The position numbers and the translations under genes were made by a program. From contig CAIKZY010000097.1 of assembly GCA_903832025.1 (NCBI GenBank), positions 1 to 44,155 on the forward strand: a stretch of DNA of 44,155 nt. Direction: 5' to 3'. Below are positions 1 to 44,155 of the stretch, in pieces; position 1 is the first letter of the stretch; every line of letters starts with the position of its first letter. The notes under the pieces were generated by a model, which ran no database searches, was not told the DNA's origin, and was given only the letters and a program-made list of their open reading frames with translations. The DNA comes from an uncultured Actinomycetes bacterium (GTDB lineage Bacteria; Actinomycetota; Actinomycetes; S36-B12).

Positions 1-21
1 ACCGCACGAATCAGTCCAGAA

Positions 22-60
22 ACGACGAACGGCCCCTGATTTCTCAGGGACCTTCGTCGT
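22..60. terminator. Hairpin, possible terminator
   Basis: A near-perfect inverted repeat has arms at 22-39 and 44-60 and a 4-nt TTTC loop. The arms differ only by two extra or mismatched bases. There is no T-run on either side, so intrinsic termination is uncertain. A second small hairpin follows at 63-82, with 7-bp arms CCTTCAA/TTGAAGG and a 6-nt loop. No gene is recognisable in bases 1-86. Confidence 0.45.
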
Positions 61-86
61 ACCCTTCAAGGATAGTTGAAGGTTCA

Positions 87-145
87 AGTAGCGGGGAGAC
101 AAAGTAAGCCTGCGACCTTTGGGTTGCGTGCACCGCGACTTACCC
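87..145 (-). repeat. Degenerate copy of the tRNA-fMet 3' part (possible att remnant)
   Basis: This 59-nt stretch aligns without gaps to 1778-1836, the 3' half of the initiator tRNA gene plus two flanking bases, in the same orientation. By eye 42 of 59 positions match. The first 11 bases (AGTAGCGGGGA) are identical and the anticodon-stem region matches 7 of 8. It cannot fold as a functional tRNA because the T-arm and the CAT anticodon are lost. Duplications of a tRNA 3' end mark the far border of elements integrated by tyrosine recombinases, so this may be a decayed attachment site. A decayed tandem tRNA is the alternative. Confidence 0.42.
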
Positions 146-162
146 TCACAAACAGCCACTTT

Positions 163-194
163 TGCACCCCCCTGTGCACCCCCCTGGGGGTGCA
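163..194. repeat. C-rich 12-bp tandem repeat plus inverted copy
   Basis: The 12-mer TGCACCCCCCTG occurs twice head to tail (163-174 and 175-186). It is followed at once by GGGGGTGCA (186-194), which is complementary to the start of both copies. Two mutually exclusive hairpins are therefore possible. The element lies just past the stop codon of the leftward XRE pseudogene and could terminate it. Confidence 0.5.
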
Positions 195-230
195 AGCCAG
201 CACCCCCATCGCTGACTTTCGCCACGACGC

Positions 231-524
231 TCAAGCGACAGCCTTTGGCTTGAGTTCAACTGACAGCGTGGAGTCGAACGCGTTCGCGATGCGCTCGAGA
301 ATGGGCAAAGTCGGCGTCGTACCGCCGGCCTCGAAGCGGGCGATGGCGGGCTGGGTCATGCCGGTGAGCTTGGCCAGGTCACGCTGACTCCAGCCGCGCT
401 CCTCGCGTAGACCACGAACCTGCTCCCCCAGTTCGAACGCGAGCTTGGCTGCGGCTTAAGCGGCCTCAACTGCTGAGTCGCCTGTGCGAGCGGCCTTCAT
501 GTCGTCCCATGAAGTGCGTGCCAT
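231..524 (-). pseudogene. XRE-family HTH (HigA-like antitoxin), nonsense mutation
   Basis: Reading leftward from the ATG at 524 gives a 97-codon protein beginning MARTSWDDMKAARTGDS. It has a classical Cro/C1-type helix-turn-helix (WSQRDLAKLTGMTQPAIARF) and ends SVELKPKAVA before TGA. Codon 23 is an in-frame TAA (456-458) that splits it. A strong Shine-Dalgarno sequence (AGGAGG) sits just upstream, so initiation looks intact and only the stop disables the gene. Length and layout fit the HigA-like antitoxin of a type II module. No toxin partner is recognisable upstream in 525-655. A product restarting after the stop would keep the whole HTH, so residual function is possible. Confidence 0.8.
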
Positions 525-655
525 CACTCCTCCTAACCCACATGGTGCTCGCCCTGTATGAAGGCCAGCATCGCCTAGGCTGCGCTGCCAGCACGGTAGC
601 GTCAAAGTTGCTCCTGCGACGAAACCGGCCGACCCATCCGACGCCGAGAAATTAT

Positions 656-1099
656 CTAGGCGATCTTGGTCTGTGGAGATCTGACTTTCTTGGCTGCGAC
701 CTTTCTCGACGCAGGCTTGTTTTGGGGGTTCGCTGTCGGATTCCGTTTCGCGGAATTCGCTCGCGTGGGCTTCTTCGCAGGTGCCGTCAATGGGATGGCT
801 ACATCACCGATATGCATGACAAGTTCCAGGGTTCCGCCTACCGCCTGTGCGTACGCGGCCAGAGTGCCCACTTCAGTGCGCGAGAGATCTCCGTTCTCAA
901 TGCGCGATACGCGAGATTGGTCAATGTCGATGCGCTCAGCGAGCTGCTCCTGCGTCATGTGCTTGGCTTTGCGCACGTCGGCGAGCCGGTGCGCCCTGGA
1001 TTCGGTCAGGATTTCGTCACGCGCCTGGGCAATGTGAGCCGTATCGCCGGGCCGCTTTGCCAGCAGTTCCTCCAACGTGACATACGACAACTTACTCAT
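656..1099 (-). CDS. XRE-family antitoxin, HigA-like
   Basis: A 147-aa helix-turn-helix DNA-binding protein, the likely antitoxin and autorepressor of a type II toxin-antitoxin pair. The N-terminal part (SKLSYVTLEELLAKRPGD) is followed by an XRE HTH at about residues 40-100 (MTQEQLAERIDIDQSRVSRI). The C-terminal 40 residues are lysine/alanine/proline-rich and probably disordered; this basic tail is longer than in minimal antitoxins. The start overlaps the upstream toxin frame by 4 nt, which suggests translational coupling, and GGGGAG precedes the ATG. The toxin partner is frameshifted, so the antitoxin may be a solitary survivor. The HTH family call is secure; the antitoxin role comes from context. 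Confidence 0.85.
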   Translation of the reverse strand: MSKLSYVTLEELLAKRPGDTAHIAQARDEILTESRAHRLADVRKAKHMTQEQLAERIDIDQSRVSRIENGDLSRTEVGTLAAYAQAVGGTLELVMHIGDVAIPLTAPAKKPTRANSAKRNPTANPQNKPASRKVAAKKVRSPQTKIA

Positions 1100-1477
1100 G
1101 ACGAACTCCCCGTTCTTGGCTTCCTTGCATTTGCTTGCTGATGGATCTGTTCCACATGCGCGTTGAACCGCTCATCTGCAACAGGAATATTCTCCCCGTA
1201 CCACTGCTTCCATTTATTGGTCTTGTCGCCAGCCACCAACACGATCGCTTGGCGCAGCGGGTCGAAGGCGAACAACAAACGGATATGTGTCTCGTGGACG
1301 CAACTCCTTCATGTTCTTGTGACGCGATCCCTTGACCGTGTCCACGAACGGGCGTCCCAGAGCTGGCCCATCCACTCCAAGTGCTTGCAACGCTGCAACG
1401 ACCTGGCCGTACTCGGCTTCGTCAAGAGTCAGCATCCAGTCCGACACCTCCTCGTTGATCAAGATCGACCACGTCAT
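1096..1477 (-). pseudogene. RelE/HigB-type toxin, frameshifted
   Basis: The N-terminal half starts at ATG 1477 (MTWSILINEEVSDWMLTLDE) and runs through KGSRHKNMKELRP, typical of HigB/Gp49-like mRNA interferases. The C-terminal half (LLFAFDPLRQAIVLVAGDKT, then KWKQWYGENIPVADERF) lies in another frame. The frames meet near 1285-1292, where a net 1-nt insertion or 2-nt deletion separates MKELRPRD from HIRLLFAFDP. Joined, they make a normal toxin of about 125 aa that overlaps the antitoxin start by 4 nt. Toxin loss with antitoxin retention is a common decay route. A sequencing indel or programmed frameshift is not excluded. Confidence 0.8.
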
Positions 1478-1483
1478 CGCCCA

Positions 1484-1523
1484 ATCATATGACTCAAGAA
1501 ACATATGACGCAAGAGACATATA
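1484..1523 (-). promoter_or_regulatory. TA promoter with 16-bp spaced operator repeats
   Basis: On the minus strand a -35 TTGCGT (1513-1508), an 18-nt spacer and a -10 TATGAT (1489-1484) sit exactly 6 nt before the toxin ATG at 1477, which predicts a leaderless mRNA. On the plus strand CATATGACTCAAGAAA (1486-1501) and CATATGACGCAAGAGA (1502-1517) are tandem 16-mers, followed by a third CATAT at 1518. The repeats cover both promoter elements, as expected for operators of the XRE antitoxin. The stretch 1524-1730 contains nothing I recognise. Confidence 0.65.
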
Positions 1524-1730
1524 TTGGCCGAGCCAGACTTCACACTCCAATTTGAGAGGTACCGGCCGCTATGCGCCGTTGATGCCATCGACAGGAACTA
1601 CACCGCCACGATTAGGAGCCGCCGCTCATACTCACGGGCACAAATGGAAGCACCAGGCCCTATCCATACAACTACATTCTCTGCTGACTTACCGCTGACT
1701 TACTCCTTGCAGCGGCGTCAGAAAACATGC

Positions 1731-1773
1731 AAAACGGGCATAACCTGTCTGTTTTGACGATTATGCCCGTTTT
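1731..1773 (-). terminator. Intrinsic terminator of the tRNA-fMet gene
   Basis: A perfect 13-bp inverted repeat (AAAACGGGCATAA at 1731-1743, TTATGCCCGTTTT at 1761-1773) encloses a 17-nt loop. Read leftward from the tRNA, the stem ends in a T-run, as in rho-independent terminators. The symmetric A/T flanks could let it work from both sides. Confidence 0.8.
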
Positions 1774-1779
1774 GTCCAG

Positions 1780-1853
1780 TAGCGGGGACAGGATTTGAAC
1801 CTGTGACCTCTGGGTTATGAGCCCAGCGAGCTACCGAGCTGCTCCACCCCGCG
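1780..1853 (-). tRNA. Initiator tRNA-fMet (CAT)
   Basis: A 74-nt cloverleaf: acceptor CGCGGGG pairing with CCCCGC, anticodon stem CTGGG/CCCAG around loop CTCATAA (anticodon CAT), and T-arm ACAGG/CCTGT. Position 1:72 is a C-U mismatch and the anticodon stem has three consecutive G-C pairs next to the loop. Both are hallmarks of the initiator rather than the elongator. The CCA end is not encoded (A73 is followed by CTGG), so CCA must be added enzymatically. Its 3' end faces the decayed toxin-antitoxin strip. Confidence 0.95.
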
Positions 1854-1867
1854 TCGTTTGCTCCCCC

Positions 1868-1897
1868 AATATACGTGCATTGCCTCTCAAGGTCCAA
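1868..1897 (-). promoter_or_regulatory. Promoter of tRNA-fMet
   Basis: On the minus strand a -35 TTGGAC (1897-1892), an 18-nt spacer and a -10 TATATT (1873-1868) lie 14 nt before the mature tRNA 5' end. That distance is consistent with a short 5' leader removed by RNase P. Confidence 0.6.
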
Positions 1898-2578
1898 TCA
1901 GGGACAAGCACCCACACGGCGATACCTTCGATCAATGACGGCATCCACAGCCATCATGATGTATCCAAGCACGATGGCGAAGACCACTAACACCGCCACG
2001 AAGCTCAGGACGCTTGCCATTCCCTTGACGGGGACGTCGAGAAAGTTATACGGATAGGCGCCGGTCACAGACCCTCGCACAAGCGCGTAGACGAGCCAGG
2101 CGAGCGGCAGGATGAGTGCAGCAAAGATTGTTGACGAACGAATCCAACCATGTGGTCCAGCGATGAGCCACACGGCCACGGTCACAATCGGGCCCCATAC
2201 ATGTTGAATGCTGTTACTCCACCAATCGGCGCCGGTATGCGTGCCGGAATTCAGGAGAAGATTGAAGATCAGGCCGGTCACGGTCATCATGATCACCGAA
2301 TCAAGCCGCAGTACTCGGAGCACCGGGGACGTGGAAGTCGGCCGAAAGATCAATATCGTCACCACCAGTGCTGCAACGATGTTGCTCAACGTCGTGAAAT
2401 AGCTGAAATGATCAAGAAGCCGGCCGGTCATCCCGCCGGTGCCCACGGCATTGTTTCCATACAGGGACGGCGAGCTCAGATCAGGCGGGTAGTAGTCGGT
2501 CGCGGACAAGATTGTGCTGAGCACAACCCCGAACCAAAGCAGCCCGGCATTGATTGCGAACAATGTGCGCGACACCAT
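1898..2578 (-). CDS. Pr6Pr family membrane protein
   Basis: A 226-aa integral membrane protein with about six hydrophobic helices. It carries the family's typical sequence features: HFSYFTTLSNIVAALVV after the first loop, NSIQHVWGPIVTVAVWLIAG in the middle, and a GAYPYNFLDV segment before the last helix. No enzymatic activity is established for Pr6Pr proteins that I can name. The ATG at 2578 was preferred over the GTG at 2584 because TACCCT lies exactly 6 nt before it, with CTGGCA 17 nt further upstream. It reads in the same direction as UPF0182 but has its own promoter. The family call is fairly secure; the function is unknown. Confidence 0.8.
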   Translation of the reverse strand: MVSRTLFAINAGLLWFGVVLSTILSATDYYPPDLSSPSLYGNNAVGTGGMTGRLLDHFSYFTTLSNIVAALVVTILIFRPTSTSPVLRVLRLDSVIMMTVTGLIFNLLLNSGTHTGADWWSNSIQHVWGPIVTVAVWLIAGPHGWIRSSTIFAALILPLAWLVYALVRGSVTGAYPYNFLDVPVKGMASVLSFVAVLVVFAIVLGYIMMAVDAVIDRRYRRVGACP

Positions 2579-2584
2579 GTGCAC

Positions 2585-2613
2585 AGGGTAGACCTGGGAT
2601 CAGCCGATGCCAG
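2585..2613 (-). promoter_or_regulatory. Promoter of the Pr6Pr gene (leaderless)
   Basis: On the minus strand a -35 CTGGCA (2613-2608), a 17-nt spacer and a -10 TACCCT (2590-2585) are followed 6 nt later by the ATG at 2578. Confidence 0.55.
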
Positions 2614-2628
2614 GCATTCGCGACGCGA

Positions 2629-5550
2629 CTAGGCCGCTGGTCCGCCACTGATCTGCGCTTCTGCAGTTGCTGCCCGCTGAAGTGCCGCAGCGAGGTCCTT
2701 CTGCGCTTGACCATAGGACGTGAAATCGCCGCGGGTCAGGGCCTGCTGGCCGGCTCGGAATGCCGCATCGGCATCGGCGATCGCCTTCGCAAGTTGCGCT
2801 TGAGCAGATCCGCCGGACGAGCCAGAACTGCTGGTGCCTGTCGGCGTGGGAGTTGGCGTGGAATTTGCGTTCGGGTCTTGATTGGTGCCGGGATTCTTGT
2901 CCGGCAACGCCGAGGGATTGGTCCCGAATACCTGCGTGAGTGCGGCATCCAGCGTGTTCTGCATGGCCACATTCGATCCGTAACTCACCAGCACCTTGCG
3001 CAGGAGCGGGTAGCCATCTGAGTTGGAACGGACATACACCGGCTCGACATAGAGCAGCCCGTTATTGAACGGCAGTGACAGCAGGTTGCCCAAGGTAACA
3101 TCCGATCCGCCTTGTCGCAGGAGCGACAGCTGGCTGGACACAATCGGATCGGACTCGAAATTATTCTGCACCTGCTGCGGTCCGGGAATCGTGGTATTCG
3201 ACGGCAGCTGCAGGATCTGAATGCGGCCATAATCAACCCCCGGTGCCGAACTCGCCGACATAAATGCCGCAAGAGTCTGACGTGCGATCGGCGCAAACGT
3301 CGTAGTCAGGGAGAAGCGGGGTGCAGTCTGTCCCGGCATCTGCAGGGTGAGGTAATACGGCGGCTGATACACCTGTGCCGGGCTCAAGGTCGGGTCGTAG
3401 GGCTCATTCCACACGTTTGTGCCGTTGTAGAAACTGGTGGCATCAGTCACGTGATACCGACTGAGGATGGAACGCTGCACCTTGAAGATGTCCAGTGGGT
3501 AGCGGACGTGGGCCATGAGATCGGCGGGCATCGTCGATGCGGCCTGAACCGTTCCGGGGAACGCCTTCATCCAGGTTGCCAGCACCGGATCCTTGGCATC
3601 CCAGGCGTACAGCGTGACCGTGCCGTCATAGGCGTCAACTACCGCCTTCACCGAGTTGCGCATGTAGTTGACGTTGTCATCAGGAGCGATACCTGCCGGA
3701 AGGGTGTGTGGCGTCGAGGAGTCCGACGTCGCCTGAGACATCGACACGCGCGATGAGTAGGGGTAGTCGTTGCTGGTGGTGTAGCCATCAACGATCCACT
3801 TGATTCGCCCCCCCACCACGACCGGGTACGGTTCCTGGTCCACGGTCAGCCACGGAGCGACCTTCTGCACCCGCACGGCCGGATTGCGGTCCCACAGGAT
3901 GCGCGAATCGGTATTGACCATGTCCGACAGCAAGATGTTGGGGTCGGAGAATTTCGTGGCGAACAGCGCTCGGCCAAACAGCGAGCCCATCGCAACTCCG
4001 CCACTTCCAGAGTATGTGTTGGTCTTTTGCCCGCTGGCAGTTGCGTCATCGGGGTAATCAAGCTCGACCGATGGCTTTCCTGCCGGGGCTCCCACGATGG
4101 AGTAGTCCGGTGACATCTGCCCGAAGTACACCCGAGGCTGGGCGAGGTTCAGGGAACCGGTGACGGGAATGTTGGACATGAAGAAGTCGGGCTGACCATT
4201 GGACAATGCCGTGTTGTCGTAGGCGCTGACCACGCCGTAGCCGTGGGTGTAGATGGTCTTGTCGTTGGTCCAGTTGCGCTGCCCGGTCGGGATGCCCGCG
4301 AGATTGATTTCGCGCACCGCTACCGCTGCTCCGCGCATCGTGCCGCCGAGGTTATAGCGATCCACCGCCAATTGGTCTGCGAAGGAGTAGTAACCGCGGA
4401 TCTGCTGAAGCTGATTGAACGTGGCCGACACCACCATCGGATCCAGTAGCCGAATATTCGACAAGGTCCCGGTGCTGGCGCGCAGCACTTGCACTGATGG
4501 TGGCGTCACCGAGCCCGGATAGTCCGTGACCTTCGCGGAGGCTACGTCATAGGCCGCACGCGTTGCATTGATGTTGCGCTGAATGTATGGGGTCTCCCGA
4601 ACCAGTTCGCTTGGGCGCACCTGAAATTGTTGGACAACCATTGGATAGATCGTCCCGATCACGATGGAAGTAGCGAACATCAATCCGATGCCCAGCGCGG
4701 GAAGGACCCAGTGACGCCGAAAGATATTGACGATGAAGAGAGCAGCAACCAACAGGGCCACGAATGTCAGGATCGTCAAACTGGGAAGGACTGCATGCAC
4801 ATCGGTGTACTTCAGTCCGGTAAACCCAGTCACCACTGACTGGTCCTGGGTCGCCAGGGAGTATCGATCGAACCAGTACGACACCGCCTTGAGCAGCAGC
4901 ACTGCCGCCATCAACACCGATATCTGCACCTGGGCAGCCGCCGTGGCTCGCTGCCCCTTGGGCTGAAGTCGCAGCCCGCCGTACAGATACTGAACGGCAA
5001 CGGCCAGCAGCAGGGCCAAGAACAGCAGTGAGAATCCAAAGTCCAGCACGAAGCGAATGAAAGGCAGGGTGAAGGTGAAGAAGGACAGATCCACGCCGAA
5101 TTGCGGATCCTTGATCCCAAATGGCGTGGCGTTTCGCCACAGTAAGTAGGTCTGCCACTGTCCTGCCGCTGAAATGCCGGCAAGTACGCCAGTGATAAGA
5201 CCGACTGCAATCAGGATCGGCTTGCGTGCCGGCTCGAGTGCGAGCCGGTAGCGCTCCAGGCTGGCCTGCTCTGGAGTCAGTCCGCGAAATGTCGGTCGGG
5301 TTCGGTACGCCCACCACATGATGGCCGCAAGGCCGGCACCCATCACGAGGCCAAAGATGGCGAACAGCGCGAGCCTGGTGATCAGCGAGGTTCTGAAAAC
5401 CTCGGTCTTGTTGACCGAGGAGAACCACATCCAGTCAGTGAAGTAGTTGGTGAACAGCAACCAGGCGATGGCCAGGACCGCGATCACGATGACAGCGGTC
5501 AGGATGACCTTGCCGCGCCGTGATGGCTTGGGCATCGAAGGGCTGCTCAC
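2629..5550 (-). CDS. UPF0182 family membrane protein
   Basis: A 973-aa protein of the actinobacteria-typical UPF0182 family. The first 315 residues hold about seven transmembrane helices (first near 14-32, last near 285-308). A large presumably extracytoplasmic domain follows. Around residues 880-915 there is a Pro/Thr/Ser/Gly-rich linker (STPTPTPTGTSSSGSSGG), then an alanine-rich, probably helical tail. The molecular role is unknown to me. The start is GTG 5550, 6 nt after TAGGTT. It lies 9 nt after the PDZ protease gene in the same direction, a pairing conserved in actinobacteria, so read-through co-expression is likely besides the internal promoter. Confidence 0.93.
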   Translation of the reverse strand: MSSPSMPKPSRRGKVILTAVIVIAVLAIAWLLFTNYFTDWMWFSSVNKTEVFRTSLITRLALFAIFGLVMGAGLAAIMWWAYRTRPTFRGLTPEQASLERYRLALEPARKPILIAVGLITGVLAGISAAGQWQTYLLWRNATPFGIKDPQFGVDLSFFTFTLPFIRFVLDFGFSLLFLALLLAVAVQYLYGGLRLQPKGQRATAAAQVQISVLMAAVLLLKAVSYWFDRYSLATQDQSVVTGFTGLKYTDVHAVLPSLTILTFVALLVAALFIVNIFRRHWVLPALGIGLMFATSIVIGTIYPMVVQQFQVRPSELVRETPYIQRNINATRAAYDVASAKVTDYPGSVTPPSVQVLRASTGTLSNIRLLDPMVVSATFNQLQQIRGYYSFADQLAVDRYNLGGTMRGAAVAVREINLAGIPTGQRNWTNDKTIYTHGYGVVSAYDNTALSNGQPDFFMSNIPVTGSLNLAQPRVYFGQMSPDYSIVGAPAGKPSVELDYPDDATASGQKTNTYSGSGGVAMGSLFGRALFATKFSDPNILLSDMVNTDSRILWDRNPAVRVQKVAPWLTVDQEPYPVVVGGRIKWIVDGYTTSNDYPYSSRVSMSQATSDSSTPHTLPAGIAPDDNVNYMRNSVKAVVDAYDGTVTLYAWDAKDPVLATWMKAFPGTVQAASTMPADLMAHVRYPLDIFKVQRSILSRYHVTDATSFYNGTNVWNEPYDPTLSPAQVYQPPYYLTLQMPGQTAPRFSLTTTFAPIARQTLAAFMSASSAPGVDYGRIQILQLPSNTTIPGPQQVQNNFESDPIVSSQLSLLRQGGSDVTLGNLLSLPFNNGLLYVEPVYVRSNSDGYPLLRKVLVSYGSNVAMQNTLDAALTQVFGTNPSALPDKNPGTNQDPNANSTPTPTPTGTSSSGSSGGSAQAQLAKAIADADAAFRAGQQALTRGDFTSYGQAQKDLAAALQRAATAEAQISGGPAA

Positions 5551-5556
5551 TTGCTC

Positions 5557-5562
5557 AACCTA
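5557..5562 (-). promoter_or_regulatory. -10 box overlapping the PDZ gene stop codon
   Basis: TAGGTT on the minus strand lies exactly 6 nt before the GTG of UPF0182. Its first three bases are the TAG stop codon of the upstream PDZ protease gene (5562-5560). Confidence 0.45.
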
Positions 5563-6645
5563 CGACTTCGACGAACATTGCGGAACTGCAGCCCCGGCAG
5601 TCCAGTGCTGAACTGCGCTGACGGACTGAGACAACGTGTGAACCGGGACCACCGTTAAGCCAGCAGGGATGTGCCCGGCTACCTCAGCGCAGTGGTCGAT
5701 CGGCATCAGGAACAGTGCGGCACCGGCTCGAGATGCGCCAATGAGCTTTTGGCGAATGCCGCCAATGGGACCGATCGTCCCATCCGGGCTGATGGTGCCG
5801 GTTCCGGCAATGTGATGGCCCTGTGCCAGGTCCCCTGGCGTGAGTTTGTCCACCAAGCCCAGGGCGAACATGGCCCCGGCGCTCGGACCGCCAATCCCCG
5901 ACAGGCTGAAGTGGACCGGGAAACCTGCGTCGTACATGTCTCCGACACCGATTCCGATGTACGGCTTGCTTGCCTGCTGCGGGGTCGCCTCCGAGATCAC
6001 CAGGTGATGGGTGACCGTTGTCTCATTGGGTGCGATGACGGCGAAGTCAAACGATGTTCCCACTGGCGATTGACGCACGATGTCTGCCACCTGCTGGGCA
6101 CCATGAATCTGGGTGCCGTTGATGGACACGATCTGCTCACCAGCCACGAGCTTGCCATCGGCCGGAGACTTAGCCACGGTGGATGTGATGACGACCTTGA
6201 CCGTCAGCGGGCGATGCAGGTAGTTCATGGCGGCAGCAGTGGCATCTGACTCGGCGAGGGAGAACATGCTGGCGTTGTACTGATTTACCTGGGCACTGGT
6301 GACGTTGTCGGGATACAAGGTCTCCTGCGGCAGGACAGCATCAGCTGAGCTGAACCAACTTGCGACGGCTTCCACAAATGACAACCCGCCCTGGGGTCCG
6401 CCCTTTTCGTACACCGTGGTCATGTCGAGCTGGCCACTTGTTGGGTAGGTCCTGGCTCCGCTGATGGAGATCACGTCCTTGCCGGCAACGGTGCCGATGA
6501 CATTGAAGGTCGGCCCTGGGGCCAATTTGATGAATGGCACGGGCAGCACTAACGCCACGAAGAGCAGGACAAGCAGGCTCACGAGAGCCACAACCAGCAC
6601 TCGCGCCCGGGCTGCCCGGATACTCCTGGGGGCTTTGCTGCTCAC
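5560..6645 (-). CDS. PDZ / Lon-like serine protease (YlbL type)
   Basis: A 361-aa membrane-anchored protease with one N-terminal transmembrane helix (about residues 14-36). A PDZ region at about 160-200 contains GKLVAGEQIVSINGTQIHG. A C-terminal Lon-type peptidase domain carries the catalytic serine in SGIGGPSAGAMFALGL and the catalytic lysine in GGIRQKLIGASRAGA, so the Ser-Lys dyad is complete. No ATPase domain is present, as expected for this family. The catalytic part should lie outside the membrane. Its start overlaps the upstream 69-aa gene by 4 nt (translational coupling), and UPF0182 follows after 9 nt. Confidence 0.93.
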   Translation of the reverse strand: MSSKAPRSIRAARARVLVVALVSLLVLLFVALVLPVPFIKLAPGPTFNVIGTVAGKDVISISGARTYPTSGQLDMTTVYEKGGPQGGLSFVEAVASWFSSADAVLPQETLYPDNVTSAQVNQYNASMFSLAESDATAAAMNYLHRPLTVKVVITSTVAKSPADGKLVAGEQIVSINGTQIHGAQQVADIVRQSPVGTSFDFAVIAPNETTVTHHLVISEATPQQASKPYIGIGVGDMYDAGFPVHFSLSGIGGPSAGAMFALGLVDKLTPGDLAQGHHIAGTGTISPDGTIGPIGGIRQKLIGASRAGAALFLMPIDHCAEVAGHIPAGLTVVPVHTLSQSVSAVQHWTAGAAVPQCSSKS

Positions 6646-6851
6646 CAGGGCCGCTCCTGGCGTGTTCGGGGCGATGGTCCCTGTTGATCCAACTCAGGCA
6701 TTGGCCGCTCCATTGCCACCTGCATGGCACGAAGTGCCGCAATGGAGTCCTTGGGATCCTGCGGTCGAGCCGGCCGGGAGCGCAGAGCCACGAAGGCGAT
6801 GGCCAGCACGGTCGCCCCGATGGGGATGAGCCACCACGCCAGCGCTGCCAT
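6642..6851 (-). CDS. Small single-pass membrane protein, unknown function
   Basis: A 69-aa protein with one hydrophobic helix (about residues 4-23, WWLIPIGATVLAIAFVAL) and a basic, proline- and glutamine-rich tail. No family is recognised. It counts as real because it starts with an ATG preceded 6 nt upstream by TAATCT, overlaps the PDZ protease start by 4 nt, and has a plausible membrane topology. Small genes of this kind commonly precede the PDZ protease in actinobacteria. It may help membrane insertion or assembly of the protease; that is inference. Confidence 0.75.
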   Translation of the reverse strand: MAALAWWLIPIGATVLAIAFVALRSRPARPQDPKDSIAALRAMQVAMERPMPELDQQGPSPRTRQERPW

Positions 6852-6857
6852 GTATCC

Positions 6858-6863
6858 AGATTA
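6858..6863 (-). promoter_or_regulatory. -10 box of the small ORF-PDZ-UPF0182 operon
   Basis: TAATCT on the minus strand lies exactly 6 nt (GGATAC) before the ATG at 6851, predicting a leaderless operon mRNA. Confidence 0.5.
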
Positions 6864-6990
6864 CGCCGCTGCGGACATCGTTGGTGCCCCGGTGGTCAGT
6901 TGATGACCCCGTGGCATGCGGCCACTGTCGAACCACGGATTTGGTCCACGCACACAAATGCTGGAACCACCACGGTGGTCGTACATGGCA

Positions 6991-7059
6991 AGACCCCCCA
7001 GGTCTCTGGTCTCCATTCGCCTTCCCCTTGCGAATGAAGCCTGTTATCCCGGGGGGTCT
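6991..7059. other. Nested hairpin element with C6/G6 outer stem
   Basis: The outer arms AGACCCCCC (6991-6999) and GGGGGGTCT (7051-7059) pair perfectly. Inside, CATTCGC (7014-7020) pairs with GCGAATG (7030-7036) around a CTTCCCCTT loop. A small palindrome ACCACCACGGTGGT sits upstream near 6966-6979. The element lies in a 509-bp gap (6852-7360) without a supported gene, downstream of the leftward Nudix gene. It could be a terminator, a structured small RNA or an mRNA leader; I do not recognise a known RNA family. Confidence 0.55.
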
Positions 7060-7126
7060 TAACGCGCTGAACCTAAGCAGTCACACGCGGTGAGTCAACG
7101 CATTGAGCAAACTTCAGGATTGGGCG

Positions 7127-7267
7127 TGTGGACAAGGTGTGGATTGTGTGGGGATGGGGGGACAGTTACGTGTGGATATGCGGTGCATACGCCTGTGCAT
7201 GGCGTTGGGGAAAAGCTCAGGACACGCGCTGTACGCAGGTAAAATCTGCTGTGGATGATGTGGATAA
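7127..7267 (-). other. Cluster of six DnaA-box-like 9-mers
   Basis: Read on the minus strand: TTGTCCACA (7127-7135), CAATCCACA (7138-7146), ATCCCCACA (7147-7155), ATATCCACA (7171-7179), TCATCCACA (7250-7258) and TTATCCACA (7259-7267). The last is the perfect consensus box and the first is the variant common in high-GC actinobacteria. All six point the same way and two pairs abut directly. The palindrome AAGAAATTTCTT follows at about 7267-7278. No dnaA, dnaN or rpmH lies in the window, so this is unlikely to be the main oriC as usually placed. A DnaA-titrating or DnaA-regulated locus is possible. Confidence 0.6.
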
Positions 7268-7360
7268 GAAATTTCTTGAGATCCCAATGCAACAGGTGTG
7301 ACGCACGGGAAGTTCAGCTCCACATCCCCCCAGGGACATCCCCGTCATGACACGTGCAGG

Positions 7361-7942
7361 TCAGCGCTCCTGCCGCATGTTCAGCCAATCAAGCGCGGCC
7401 TGGACCAGGCGAGTGACAGACAGATCGGTGTCGCGGGGCAGCCGGTCGACCGAGAACCACCGCAAGTCCAAGGATTCCTCGCTGATCGCTGCGCGGGCGC
7501 CCTTCGGTGCGATCGCCAGGTATTGCACGTCCAAGTGAGTCGCCGGGCTTCCGGCGCAGGGAACATCGTGACGATCCAGCATTATCGGGGAGCCAGCGAC
7601 CTGCAGATCCTGAATTCCGCTCTCTTCGGTCGCCTCGCGCAAGGCGGCCAGCCGCAGGCTGGTATCGGCGGCCTCGACATGTCCGCCAGTTTGCAGCCAG
7701 CGGCCGACCTTGGGATGCAAGGTCAACAGCACGAAGCCATAGTCGGCAGACATCACCAGTGCGCTAGCGGTGACGTGCGCTGGTCGGCATTCGCGTAAAA
7801 CGCCATCGCCGTGGAGCTCAAGATGGTGAACAAATTCCGATGCTAACGCCGTGCAGCGATCATCAGCGCTGGTGAACTGACGCAGCACATCCAGTGCATC
7901 TGCGTGGGGTCCGACGTGGTCGACGTTGAGAGAGCCGGTCAC
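7361..7942 (-). CDS. Nudix hydrolase
   Basis: A 193-aa hydrolase of nucleoside-diphosphate-linked substrates. The Nudix signature lies at about residues 86-112 (TGGHVEAAD, then LREATEESGI). The metal-binding REATEESG part is intact. The upstream half departs from the canonical spacing, as in an actinobacterial subfamily with GGHxE..D in place of GxxxxxE. The substrate cannot be told from sequence. The start overlaps the stop of the zincin gene by 4 nt (ATGA), so translation is coupled. The 509-bp gap with DnaA-like boxes follows it. Confidence 0.9.
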   Translation of the reverse strand: MTGSLNVDHVGPHADALDVLRQFTSADDRCTALASEFVHHLELHGDGVLRECRPAHVTASALVMSADYGFVLLTLHPKVGRWLQTGGHVEAADTSLRLAALREATEESGIQDLQVAGSPIMLDRHDVPCAGSPATHLDVQYLAIAPKGARAAISEESLDLRWFSVDRLPRDTDLSVTRLVQAALDWLNMRQER

Positions 7943-9234
7943 GCGGGAAAATCTGGTGTCTGGCGTGCTCGTTCAACAAAGTCCAGCGGCTCGGCCAAAT
8001 CCTGAGCATCGGGCAAGAGGTCCGGGTGATTCCACAGCCCATCACGGGACTGCATGTCGCCGTGATGACGCATTGCCGCGAAGACCGTTGCGGCTTCGCG
8101 CAGCAGCCGCGGGCGAAGGTCCATGCCCACCAAGGAGGCAAACGTTCGCTCGGCTGGCCCACCGGCAGCCCGCCTCCGGCGCACTGATTCGTGCAGCGCA
8201 GCTGATGTGGGAAGCCTGCCCTCGACTGCTTGTCCCACCACGTCATCCACCCAGCCTTCGACCAGAGCCATCAGTGTCTCCAGGCGAGCCAATGCAACCT
8301 GCTGCTCAGGGGTGTCTTGGGGAGTCAGGACGCCGGACGACAGCAACTCCCCCAGCGCATCAGGATTGGACATGTCCACACTGCCCAGTGAGTCACCCAG
8401 TCGTGATTGATCAACCACGATGCCCTTGGCGTATTCCTCGAGGGCGCCAATGATTCTGGGGCGAAGCCACGGCACATGCGTGAACAGGCGCTGATGCGCA
8501 GCTTCCCGCACGGCAAGGTAGATGCGAACATCGTCCTCGCCTACGCCAATGCCCGCACCGAATGCGACCACGTTCACCGGAAGTAGTGTGGGAACTCCGT
8601 CGTCGGTCAGTGGGATACCGATGTCACTTGCACCGACAACTTCCATTGCCAAGCCAGCCAGTGACTGTCCCAGTTGAGCACTGAACGCTGCCGCACCCAG
8701 TTGCTGCATCATTCCCATCATCGGGGCGAGCATTCCCGCCATCTCCGGCGGAATACCGCCAGGCAGCATCGCTTTCAGTTGCTCAGGCAAATGCTCGTAC
8801 AACGCATGGGGATCGGCGGTGGCCAGATCAGCGCCACCCAAGGATGCATTCAGCGTCGACAACGCCTGGGCAACGGGAGTGACCACTCGTGTCCACGCCG
8901 GCATCGTGTAGTGCAACCACTCCGAGCGAGACCAGGCGCGACCGTCTTGACTGCCACCGGGAAATACCGTCACGGCGTCCAACCAGACCTGCGCCAGGTG
9001 CACTGCCTGGCGGACCTGCTCGGCCTGAGCAAATGCCACAGTGGCATCGGGCTGGATTGCCTTGCGCGCGATGTCGTTGACCATCGTCCAATTGACCGGT
9101 CCGGGGTCACCGGTGTTACCGGACTGCATCATCTGGCCAAGCTGCTGCAAGGCCGCGCCGAGGGAATTCATATCGAATCCGCCAGGCCCACCGGACTCGC
9201 TCATCCCGAAGCCAAAGGGCATGTTGTTGCTCAT
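7939..9234 (-). CDS. Zinc-dependent metalloprotease-like protein (DUF2342, Zincin_2)
   Basis: A 431-aa protein of the actinobacterial DUF2342/Zincin_2 family. The N-terminus is glycine- and methionine-rich (SNNMPFGFGMSESGGPGGF). The zincin helix carries REAAHQRLFTHVPWL with the family's AAH motif instead of canonical HExxH, plus a downstream conserved helical part. Proteolytic activity is inferred from the fold, not shown. A longer frame reaches 9387 but would run through the terminator at 9258-9292 and into the DUF5679 gene. The ATG at 9234 is preceded 6 nt upstream by TACCCT and begins the family-like sequence. The Nudix gene follows with a 4-nt overlap. Confidence 0.9.
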   Translation of the reverse strand: MSNNMPFGFGMSESGGPGGFDMNSLGAALQQLGQMMQSGNTGDPGPVNWTMVNDIARKAIQPDATVAFAQAEQVRQAVHLAQVWLDAVTVFPGGSQDGRAWSRSEWLHYTMPAWTRVVTPVAQALSTLNASLGGADLATADPHALYEHLPEQLKAMLPGGIPPEMAGMLAPMMGMMQQLGAAAFSAQLGQSLAGLAMEVVGASDIGIPLTDDGVPTLLPVNVVAFGAGIGVGEDDVRIYLAVREAAHQRLFTHVPWLRPRIIGALEEYAKGIVVDQSRLGDSLGSVDMSNPDALGELLSSGVLTPQDTPEQQVALARLETLMALVEGWVDDVVGQAVEGRLPTSAALHESVRRRRAAGGPAERTFASLVGMDLRPRLLREAATVFAAMRHHGDMQSRDGLWNHPDLLPDAQDLAEPLDFVERARQTPDFPA

Positions 9235-9240
9235 GAAATC

Positions 9241-9246
9241 AGGGTA
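9241..9246 (-). promoter_or_regulatory. -10 box of the DUF2342 gene (leaderless)
   Basis: TACCCT on the minus strand lies exactly 6 nt (GATTTC) before the ATG at 9234. It comes just after the upstream terminator hairpin. Confidence 0.55.
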
Positions 9247-9257
9247 CTTTGCAAACG

Positions 9258-9292
9258 AAGGGAGGGACACCGCACAGCGGTGTCCCTCCCTT
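9258..9292 (-). terminator. Terminator after the DUF5679 gene
   Basis: A perfect 16-bp stem (AAGGGAGGGACACCGC at 9258-9273, complement at 9277-9292) has a 3-nt loop. It lies between the DUF5679 stop and the DUF2342 promoter, so it separates the two leftward units. Confidence 0.85.
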
Positions 9293-9313
9293 GATGTTCG
9301 CGCTGGGCGAGCG

Positions 9314-9469
9314 TTATGCCTTGCCCAGGATTCGCGTGACCTTGGTGCCGCACACCGGGCAGATGCCCTTTGCGAAACGACGCCCATTGGTCTCTTCGAC
9401 GTGTCCGGTGAACTCGCGCTTTTCCTTGCACTTCACGCAGTACGCCTCGCCGGTGTAGCTCTCAGCCAT
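9314..9469 (-). CDS. DUF5679 zinc-ribbon protein
   Basis: A 51-aa protein with two CxxC pairs (YCVKCK and ICPVCG), enough for one structural zinc site, and a basic C-terminus. It matches the actinobacterial DUF5679 family, whose function I do not know; binding to nucleic acid or to a protein partner is plausible for such a ribbon. The start is the ATG at 9469 because AGGAGG lies a few bases upstream, a rare leadered gene in this window. A 16-bp terminator follows. Confidence 0.9.
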   Translation of the reverse strand: MAESYTGEAYCVKCKEKREFTGHVEETNGRRFAKGICPVCGTKVTRILGKA

Positions 9470-9498
9470 CGGGCCCTCCTGATATCTCGGGTCCGCGC

Positions 9499-9512
9499 TC
9501 TTGAGCTCAAGA
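9499..9512. promoter_or_regulatory. 14-bp perfect palindrome upstream of DUF5679
   Basis: TCTTGAGCTCAAGA is a perfect palindrome 30 nt upstream of the DUF5679 ATG. It overlaps a possible -35 (TTGAGC, 18 nt before GATATC on the minus strand). It may be an operator. The remaining 9513-9725 holds no recognisable gene. Confidence 0.35.
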
Positions 9513-9725
9513 CCGCGGCCGGGTGGCTGGCGCCACCGTGACCCACTTACGCGGGCAAATCCCACCCTAGGGGACGTACGCCGGAATTCCGCAGACTCGC
9601 CACGGCATCACGGAATTGCCCCCCATGAATATCAGGATTTTTCAGACTATTCAGACATTGTTGTGCTTCGACCACGCTCACGTCTGGGCCTCCGGCTGCC
9701 ACTGTGTGACCAACGACTGGCTCCA

Positions 9726-9755
9726 TTGGCCGCTGAGGGCAAAGACAGAGACAAT
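9726..9755 (+). promoter_or_regulatory. Promoter of the ABC1 kinase gene (leaderless)
   Basis: TTGGCC (9726-9731), an 18-nt spacer and GACAAT (9750-9755) are followed 6 nt later by the GTG at 9762. Confidence 0.5.
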
Positions 9756-9761
9756 GGAGGG

Positions 9762-11078
9762 GTGCCCGAACTTCCGCGTAACGCTCTGACCCGAGGTGTT
9801 CGCCTTGCCTCGCTGCCCGCTGCCTACGCAGGGCGGCAGGCGTGGGGCCTGGGCAAGCGTGTGGGTGGAGCCTCTGCGCAGGCGGTCTCCACCGAGCTCC
9901 AGGCGCGCACCGCCGAGCAGATGTTCAAGGTGCTCGGCGAACTCAAGGGCGGCGCGATGAAGATGGGGCAGGCCATGAGCATCTTCGAGGCAGCTCTGCC
10001 CGAGGAAGTGGCCGGTCCGTACCGCGCAGCGCTGACCAAGCTCCAGGACTCAGCATCACCGTTGCCGGCCAGCACCATCCACGCCATCCTGGAAGCCGAA
10101 ATTGGCCCTGATTGGCGCGATCGCTTCGCGCAGTTCAATGACACACCGGCCGCGTCTGCGTCGATCGGCCAGGTGCACAAGGCCACCTGGCATGACGGGC
10201 GCGAAGTCGCCGTCAAGGTGCAATATCCCGGCGCAGACAAGGCCCTGGTGTCCGACTTCAATCAACTGGCCCGATTCAGCAAGCTCTTCGGTGCCGCCGT
10301 GCCAGGCCTGGACGTGAAGCCACTGATGGAGGAATTGCGCGCGCGCATGATCGAGGAGCTTGACTACCTCCAGGAGTCCAAGAACCAGCGGCAGTTCGCG
10401 GTGGCATTCGAAGGCGACGACGAAGTCGTGATTCCGCACATACTTGCTGCGGCACCCCACGTATTGATCAGCGAATGGATCGACGGAACCCCGCTGTCTC
10501 AGATCATCGCCAACGGATCCCAGGAAGAACGAGATGCGGCCGGTTCGATGTACGAGCGATTCCTGCTCTCGGGCCCTGCGCGAGCTGGCCTGCTGCACGC
10601 TGATCCGCACCCAGGAAACTTCCGCATCACCGCGCAGGGCAAGTTCTGCGTCCTTGACTTCGGCGCAGTCGCGCAGTTACCGGGTGGATTCCCATCGGCC
10701 CTGGGCACATTGCTGTCCATCGCAGAAATCGGTGACGCCGAGCAGGTCATGACCGGATTGCGTCAGGAAGGTTTCATTCGCCCCGGCATCGACTTGGACC
10801 CCCAGATGGTGCTGAGCTACCTGGACCCCTTCGTCGAGCCGGCGCGGCACGAGGAATTCACCTTCTCCCGACCGTGGTTGCGCGGGCAATTTCAGCGACT
10901 GAACGACATGCGCAGCCCGGACTTCACCGTTGGCATGAAGTTGAACCTGCCGCCGTCATATGCGCTCATTCACCGTGTCTGGCTGGGAAGTATCGGGGTC
11001 ATGTGTCAACTGGGGGCCACCGTCCCGGTCCGATCAACTCTCATCGAATGGGTACCCGGCTTCCACGATCTGCCGTAG
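9762..11078 (+). CDS. ABC1/UbiB-family atypical kinase
   Basis: A 438-aa ABC1 (AarF/UbiB/ADCK-like) protein. It carries the family's KxGQ motif (GGAMKMGQAMS), the alanine-rich loop ASIGQVHKA, the ATP-binding lysine in VAVKVQYPG, the ExD region EELDYLQES, the catalytic loop LHADPHPGNF and the metal-binding DFG in VLDFGAVAQL. These proteins act as ATPases or kinases linked to isoprenoid lipid metabolism; the actinobacterial substrate is unclear. The frame extends upstream to 9501, but those 87 residues look non-coding and GTG 9762 has a promoter 6 nt upstream. Its 3' end overlaps the convergent uvrD2 gene by 45 bp. Confidence 0.9.
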   Translation: MPELPRNALTRGVRLASLPAAYAGRQAWGLGKRVGGASAQAVSTELQARTAEQMFKVLGELKGGAMKMGQAMSIFEAALPEEVAGPYRAALTKLQDSASPLPASTIHAILEAEIGPDWRDRFAQFNDTPAASASIGQVHKATWHDGREVAVKVQYPGADKALVSDFNQLARFSKLFGAAVPGLDVKPLMEELRARMIEELDYLQESKNQRQFAVAFEGDDEVVIPHILAAAPHVLISEWIDGTPLSQIIANGSQEERDAAGSMYERFLLSGPARAGLLHADPHPGNFRITAQGKFCVLDFGAVAQLPGGFPSALGTLLSIAEIGDAEQVMTGLRQEGFIRPGIDLDPQMVLSYLDPFVEPARHEEFTFSRPWLRGQFQRLNDMRSPDFTVGMKLNLPPSYALIHRVWLGSIGVMCQLGATVPVRSTLIEWVPGFHDLP

Positions 11079-13118
11079 TCGATCGCCGAACTGCTCTACC
11101 TTGGCCGGTCCGATGCCAGGGATGGCAAGCAATTGCTCGTCATTGATTGGCAACTGCTCTGCCACGGCGATCAGTGTCGCGTCGGTGCAGATTACGTACG
11201 CGGGCACGCCCTTTTCGCGAGCGAGGTCCTTGCGCCACGCTTTCAACTGCTCCAGCAGGACCGGCTCAAACGTCTGCGGGCAGGTACGGCATCGACCGAT
11301 CGTGCGCTCGGCTGCGGTCACCAGCCCCTTGCCGCAGCCCCGGCACTTGGCCGGCCCCTTGCGCCCACGCGAAGGAGCACTTCCTGCGCCTTTTCGGACA
11401 CTGGCGCTGGCCGGTGCCACTGTCCCATCCGGACGCAATCCGGCAAGGAATCGTGACAAGCTCCGCGTGGACTTACCGCCCGGGGTGCGCGCTCCAGCCC
11501 AGGTAATCGACAGGTGCGTGCGCGCGCGGGTAATGCCCACGTAGAGCAATCGTCGCTCCTCGGCCAATTGCGCGGCGGTGTCAGCGTGGGACAGCGGGAT
11601 CAATCCGTCACTTGCACCAGCCAAGAACACCGCATCCCATTCCAGTCCCTTGGCAGCATGCAGGGATGCAAGAGTCACCGCATCGGCAGTTGGAGCATGC
11701 TGCGCCTGAGCGCGAGTGTCCAATTCGGTGACAAACCTGGCGAGTTCGCCACCGACCTGCTCGGCAAGCTCGCCCGCCAATGCCACCAAGGCGGCAAGAG
11801 ACTCCCAGCGCTCGCGCACTGCACCAGTGGTCGTGGGCACCGTCGGCGTCCAACCAGTGGTCGACAGCACGGCAACGACGTGCTGCTGAAGGTCGCCCTC
11901 TGTGATGCCCGTGCGGGCCGCAGCGCGAAGCCGAGCCATCGCCTCGCGCACCTCGCCGCGGTCGAAGAACTGCTCTGCCCCGCGCATCACGTAGCCGATA
12001 CCTGCACCCGCCAGCGCGCTTTCCAGTTCAGCAGACTGGGCATTGACGCGGTACAGGACTGCGATCTGCCGAGCCGGCGTTCCACTGGCGATCAAGGACA
12101 TGATCTGGCCCGCAATCCAGGCTGCCTCATCCGGATCATCAGCGCACTGCCGGATATTCGGGGTAATGGCATCAGTGCGCACTGCGGTCAGGGTCAATGC
12201 AGACTGACTTGGCGCAATCACCGCATTGGCAAGCTGGACGATGGGTTCGGTGCAGCGGTAGCACTGAACCAGGTGCACCTCAGTAGCCTGCGGATACGTG
12301 GCAGTGAATTGGCTCAGGTAGCGATCCGATGCGCCGGTGAAGGAATAAATCGTCTGACTGGGATCACCCACTACGCACAGTTCGTCGCGATCCCCGAGCC
12401 ACAGTTGCAGCAGGCGCTGTTGCAACGGGTTGACATCCTGATACTCGTCAACGGTGAACCATCGATATGCCGAGCGCACCTCGGTGGCGATGTCCATCCG
12501 CGTGCTCAGTGCCCCAATCGTCACGGCCAGCACATCCTCGAAGTCCATCAGTCCGCGTTCGGCCTTGATGTCTTCGTACGCTGCCATCAGTGCTGCGAAC
12601 TCGCCTATGTCTATCGCCCACGTGCGGCTCAGTGCAGTCGGCGAGGTCAGCACGGTTGCTGCATCCAGTTCATTGGCGCGGGCCCACTCGATGTCTGATG
12701 CCAGATCTCGAACCAGTGCATGGTTGGCGTCCATGGCCCTGCGACGAGCCGCTTCGCCCACGAGTCGGACCTTGGATGCCGTCAGTTGCGGAAACTCACC
12801 GTTGCTTAATCGGGGCCAGAAATATCGCAGCTGACGCAATGCCGCGGAGTGGAAGGTACGCACCTGGGCACCGGCCACTCCCAGCGACTGCAGGCGTGCC
12901 CGCATCTCCCCCGCTGCGCGCTGAGTGAAGGTCACTGCGAGGGTGGCCTGCGCCTGATGCTCGCCAGTGGCAACCGCATAGGCAATACGGTGGGTAATGG
13001 CTCGAGTCTTGCCGGTTCCTGCCCCCGCAAGCACCAGCACCGGCCCTGCGGTTGCCGTGGCCACCGCCCGCTGAGCATCGTCGAGCCCTTCCAGCAGGGC
13101 TGACGCATGCTCACTCAC
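11034..13118 (-). CDS. uvrD2: ATP-dependent DNA helicase UvrD2
   Basis: A 694-aa superfamily I 3'-5' DNA helicase. Walker A (GAGTGKT) is near residue 33 and motif II is VDEYQDVNPLQQRLLQLWLG. After the motor comes a tetracysteine cluster at about residues 591-612 (CRGCGKG, then CRTC) and a C-terminal HRDC domain (LKAWRKDLAREKGVPAYVI to the end). The motor-tetracysteine-HRDC order is the signature of actinobacterial UvrD2. The start is GTG 13118, 6 nt after TAGCGT. It diverges from mrx1 with only 17 bp between start codons and overlaps the ABC1 gene tail to tail. Confidence 0.96.
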   Translation of the reverse strand: MSEHASALLEGLDDAQRAVATATAGPVLVLAGAGTGKTRAITHRIAYAVATGEHQAQATLAVTFTQRAAGEMRARLQSLGVAGAQVRTFHSAALRQLRYFWPRLSNGEFPQLTASKVRLVGEAARRRAMDANHALVRDLASDIEWARANELDAATVLTSPTALSRTWAIDIGEFAALMAAYEDIKAERGLMDFEDVLAVTIGALSTRMDIATEVRSAYRWFTVDEYQDVNPLQQRLLQLWLGDRDELCVVGDPSQTIYSFTGASDRYLSQFTATYPQATEVHLVQCYRCTEPIVQLANAVIAPSQSALTLTAVRTDAITPNIRQCADDPDEAAWIAGQIMSLIASGTPARQIAVLYRVNAQSAELESALAGAGIGYVMRGAEQFFDRGEVREAMARLRAAARTGITEGDLQQHVVAVLSTTGWTPTVPTTTGAVRERWESLAALVALAGELAEQVGGELARFVTELDTRAQAQHAPTADAVTLASLHAAKGLEWDAVFLAGASDGLIPLSHADTAAQLAEERRLLYVGITRARTHLSITWAGARTPGGKSTRSLSRFLAGLRPDGTVAPASASVRKGAGSAPSRGRKGPAKCRGCGKGLVTAAERTIGRCRTCPQTFEPVLLEQLKAWRKDLAREKGVPAYVICTDATLIAVAEQLPINDEQLLAIPGIGPAKVEQFGDRLRQIVEAGYPFDES

Positions 13119-13130
13119 CCCGCTACGCTA
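13100..13130. promoter_or_regulatory. Overlapping divergent promoters of mrx1 and uvrD2
   Basis: The 7-mer TACGCTA (13124-13130) gives TACGCT on plus, exactly 6 nt before the mrx1 ATG, and TAGCGT on minus, exactly 6 nt before the uvrD2 GTG. For mrx1 a -35-like CTGACG (13100-13105) lies 18 nt upstream. The two -10 boxes share five base pairs, so the two promoters should exclude each other. Confidence 0.6.
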
Positions 13131-13135
13131 CTTGC

Positions 13136-13366
13136 ATGAAGATGTTCAGCACCGTGTGGTGCGGTTACTGCCAGCGGCTCAAGGCGCAACTGGGTCGTGA
13201 GGGGATTGCCTTCGAGGAAGTTGACATCGAGGCTGATCCGCAGGCTGCGGCGTTCGTGGAATCAGCCAACGGCGGGAACCAGACAGTGCCGACGATCTTG
13301 TTCGACGATGGAACCACCTTGACCAATCCGTCTATCGGTCAAGTCAAGGAAAAACTCGGGCTTTAG
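13136..13366 (+). CDS. mrx1: Mycoredoxin (glutaredoxin-like)
   Basis: A 76-aa thioredoxin-fold oxidoreductase. The active site is WCGYC (Cys9, Cys12) and the cis-proline segment is QTVPTILFDDG. The end, TLTNPSIGQVKEKLGL, is typical of mycoredoxin-1, which reduces mycothiol-mixed disulfides in actinobacteria. That implies the organism makes mycothiol, whose genes are not in this window. The ATG at 13136 has TACGCT 6 nt upstream and no Shine-Dalgarno sequence. The stop overlaps the end of the convergent nudC gene by 3 bp. Confidence 0.93.
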   Translation: MKMFSTVWCGYCQRLKAQLGREGIAFEEVDIEADPQAAAFVESANGGNQTVPTILFDDGTTLTNPSIGQVKEKLGL

Positions 13367-14281
13367 CGCCGAGACCATCCGCCGGGGAGTTCGTGTCCGT
13401 ACCACGCCTCAATCAGCTTCCTGGCGATGGAAATCTCCGGAGGCAGGCGAACACCTCCATCAAGGCATGCCTGGTGCAATTGCTCGCGGGTGAACCAGGC
13501 GGCCTCGGCAATTTCACTGCCATCCACGGTGATCGAGGGGGTCAGCGGCCCTGGCATGAAATCCCAGCATGAGTGACTGGGGGAACGGCCATGGCTGACT
13601 GCCCAAATACGTGATGTCACCGGAGTGGGCTCCTACAACGACCCCAGACTCCTCGAACACTTCCCGTCGTACGGCCGCCTCAGCGGACTCACCGGCCTCG
13701 ACGAACCCTGCCAGCGTGGAGAACCAACCCGGCTCCCAGGCAGCCTGGCGCCCAAGCAGTGCGCGGTCATGCTCATCGATGACCAAAACGATGATGGCAG
13801 GGTCAGTGCGTGGGAAAACCTGCTTGGCGCACGCGGTGCACTGTTGCACCCAGCCTCCGTCTGCGGTGACCAGGTGGCTCCCACAGCCTGGACAGCGCTC
13901 GTGCGAGCGCATCCAATGGTCCAGGGCCACTGCGGCAACAGCCATGCCGGCATCTCGATCTGACAAGTGCGCCCCGACCTCGCGCAGGGACATGAACTGT
14001 CCATCCATCAGCGCTGAGGAGAGGTCTTCAGCGCGTTTGGCGTAATACGCCAAGCCGGCTGCGTCCAACCCCAGGAACATCGTGTCGTGAACATCCCCAC
14101 GGGCGCGTTCCAGGATGAGGCATTGCCCGGCCGGATCGACCAGCACCTGACCCTGGCACACCGTCATCACCAGGGCGTTGGCCGCGGCGGTGTCATGGAA
14201 TTGCAGATCGGTTCTCAGGTGCGCCGCGCGGTCGAGTGCCGAACGCGAGAGCATCAATTCTGAGAGAAACTCAGCGGCCAT
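13363..14281 (-). pseudogene. nudC: NAD(+)/NADH diphosphatase NudC, single-base frameshift
   Basis: Frame one (start ATG 14281) holds the N-terminal domain, a four-cysteine zinc ribbon (CPGCG and CTAC, about residues 130-150), a perfect Nudix box (GFVEAGESAEAAVRREVFEE) and the NudC array SQPWPFPQSLMLGFHA. It then derails into DPLDHRGWQ and stops. The rest (SITVDGSEIAEAAWFTREQL to the end) lies in a second frame. The switch is at five Gs (13537-13541). With four, the protein reads through as a normal NudC of about 305 aa. So this is a fresh frameshift or an assembly error in a homopolymer. The lost end includes conserved substrate-site residues. TAGGCT lies 6 nt before the ATG. Confidence 0.88.
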
Positions 14282-14363
14282 GTGCGCAGCCTATGCGTTG
14301 ATTTTGCCTGGCTCATCAGCGCGCCAGGCGATGGCCGCGAGAAAGCGGTGCCAGGATGCCAAG

Positions 14364-15614
14364 GTGAACGTGTTCATCAGGCAATTGACCGGTATTCGCT
14401 TTGTCGCAGCGGCGTGGGTTGTGCTTTACCACTTCCAGGTACCGTTGGCCACCTTGGGCCTGCTGTCCATCCCGGTCTTCAACGACACTGTGCGCGTCGG
14501 TCGTCTCGGCGTAGACCTGTTCTTCGCCCTGTCCGGCTTCATCCTCACGCACACCTATCTCAACAAGCTGGGACCAAAACTGGCCGGTCGCAAGTCTGTT
14601 GACTTTTGGTGGCTGCGCCTGGCACGGATCTACCCGGTTCACCTGGTGATGCTCATCATCGCCGGTGTCGCCGTAGTAGCCCAGGCCAAGGTCGGACATA
14701 CGCCATTGTCCAGAAGCTGGCTCAATCCGCTGGACTTCGGCAAGAACCTCCTGCTGATCCAGGAATGGGGACCCAATCCCCAGCGCGGTTGGAATTTCGT
14801 CGCCTGGTCGCTGTCGATGGAGTGGCTGGCGTACCTGATCTTCCCGCTGCTGGTCCTAGCGCTGTGGATATTTCACAAGAAGGTCTCCACCAAAGTCCTG
14901 TGCCTGGCGTGGGTCGTGGTACTCGTGCCGCTGATGGCGTACGCCGTGACGCGAAGCGATTCCTTCTACACCAATAACTGGGGCTCGACCCTGCGCATCC
15001 TGACTGAATTCACAGCCGGGGCGATTACGTACTTGATCGTTCGACGCCTGATTCCCAAGGACTCCGTCGATGCCAGTGCCCGTGCGCAACGCCTGGCAAC
15101 TACCTTGTCGATCGCCTTGCCCGTGCTGGTGATTGCAGGGGCTACCGTCTTGGGTCATCTTGCCGTCGCCCAGCCGCCGCTGGCCGTCAATGCCGGGCCA
15201 GATGCAGAACCGCTGCCGCCGTACTTCCACCTGCTCCTGGTGCCGCTGCTGATCGCCTGGATCGGTGCACTGGCAGTCTCGCGCCGGGGCATGTCCACGG
15301 TGTTGGCGACTCGGATCGCCGTGTTCGGCGGTTTCATCTCGTATTCGATGTACATGACGCACCTGGTGTGGTTCGGCCTGTGGAAGGCCGGCATGAAAGC
15401 AGCACACATCACTCATGGGGCCCTGTATGCGATCGGGTTTGTGTTCTTGCTCGTCGGCACGTTGTTCTTCGCCTGGGCCATGTGGAAGGTCGTCGAAGAA
15501 CCCGCGCGCGAGTGGATGCGCAGGCTCTCCGGTGCCCGGCCAATCCCGACGGAGGAGGCCGGAGAGGCCGAGGGCGGGCAATCGCCAGAGCCGGTTATCG
15601 TTCCCGGGAGCTAA
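14364..15614 (+). CDS. Acyltransferase 3 family membrane protein
   Basis: A 416-aa integral membrane acyltransferase with about ten transmembrane helices. Family features are the N-terminal LTGIRFVAAAWVVLYHFQVP (conserved Arg and His), LGVDLFFALSGFILTHTYL, and WSLSMEWLAYLIFPLL. Such enzymes O-acylate exopolysaccharides, lipids or other envelope compounds; the acceptor here is unknown. The tail after the last helix is acidic and glycine-rich. The start is uncertain: GTG 14364 is favoured because CAGGAT lies 6 nt before it, while ATG 14331 and GTG 14370 are alternatives. It overlaps the end of the convergent adnB by 20 bp. Confidence 0.88.
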   Translation: MNVFIRQLTGIRFVAAAWVVLYHFQVPLATLGLLSIPVFNDTVRVGRLGVDLFFALSGFILTHTYLNKLGPKLAGRKSVDFWWLRLARIYPVHLVMLIIAGVAVVAQAKVGHTPLSRSWLNPLDFGKNLLLIQEWGPNPQRGWNFVAWSLSMEWLAYLIFPLLVLALWIFHKKVSTKVLCLAWVVVLVPLMAYAVTRSDSFYTNNWGSTLRILTEFTAGAITYLIVRRLIPKDSVDASARAQRLATTLSIALPVLVIAGATVLGHLAVAQPPLAVNAGPDAEPLPPYFHLLLVPLLIAWIGALAVSRRGMSTVLATRIAVFGGFISYSMYMTHLVWFGLWKAGMKAAHITHGALYAIGFVFLLVGTLFFAWAMWKVVEEPAREWMRRLSGARPIPTEEAGEAEGGQSPEPVIVPGS

Positions 15615-18600
15615 CGGCCGGATCGGCCATGTCTGCATCGCCGGGCAGTGCGGGAAGCACAGGCCGAATGATCTGCTTGCTGGAGACCATGTAGAACACT
15701 GCGTCTACCCTGTCTCGATCCACCCCTGCCAGTTGGGCCCATGCTGCTCGATAAATCGACAGCTGCAACGGATGGTTGCTGGCCGCGCTACCGGTCTTCC
15801 AATCCACGACCTGGAAACGGTCCCCATCGGCGAACACCGCATCGATGCGGCCGCGAATCACTCGGCCGGCCACCATCAAGGCAAACGGTGCCTCGATCGC
15901 CACTGGTGTGGCAGTGGCATACGGTCCATCCTCGAATGCGGCCTTCATCGCCTCCAGGTCGGCGTCGGTCAGGAGGTCGGCATCGCTGGCCCCTGGCAGG
16001 TCATCTGGATCCAGCAAGGACTGTTGGCCATACCTGGCTTCGATCCACGAGTGGAGCGCCGTTCCGCGTCGGGCTGCTGCGGCCGGACGAGTCGGCATCG
16101 GGCGCAGCAGGTCAAGGGCGTACTCATGCGGATCGTCAACTGCGCGAATCAGCGCACTGGCACTGAGTACCTCCGGCGCGCGCACAATGCGCTGCGTCAC
16201 CGACCGCTCGCGCATTTCCGCGAGGGCAACCTGCAGGTGACGGTCCCAGGTCGCTACATGATCACGTTGAGACGTGCTGAGTCCGAACCCATCCTGTGCT
16301 CCTGCGGTCCCCGCAGTCAGTGCGTGGGCTTCAACAAGATCCCGGGCACGTACCAGCGCCGCTCGCCGAGAGGAGTCCAGCTCGATGGGCCATGGTGCGC
16401 GAAGTTCGGACAAGTTCGGATTCGGCTGGCCTGACTCGGGCGGGTCCGCCCAGTGCTGGATGTCCACGCCAGCCTCATCACATGCAGCCTTGACTGCAAG
16501 TAGGTACTCGTGCGGTCCCCGGCGCGTGGACTGCGTGGGTCCCCACCAGTGACCGGTGACCGTTAACGTGTCCTTGGCTCGGGTGAACGCGACATAGGCA
16601 AGGCGTCGGACATCCATCGCGTTCTGGGCCGCCAGTACCTGATTGGTGTACGCCTTGAAGGCGGAGGCAGTGGGCACATCCTCGCGGTCGGGATAGCTGA
16701 TCAGGTCGGGGGTTCGATCCTCACGAAGGTGCCATGGCACCACATGGGCGGCTCCCATCCATGTTTCCCGGGCCTTGGCGAACGGGAAGGCGGTGTCGAC
16801 GACTGCAGCCACGAAGACATGCTCGAACTCCAAGCCCTTCGCCGTGAACACGGTCATCAGTTGCACGGCTTGGGGACGAGCCGGAACATCCACCTTGGGC
16901 TCGATGTCGAATCGCTCGATATCGGCCAGTCGCACCAAAAAGGCACCGAGGGACATCGAGCCGTCAATGCCAACGAAATCGGCGGCAAGGCGCATGAACG
17001 TCGACAAGGCAAACTGCTGCTGCTCCACCATGGCCTCATCGCCCAGGCTTGCTTCCACTTCAAGTCCGGTGACATGCAAGATCCGGCCAATCAGCTCCGC
17101 AAGCGGCTCGCCGGCATATCTGCGCAGGGCACGGATTTCGGCACTGAGTTCGGCAAGCCGCGCTCGTGCGGCATCGCTGACACCCGGCGCGTTATCCGCG
17201 TCATCGGCTGCTTCGGCCAACGAGACCAGTTCCACGACGTCCATTCCGGCAACGGCAGCCTGCAGCGCCTGCTCGAGGTCCCCATCGGCAGCGCGACCGC
17301 CCTGTCCCGAAAGCGCGAAGCCGTGTCGGCCCAGCGCGACCATGTCGCGCATGCCGATTGCCCAGCGAGGACCAGTGGCAAGACGGACGAACGCCGCGTT
17401 CGCGGTGGGGTCGTGCAGCACCTGCAAGATCGCGTGCAGATCGACGATGACCGGTTGGGCGAACAGGACAGCTGCTCCGGCAACCTGAGTCGGCACGCCA
17501 ATTGCCCGCAACTGGCGGTCGACCGCAGCCAGGACAGCGGTATTGCCGGCCAGCACCGCGATTTCGCTCAGTGCAACGCCCGCGTGCCCCAGTGCTTGGA
17601 CCTGCTGGGCGATCCACTGCGTTTCCTCACCGATCGTGGTGAACAGACCGGCCCGAAGATGCCCGTCTCCGCGTCCGGCGCCGGCCGTCAGGGGAAGCAC
17701 GCCAGCATGCTCAGCACGCAAGGGGTCGGACACGGCATTGGCCAACTGCAAAATGCGCGAGCCCGATCGACGATTGGCACTGAGGGTCAGGCGGGTCGCC
17801 GGCGCATGATCAGCCTGGGAAAAGTGCTGCGGAAACGATTCGATGTTGTGAACGCTGGCTCCTCGCCAGCCATAAATCGCCTGACAGGGATCCCCCACTG
17901 CGGTCACTGAATGACCATTGGTGAAGATCTCCTGGAGCAACTTTCGCTGCGCAATAGAGGTGTCCTGGTACTCATCGAGTAACACGACGTGGAATTGATC
18001 GCGAAGTGACTGTCCGACCTCGGGAAACCTTCGCACCAGTTCCAGTGCCAAACGAACCTGGTCCGAAAAATCTTCGACATCGCGCGATGCCTTGACTGCA
18101 CGCCATTGGCTCACCAGTTCGCACAGCAAGATTCGTTTGGCCCCGGTCGTGAGAAGCTTCAGCGTTGCCGACTGGGGATTAGGAATCTCGCTCAACCACT
18201 CGGCCAACTCCTGCTCATGGGCAATGACCTGCCCCGGCTGCAGGTCTAATTCACCGAGCTGATCGTCCAGGCTCAGCAATGACTTGGTGACCGATACTGC
18301 GCTGGCAGATATCTGATTCAGCGGCAGATCCGTGCTGCACACCAGTTGGTAGGCAAGTTGCTGTCGGGCACCATCGGCGAGCAGCGTGGTGTACGGCTCG
18401 CGTCCGAGTCGAATACCGTGATCGGTCAGGATCTGAGCGGCGAAGGAGTGGTAGGTCGACACAGTGGGATCTGCGGCAACCTCCTCATGGTCGATCAGTC
18501 CTTTCGTTCGCATGGTTGCCACCCGACCGGTCAGCGCATGCGCTAGCTGAGCGGTTGCCTTGTTCGTGAACGTCAGCCCCAACACGGCATCGGGCATCAC

Positions 18601-18777
18601 CTGACCGGTGCCCACCAGCCAGGCAACACGCGCTTCCATCGACGTGGTCTTTCCCGAGCCTGCGCCGGCCACAATGACGGCCGGTTCCATGGGCGCTCTC
18701 ACTGCGTCCCATTGCTCGGAGGTGAGCCCAAAACCCAGCATCTGTTCCAGGAGGCTACGGGTGAAATCAGAACTCAC
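15595..18777 (-). CDS. adnB: AdnB subunit of the AdnAB helicase-nuclease
   Basis: A 1060-aa protein with an N-terminal UvrD-like motor (Walker A AGAGSGKTTS near residue 40; motif II LLDEYQDTSIAQRKLLQ; helicase motif HNIESFPQHFSQADHAPA). The C-terminal RecB-like nuclease has GRIDAVFADGDRFQVVDWKTG near residue 990. AdnAB is the actinobacterial counterpart of RecBCD/AddAB that resects double-strand breaks. The gene overlaps adnA by 4 nt (GTGA), so the subunits are translationally coupled. The downstream-subunit position and the intact nuclease motif support AdnB. Its 3' end overlaps the acyltransferase gene. Confidence 0.93.
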   Translation of the reverse strand: MSSDFTRSLLEQMLGFGLTSEQWDAVRAPMEPAVIVAGAGSGKTTSMEARVAWLVGTGQVMPDAVLGLTFTNKATAQLAHALTGRVATMRTKGLIDHEEVAADPTVSTYHSFAAQILTDHGIRLGREPYTTLLADGARQQLAYQLVCSTDLPLNQISASAVSVTKSLLSLDDQLGELDLQPGQVIAHEQELAEWLSEIPNPQSATLKLLTTGAKRILLCELVSQWRAVKASRDVEDFSDQVRLALELVRRFPEVGQSLRDQFHVVLLDEYQDTSIAQRKLLQEIFTNGHSVTAVGDPCQAIYGWRGASVHNIESFPQHFSQADHAPATRLTLSANRRSGSRILQLANAVSDPLRAEHAGVLPLTAGAGRGDGHLRAGLFTTIGEETQWIAQQVQALGHAGVALSEIAVLAGNTAVLAAVDRQLRAIGVPTQVAGAAVLFAQPVIVDLHAILQVLHDPTANAAFVRLATGPRWAIGMRDMVALGRHGFALSGQGGRAADGDLEQALQAAVAGMDVVELVSLAEAADDADNAPGVSDAARARLAELSAEIRALRRYAGEPLAELIGRILHVTGLEVEASLGDEAMVEQQQFALSTFMRLAADFVGIDGSMSLGAFLVRLADIERFDIEPKVDVPARPQAVQLMTVFTAKGLEFEHVFVAAVVDTAFPFAKARETWMGAAHVVPWHLREDRTPDLISYPDREDVPTASAFKAYTNQVLAAQNAMDVRRLAYVAFTRAKDTLTVTGHWWGPTQSTRRGPHEYLLAVKAACDEAGVDIQHWADPPESGQPNPNLSELRAPWPIELDSSRRAALVRARDLVEAHALTAGTAGAQDGFGLSTSQRDHVATWDRHLQVALAEMRERSVTQRIVRAPEVLSASALIRAVDDPHEYALDLLRPMPTRPAAAARRGTALHSWIEARYGQQSLLDPDDLPGASDADLLTDADLEAMKAAFEDGPYATATPVAIEAPFALMVAGRVIRGRIDAVFADGDRFQVVDWKTGSAASNHPLQLSIYRAAWAQLAGVDRDRVDAVFYMVSSKQIIRPVLPALPGDADMADPAVSSRER

Positions 18778-21700
18778 TCTTGGTCACCATCCTCGCTCAT
18801 CAGACCGGCCTGGAGCGGACAGCAGGTTTGGTACTCGCATGTGCGACATCGCTGATTGAGTACGGCATCGAATCCCTCCGTACGAATCACGACTGCCGCC
18901 TGCGCGAGCTTGCCTTCGAATTCGTCGCTGTCACCAAGTGCGGCCTGTGTGCGTTCCTTGGGCAGCTGCGAACTCAGGCGATCACGCAGGTACAGCAGCT
19001 GACCTCCGCCGGGAGTCTGCCCTTCGCCCAAGGCGCCACTTCGGATCAACAGTTGATATACCCCAAGTTGACCGTCGTGCTCAGCGTCCTTCTGAACTTT
19101 CGCCGTGGCACCCGTTTTCAAGTCGACTGCCACCAAGCGGCCCTGACCATCACGCTCGACCCGGTCCATATAGCCGTTGAGCGAAACGGTGTCGGTGAAT
19201 CCACCTTCAGTCGTGACGGTGATCTCGCCACGCACGTGCACTTCGGTGTCCACCAACGCTCGCGTGTTCGTCCGCTCCAGTGCGATGAACGCCTGGATTG
19301 CCTGGGTCAGCTCCGCTCGTTCGGCCACGGACTCCCAGGAAGCGCGAAACGGCACCTGTCCCCACACGCGATCGATGTACGCATCGATGTCCTGGAGTTG
19401 ATCGGAGATGACGCCCTTGGCGATGGCGTCTGCTACCGCATGCACGATCGAACCGAAGCTTGCCTTGGCAGAGGTAGGTACCTGAGCGTGAACCTCATGG
19501 GACAGCAACCATTGCAGTGGGCACGACAACACGTTGTCCAGTCCGCTGCCCGATAGGGCGATGGGCCGATCGGGATCGCGGACGGGATCAATACCCCGTG
19601 TGCGCTCTCGGGCACCCCACCAATTCGCCGGATCAGCGAGTGGAACCATCGCCGCGCCATCAGCAAACCGCTGTGTCGACAGGTCCCACAGTCTGGCCGC
19701 AGCGGCCCTGGCCAGTGGTGCGTCCTGGCTGCTGCCGGCCACTTCGCGCAGTTGCCCGACAAGTCCGTCCAGGCTCAGGCCGAAGCGCGGACGGCCGGGA
19801 ATCTCCTCGACCTCGATTCCCGTCTGCGCAGCCAGATCCACAAAGAGCCGACTGGGTCGCTGCCCATCGATGTCCGCCGCGGCCACTGCCGTCAGCGTGA
19901 CGACCTTGCGCGCGCGTGTGACCGCCACGTAGAGCAGTCGCCGCTCCTCCGACAGCAACTGCGACTTGCTCGGTCCTGGCCCGATTCCTTGCGGACCCAG
20001 GCGATCTGCCTGCAGGACCGCTCCACGAGGTCGAAGGTCCGGCCAGACCTGGTCCTCCAGGCCAACGATCCACACCGCGTCCCACTCCAGTCCCTTGGCC
20101 CGATGCGCAGTCAATACCCGAACTGCCTCTGCGGGTACCGATCGTTCACCGACCTGTTCGGCCGCAAGGTGCTGAGCGCGAAGCAGTTCGATGAACACAT
20201 CGGCACCGAGCACTCCGCCGCGCAGGCTGGCTGCGCGCTCGGCAGCATCGAACAGGGCAATGACGGTGTCCAGATCGTGATTGGCCGTCCTGGAACCGGC
20301 CAAGGCGGCACGGCGCAGTCGTGCCGGCCAGTGATGAGCCGAACGCCCGCGCACGCTGCCGTCCCACAACATCCACAGAGCCTCACCTGAGTTGGTGTGC
20401 TGCCGAAGGTACTCAAACACGCTGTGCAACAACGCCGCAGTTGCCTGCAATTGATCAATGACATCTGCCGTAGCGCTGATTTCCAGCAGTGCAGCCGGTC
20501 CAGTGGTGACCATGGATTTGAGGAGGTCACACAGCAGCACAGCAGACTGAGGAACCACGCCTGGGACTCCGGGAACCCGCCGACCTTGTCGCAGACTTCG
20601 AGACAGCCGTCGCACGTCAACCGGATCCAGGCCGCACAGTGGTCCAATGAGAAGATCCCCGGCAACCGACGAAGTTATCCGCTGCGGATGGGCCACTGCC
20701 TGCAGGGCTTGAAGCAGGATCGCCACGGTCGGCTCCTGCGCCAGTGGAATTTCATCGGAAGCAATGTGGACCGGAATGCCATCTGCGGTCAGTGCACGCT
20801 GCATCTCGCGCAGCTGCCCACTGGTACGCACGAGCACGGCCATCTGCGACCACGGCATGTCCTGTTCCACGCGGGCCATGCGAATCTGGCGTGCCACATG
20901 GGAAGCGCGTGCGCTCGAAGAGTCGAAGGTGCACATGCGCACAGGCACATCTGCAGGATCATCCTGGACAACGCGAGGATGACGATGCTGCTGCTGAGCC
21001 TCAGCAGGCAGGTGTGCATGCAATGTGGTCCCAAGAACCGCTCTCCCGGCCGCAGAGATCCCGGCTCCGAACCGACGTGCGTTGCGCAGCGCGATCGTCG
21101 GGGCAGGCTCCCCCGATGTCGTGCGGAACTGGTTGGGAAACGTCAAGATGCCGCTGATGTCCGCGCCGCGAAAGGCATAGATGGACTGGTCTGGATCGCC
21201 GACGGCAACCAGACACGTTCGTTCATTGACCAGACGGGACAGCAAGGCGACCTGGACAGGATCGGTGTCTTGGTACTCATCCACGTAAATGGCTGCAAAA
21301 CTCGATGCCAGCTCACGACCGGCCTTGGTGTCAAGCCGCGACAATGCTTGCTCAAGAAGTTCGGTGTAATCCATCACGATTTCCAGGTCTGCAACCTGAT
21401 CAGACTGCTGTGCCAACATCCCGATCGCCGCCCAAGCCGGCATTCCCGCCTGGTGGCCTAACGCCTGGAGTCCAGCCCCATCCAGGTGGGCAGCCGCCGC
21501 GCGAGCCAAGACGGCGCGGACCTCGTTGGCAAACCCCAAGGTGGACAGGGCCGCACCCAGGTCATCTGGCCAAGTGATCGACTCATCTTGCACGGAGCCG
21601 AGCATGAGTTCGCGAATGCGAGCGTCCTCCTCCGCACCGGACAGCAACCGCGGCAACGGGTCGGATTCGGTGGCTAAAGCCCGAACCACTCCGTACGCGA

Positions 21701-22019
21701 AGGAGTGAAACGTGGCCACCAGAGGGACCAGACCGCCACCGAGTCTGCCCATGATCCGATTGCGAACCTCCTCGGCCGCCTTCTTGCCAAAGGTCAAAAC
21801 GAGCACCTGGGAAGCCAGGAGCGGCTGTGACCCAGTCAAGCGAGCGGCAACGGACTCCACGATCGTGGTCGTCTTGCCCGTCCCAGGACCGGCTAGGACC
21901 AGGAGCGGACCGCTGCAGTGCTCCACGACGGCCTGCTGCTGGGCATCGAGCACCGGCGGTGCCTGCAGCGGCAGCGGAGAAAGATCCAACTGCGCCGAGT
22001 GCGACATACCCATCCCCAT
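18774..22019 (-). CDS. adnA: AdnA subunit of the AdnAB helicase-nuclease
   Basis: A 1081-aa partner of AdnB. The N-terminal UvrD-like motor has Walker A LAGPGTGKTTTIVESVA and motif II YVDEYQDTDPVQVALLS. The C-terminal nuclease has GYMDRVERDGQGRLVAVDLK near residue 960. Four cysteines fit an iron-sulfur cluster of AddB type: one in NVLSCPLQWLL (about 832) and three in CRTCEYQTCC near the C-terminus. It is the first gene of the leftward adnA-adnB operon and diverges from the flippase gene by 38 bp. ATGs at 22019, 22013 and 22007 are all possible starts. TACCAA sits 6 nt before the first, a weak match to the local promoter pattern. Confidence 0.93.
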   Translation of the reverse strand: MGMGMSHSAQLDLSPLPLQAPPVLDAQQQAVVEHCSGPLLVLAGPGTGKTTTIVESVAARLTGSQPLLASQVLVLTFGKKAAEEVRNRIMGRLGGGLVPLVATFHSFAYGVVRALATESDPLPRLLSGAEEDARIRELMLGSVQDESITWPDDLGAALSTLGFANEVRAVLARAAAAHLDGAGLQALGHQAGMPAWAAIGMLAQQSDQVADLEIVMDYTELLEQALSRLDTKAGRELASSFAAIYVDEYQDTDPVQVALLSRLVNERTCLVAVGDPDQSIYAFRGADISGILTFPNQFRTTSGEPAPTIALRNARRFGAGISAAGRAVLGTTLHAHLPAEAQQQHRHPRVVQDDPADVPVRMCTFDSSSARASHVARQIRMARVEQDMPWSQMAVLVRTSGQLREMQRALTADGIPVHIASDEIPLAQEPTVAILLQALQAVAHPQRITSSVAGDLLIGPLCGLDPVDVRRLSRSLRQGRRVPGVPGVVPQSAVLLCDLLKSMVTTGPAALLEISATADVIDQLQATAALLHSVFEYLRQHTNSGEALWMLWDGSVRGRSAHHWPARLRRAALAGSRTANHDLDTVIALFDAAERAASLRGGVLGADVFIELLRAQHLAAEQVGERSVPAEAVRVLTAHRAKGLEWDAVWIVGLEDQVWPDLRPRGAVLQADRLGPQGIGPGPSKSQLLSEERRLLYVAVTRARKVVTLTAVAAADIDGQRPSRLFVDLAAQTGIEVEEIPGRPRFGLSLDGLVGQLREVAGSSQDAPLARAAAARLWDLSTQRFADGAAMVPLADPANWWGARERTRGIDPVRDPDRPIALSGSGLDNVLSCPLQWLLSHEVHAQVPTSAKASFGSIVHAVADAIAKGVISDQLQDIDAYIDRVWGQVPFRASWESVAERAELTQAIQAFIALERTNTRALVDTEVHVRGEITVTTEGGFTDTVSLNGYMDRVERDGQGRLVAVDLKTGATAKVQKDAEHDGQLGVYQLLIRSGALGEGQTPGGGQLLYLRDRLSSQLPKERTQAALGDSDEFEGKLAQAAVVIRTEGFDAVLNQRCRTCEYQTCCPLQAGLMSEDGDQE

Positions 22020-22057
22020 GGTGCATTGGTACCACGTGGCTCTGACACCATCTGCAG

Positions 22058-24430
22058 GTGAGCACCGCGCCTGGGGACTCCACCCAAGTCATCGAGGACG
22101 GGGTGGTTAATCCGCGACTTCGGCGACCCCTGGACTTGCTGCGCTTGGTGATTGCCCTGGGCATCGCTGTTGCCGTGGTGGTCGTGGCATGGGCCGCCAC
22201 GTCCACGACCGCCGGGCTGGGTACCGACATCACAACCGGAGTCTCACTGCTCCCCAGCCCCATCGTGCTGGCATTGAACATCATCGGCGGGATCGGCACT
22301 CTTGGGCTGCCCATTGCCGCAGCCATCACCTTGATCGTGCTCAAGCGCGTGCGACAGCTGTTCGATGCCTTACTGGCCGCATTGATCACCATCGTGCTCC
22401 TGACAGCCATTTCCACCTTGGTGGCAAATTCCGCAAGCGCGCGCCTGATCGCCGCCCTGGCCGGATCACCAAGCGCCCACAGCGTGTCCACAGCCCCGAT
22501 CCTCGGCGGCTTGCTGGCCTTCGTGACGGTCACTCGGCTAATGCTTCGGCGTCCGTGGAACGTGCTGTCGATCGTGGTTATCGGATCCCTGGTGACCGTC
22601 ACCGTGGTGAGTTCGCAGATCGCCTTGGCCGGAATTGCGCTGTCCTTGGTCATTGGCTGGGCGGTAGGGCTGGCGGTCCGATACGCCCTCGGCACTCCCA
22701 CGACCCGGCCGAACGGGTATCAGATAGCCGCGACCTTGGATCGTGGCGGCTATCCGGTGACCACCCTTCGTGCCGTGCGCACCACCAGCCGTGGCCGCCG
22801 GTATGTCGCCACTACACGCAGCGGTGAGCTCCTCCGAGTCACCGTGCTTGATCGTGACCTGGAGGGTGCCGGGCTGCTGACCAGTTTGTGGAATGCGGCT
22901 CGTCTGCGCGAGGACTCCACCCGGGCCACCGTCAGCATGCGCCCGGCCCTTGATCATGCTGCCCTGTTGGCATACGCCGCTCAGGCAGCCGGAGCGCCAA
23001 CGCCACGTCTGCTGATGTCTGCAGAAATCGGTCCCGACTCCTGCCTGCTTGCCTACCAACTGGTTGAAGGCACAAGCTTCGCCCTCTGCGACGACCTGGG
23101 CGACATCGACCTTGAGGGCGCGTGGCGCGCCGTGCGCACCTTGCATGAGCACTCGATATCTCACCGAGCACTGAGCGCGGAGAACATGCTGCGCGCCAGC
23201 GATGGCAGTGTGTGGCTGACAGGCAGCACCACAGGGCAGGTCGCCGCAAGCGACGTCGCCATGCGAATCGACATTGCCGAACTGCTGGTGACCTTGGCCA
23301 TGCTCACCAGCGTGGACCGAGCGGTAGCCACCGGCCGCCAGGTGCTCGGAGCCGTCGGCTTGAGTCGCTCATTGCCGGTGCTGCAACGAGTGGCGCTGTC
23401 AGGAAGAACTCGCTCTCGCCTGCGCAAGCACCGAAAACTGCTGGTCTCGTTGCGCGATGCAGTTGCGGAGATCCGGCCGGACGCTCCCGTGGAGCAGATC
23501 GAACTACGCCGAGTTCGTCCGCGAACGATGGTCATGATCGTGCTCGGCACGATCGCCGGATATGTGCTGCTGACCCAACTGGCAAACGTGAACCTGGTGC
23601 AACTGATCACCACGGCGAACTGGTGGTGGGTCGCCGCGGCCGTGGCGTGCTCATTGATGACCTACCTGGCTGCTGCATGGTCGTTGAGCGGATTCGTTCC
23701 CGAGCATCTGAAGTTGCACCGAACGGTTGCTGCCCAGGTTGCGGGCGACTTCGCCGCCCTCGTGTCGCCACCCACGTTGGGCGCGGTGGCAATCAATATG
23801 CGCTTCCTTCAACGTGCCGGCTTGAACCCTGCCCTCGCCGCTGCGAGCGTGGGCGTTGCCCAGGTGATGGCGTTCATCTTTCACCTGTTCCTGCTCTTCG
23901 GATTCGGCATTGCTGCCGGGACGCAGCAGGACTTCACGTTCGATCCGCCTCGAGCCGCGGTGATCGCAGTGGTCGCACTGGCGGTGGTTGCGCTCGGGCT
24001 GCTGGCAGTGCCATCCATTCGGCGCATCATCCGAACTCGACTGGGACCGACGTTGAAAGAAGTTGGTCCGCGATTGCTGACCGTCGCCCAACGGCCGGCC
24101 AAATTAGCTGAGGGCATTGGCGGCATCGTACTGCTGAACCTTGCCTACATCGGCGTGCTGTATGCCTGCGTCGAGGCCTTCGGCGGGCATAAATCCGTCG
24201 CGGTGATCGCCGTGGTGTACCTGGCTGGCGCCACGATTGGCCAGGCGGCACCCACTCCTGGTGGTCTGGGCGCAGTGGAGGCTGCACTGTCCGCAGGTCT
24301 GGTCGCCGCTGGCCTTGATGGTGGAGTAGCCGTGTCCGCGGTACTGATGTACCGGCTGGTGACATTCTGGCTACCGACAATTCCCGGCTACTGGTGCTTC
24401 AACTGGCTGTCCCGAACTGGAGCCCTGTAG
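22058..24430 (+). CDS. Flippase-like (UPF0104/MprF-type) protein with internal pseudokinase
   Basis: A 790-aa membrane protein in three parts: about six N-terminal helices (residues 22-215), a soluble kinase-like region (225-420), and a C-terminal helix bundle of the lysylphosphatidylglycerol-synthase/flippase type (480-780) with the signature AAPTPGGLGAVEAAL. The kinase-like part has HRALSAEN near residue 368 where active kinases have HRDxxxxN, and LTGSTTG where DFG is expected, so it looks catalytically dead. No aminoacyl-transferase domain follows, so lysyl-lipid synthesis is unlikely; lipid flipping is the better guess. Start GTG 22058 has CACCAT 6 nt upstream. Confidence 0.88.
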   Translation: MSTAPGDSTQVIEDGVVNPRLRRPLDLLRLVIALGIAVAVVVVAWAATSTTAGLGTDITTGVSLLPSPIVLALNIIGGIGTLGLPIAAAITLIVLKRVRQLFDALLAALITIVLLTAISTLVANSASARLIAALAGSPSAHSVSTAPILGGLLAFVTVTRLMLRRPWNVLSIVVIGSLVTVTVVSSQIALAGIALSLVIGWAVGLAVRYALGTPTTRPNGYQIAATLDRGGYPVTTLRAVRTTSRGRRYVATTRSGELLRVTVLDRDLEGAGLLTSLWNAARLREDSTRATVSMRPALDHAALLAYAAQAAGAPTPRLLMSAEIGPDSCLLAYQLVEGTSFALCDDLGDIDLEGAWRAVRTLHEHSISHRALSAENMLRASDGSVWLTGSTTGQVAASDVAMRIDIAELLVTLAMLTSVDRAVATGRQVLGAVGLSRSLPVLQRVALSGRTRSRLRKHRKLLVSLRDAVAEIRPDAPVEQIELRRVRPRTMVMIVLGTIAGYVLLTQLANVNLVQLITTANWWWVAAAVACSLMTYLAAAWSLSGFVPEHLKLHRTVAAQVAGDFAALVSPPTLGAVAINMRFLQRAGLNPALAAASVGVAQVMAFIFHLFLLFGFGIAAGTQQDFTFDPPRAAVIAVVALAVVALGLLAVPSIRRIIRTRLGPTLKEVGPRLLTVAQRPAKLAEGIGGIVLLNLAYIGVLYACVEAFGGHKSVAVIAVVYLAGATIGQAAPTPGGLGAVEAALSAGLVAAGLDGGVAVSAVLMYRLVTFWLPTIPGYWCFNWLSRTGAL

Positions 24431-24432
24431 GC

Positions 24433-24438
24433 CATAAT
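24433..24438 (+). promoter_or_regulatory. -10 box of the NIL-domain gene
   Basis: CATAAT lies 2 nt after the flippase stop and exactly 6 nt (GCTGCC) before the ATG at 24445. It is one of the closest matches to TATAAT in the window. Confidence 0.55.
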
Positions 24439-24444
24439 GCTGCC

Positions 24445-24687
24445 ATGAGGCACCTGCATGTCCGGCTGACGTTCCCAGAGGGTCCAGCAACCGAGCCGGT
24501 GATCTACGAGTTGGTTCGTAAATTCGAGGTCATCCCCAACATTCGCCGTGCATCCATTCAAGAGCACACCGGTTGGATGGTTCTGGACCTAGCCGGGGAA
24601 CAGGAGCAGCTCGATGCCGCTGTTGCCTACCTATCTGAGCTCGGCGTGGCTGTCAGCAATCCTGATGGCGACGTGATTGCCGGTTAG
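24445..24687 (+). CDS. Stand-alone NIL-domain protein
   Basis: An 80-aa protein that is a complete ferredoxin-fold NIL domain (RHLHVRLTFPEGPATEPVIY, FEVIPNIRRASIQEHTGW, then LDAAVAYLSELGVAV). In methionine importers the NIL domain binds methionine at the C-terminus of MetN. Stand-alone versions are common in actinobacteria and may sense an amino acid or act as adaptors. It is 14 nt downstream of the flippase stop but carries its own -10 box. No metN or metI is in the window. Confidence 0.85.
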   Translation: MRHLHVRLTFPEGPATEPVIYELVRKFEVIPNIRRASIQEHTGWMVLDLAGEQEQLDAAVAYLSELGVAVSNPDGDVIAG

Positions 24688-24702
24688 GACCCACGCAGTC
24701 AT

Positions 24703-24720
24703 CTCAGGCCCTAGCCTGAG
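24703..24720 (+). promoter_or_regulatory. Palindrome overlapping the -10 of the CDGSH gene
   Basis: CTCAGGC (24703-24709) and GCCTGAG (24714-24720) are perfect 7-bp arms around CCTA. The -10 box TAGCCT (24712-24717) lies inside and is exactly 6 nt before the ATG at 24724. It may be an operator for this gene, or a weak terminator of the NIL gene. Confidence 0.5.
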
Positions 24721-24723
24721 GTC

Positions 24724-24912
24724 ATGAGCGAAATCACGATCACAGCCCAGGCCAATGGCCCTCTTGAAGTCGACGGTGCCTGCACGGTGCTCAACAGCTC
24801 CGGAGAGGTCGTCAAGGAGGGCAACAAGGTGTACCTATGCCGCTGCGGACATTCCGCGAACAAGCCGATGTGCGACGGTTCCCACAAGCGAGAGGGCTTC
24901 GTCGCTCCGTAA
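24724..24912 (+). CDS. CDGSH iron-sulfur domain protein
   Basis: A 62-aa protein with the complete CDGSH motif CRCGHSANKPMCDGSHKREG, whose three Cys and one His ligate a redox-active, labile 2Fe-2S cluster. The N-terminal part is a short beta region (ITITAQANGPLEVDGAC). Bacterial stand-alone CDGSH proteins are linked to iron or redox homeostasis, but no precise role is settled. It lies 36 nt after the NIL gene with its own palindromic promoter and no Shine-Dalgarno sequence, so it is probably leaderless. Confidence 0.93.
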   Translation: MSEITITAQANGPLEVDGACTVLNSSGEVVKEGNKVYLCRCGHSANKPMCDGSHKREGFVAP

Positions 24913-24944
24913 GCCCATGCGGTCCGGCATCGGAGCGCTGCCAC

Positions 24945-24999
24945 GAAATCACGGGCGCAGAATCACGGGCACCGAATCACGGGCACCAGATCGCGGACC
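24945..24999. repeat. 14-bp tandem repeat, about 3-4 units
   Basis: GAATCACGGGCACC occurs exactly twice (24960-24973 and 24974-24987). A 15-bp variant lies before (24945-24959) and a degenerate unit after (24989-24999). It sits between the convergent CDGSH and moeZ genes in a 219-bp gap. A weak 6-bp hairpin is at 25083-25103. No gene is evident in the gap. Confidence 0.75.
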
Positions 25000-25131
25000 C
25001 AACACCATGCACCACGTCGGCCAGTGGGTGAATGGGCTTGCGCGCCCTGCGCAGGTGCGTCATGCCGTTGGTGCACTCATGGCCTGCCTGGTAAACGGGC
25101 AGGACGCCGATAGCCACCGGATGCCACGGAT

Positions 25132-26322
25132 CTAGTACGCCGGCTTGTCCGGCTCGATCTGATTGATCCACGCCAAGATGCCGCCGCCAACGTGGACGGC
25201 ATTGGAGTGGCCGGCCGACTTCACCGCGGCTAGGGCCTCAGCCGAGCGTCCACCAACCTTGCAGTGCAGCACGATGCGCTTGTCATGAGGCAGTTGGGCA
25301 AGAGCCGATCCATCCAGGATCTCACCCTTGGGGATCAGAATCGCGCCTTCGATGCTCACGATCTCAAACTCCCCTGGCTCGCGGACATCTATCAGCACGA
25401 AGTCCTCCTCGCCTGCGTTTCGGCGATCGAGCATTTCCTTCAACTGCACAACCGAGATCGTGGAGTCCTTGGCAGCGTCAGCGGCGGCTTCGGAGATGGT
25501 TCCGCAAAATGCCTCGTAATCGATCAACTCAGTGACCGTTGGGTTGAGTCCACACACCGCGCAGTTGGGATCCTTGCGGATCTTGACCGTCCGATACGTC
25601 ATTTCCAGCGCGTCATAGATCATCAACCGTCCGACCAGGGGCTCGCCGATGCCGGTCAGAACCTTGATGGCCTCAGTTACCTGAATAGACCCGATTGAGG
25701 CGCAGAGCACTCCAAGCACACCGCCTTCTGCACACGATGGCACCATTCCCGGCGGCGGCGGCTCGGGGTACAGGCACCGATAGCACGGTCCATACGCGGA
25801 CCAAAACACACTTGCCTGGCCGTCGAATCGATAGATCGATCCCCACACATACGGCTTGTCCAGTAAGACGCATGCGTCGTTCACCAGGTAACGGGTCGCG
25901 AAGTTGTCGGTGCCGTCAACGATGAGGTCGTACTGCGCGAACAGGTCCATCACATTGGTGGAGTCAAGTCGAGTCTCGTGAATGTTCACCGTGATCAACG
26001 GGTTGATCTCGCGAACGCTCTGGCGGGCGCTGTCGGCCTTGGAGCGGCCGACATCGCTTTGCCCGTGGATGATCTGTCGTTGCAGGTTTGACTCGTCCAC
26101 GGTGTCGAATTCCACGATGCCCAAGGTGCCCACGCCGGCCGCGGCCAGGTACATCAGTGCCGGGCTGCCGAGCCCGCCGGCTCCCACGCACAGCACCTTG
26201 GCGTTCTTCAGGCGCTTTTGTCCGCTCATGCCGACGTCAGGAATGATGAGGTGGCGGCTGTATCGACGCACCTCGTCCACGGTCAATTCATCAGCCGGTG
26301 TCACCAGCGGGGGCAAACTCAC
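25132..26322 (-). CDS. moeZ: MoeZ: adenylyltransferase/sulfurtransferase (MoeB-rhodanese fusion)
   Basis: A 396-aa E1-like enzyme that adenylates and thiocarboxylates small sulfur-carrier proteins. The ThiF/MoeB domain has the nucleotide-binding GAGGLGSPALMYLAAAGVG at residues 47-65, the catalytic-region DGTDNFATRYLVND and two zinc CxxC pairs (CYRC, CAVC). The C-terminal rhodanese domain (from about 285) has the active-site loop HCKVGGRS with Cys near residue 354. In actinobacteria MoeZ supplies sulfur for molybdopterin and thioquinolobactin- or CysO-type carriers. The start is GTG 26322 with GGAG 6 nt upstream. No molybdopterin genes are adjacent. Confidence 0.95.
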   Translation of the reverse strand: MSLPPLVTPADELTVDEVRRYSRHLIIPDVGMSGQKRLKNAKVLCVGAGGLGSPALMYLAAAGVGTLGIVEFDTVDESNLQRQIIHGQSDVGRSKADSARQSVREINPLITVNIHETRLDSTNVMDLFAQYDLIVDGTDNFATRYLVNDACVLLDKPYVWGSIYRFDGQASVFWSAYGPCYRCLYPEPPPPGMVPSCAEGGVLGVLCASIGSIQVTEAIKVLTGIGEPLVGRLMIYDALEMTYRTVKIRKDPNCAVCGLNPTVTELIDYEAFCGTISEAAADAAKDSTISVVQLKEMLDRRNAGEEDFVLIDVREPGEFEIVSIEGAILIPKGEILDGSALAQLPHDKRIVLHCKVGGRSAEALAAVKSAGHSNAVHVGGGILAWINQIEPDKPAY

Positions 26323-26380
26323 GAACTACTCCAGGATGTTGGCGGTGCTGGCACGTTCCATGGCCAGTGCCACCATGCTA

Positions 26381-26397
26381 GGCGGGTGCTTCCCGCC
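26381..26397 (-). terminator. GC-rich hairpin after the GDH gene
   Basis: GGCGGG and CCCGCC form a 6-bp all-GC stem with loop TGCTT in the 120-bp gap after the leftward GDH gene and before moeZ. No T-run follows, so it is a weak candidate terminator. Confidence 0.35.
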
Positions 26398-26442
26398 CGC
26401 AGCGCACCGCCCATGTGGGCCAGATCTGGACGATCGACCCCG

Positions 26443-29400
26443 CTAGCGTCCTGCAGTGGCACTGCCCTGGGCAACCAGGTCACGCAAGACCCGCAGCGAG
26501 ACCGAAAGCGTCGCCAGGTCCACCACCGAGCTGGTGCTGATCTCATGCAAGGTCGACTGAGCGCGGCCAAGACCTGCCGAGTGCGCCGCTTCCCAGTCAG
26601 CGATTTGCTCATTCGGTGAACGGTGGGACCCCCCGTCACCGGCAATCAGCCCGGTCAGGGCAGCCACTGCTGCGTACAGATCACTGCGCAACGCCTGTCG
26701 TGCCATGGCACCCCAGCGATCGGCTCGCCCCAGGGAGCTGATGGCCAGCAGCAACCGATCGACCTCGTAGCGCTCGGCGACAGTGAAGTACAACTGCGCA
26801 AGCTGCTCCACCGATTGACCGGTCGTCCGAGACAATTCGGCGATATCCAGCAGGGCATAGACATCCAGGCCGCTGGCGACGATCACCGCCAGATCAGGCG
26901 GGGCCCCCCGCTCAGTCAGCTCCTGCTCCTGCACGTGCAGGCGTCGCTGCTCTGCGCCTTGGAGCATGCCAGGCACCAGCGGACCCACCTGTTCAATGAT
27001 CGGGCGAAGTCGGTTGATCTCTTCTGCAACATTCAAGGTGGCTCCCCGCGACTGCAAGAACCAGCGAGTGGCACGATCCAGGAGTCGTCGAGCTTCGATG
27101 TGCAATCGGGTTTGAGTGGCGACCGGAACCTGATTATCCAATGCATTGATCGCCGTCCAGGTAGCACCGATCGCGAAGACAGTGTCGGCAACGACGGCGG
27201 CCCGAACGACTTCTGCCGCCGACGCGCCGGTCTCCTCCATGGCCCGGAACACGAAGGTGATTCCGCCGATGTTGATGAGGTGATTACACAACACGGTGGT
27301 GATGATGCGGTCTCGCAGCGGGTGGGTCTGGATCTGCTGCGGATACGCGGCTTGCAGCCGCTGGGGGAAGTACGACGTCAATGGCTCGTGCGCCCAGGCA
27401 TCGGCTGCAATCGCTGATTCGGCGAGTTGGTCGGCGAGTGAGATCTTCGAATAGGCCAGCAGTACCGACAGTTCCGGCGATGTCAGTCCGGTGCCGGCCT
27501 CCCGGCGCACAGACATCTCCACATCGTCGGGTAAGAATTCCAGCGCACGATCCAGCTCACCGCGGGCGGCCAGATCGGCCATCATCCGCTGATGCACACC
27601 TGCCAGGGAGACCGCGCCAGCACGGGCGTTGCCCAGGACCACGTTCTGGTCGTAGTTGTCGGCGAGGACTGCAGCGGCAACTTCGTCGGTCATCTCCTGC
27701 AGCACCCGATTGCGCTCGTCCATGCCGAGCTGGCCAGTGGCCACGATCGCATCCAGGAGCACCTTGATGTTGACCTCGTGGTCGGAGGTATCGACTCCGG
27801 CTGAGTTATCGATGGCATCGGTATTGACCTTGACACCGAGGGCAGCTGCCTCGATGCGGCCTCGCTGAGTCAGCCCGAGATTGCCCCCTTCGCCAACGAC
27901 CAGGCACCGCAGTTGCGAACCATTCACGCGAATCAGGTCGTTTGCCTTGTCGCCAACGTCAGCATCGGATTCATTCGATGCTTTCACGTACGTACCGATG
28001 CCGCCATTGAAGAGCAGATCTACCGGTGCCTGCAGGATCGCATGGATCAGCTCTGCCGGTGTCAGATGGTCAACGTTCGCGTCGATTCCCAGAACCTCGT
28101 GCATATCACCGGTGATCTGAATTGACTTGGCGCTTCGGGAGTACACCGCACCGCCCGGACCCAGCGCCTCCGGCGCGAAATCTGCCCAGCTGGATCGCTC
28201 CAAAGCGAACAGTCGCGCGCGCTCGGCAAATGCCGCTGGCGTGGGGTGGGGGTCAAAGAAGATGTCTCGATGGTCGAAAGCGGCCACGAGTTGAATGTGC
28301 GGGGACAGCAGCATGCCGTTACCGAACACATCACCACTCATGTCACCGATTCCCACCACGGTAAAAGGACTGACTTGGGTGTCGATCCCCAGTTCTCGGA
28401 AGTGGCGCTTGACCGACTCCCAGGCTCCCCTGGCGGTGATTCCCATGGCCTTGTGGTCATAGCCCGCTGAACCGCCAGATGCGAATGCGTCACCGAGCCA
28501 GAATCCGAACCTGGCGCTGATGGAGTTCGCTAGGTCGGAGAAGGTCGCGGTTCCCTTGTCCGCTGCGACCACAAGGTACGGGTCATCCCCATCACGACGA
28601 ATCACATCAGCCGCAGGAACCACGCTGCCGTCCACGAGATTGTCGGTGACATCGAGCAACGCGGAGACAAATTCGGTATATGCCGCCCGGCCCGCGCTCA
28701 ACCACGCCGCGCGATCACCATCGGGGTCGGGTAGCTGCTTGGGCACGAACCCGCCTTTGGCGCCGACGGGAACGATCACGGCATTCTTAACCTCCTGTGC
28801 CTTGACCAAACCGAGGATTTCGGTCCGGAAGTCTTCCCGACGATCACTCCAGCGCAGTCCGCCGCGCGCCACGGGGCCGAATCGCAAGTGGACACCCTCC
28901 ACTCGCGGGGAATACACCCAGATCTCAGCCCAGGGCCGTGGCGCCGGAAGCTCGGTAAGGTGCTGCGCCTTGAACTTCAGGGCAAGGGCCGAAGGGGAAT
29001 GCGGCTGACCTCGATACGCGCTGGTCCGCACGGTTGCCTGTATGAGTCGGAAGATCGTTCGCAGGATCCGATCGTGGTCCAAACTGACCACCCGATCCAG
29101 GGCAGCCGCGATGTCCGATTCCAGTTGCTGTGCACGCACGGTGTCACGATGCGCCGGGTGAAGGTGCGCTTCGAACAGTGCGACGAGATCTGCGGTGATG
29201 TCAGCGTGGGAGCAGCACACATGCTCGATGTACTCCTGACTGAAGGAAGTGCCAATCTGGCGCATGTACCGGGCGTAGGCACGAACGATCACGACCTGTT
29301 GCCAGGTCAGACCAGCCTGAAGCACCAGCGAGTTGAATCGATCGCTCTCGCACTCTTGCTCCCAGCAGGCCACAAATGCACTTTGCACACGCTGAGCCAC

Positions 29401-31236
29401 GTGCACGTCCACTGCGTCAAGCCCGGGCACCTCGATCACGAAATCCAACAGCCACGCCTCGGGCCGTGTTGTAGCGCTGATTTCGTACGGGTGCTCCTCG
29501 AGAACCTCTGCGCCCAGATGCTGCAAAATCGGGAGGATCTTCGACAGGCTCATCGCTGAGCCCACCCGAAGCACCTGCAGTCGCAACTGGTCATCGCGCG
29601 TGAGGCGAACGCTGATCTGTCCAGGCTGCATGCCCAGCAGGAGGCGGACGTCTTGGCACGCCTGCACCGCGTCGTGGCGCTCCTTGTAGGCATCGGTGAA
29701 TGCCGATGCGTACTCGCTGATCACCTGGGCAGCGGAGTGCCCGAAGACCACCTCTGCCTCGTGAGCGAACTCATCGCTCCACGATCGCGTCAATTGCGCG
29801 ACGTTGCGCTCAAGCACCTCGATATCGACATCGGGAACATCAGCCCCGCTGGGAAGGTGAATCACATAGTGCAGGCGCGCAAGTATCGGCTCGCCGACCG
29901 CGGCAGAAAATTCGCTGGACACCCCCGAGAAGCAGTCAGTCAGGTACTGCTGGACGCGCTGGCGAACTTCAGTGGTGTATCGGTCGCGAGGCAAGTAGAC
30001 CAGCACGGATATGAATCGACCGTAATCGTCACCTCGCAAGAACACCTTGGTCGTCCGGCGATCTTGGAGGCGAAGAACCGCCTCGGCAACCTCCTGCAAC
30101 TGCCACGCATGCGTCATGAACAGCTCATCACGCGGATAGGTCTCAACAAATGCCTGAACGTCCTTGGCTGCATGCGAGCCGCTGACCAAGTCCAAGGCAG
30201 TCATGACCTGCTCTAAGCGCTGGCGCAGCACCGGGATTGCCGTGACCGTATCCGCATATGCGCTGGCGGTATACAGGCCCAAGAACCGATGCTCACCCGT
30301 GACGTTGCCGGCGTCATCAAAGGTCTTGACGCCGACGTAATCCATGTAGGCCGTGCGATGCACGCGCGAACGCGAATTCGCCTTCGTCAGAACCAGGAGG
30401 CGAGGCTCCTTGGCCTTTGCGCGCGCCACCGGCGGAAGAACGGCGTATGTGGGAGTTCGCGGCACCGTGGATTCCCGCAACAGTCCCAGTCCGGTGCCGG
30501 GCATCACGGACAGGGCCTCGAGACCGTCGTGGTCACCGAGTTGATACCGGCGATAGCCCAAGAAGGTGAAGTGGTTATCCGCGAGCCAATCGAGCAAGTC
30601 AGCGCCCTCAACAGCCTCATCGGGATCAAGTGAAGCCGGACCTGAACGGCGCAGGTCCGCACTGAGATCCAGCGCCCGCTCTCGCATGGCGTGCCAGTCG
30701 GTCACGCTGGCTCGCACATCGCACAGCACCAGCTCGAGTTGGGTCACCAGCGCCGTTCGCTGCGCGGTGTCGAACTGGCCGTTGACGTCGATGAGCATCC
30801 ATGATTCGGCAATCGCTGAAGCTGCCGCCGGTTCGTCAACGTCCACGTCAAGGACTTCCATGAGCCGGCCATCCACGTCACGTCGCACGACCATCTGGGG
30901 ATGAATAATCCGGTCCACGACCTGACCATTGGCCGCGAGCGCACCGGCAACGGAGTCCACCAGGAACGGCATATCGTCATTGACCAGGATCAGCCGCAAC
31001 TGAGAGCCGACCTGCTCGGCAGTGACCAGTGGTGCTGCCGGTGCGCGAGTGCCAGCAATTGCCATGAACCAGGTCACTTCTCGGGCAAGATCTTGTGCTG
31101 TCTTGCCGGCGATGTCCTCAGGGGCCGTGTACCGGAAGAAGCGGCGCACTGCGATGGCCAAATTGGTATCCGGTATCGAGGCCGCCAGTGCATCGATGGA
31201 CTGCATTGCTTCAGTCACGTCGTCCCTATTCGTCAT
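26443..31236 (-). CDS. gdh: NAD-specific glutamate dehydrogenase, 180-kDa class
   Basis: A 1597-aa enzyme that oxidatively deaminates L-glutamate to 2-oxoglutarate with NAD+. Length and architecture match the L_180 class: a long N-terminal regulatory part with ACT-like segments, a catalytic core with VPVGAKGGFVPKQLPDPDGD near residue 820 (Lys-containing substrate site), TVVGIGDMSGDVFGNGMLLS near residue 964, and a helical C-terminal domain. In mycobacteria the class is regulated by the GarA/Odhl FHA switch, not visible here. The start is ATG 31236. TAGCGT about 25 nt upstream would give a short leader. The opposite strand carries many long but spurious open frames. Confidence 0.96.
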   Translation of the reverse strand: MTNRDDVTEAMQSIDALAASIPDTNLAIAVRRFFRYTAPEDIAGKTAQDLAREVTWFMAIAGTRAPAAPLVTAEQVGSQLRLILVNDDMPFLVDSVAGALAANGQVVDRIIHPQMVVRRDVDGRLMEVLDVDVDEPAAASAIAESWMLIDVNGQFDTAQRTALVTQLELVLCDVRASVTDWHAMRERALDLSADLRRSGPASLDPDEAVEGADLLDWLADNHFTFLGYRRYQLGDHDGLEALSVMPGTGLGLLRESTVPRTPTYAVLPPVARAKAKEPRLLVLTKANSRSRVHRTAYMDYVGVKTFDDAGNVTGEHRFLGLYTASAYADTVTAIPVLRQRLEQVMTALDLVSGSHAAKDVQAFVETYPRDELFMTHAWQLQEVAEAVLRLQDRRTTKVFLRGDDYGRFISVLVYLPRDRYTTEVRQRVQQYLTDCFSGVSSEFSAAVGEPILARLHYVIHLPSGADVPDVDIEVLERNVAQLTRSWSDEFAHEAEVVFGHSAAQVISEYASAFTDAYKERHDAVQACQDVRLLLGMQPGQISVRLTRDDQLRLQVLRVGSAMSLSKILPILQHLGAEVLEEHPYEISATTRPEAWLLDFVIEVPGLDAVDVHVAQRVQSAFVACWEQECESDRFNSLVLQAGLTWQQVVIVRAYARYMRQIGTSFSQEYIEHVCCSHADITADLVALFEAHLHPAHRDTVRAQQLESDIAAALDRVVSLDHDRILRTIFRLIQATVRTSAYRGQPHSPSALALKFKAQHLTELPAPRPWAEIWVYSPRVEGVHLRFGPVARGGLRWSDRREDFRTEILGLVKAQEVKNAVIVPVGAKGGFVPKQLPDPDGDRAAWLSAGRAAYTEFVSALLDVTDNLVDGSVVPAADVIRRDGDDPYLVVAADKGTATFSDLANSISARFGFWLGDAFASGGSAGYDHKAMGITARGAWESVKRHFRELGIDTQVSPFTVVGIGDMSGDVFGNGMLLSPHIQLVAAFDHRDIFFDPHPTPAAFAERARLFALERSSWADFAPEALGPGGAVYSRSAKSIQITGDMHEVLGIDANVDHLTPAELIHAILQAPVDLLFNGGIGTYVKASNESDADVGDKANDLIRVNGSQLRCLVVGEGGNLGLTQRGRIEAAALGVKVNTDAIDNSAGVDTSDHEVNIKVLLDAIVATGQLGMDERNRVLQEMTDEVAAAVLADNYDQNVVLGNARAGAVSLAGVHQRMMADLAARGELDRALEFLPDDVEMSVRREAGTGLTSPELSVLLAYSKISLADQLAESAIAADAWAHEPLTSYFPQRLQAAYPQQIQTHPLRDRIITTVLCNHLINIGGITFVFRAMEETGASAAEVVRAAVVADTVFAIGATWTAINALDNQVPVATQTRLHIEARRLLDRATRWFLQSRGATLNVAEEINRLRPIIEQVGPLVPGMLQGAEQRRLHVQEQELTERGAPPDLAVIVASGLDVYALLDIAELSRTTGQSVEQLAQLYFTVAERYEVDRLLLAISSLGRADRWGAMARQALRSDLYAAVAALTGLIAGDGGSHRSPNEQIADWEAAHSAGLGRAQSTLHEISTSSVVDLATLSVSLRVLRDLVAQGSATAGR

Positions 31237-31259
31237 ACGTGGTTGTTGGCTGCATTGAC

Positions 31260-31266
31260 TACGCTA
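31260..31266. promoter_or_regulatory. Overlapping divergent -10 boxes of gdh and the DUF2505 gene
   Basis: TACGCTA provides TACGCT on plus for the DUF2505 gene (leader about 20 nt, with an AAGGGAG ribosome-binding site) and TAGCGT on minus for gdh. The same 7-mer has the same role between uvrD2 and mrx1. Confidence 0.5.
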
Positions 31267-31291
31267 ACCCCAAACAAAGGGAGAATGGGCC

Positions 31292-31792
31292 ATGAGCACA
31301 AAGTTGCAGGCGACGCAGCGCTACCACGGTACCTGCGATCAGGTACGCCAGATGCTCACCGATCCGCAATTCGTCGCCTTTCGAGCTGAGCGCACCGGCG
31401 CCATACGCTCGAATTCGGAGGTGACTGTCGCCTCCGATGGCATCGAGACTGTGACTTCCAGTCGCACATTGCCAGCGGACGTGCCCAACTATGCCACGCG
31501 ATTCATCGGCGAGACGCTCACAGTTGACGAGACACAAGTCTGGCCGGCAGCCACCGGCGATGGTTCCTGCACCGTGAGTGTTCACGTGCAGTTCTCCGCG
31601 CCGATAACCTTCAGCGGTCGAATGTTTCTGCGACCCGACGGTGACGAGTGCGTCATTGACATCGAAGGTGAATTCAAGGCCGGAATCCCCCTGATCGGGG
31701 GCAAGGTCGAGGAACTTGCCAAGGCGCAAACCGAGCGCTACCTGGCAAAGGAACAGCGGCTTGGCGTCACCTGGCTCACTGAGCATCCGTAA
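31292..31792 (+). CDS. DUF2505 family protein
   Basis: A 166-aa protein of the actinobacterial DUF2505 family, with a START/SRPBCC-like fold expected to form a hydrophobic ligand pocket. Visible features are the N-terminal strand KLQATQRYHGTCDQVRQML, the central strands, and the long C-terminal helix GGKVEELAKAQTERYLAKEQ. No function is established. The start is ATG 31292, 8 nt after AAGGGAG; an earlier ATG overlaps the ribosome-binding site. It diverges from gdh and converges on the patatin gene with 8 bp between stops. Confidence 0.88.
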   Translation: MSTKLQATQRYHGTCDQVRQMLTDPQFVAFRAERTGAIRSNSEVTVASDGIETVTSSRTLPADVPNYATRFIGETLTVDETQVWPAATGDGSCTVSVHVQFSAPITFSGRMFLRPDGDECVIDIEGEFKAGIPLIGGKVEELAKAQTERYLAKEQRLGVTWLTEHP

Positions 31793-31800
31793 CCGGTCGC

Positions 31801-32751
31801 CTAATCGCCAAGCACCTGCTGCCATTGCTGGATGCTGGTCAGCAAGGAAGTTTCCAGCACCATCTCCAGTCGGTGAGCGTCCATGAGGTTGGCGCCCATC
31901 GTCTGCAGGTCGTGACGCCCTGGACCGATCATGAACACTCGCGCGCCTGTCTTCTCCACCACGCGCGCTTCGGCTTGCGCGTGTCGGGTGACCTGATGGC
32001 GCCATGTGCGCTCCAGTCGAGCTGACGCGCTCGACGGCTGGTCAGGATGCATGGAGATCGTCGGCGCAATCACGTACACCTCGTCCATGCCCGCATGGTC
32101 CACGACGTCGATGCTGGTCGCGGACACTGCTCCGCCATCGACGAACGAACGGGTGCCGATGTGGACGGGGGCGAACCATCCCGGGATGGCGCAGGACGCC
32201 ATCACCGCCTGCGACAGCGGTGCCAGCGGCGCACCGGCTCGACCGAAGACCGTTCGCCGCCCCGTGGCGTAGTCCATCGCGATCACCCATACGCCAGGGC
32301 TGGGCGCCCACCCGCCTTCTGGATTGACGGCCTCAATGAGCGCCCCGACCGGCTCAAGGCCCCGCCTGCCCTCAGGCAGCAACGCAGACAGCACGGCGGT
32401 CGTCGGCCGCTGCCGTGGATGCAGCAGGGCCGTGCCGAACAATCGCGGGGAACCAGGAGTGATTGCCTTAGGCATTGACGGTCGGGCACCGCCGGCAGCC
32501 GTGGCCGGATCCCACTGCACACCGCGCAGAGGACCGGCAGTTGCCTCCTGCCCTCGGTAGTGGTCGAGTACTTGCCCAGGGGTGACGCAGCAGCCAAGCA
32601 GTGCTGCCAGCACCGAACCGGCAGAGGTGCCGACCACTAGGTCCATCCCGTTGGGATCTACCCCTGCCTCAGCCAGCGCACACAGTGCGCCAACGGCCCA
32701 GGTTCCCCCGAGTAGTCCACCCCCACCAAGGACAAGTGCCCGCTTGGTCAC
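31801..32751 (-). CDS. Patatin-like phospholipase
   Basis: A 316-aa lipid acyl hydrolase. The oxyanion-hole glycine loop is LVLGGGGLLGGTWAVG (residues 7-20), the nucleophile elbow GTSAGSVLAALLG (Ser near residue 45) and the catalytic aspartate is in SFVDGGAVS near residue 203, so the Ser-Asp dyad is complete. It has no signal peptide, so it probably acts on cytoplasmic or membrane-associated lipids. It overlaps the upstream WS/DGAT gene by 4 nt (ATGA), so lipase and acyltransferase are made together. The substrate could be phospholipid or the acylglycerol made by its neighbour. Confidence 0.92.
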   Translation of the reverse strand: MTKRALVLGGGGLLGGTWAVGALCALAEAGVDPNGMDLVVGTSAGSVLAALLGCCVTPGQVLDHYRGQEATAGPLRGVQWDPATAAGGARPSMPKAITPGSPRLFGTALLHPRQRPTTAVLSALLPEGRRGLEPVGALIEAVNPEGGWAPSPGVWVIAMDYATGRRTVFGRAGAPLAPLSQAVMASCAIPGWFAPVHIGTRSFVDGGAVSATSIDVVDHAGMDEVYVIAPTISMHPDQPSSASARLERTWRHQVTRHAQAEARVVEKTGARVFMIGPGRHDLQTMGANLMDAHRLEMVLETSLLTSIQQWQQVLGD

Positions 32752-34151
32752 GGGCTCACCGAGCCCGGATACCCCTCTGCTGCATCATGCAACTCCTGCA
32801 GGGAGTCGGCCAGGCAACTCATCAAGTCATCCAAGTCCGGCATTGCCTCACGATCGGCGGTCAGCGCCATATGAATCATGCCGTTGTAGGAGGTAAAGCC
32901 CACCGCCAAGGCTTGATTCGGTGTGAGTGTGACAAACGGGTACGAGGCCAGTAACTGGGCCTGGCCGAGGAACAACGGCACCTGCGGACCAGGCGCATTG
33001 GTAATGACCAGGTTGTATACGCGCTTGGTCAACCTGGCGGTCAATCGCGCCGATAAGGCATGCAGGCTCGGTGGGGCAAATCCGGCCAGAGACACCAGTG
33101 ACTGCGCGCCAACAAGTTGTGCGACATCCTTTAACTGCCCGAGTTCGAAGGCGATTCGTCGCAGCCGAATGATCGGGTCGGGCTCGCCTACTGGCAGGTT
33201 GATCAAGAACGCCGACAAGTTGCTGCCGGTATCCGGGTTCAACGTTCGGGTGCTCATCGGCACCATCGCGCGCAACTGCGCAGCACCCACCATGGGCCTG
33301 CCGCGGAGCATCAGCCATGATCGAAGCCCACCGGCGATCACCGCTAAGGCCACGTCGTTGACGGTGACGTCGAAGGCGCTTCGCACTTGCTTGAGCGCAT
33401 TGAGGGGATAGTCAGCGGTCATATACCGACGCTGTGGACCGATTGGCACGTTGAGTGGGCTGGACTCGGCCGCGCTCCCCACATGCACTGCAGCTGTGGC
33501 GACCGACAGCACGCGCCCGCCCACTGCCTTGGCTACGCTGCCCACATCGGCCACCAATGAGCGTGCCGCATCCACAGCACCGGCGGGACCGGTGATGGAG
33601 TCGGAGACCGCTTGGGCGACCAACGAAATGGCCCCCGGCTCTGCCTGAGGTTCCCATGCGTCGCTGCGCTGCACCAGCGTCCCCGGGGCGCTGGACAACA
33701 GTGCCTGCTCGATGGGCAACGCCCCGGACCCGTCGACCATCGCCTGATGGGTCTTGGTGATGACCGCCACGCCGCCATCGGCCAGGCCGTCAACCACGTA
33801 CATCTCCCACAGCGGATGATCCACATCAAGGCGCCGGCTGAGCAGGCGTGCCACCAATTCATCGAGCTGTGCACGCTCGCCAGGCCGCGGTAATGTCGCA
33901 GCGCGGACATGAAACTCAACGTCGAATCGCTCGTCATCGACCCACACCGGCCGACCTAAATGCAGTGGCACCTCGCGAACACGCCGTCGATACCGGGGGG
34001 ACTGCCCAATGTGCTGAGAGACGGCAGCAATCAGGTCCTGATACGCGATGCCCGGCGCAGCGAAGCGCAACACGCTGCCGGTGTGCATGGGGGTCGCATC
34101 ACAATCCAGGTACAAAAAGGACGCATCGATCGCGCTCAGTCGGTCGCTCAC
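32748..34151 (-). CDS. WS/DGAT-family O-acyltransferase (wax ester/triacylglycerol synthase)
   Basis: A 467-aa member of the bifunctional wax ester synthase/diacylglycerol acyltransferase family. The N-terminus is DRLSAIDASFLYLDCDATPM. The HHxxxDG active-site motif reads HQAMVDG near residue 132: the first His and the DG are kept but the second, generally catalytic His is Gln. The later PLNVPIGPQRRYMTADYPLN and C-terminal ITNAPGPQVPLFLGQAQLL blocks are typical. Activity is therefore uncertain. The frame extends to 34319, but GTG 34151 begins the family sequence and has TACGGT 6 nt upstream. It is coupled to the patatin gene. Confidence 0.92.
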   Translation of the reverse strand: MSDRLSAIDASFLYLDCDATPMHTGSVLRFAAPGIAYQDLIAAVSQHIGQSPRYRRRVREVPLHLGRPVWVDDERFDVEFHVRAATLPRPGERAQLDELVARLLSRRLDVDHPLWEMYVVDGLADGGVAVITKTHQAMVDGSGALPIEQALLSSAPGTLVQRSDAWEPQAEPGAISLVAQAVSDSITGPAGAVDAARSLVADVGSVAKAVGGRVLSVATAAVHVGSAAESSPLNVPIGPQRRYMTADYPLNALKQVRSAFDVTVNDVALAVIAGGLRSWLMLRGRPMVGAAQLRAMVPMSTRTLNPDTGSNLSAFLINLPVGEPDPIIRLRRIAFELGQLKDVAQLVGAQSLVSLAGFAPPSLHALSARLTARLTKRVYNLVITNAPGPQVPLFLGQAQLLASYPFVTLTPNQALAVGFTSYNGMIHMALTADREAMPDLDDLMSCLADSLQELHDAAEGYPGSVSP

Positions 34152-34157
34152 CACACC

Positions 34158-34163
34158 ACCGTA
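34158..34163 (-). promoter_or_regulatory. -10 box of the WS/DGAT-patatin operon
   Basis: TACGGT on the minus strand lies exactly 6 nt (GGTGTG) before the GTG at 34151, in the 55-bp gap after secA. Confidence 0.5.
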
Positions 34164-34206
34164 GGTCCCCTGCCCTAGCGTCCTTGCTATCGGGGCCAAG
34201 CGTTGG

Positions 34207-36930
<2,724 letters not shown>

Positions 36931-37039
36931 GAAACTGCGCCCTTTCGGCAGAGGAGACCACGCTCGCGCTGCGCGCGACACCCGCGGGTCGGGTCGCCAC
37001 GACCCACCCCCATCGTAGTTGGCGTGCCACACTGCCCAC

Positions 37040-37819
37040 GTGGCCACCGCCCCAACTACTCCACCTGTGCTGTCCGACGGAAATATCACCTTGCGTCGGC
37101 CCCGCTCCAGTGACGCCGCTGAGGTGGCCGCCGGATGTCAGGATCCGCTTATCCAGCAGTACACCCAGGTTCCGGTCCCCTACGGCATCGACGATGCCCG
37201 GGTGTTCATTCATTCCAAGGTCACCGACTCCGGGTGGTGGGCGGAGCCGACCTGGTTCATCACCGACGGGGCAGACCAGTGGCTGGGCACGGTGAGCCTG
37301 CGACCAGATGGCGCCGGCAGTGCCGAAATCGGGTACATGGTTCAGGCAGGACATCGCGGGCGTGGGCTGGCCACGGCCGCCGTGCGATTGGTGTGCACAT
37401 GGGCATTGCGCCAATGGGGGCTGGAGGTCATTACCTGGCGGGCTGTCGTGGGCAACGATGCTTCGGCCGCAGTTGCCAAGTCGGTGGGCTTTCGCATCAT
37501 CACACCCGTCCTTCGCCTGGGTATCGCCGGCCGGGATGGACGACAGGATGCGTGGTTTGCCGACCTCACTCACAGCGACCTGCAGCGCGCCAACTCCCGG
37601 CGCGCAGGTGAGTGGTCGGCGGGACTGACCGCGCGTGAGTCGCAAGTACTTGCTGCTATGGCGGACGGGAGCTCGAATCGGGCGATCGCCTCCCGCTTGG
37701 GCATCAGCGAGAACACGGTGAAAAATCATGTGCGATCAATTCTGGAGAAACTGCAAGCGCGATCGCGCACCGAAGCGGTCGCCAAGGGTTGGAACGAACG
37801 GTTGCTCGAGCAGCCCTAG
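37040..37819 (+). CDS. GNAT acetyltransferase fused to a LuxR-type HTH
   Basis: A 259-aa fusion. The N-terminal GNAT domain starts [18 protein letters not shown] and contains the acetyl-CoA loop [17 protein letters not shown], then the conserved [17 protein letters not shown]. The C-terminal 60 residues are a complete LuxR/FixJ helix-turn-helix ([20 protein letters not shown], then [19 protein letters not shown]). It may be a transcription regulator that senses acetyl-CoA or a small acceptor, or an acetyltransferase targeted to DNA. The start is uncertain: GTG 37040 has CACACT 6 nt upstream, TTG 37019 is the alternative. It lies between secA and lpqB, on the opposite strand to both. Confidence 0.88.
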
Positions 37820-37831
37820 CACTTCCCCGCA

Positions 37832-37851
37832 ATCCCAGTGCTAACTGGGAT
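37832..37851. terminator. Bidirectional terminator containing the lpqB stop codon
   Basis: ATCCCAGT (37832-37839) and ACTGGGAT (37844-37851) form a perfect 8-bp stem. The loop GCTA holds the lpqB stop codon (TAG on minus). It lies between two convergent genes and can serve both. Confidence 0.65.
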
Positions 37852-39559
37852 ATGCCGGCCAGGTGCCGCTTCCCACAGGGATCCATGCGCCTTGCTTCAG
37901 CTCGAAGAGCCGGGCATCGGATGTGGCAATGATCGAGTATCTTCCCACCGCACCAGCGGCTTGATGGGTCACGTTGGGTGCGCCCATGCCGATGAGTTGG
38001 TTGTTGCCCAGGTCGAGTTCAAACAGCCCGGCACCGCCGATGCTGGAGGTGCCAAGGATCTGCAGCAACTGTCCTCCGGTCCATGTCACAGAGACAACCT
38101 GCGTCAGTTCCCGTGAAGCAAGGTGCGGGAACGTCAGACGTTGAATGCGACCTCGAGCCGAGGCGGACTCGGCGCTGGCGATGTACAGCCCGAACTGCGC
38201 TCCCATACGGACAACTAATGCCGCCCTGGCACGATCGGCTGCCGGAACCGCTGAGATCAGCACGGCTCCAGCCGGGAGCCCAGCGACCGAGATTTCCCGC
38301 ACCGCACCTAATGCACTGACCGCTACCAGTCGATGATCGGCGGTGACCAGCCATAGCTCTCCGTCTGAGGCGAAAGCCAGTTGGCTTCCAGATGGCTGAA
38401 CCTTGGCCGTGACCACCGGAGCCCCTGCAGTCATCGCACTGAGCTCCAACGATCCGGAAGGGGTGAGCCCGGCGATCATTGATCCAACAGTGCTGACAGC
38501 AAGTTGGTGGTACTGAGCGCGGCCTGCTGGCCCGGCAACGGCCCGGATGCCACCGCGGCCAAGGGTGACCACTCCCGCCGACGTGGCCACGTATGGACCA
38601 CTGATGGAGATCGGACCGCCCGGGCTCACTGCCGCCCAGCCGGACAGCGGCAGCGGTTGCCCCGTGCCCGGAACGCGAATGAGCTGCCCTCCGACCGTGA
38701 TGGTTATCGAAGCGACATTCAGCGCTTGTCGCAGGGTCCAGGCCACTTGACTGGCCAGTTGGACTTGCTGGCTGGGGCTCAGCAGCCCAGTCGAACCGGA
38801 CAGGTGAATCTGCGCTACTCCCGCGATGACCGCTACCTTGCTGGTGAGCAGTCGCGAGCCTGTCGGCAGCGCACTACGCACACTGTTTGCCAGTGCGGCG
38901 CTTGGCCCCCGAAGCAGCATCTGCATCAGGGCAGTCACTTGATCGGTGACCGTTGCCGGGACCATGCGCGGGTCCCGCACCAGCATGGTCGATGCCCGGT
39001 TGTAGAAGTACACCGACGCTGGCAAGAAACTTCGAGAGGTGTCGGCCAGGGACAGCACGAGTCCCTGAGCTAATTGGGCGATGCGCCATTCCGCTCCTAC
39101 GCGGACCAGGTGGAAGGTACGAATGAGATTCTGATCGGTGGGGGCGAGGGTGAATGCACCGTTGCCAGCGATCGTGGAGTAGGCCGGCGCCGCGAACGTC
39201 ATGACATCGCCGTGGGCCACCAGGCTGGAGGCACCGTCGTAGACCCCAACACTGGCCGACGGGTCCCAGGTTGCTGCCGCCGATGCGGACAGATACTCAC
39301 GTGCCACGGCGTGGTCATCGACAAATGAAGCCGAGGCATCCAGGAATCCCTGCACGATCTGACTTGGCGTCATGCCCGGCTCAGGAGGACGGGCAATGAC
39401 GCGAACGATCTGGGCATTGCCCTGTCCATTGACTTTGGGCCCTAGGCGAATCGGCCCGCTGGTTGGCACGGTAGCGGTCAGCGAGCCGGGCAAATTGGCA
39501 CATGCGCTCAGTACCGCCAGCGCTGCGGCGGTGATGACGATCATCGCTGGACGTCTCAT
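37841..39559 (-). CDS. lpqB: LpqB lipoprotein of the MtrAB system
   Basis: A 572-aa secreted lipoprotein. The signal peptide ends in the lipobox LSAC with acylated Cys20. A GerMN-like region follows (VTDQVTALMQMLLRGPSAAL, RLLTSKVAVIAGVAQIHLSG), then a beta-propeller-like C-terminal half. LpqB interacts with the extracellular part of MtrB and modulates envelope signalling in actinobacteria. It is the third gene of the operon and overlaps mtrB by 4 nt (ATGA). Its stop codon lies in a terminator loop. Confidence 0.94.
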   Translation of the reverse strand: MRRPAMIVITAAALAVLSACANLPGSLTATVPTSGPIRLGPKVNGQGNAQIVRVIARPPEPGMTPSQIVQGFLDASASFVDDHAVAREYLSASAAATWDPSASVGVYDGASSLVAHGDVMTFAAPAYSTIAGNGAFTLAPTDQNLIRTFHLVRVGAEWRIAQLAQGLVLSLADTSRSFLPASVYFYNRASTMLVRDPRMVPATVTDQVTALMQMLLRGPSAALANSVRSALPTGSRLLTSKVAVIAGVAQIHLSGSTGLLSPSQQVQLASQVAWTLRQALNVASITITVGGQLIRVPGTGQPLPLSGWAAVSPGGPISISGPYVATSAGVVTLGRGGIRAVAGPAGRAQYHQLAVSTVGSMIAGLTPSGSLELSAMTAGAPVVTAKVQPSGSQLAFASDGELWLVTADHRLVAVSALGAVREISVAGLPAGAVLISAVPAADRARAALVVRMGAQFGLYIASAESASARGRIQRLTFPHLASRELTQVVSVTWTGGQLLQILGTSSIGGAGLFELDLGNNQLIGMGAPNVTHQAAGAVGRYSIIATSDARLFELKQGAWIPVGSGTWPAYPS

Positions 39560-41226
39560 CGGGACTTGCCTGTCTCGATGACCACCGTGCGCGGGGCCTT
39601 GCCGGCAACCATGCTCAGGTGAACGGTCTTGGAATCCAGCAGGAGTGGGCCGTGGTCGGATTCATCAGGATCCAGCGGGAGTGGGGATTCCACGATGGTG
39701 CCCTTGGCACGCCTGGGCAAGGTGAGCCGGAAGCTCGCGCCCTTGCCTGGCTGGCCCCACGCCTCAAGCCATCCGCGATGCAGGCGCGCGTCTTCAAGTG
39801 CGATCGCCAGCCCCAGTCCGGTGCCACCCGTCGTCCTGGCCCGGGCCGGATCAGTACGCCAAAACCGATTGAACACCAGCGATGCCTCGCCTGGGCGAAG
39901 CCCTGATCCGTAGTCGCGCACGACCACAGCGACCGCTGTGTCGTTGACCGCCATCAGGACATCGACGCCCTGTGTCTCTGAGTGTTCGATCGCGTTGTCC
40001 AACAGATTTCTCAGGATGCGTTCAATGCGTCGGTAGTCGGCGTCGACTCGATAGTCATGCGTAGCGGCGAAGATGCGCACACTGGTTCCCAGCCGATCCG
40101 CCAGCGGAATTGACCCCTCGACCACCTTGGTCACCAGGGCGCGCAGGTCAATGGTCTCGTTGTCCAAGACCGCAACACCGGCGTCGAATCGTGAAATCTC
40201 CAGAAGATCTGAAAGCAAGACCTCGAAACGATCAATCTGCGTCTGCAGAAGCTCGGCGGCGCGGGCGGTGGACGGATCGAACTGCGAGCGCTCCTCGAAC
40301 ATCACGTCGGCAGCCATCCGAATCGTCGACAGCGGTGTGCGCAGTTCATGACTGACATCCGAGACAAAGCGCTGCTGCACTTGAGACAAGGTCTCCAGTT
40401 GGCGAATCTGCTCGGAGATACTGGCAGCCATGTCATTAAACGAGGCAGCGAGCTGACCCAAGTCGTCGTCGTGGCGCACTGGCATGCGTTCGGCGAGGTT
40501 TCCCGCGGAGAATTCACGGGCCGTGGCCGCTGCGCGTCTGACCGGATGCACGACCTGACGTGTGACGAGCCAGGCAATGAAGATCAGGACACCGATGAGC
40601 ACCAACCCCGTGCCGATGACCGCCGATCGCACCACGTCCAACGTCTGCTGGACTTGGGCGAGGGGGAAGAGATAGCACAGCTGATACGAGCCAATTGATG
40701 CAATCGCCAGCGGCGACCCGACGATAAAGCCAGGTTCGCTGGAACCGTCGAGGTAGCGAATCGTGGTGTACGTCCACGCTTGGCGCTCTGTTCCGCGCAT
40801 CGTTGCCCGCAGCGAGTTCGGCACTGACTCAACCGACACCTGATTCGTCCCCCGCTCCGGTGCTCCCGATGCAGCATCAGCGGAAAGCAGGAGGACCTCA
40901 AACTGCCCCTGGCTGCCAGACTGCGTGGCCAGGGAACTCAGCAGGGTGTCCACGATCTGGTTTGGTGACAACGTTGCCGATCCTGTGCCGGCTGCTGCTA
41001 CCAGGCGCTGGGCATCAGCAAGTCCGATGCTCGCCTCGCTCAGGGCGGCGCGTTGCTGGGCATCGAGCAGGCCACTGGTCACTCTGTTCAGGAGCGAGAT
41101 CCCCAGCACCGTCATCACCAGGACAGACAGCAACAGCATCATCGCCGTGATGCGAAATGTGATCGACCGGTTCCACGCCCGGGACAGTGCGAGGAATGGT
41201 GCGCCCAGGATGCGCAGGAATCTCAT
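39556..41226 (-). CDS. mtrB: Sensor histidine kinase MtrB
   Basis: A 556-aa membrane kinase that phosphorylates MtrA. There are two transmembrane helices (about 26-46 and 203-222) around an extracytoplasmic sensor. A HAMP domain (VVHPVRRAAATAREFSAGNL) follows, then the dimerisation/phosphoacceptor helix with His293 in SDVSHELRTPLST, the N-box RILRNLLDNAIEHS, and the G-boxes DYGSGLRPGE and TGGTGLGLAIALEDARLHRG. All catalytic motifs are intact. It starts 3 nt after the mtrA stop. MtrAB controls cell-wall remodelling, division and osmotic response in actinobacteria. Confidence 0.96.
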   Translation of the reverse strand: MRFLRILGAPFLALSRAWNRSITFRITAMMLLLSVLVMTVLGISLLNRVTSGLLDAQQRAALSEASIGLADAQRLVAAAGTGSATLSPNQIVDTLLSSLATQSGSQGQFEVLLLSADAASGAPERGTNQVSVESVPNSLRATMRGTERQAWTYTTIRYLDGSSEPGFIVGSPLAIASIGSYQLCYLFPLAQVQQTLDVVRSAVIGTGLVLIGVLIFIAWLVTRQVVHPVRRAAATAREFSAGNLAERMPVRHDDDLGQLAASFNDMAASISEQIRQLETLSQVQQRFVSDVSHELRTPLSTIRMAADVMFEERSQFDPSTARAAELLQTQIDRFEVLLSDLLEISRFDAGVAVLDNETIDLRALVTKVVEGSIPLADRLGTSVRIFAATHDYRVDADYRRIERILRNLLDNAIEHSETQGVDVLMAVNDTAVAVVVRDYGSGLRPGEASLVFNRFWRTDPARARTTGGTGLGLAIALEDARLHRGWLEAWGQPGKGASFRLTLPRRAKGTIVESPLPLDPDESDHGPLLLDSKTVHLSMVAGKAPRTVVIETGKSR

Positions 41227-41229
41227 GGA

Positions 41230-41913
41230 CTACGCAGGACCTGCCTTGTAGCCCACGCCGCGAACGGTGAGGACGATTTCCGGGTGATCAGCATCATGTT
41301 CGACCTTGGCGCGCAGACGTTGAACGTGAACATTGACCAGCCGTGTGTCGGCCGCGTGGCGGTATCCCCACACTTCCTGCAGCAGCGCTTCACGGGTGAA
41401 CACTTTGCCTGGCTTTCGGGCGAGGCATGCCAGCAGGTCAAATTCCAGCGGGGTCAGGGCCAAGGCCACTCCATTGCGCGAGACCGTGTGGGCCGCGATG
41501 TCGATGTCGAGATCGCACACCCGAATCTGCTCCTGTGCCTGATCATCGGTCTTGCGGACCCTGGCGCGCACGCGTGCCACCAGTTCCTTGGGCTTGAACG
41601 GCTTGACGATGTAGTCATCGGCGCCGGCCTCGAGGCCGACCACGACATCAGCGGTATCCCCTTTGGCAGTGAGCATGACGATGGGTACGCCTGATTCGGC
41701 GCGGATAGCGCGACAGACGTCAATGCCGTCCATGCCTGGGAGCATCAGGTCCAGCAGCACCACATCCGGCTGGGCGTCTCTTCGATCCTGCACCGCCTTG
41801 GCTCCGTCGACGCAGAACACCGGATCAAAGCCTTCCCCCATCAAGACGATGCCGAGCATCTCCGACAACGCAGCATCATCGTCAATGACCAAGACGCGAA
41901 GTGGGGCGACCAT
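41230..41913 (-). CDS. mtrA: Response regulator MtrA
   Basis: A 227-aa OmpR/PhoB-type regulator. The receiver domain has acidic pocket residues Asp11-Asp12, phosphoacceptor Asp55 (VVLLDLMLPGMDG), the switch Thr in VMLTAKGD and Lys in IVKPFKPKE. The winged-helix DNA-binding domain (about 130-227) includes TPLEFDLLACLARKPGKVFT and ends TVRGVGYKAG. It opens the mtrA-mtrB-lpqB operon. The ATG at 41913 has CAGCAT 6 nt upstream, a modest -10. In related bacteria the regulon includes dnaA, rpf and cell-wall hydrolase genes. Confidence 0.97.
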   Translation of the reverse strand: MVAPLRVLVIDDDAALSEMLGIVLMGEGFDPVFCVDGAKAVQDRRDAQPDVVLLDLMLPGMDGIDVCRAIRAESGVPIVMLTAKGDTADVVVGLEAGADDYIVKPFKPKELVARVRARVRKTDDQAQEQIRVCDLDIDIAAHTVSRNGVALALTPLEFDLLACLARKPGKVFTREALLQEVWGYRHAADTRLVNVHVQRLRAKVEHDADHPEIVLTVRGVGYKAGPA

Positions 41914-41993
41914 GCACCCATGCTGCCACTTCAGGGCTGGCTTTCACACCGTTGGGCCAATTCATGCACTGGGGTTGATGCTCCGGGAGGGGC

Positions 41994-41999
41994 CATGAT
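41994..41999 (+). promoter_or_regulatory. -10 box of the oxidoreductase gene
   Basis: CATGAT lies exactly 6 nt (GGACTC) before the ATG at 42006. There is no Shine-Dalgarno sequence in register. Confidence 0.5.
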
Positions 42000-42005
42000 G
42001 GACTC

Positions 42006-42881
42006 ATGAGCATTCGCGTCGGGGTCGTCGGGACCAGTTACTGGGCAACGCGCGTTCATGCCCCGGCCGTGGCGACCGCCTCTGGAGTCATGCTGGCCGG
42101 CATCTGGGGGCGTGATCTGGCCAAGGCGCGCGCTGCCGCAGAGCAGCTCGGGTGCCCGGGCACCGATGACCTCGATGCACTCCTGGGGTCCTGCGACGCC
42201 ATCACCATCGCCGTGCCACCTGAAGCGCAGGGCCCAATCGCACTGCGGGCCATCGATGCGGGAAAGCACCTCCTCCTGGAAAAGCCAGTGACCCTCGAGG
42301 CCGCCTCAAGTGCACAGATCGCCGCTCGAGCCAGCCGGGCGCGCCTGTCCACCCTGGTGTTCTTCACCCATAGGTTCATGCCCCAACAAGCGCGGTGGGT
42401 GCACGAATGCCAGGAACACCCGTGGCAAGCAGCAAGCGTGGAATGGACGTTCGACATCGATGCCCCCGGAAGTCGTTTTGCACCCGGGAACTGGCGCGGT
42501 GAGGTCGGTGGCCTGTGGGACCTTGGGCCGCACGCGCTCAGCCTTCTGGTCCCAATCCTGGGCGACGTGGTGGATGTGGCCGATGCCAGCGTGGATCGCC
42601 GCGGCACCGTACGGTGCCAGGTGGAGCATCAATCCGGGGCCTGGAGTCAACTGGTCCTGGGCGTGCAAGAACCTCGCGCGATGATGCGCGTGAGCGTCGG
42701 CGATCAGGTCGGCTGGTCGACGATGCCCAAGGTAACCACTGAGCGAGTCGTGGCCATGGGGATTGCCATCGACACCTGGGTTGACCTGATCAACTCCGGC
42801 ACCGTCGAGCATGGCCTTGATGCCGGATTCGGTGCCCGCATCGACGCCATGCTGGCGGACATCGCGCAATGCGTGGTGTAG
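42006..42881 (+). CDS. Gfo/Idh/MocA-family oxidoreductase
   Basis: A 291-aa NAD(P)-dependent oxidoreductase. The Rossmann start is IRVGVVGTSYWATRVHAP, a variant of GxGxxG in which the last glycine is replaced. The EKP motif (GKHLLLEKPVTL, near residue 92) is intact. The C-terminal substrate domain begins around residue 125 and includes GEVGGLWDLGPHALSLLVP, where the family usually has a catalytic GxxxDxGxHxxD. It is shorter than the usual 330-350 aa. The substrate, probably a sugar or inositol derivative, is unknown. It converges on the TrmH-type gene with 32 bp between. Confidence 0.88.
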   Translation: MSIRVGVVGTSYWATRVHAPAVATASGVMLAGIWGRDLAKARAAAEQLGCPGTDDLDALLGSCDAITIAVPPEAQGPIALRAIDAGKHLLLEKPVTLEAASSAQIAARASRARLSTLVFFTHRFMPQQARWVHECQEHPWQAASVEWTFDIDAPGSRFAPGNWRGEVGGLWDLGPHALSLLVPILGDVVDVADASVDRRGTVRCQVEHQSGAWSQLVLGVQEPRAMMRVSVGDQVGWSTMPKVTTERVVAMGIAIDTWVDLINSGTVEHGLDAGFGARIDAMLADIAQCVV

Positions 42882-42913
42882 CGCTACGCCCAACGCTGGA
42901 ATCCGGTAGTCGA

Positions 42914-43702
42914 TCAGTTCCGCAGAGCCCAAAATGCCACTGCTGAGGCAGCCGCCACATTCAGCGAGTCGATAGATGCCGCCATGGGGATTCGCACGAC
43001 AACGTCACACCGGGCAATCGTTTCCCAGGACAGTCCATCGCCTTCAGTGCCCAGCACTACCGCCACGCGCTTGGGTCGATTGGCCGCAAACTCATCGAGA
43101 TTGACCGCGTCCTTACGTAAGGCAAAAGCCGCGGTGGTGAACCCAGCGTCCTGAAGGACACCCGATGGCCACGGATCGATGCGAGTCCACGGGACATCGA
43201 AGACAGCACCCATCGAAACGCGCACGCTGCGCCGGTACAGGGGATCAGCGCAGCGTGGGGTGATCAAAATCCCGTCCACGCCAAGGGCTGCAGCGGACCG
43301 AAACGCGGCACCGACGTTGGTGTGGTCGACGATATCTTCCAGGACCGCAATGGTCGTGCTGCCGGAGATCACCTGATCAACACTTGGCAATACCGGTCGA
43401 TGCATGGCTGCCAGGACACCGCGATGAACATTGAAACCAGTGATCTGCTCGAGCATCAGGCTTGTGCCCACAAAGACATCCACCGACTGCGCTAGATCGG
43501 CAACGTCATCGGCGAAACGCTCGAGCGCGAGCACTGATCGTGGCTGGTGCCCGGCCGCCAATGCACGACGCAACACCTTGGAAGATTCGGCGATGTAGAT
43601 ACCTGCGGCAGGGTCAGCACGGCTGCGAAGGGCCACGTCGGTGAGATCGTAGTAATCGCGAAGACGAGGATCACCGACATCGACAACGCTGACGAAGGCC
43701 AT
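42914..43702 (-). CDS. TrmH/SpoU-family RNA 2'-O-methyltransferase
   Basis: A 262-aa SPOUT methyltransferase that probably 2'-O-methylates rRNA or tRNA with S-adenosylmethionine. An N-terminal substrate-binding domain (about 1-100) precedes the knotted domain with VLEDIVDHTNVGAAFRSAAA (catalytic Asn-Arg motif 1), VVLGTEGDGLSWETI (motif 2) and IPMAASIDSLNVAAASAVAF (motif 3). All three are intact. The upstream frame reaches 43870, but its 56 residues are cysteine/arginine-rich and atypical. ATG 43702 has CACAAT 6 nt upstream. The target nucleotide is not predictable. Confidence 0.92.
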   Translation of the reverse strand: MAFVSVVDVGDPRLRDYYDLTDVALRSRADPAAGIYIAESSKVLRRALAAGHQPRSVLALERFADDVADLAQSVDVFVGTSLMLEQITGFNVHRGVLAAMHRPVLPSVDQVISGSTTIAVLEDIVDHTNVGAAFRSAAALGVDGILITPRCADPLYRRSVRVSMGAVFDVPWTRIDPWPSGVLQDAGFTTAAFALRKDAVNLDEFAANRPKRVAVVLGTEGDGLSWETIARCDVVVRIPMAASIDSLNVAAASAVAFWALRN

Positions 43703-43835
43703 GGAGCGATTGTGTCGTATCGAGTGGTCCTGGCATCGCAGGCAAGAACACCCGCACTGTCTGCGCGTGCACTTGATGCTCGCAATGACGCAAACATCTC
43801 CTCGCGCGAAACAGGACGCAGGCCGCACCCGAACA

Positions 43836-43875
43836 CGCAGGTGGCCCGCCTCAGTGATGAGGCGGGCCACCTGCG
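43836..43875 (-). terminator. Terminator of ahcY
   Basis: A perfect 18-bp stem (arms 43836-43853 and 43858-43875) with loop GTGA begins 3 nt past the ahcY stop codon. There is no strong T-run, but the stem is long and GC-rich. The bases 43709-43835 hold the TrmH-type promoter and nothing else I recognise. Confidence 0.85.
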
Positions 43876-43878
43876 TAC

Positions 43879-44155
43879 TCAGTACCGGTACTGATCGGCC
43901 TTGTAGGGCCCGGCCACATCTACCCCGAGGTACTCAGCCTGCTGCTTGCTCAACTCGGTCAATCCGACGCCCAGTGCGTCCAGGTGAAGTCGGGCGACCT
44001 TCTCGTCAAGGGCCTTGGGCAATGTGTACACGCCCAGCGGATACTGGTCGAGCTTGGTGAACAACTCGATCTGTGCGAGCACCTGGTTGGTGAAGGAGTT
44101 GCTCATCACGAACGAAGGGTGGCCGGTGGCGTTGCCCAGGTTCAGCAATCGACCT
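43879..44155 (-). CDS. ahcY: Adenosylhomocysteinase, C-terminal part (runs off the window)
   Basis: The last 92 codons or so of S-adenosyl-L-homocysteine hydrolase, which splits SAH to adenosine and homocysteine with a bound NAD+. [20 protein letters not shown] is a conserved family block. The C-terminus KADQYRY carries the Lys and Tyr that reach into the NAD site of the neighbouring subunit. The 5' part lies beyond 44155. Its position upstream of the mtrAB-lpqB region matches my recollection of mycobacterial gene order (sahH near mtrA). Confidence 0.97.

Follow-up and report, generated by a model that had tools for sequence, protein, structure and literature searches.

A phased array of DnaA boxes precedes a conserved structured RNA in actinobacteria and probably controls its promoter

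Background

The actinobacterial phylum includes both pathogens and antibiotic producers, and to our knowledge the timing of replication initiation in these bacteria is poorly understood. Intergenic clusters of DnaA boxes lying away from oriC are known as DBC in Bacillus and D78 in Streptomyces. The datA and DARS loci of Escherichia coli are likewise intergenic DnaA-box clusters away from oriC, while double boxes are found at the DnaA-regulated promoters of nrdA, polA, purH and nrdD; in vivo, E. coli DnaA prefers a spacing of 2 or 3 bp between boxes, which puts their starts 11-12 bp from each other (PMC11317965). In Caulobacter, dnaB belongs to the DnaA regulon, according to work cited in PMC8203912. 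A full-text literature search found no described small RNA under the control of DnaA.

Here we analyse a 44,155-nt stretch of actinobacterial DNA (hereafter the window), which is the entire contig C97 of a 2.21-Mb, 187-contig genome. Directly seen in it and its relatives are a phased array of boxes, a same-strand TTGAC/TAnnnT promoter at whole-turn distances from the array and a covarying hairpin, all three of which are kept together. From comparison of these sequences we consider it likely that the array is a DnaA-binding upstream control region of the promoter for a short structured RNA.

Results and Discussion

A one-strand array of boxes

The minus strand of the window between 7127 and 7267 carries seven TCC[A/C]CA cores within 141 bp, all on that one strand, as against two in the runner-up 141-bp stretch. 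Dinucleotide shuffles of the window (n=300) gave at most four same-strand cores per 141 bp, and shuffles of the 509-bp gap alone gave 0-5 cores, mostly 0-1. An earlier note on this DNA had listed six minus-strand 9-mers, and all of them were found where it placed them (Table 1). One of them, ATCCCCACA (7147-7155), is in a better register as CCATCCCCA according to the alignment of relatives, and the count of six omitted a seventh box, TTTTCCCCA. The single perfect consensus box (TTATCCACA) and the high-GC variant (TTGTCCACA) that it recognized were borne out, as was the palindrome adjacent to the cluster, AAGAAATTTCTT, which overlaps box TTATCCACA and in whose place an AT-rich motif is kept in relatives. 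Missing from that note were the promoter and the hairpin RNA that follow immediately downstream; it is with these that the cluster is conserved. The note had also proposed a motif scan for other TTnTCCACA clusters: by pattern search the genome contains 21 perfect TTRTCCACA boxes, and these are paired only at C8 (the dnaA promoter), at C33 and in the present cluster.

Table 1. Sequence features of the box array, the promoter, the hairpin RNA and the adjoining gene in the window
Feature	Position	Strand	Remarks
AT-rich palindrome AAGAAATTTCTT	7266..7277	none	distal end of array; in relatives aaaTTTctt ahead of first box
DnaA box TTATCCACA	7259..7267	-	perfect consensus; aligns with first box of relatives
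DnaA-box-like TCATCCACA	7250..7258	-	9 bp from neighbouring box, outside the common 11-bp phase
Weak box TTTTCCCCA	7206..7214	-	overlooked in earlier note; seen in array analysis and alignment of relatives
DnaA box ATATCCACA	7171..7179	-	motif match and alignment of relatives
Box CCATCCCCA	7149..7157	-	conserved register; core variant TCCCCA, also used at oriC
DnaA box CAATCCACA	7138..7146	-	11 bp to next box
DnaA box TTGTCCACA	7127..7135	-	high-GC actinobacterial consensus; promoter-proximal
-35 element TTGACT	7093..7098	-	TTGAC conserved across families
-10 element TAGGTT	7070..7075	-	17-bp spacer to -35; alignment of relatives
Conserved structured RNA, 71-nt hairpin	6990..7060	-	folding and covariation
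-10-like TAATCT	6858..6863	-	6 bp ahead of ATG of next ORF
Small membrane-protein ORF, 69 aa	6642..6851	-	first gene past the RNA; then PDZ/Lon_C and UPF0182 genes

The array boxes resemble those of oriC

In 47 arrays, which were oriented partly by box count, TCCACA numbered 133, where 6.8 would be expected, and TCCCCA 80, where 7.8 would be. The corresponding values for the oriC regions of the same group are 48 against 3.9 and 25 against 3.9. The ratio of A to C at the variable core base is 0.62/0.38 in the arrays and 0.66/0.34 at oriC, and the 5' YYR flank is similar in both sets; the base preceding the core is more commonly G in the arrays (0.56), whereas oriC favours A (0.67). The dominant spacings between array boxes are 11, 12, 22, 23, 33, 44 and 45 bp, of which 11/12 bp from start to start places the 9-mers 2 or 3 bp apart and the other peaks represent further turns. 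Hence the arrays show two features looked for in a DnaA-controlled promoter, namely boxes like those at the oriC of the host group and pairs 2-3 bp apart. Because the array boxes agree with the group's oriC boxes in their core, in the variant that is tolerated there (C for A at the fourth core base) and in their 5' flank, DnaA is the predicted binder. Beyond the boxes, a conserved stretch after the first box (GCAGGTCA) and, in several families, TCCACAGCGACAC could be sites of a second factor.

A promoter phased with the array

Downstream of the boxes a sigma70-type promoter on the minus strand (7098-7070) reads directly into the hairpin. The alignment of relatives displays a constant order of elements: the AT-rich motif with the first box, the middle boxes, the boxes spaced by ~11 bp, TTGAC-N17/18-TAnnnT and the hairpin. 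In 41 units the gap from the last box to the -35 element is 7-8, 17-18, 28-30, 40-41 or 51 bp, i.e. it varies in steps of one helical turn. For 35 of 36 cases the distance to the RNA is 47-48, 56-59 or 66-68 bp. Thus, array and promoter are linked on one DNA segment with a constrained distance between them, as looked for in control by DnaA. Whole-turn spacing between boxes and -35 element is what one would predict if DnaA, once bound, has to face RNA polymerase; for a pure titration site it is unexpected.

The hairpin is a conserved structured RNA

The hairpin has two stems, an outer one of ~12 bp and an inner one of ~10 bp, with the internal loop GATAAC/GAGA between them and AAGGGGAAG as the apical loop, and this fold is common to twenty sequences. 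A first alignment contained double changes in 19 of the 24 predicted pairs, and a larger one of 62 matches from many families contained compensatory changes in 23 of 24, though these counts are inexact and lean towards the model, to which the alignment was fitted, and two of its rows are from the opposite strand. In this 62-match alignment 93.8% of cells are paired, as against 72.4% after shuffling and ~50% when partners are slid by one column. G-U pairs number 120 and A-C pairs 19, an excess that favours an RNA on the stated strand over its complement. The compensatory changes thus exceed those of shuffled and slid structures on the stated strand, as expected of a conserved structured RNA.

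A search of Rfam 15 at the gathering score returned no match to the hairpin, the only match in the window being a tRNA at 1780-1853, and in a permissive scan near the hairpin the best weak match was to sX13 on the opposite strand (17.6 bits, compared with a required 50). Membership of a known RNA family was rejected on these two scans, and no occurrence of the loop sequence was found in the literature. The hairpin is best read as a new small-RNA family, for which a covariance model is now in hand. As a target of the RNA the rpmH leader was considered and rejected: the loop complement GCCTTCCCCT is present in the genome of the window and absent as such in the seven relatives in which rpmH was found.

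Distribution and co-conservation of array and RNA

The covariance model R1 matched 106 out of 148 genomes in the order and 101 out of 297 in the class, with rough E-values and counts that are non-independent since the genomes are related; each genome gave a single match, with the one exception of G087, which gave two. The model R2 added members from f58, a family of another class of the phylum, with arrays upstream. A phylum scan with R2, in which 12 candidates per genome were scored, recovered the RNA in at least 5 of 396 genomes, such scans of large genomes giving lower bounds on presence in other families. A smaller and more thorough R2 run found matches in 7 of 36 formerly negative genomes; these are weak members from further families, several of them with upstream arrays.

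The earlier note had held that a lack of conservation of the boxes in the same gap of relatives would speak against its proposal; a box array is kept at this place in the syntenic gap of most members of the family. Among the families inspected, an array lies ahead of the RNA in f1-f3, f5-f7, f10, f13, f14, f16, f17, f19, f26, f30, f32, f33, f36, f38, f41 and f44. The pairing of array and RNA is maintained even where the neighbouring genes differ: in G040 the RNA is on the other strand and 5 kb away from the PDZ/Lon gene, and in G044 it is on another contig. In genus g2 most of the array was lost together with the promoter and the RNA. The array is also missing in the units L116, L117, L123 and L366.

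The family f31, with small genomes of ~1.2-2.2 Mb, has the RNA and its promoter and no array (L138, L142, L144, L146 and L166). This suggests that the RNA can work without control by the array, and the f31 loci constitute a natural experiment on its control by DnaA.

Arrays ahead of dnaB and nrdR

The strict pattern TCCMCA-5-TCCMCA-6-TCCMCA has more than 100 matches in the 297 genomes of the class, compared with 2 for a reversed control. Outside family f22, 36 of 71 such three-box matches are just upstream of the RNA. In 20 other regions, whose genes were named by eye from terminal translations, seven arrays precede dnaB, five precede nrdR, two are beside a pyrophosphatase-like gene and some are oriC-like; dnaB and nrdR were then confirmed by family searches. 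In relatives, 400 bp of upstream sequence contains 5.1 boxes at dnaB and 3.5 at nrdR, the control values being 0.23 and 0.39, respectively. Both arrays are present in the genome of the window (dnaB, L322 on C55; nrdR, L343 on C90) and in most relatives, and the dnaB array shares with the RNA array the AT-rich motif at the first box. Model R2 found no copy of the RNA downstream of the dnaB and nrdR arrays. On this comparative footing, the array-RNA unit is best read as belonging to an actinobacterial DnaA regulon together with dnaB and nrdR.

The two pyrophosphatase-associated cases, L286 and L288 of family f30, have three-box arrays adjoining the 3' end of a gene that resembles inorganic pyrophosphatase. 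A second array of the same layout (CTATTTCTTATCCACA ... TTATCCACAAAGATATCCACAGG, TTGCAC-N17-TAGCCT) occurs in the genome of the window at L008 1375-1640 (C33:42.9-43.1 kb). The locus is part of an island that also encodes a type I restriction-modification system and a TrwC-type relaxase. Behind the array comes another short GC hairpin (fold z -4.97), different from the RNA and with a weak R2 score of 22.6 bits; this hairpin may be unrelated or a mobile-element mimic.

Alternative explanations

The earlier note left three options for the boxes, and the comparative evidence supports well both their identification as DnaA boxes and its option of a DnaA-controlled promoter. Its option of a relocated or second replication origin, to which the AT-rich motif adjoining the cluster gives some colour, we regard as extremely improbable and reject. 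The genome has a canonical rpmH-dnaA-dnaN locus on contig C8, which agrees with the remark in the note that dnaA is absent nearby, and the gap between dnaA and dnaN there is a normal box-rich oriC with 11 boxes, mixed TCCACA and TCCCCA. The array, for its part, has no initiator gene near it, lies neither beside dnaA/dnaN nor at a strong origin-like GC-skew switch, of which there is none across the window, and offers an AT-rich stretch of only ~12 bp in place of a DUE. A regulator other than DnaA that recognizes TCC[A/C]CA in the arrays is very unlikely. It could account for the extra conserved stretches, GCAGGTCA and in part of the families TCCACAGCGACAC, as second-factor sites, but it would have to share with the oriC boxes of the group the core, its tolerated variant and a similar 5' flank, and also to reproduce the spacing that DnaA is known to prefer, and the remaining targets of the arrays are replication genes.

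The reading that the array is chiefly a DnaA-titrating or reactivating/inactivating locus like datA, DARS or the Bacillus DBC, with the RNA promoter as a mere neighbour, draws on the dense packing of strong and weak boxes that all point the same way, their location ~1.1 Mb from oriC in the 3.41-Mb genome G359, the rough maintenance of the chromosomal neighbourhood and the fact that any number of boxes titrates some DnaA. We nevertheless consider it unlikely: a pure titration site would have no need of whole-turn spacing to the -35 element or of coupling to one RNA that is invariant across changed contexts, the same arrays stand ahead of dnaB and nrdR, and genus g2 lost most of the array jointly with promoter and RNA. 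An isolated titration site is at odds with conservation of the array together with the promoter and hairpin RNA downstream. It is also rather improbable that the hairpin is a 5' leader, i.e. a riboswitch or attenuator, of an operon of the small ORF, PDZ-Lon and UPF0182 genes transcribed from a DnaA-regulated promoter. The strand and order of these elements in the window and in many f1 genomes accord with a leader. Against this, the 69-aa ORF, which is kept ahead of the PDZ/Lon gene in relatives, has its own -10-like element right at its start codon, which suggests that the hairpin is its own transcript, and the mRNA of the ORF is probably leaderless. Moreover, the RNA is placed elsewhere in G040 and G044, the next downstream ORF is convergent in L087, and the occurrence of the RNA as a single copy in each genome, without a constant gene after it, favours a stand-alone RNA. 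Elsewhere in the window (656-1588, minus strand), an HTH protein and an adjacent small ORF resemble, by eye, a toxin-antitoxin pair of the HigB/HigA type.

A model for the array-RNA unit and its implications

For the preferred reading of the array as a DnaA-binding control region, we envisage that DnaA, probably DnaA-ATP, would assemble on the closely set strong and weak boxes as at oriC, the strong boxes nucleating assembly and the TCCCCA boxes filling as DnaA-ATP rises. DnaA on one face of the DNA would then touch RNA polymerase and modulate the promoter, the sign of this regulation being either activating or repressing. The output of hairpin RNA would follow the DnaA/initiation cycle together with dnaB and nrdR, which carry the same arrays. 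With less assurance, we suppose that the RNA might act in trans, either through its invariant loop AAGGGGAAGG or by way of a bound protein.

More tentatively, and with slightly less than even confidence, we propose that a class-wide small RNA under direct DnaA control links replication initiation with a post-transcriptional programme or acts back on DnaA or replication, so that with dnaB and nrdR it would form a conserved DnaA regulon with a hitherto undescribed RNA member. If true, the conserved RNA, being under an array of DnaA boxes like that of oriC, would be a small RNA linked to the cell cycle, the RNA family and the dnaB and nrdR arrays would make up a testable DnaA regulon, and the ordered strong and weak boxes with their phasing would provide a model, coupled to transcription, of how DnaA oligomers assemble outside oriC.

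Comparison with known systems

The datA and DARS loci, DBC and D78 work by titrating DnaA or by changing its nucleotide state, whereas here array, promoter and RNA are one conserved unit. The E. coli double-box promoters share with the present arrays strong/weak pairs 2-3 bp apart upstream of replication and nucleotide-supply genes (PMC11317965); unlike them, the actinobacterial arrays have ~5-9 boxes of one orientation over ~140-200 bp, whole-turn phasing to the -35 element and a small RNA as product. The Caulobacter regulon has DnaA boxes upstream of dnaB, as here, but in a different phylum, and that source mentions no RNA member (PMC8203912). Ms1 and 6S RNA are, like the hairpin, conserved RNAs of actinobacteria, but they are ~160 nt or more in length, with HAD-hydrolase synteny in the case of Ms1 (PMC9130861). 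The hairpin has neither property, being ~71-75 nt long, without an Rfam match and set in a NUDIX/M48/PDZ-Lon neighbourhood.
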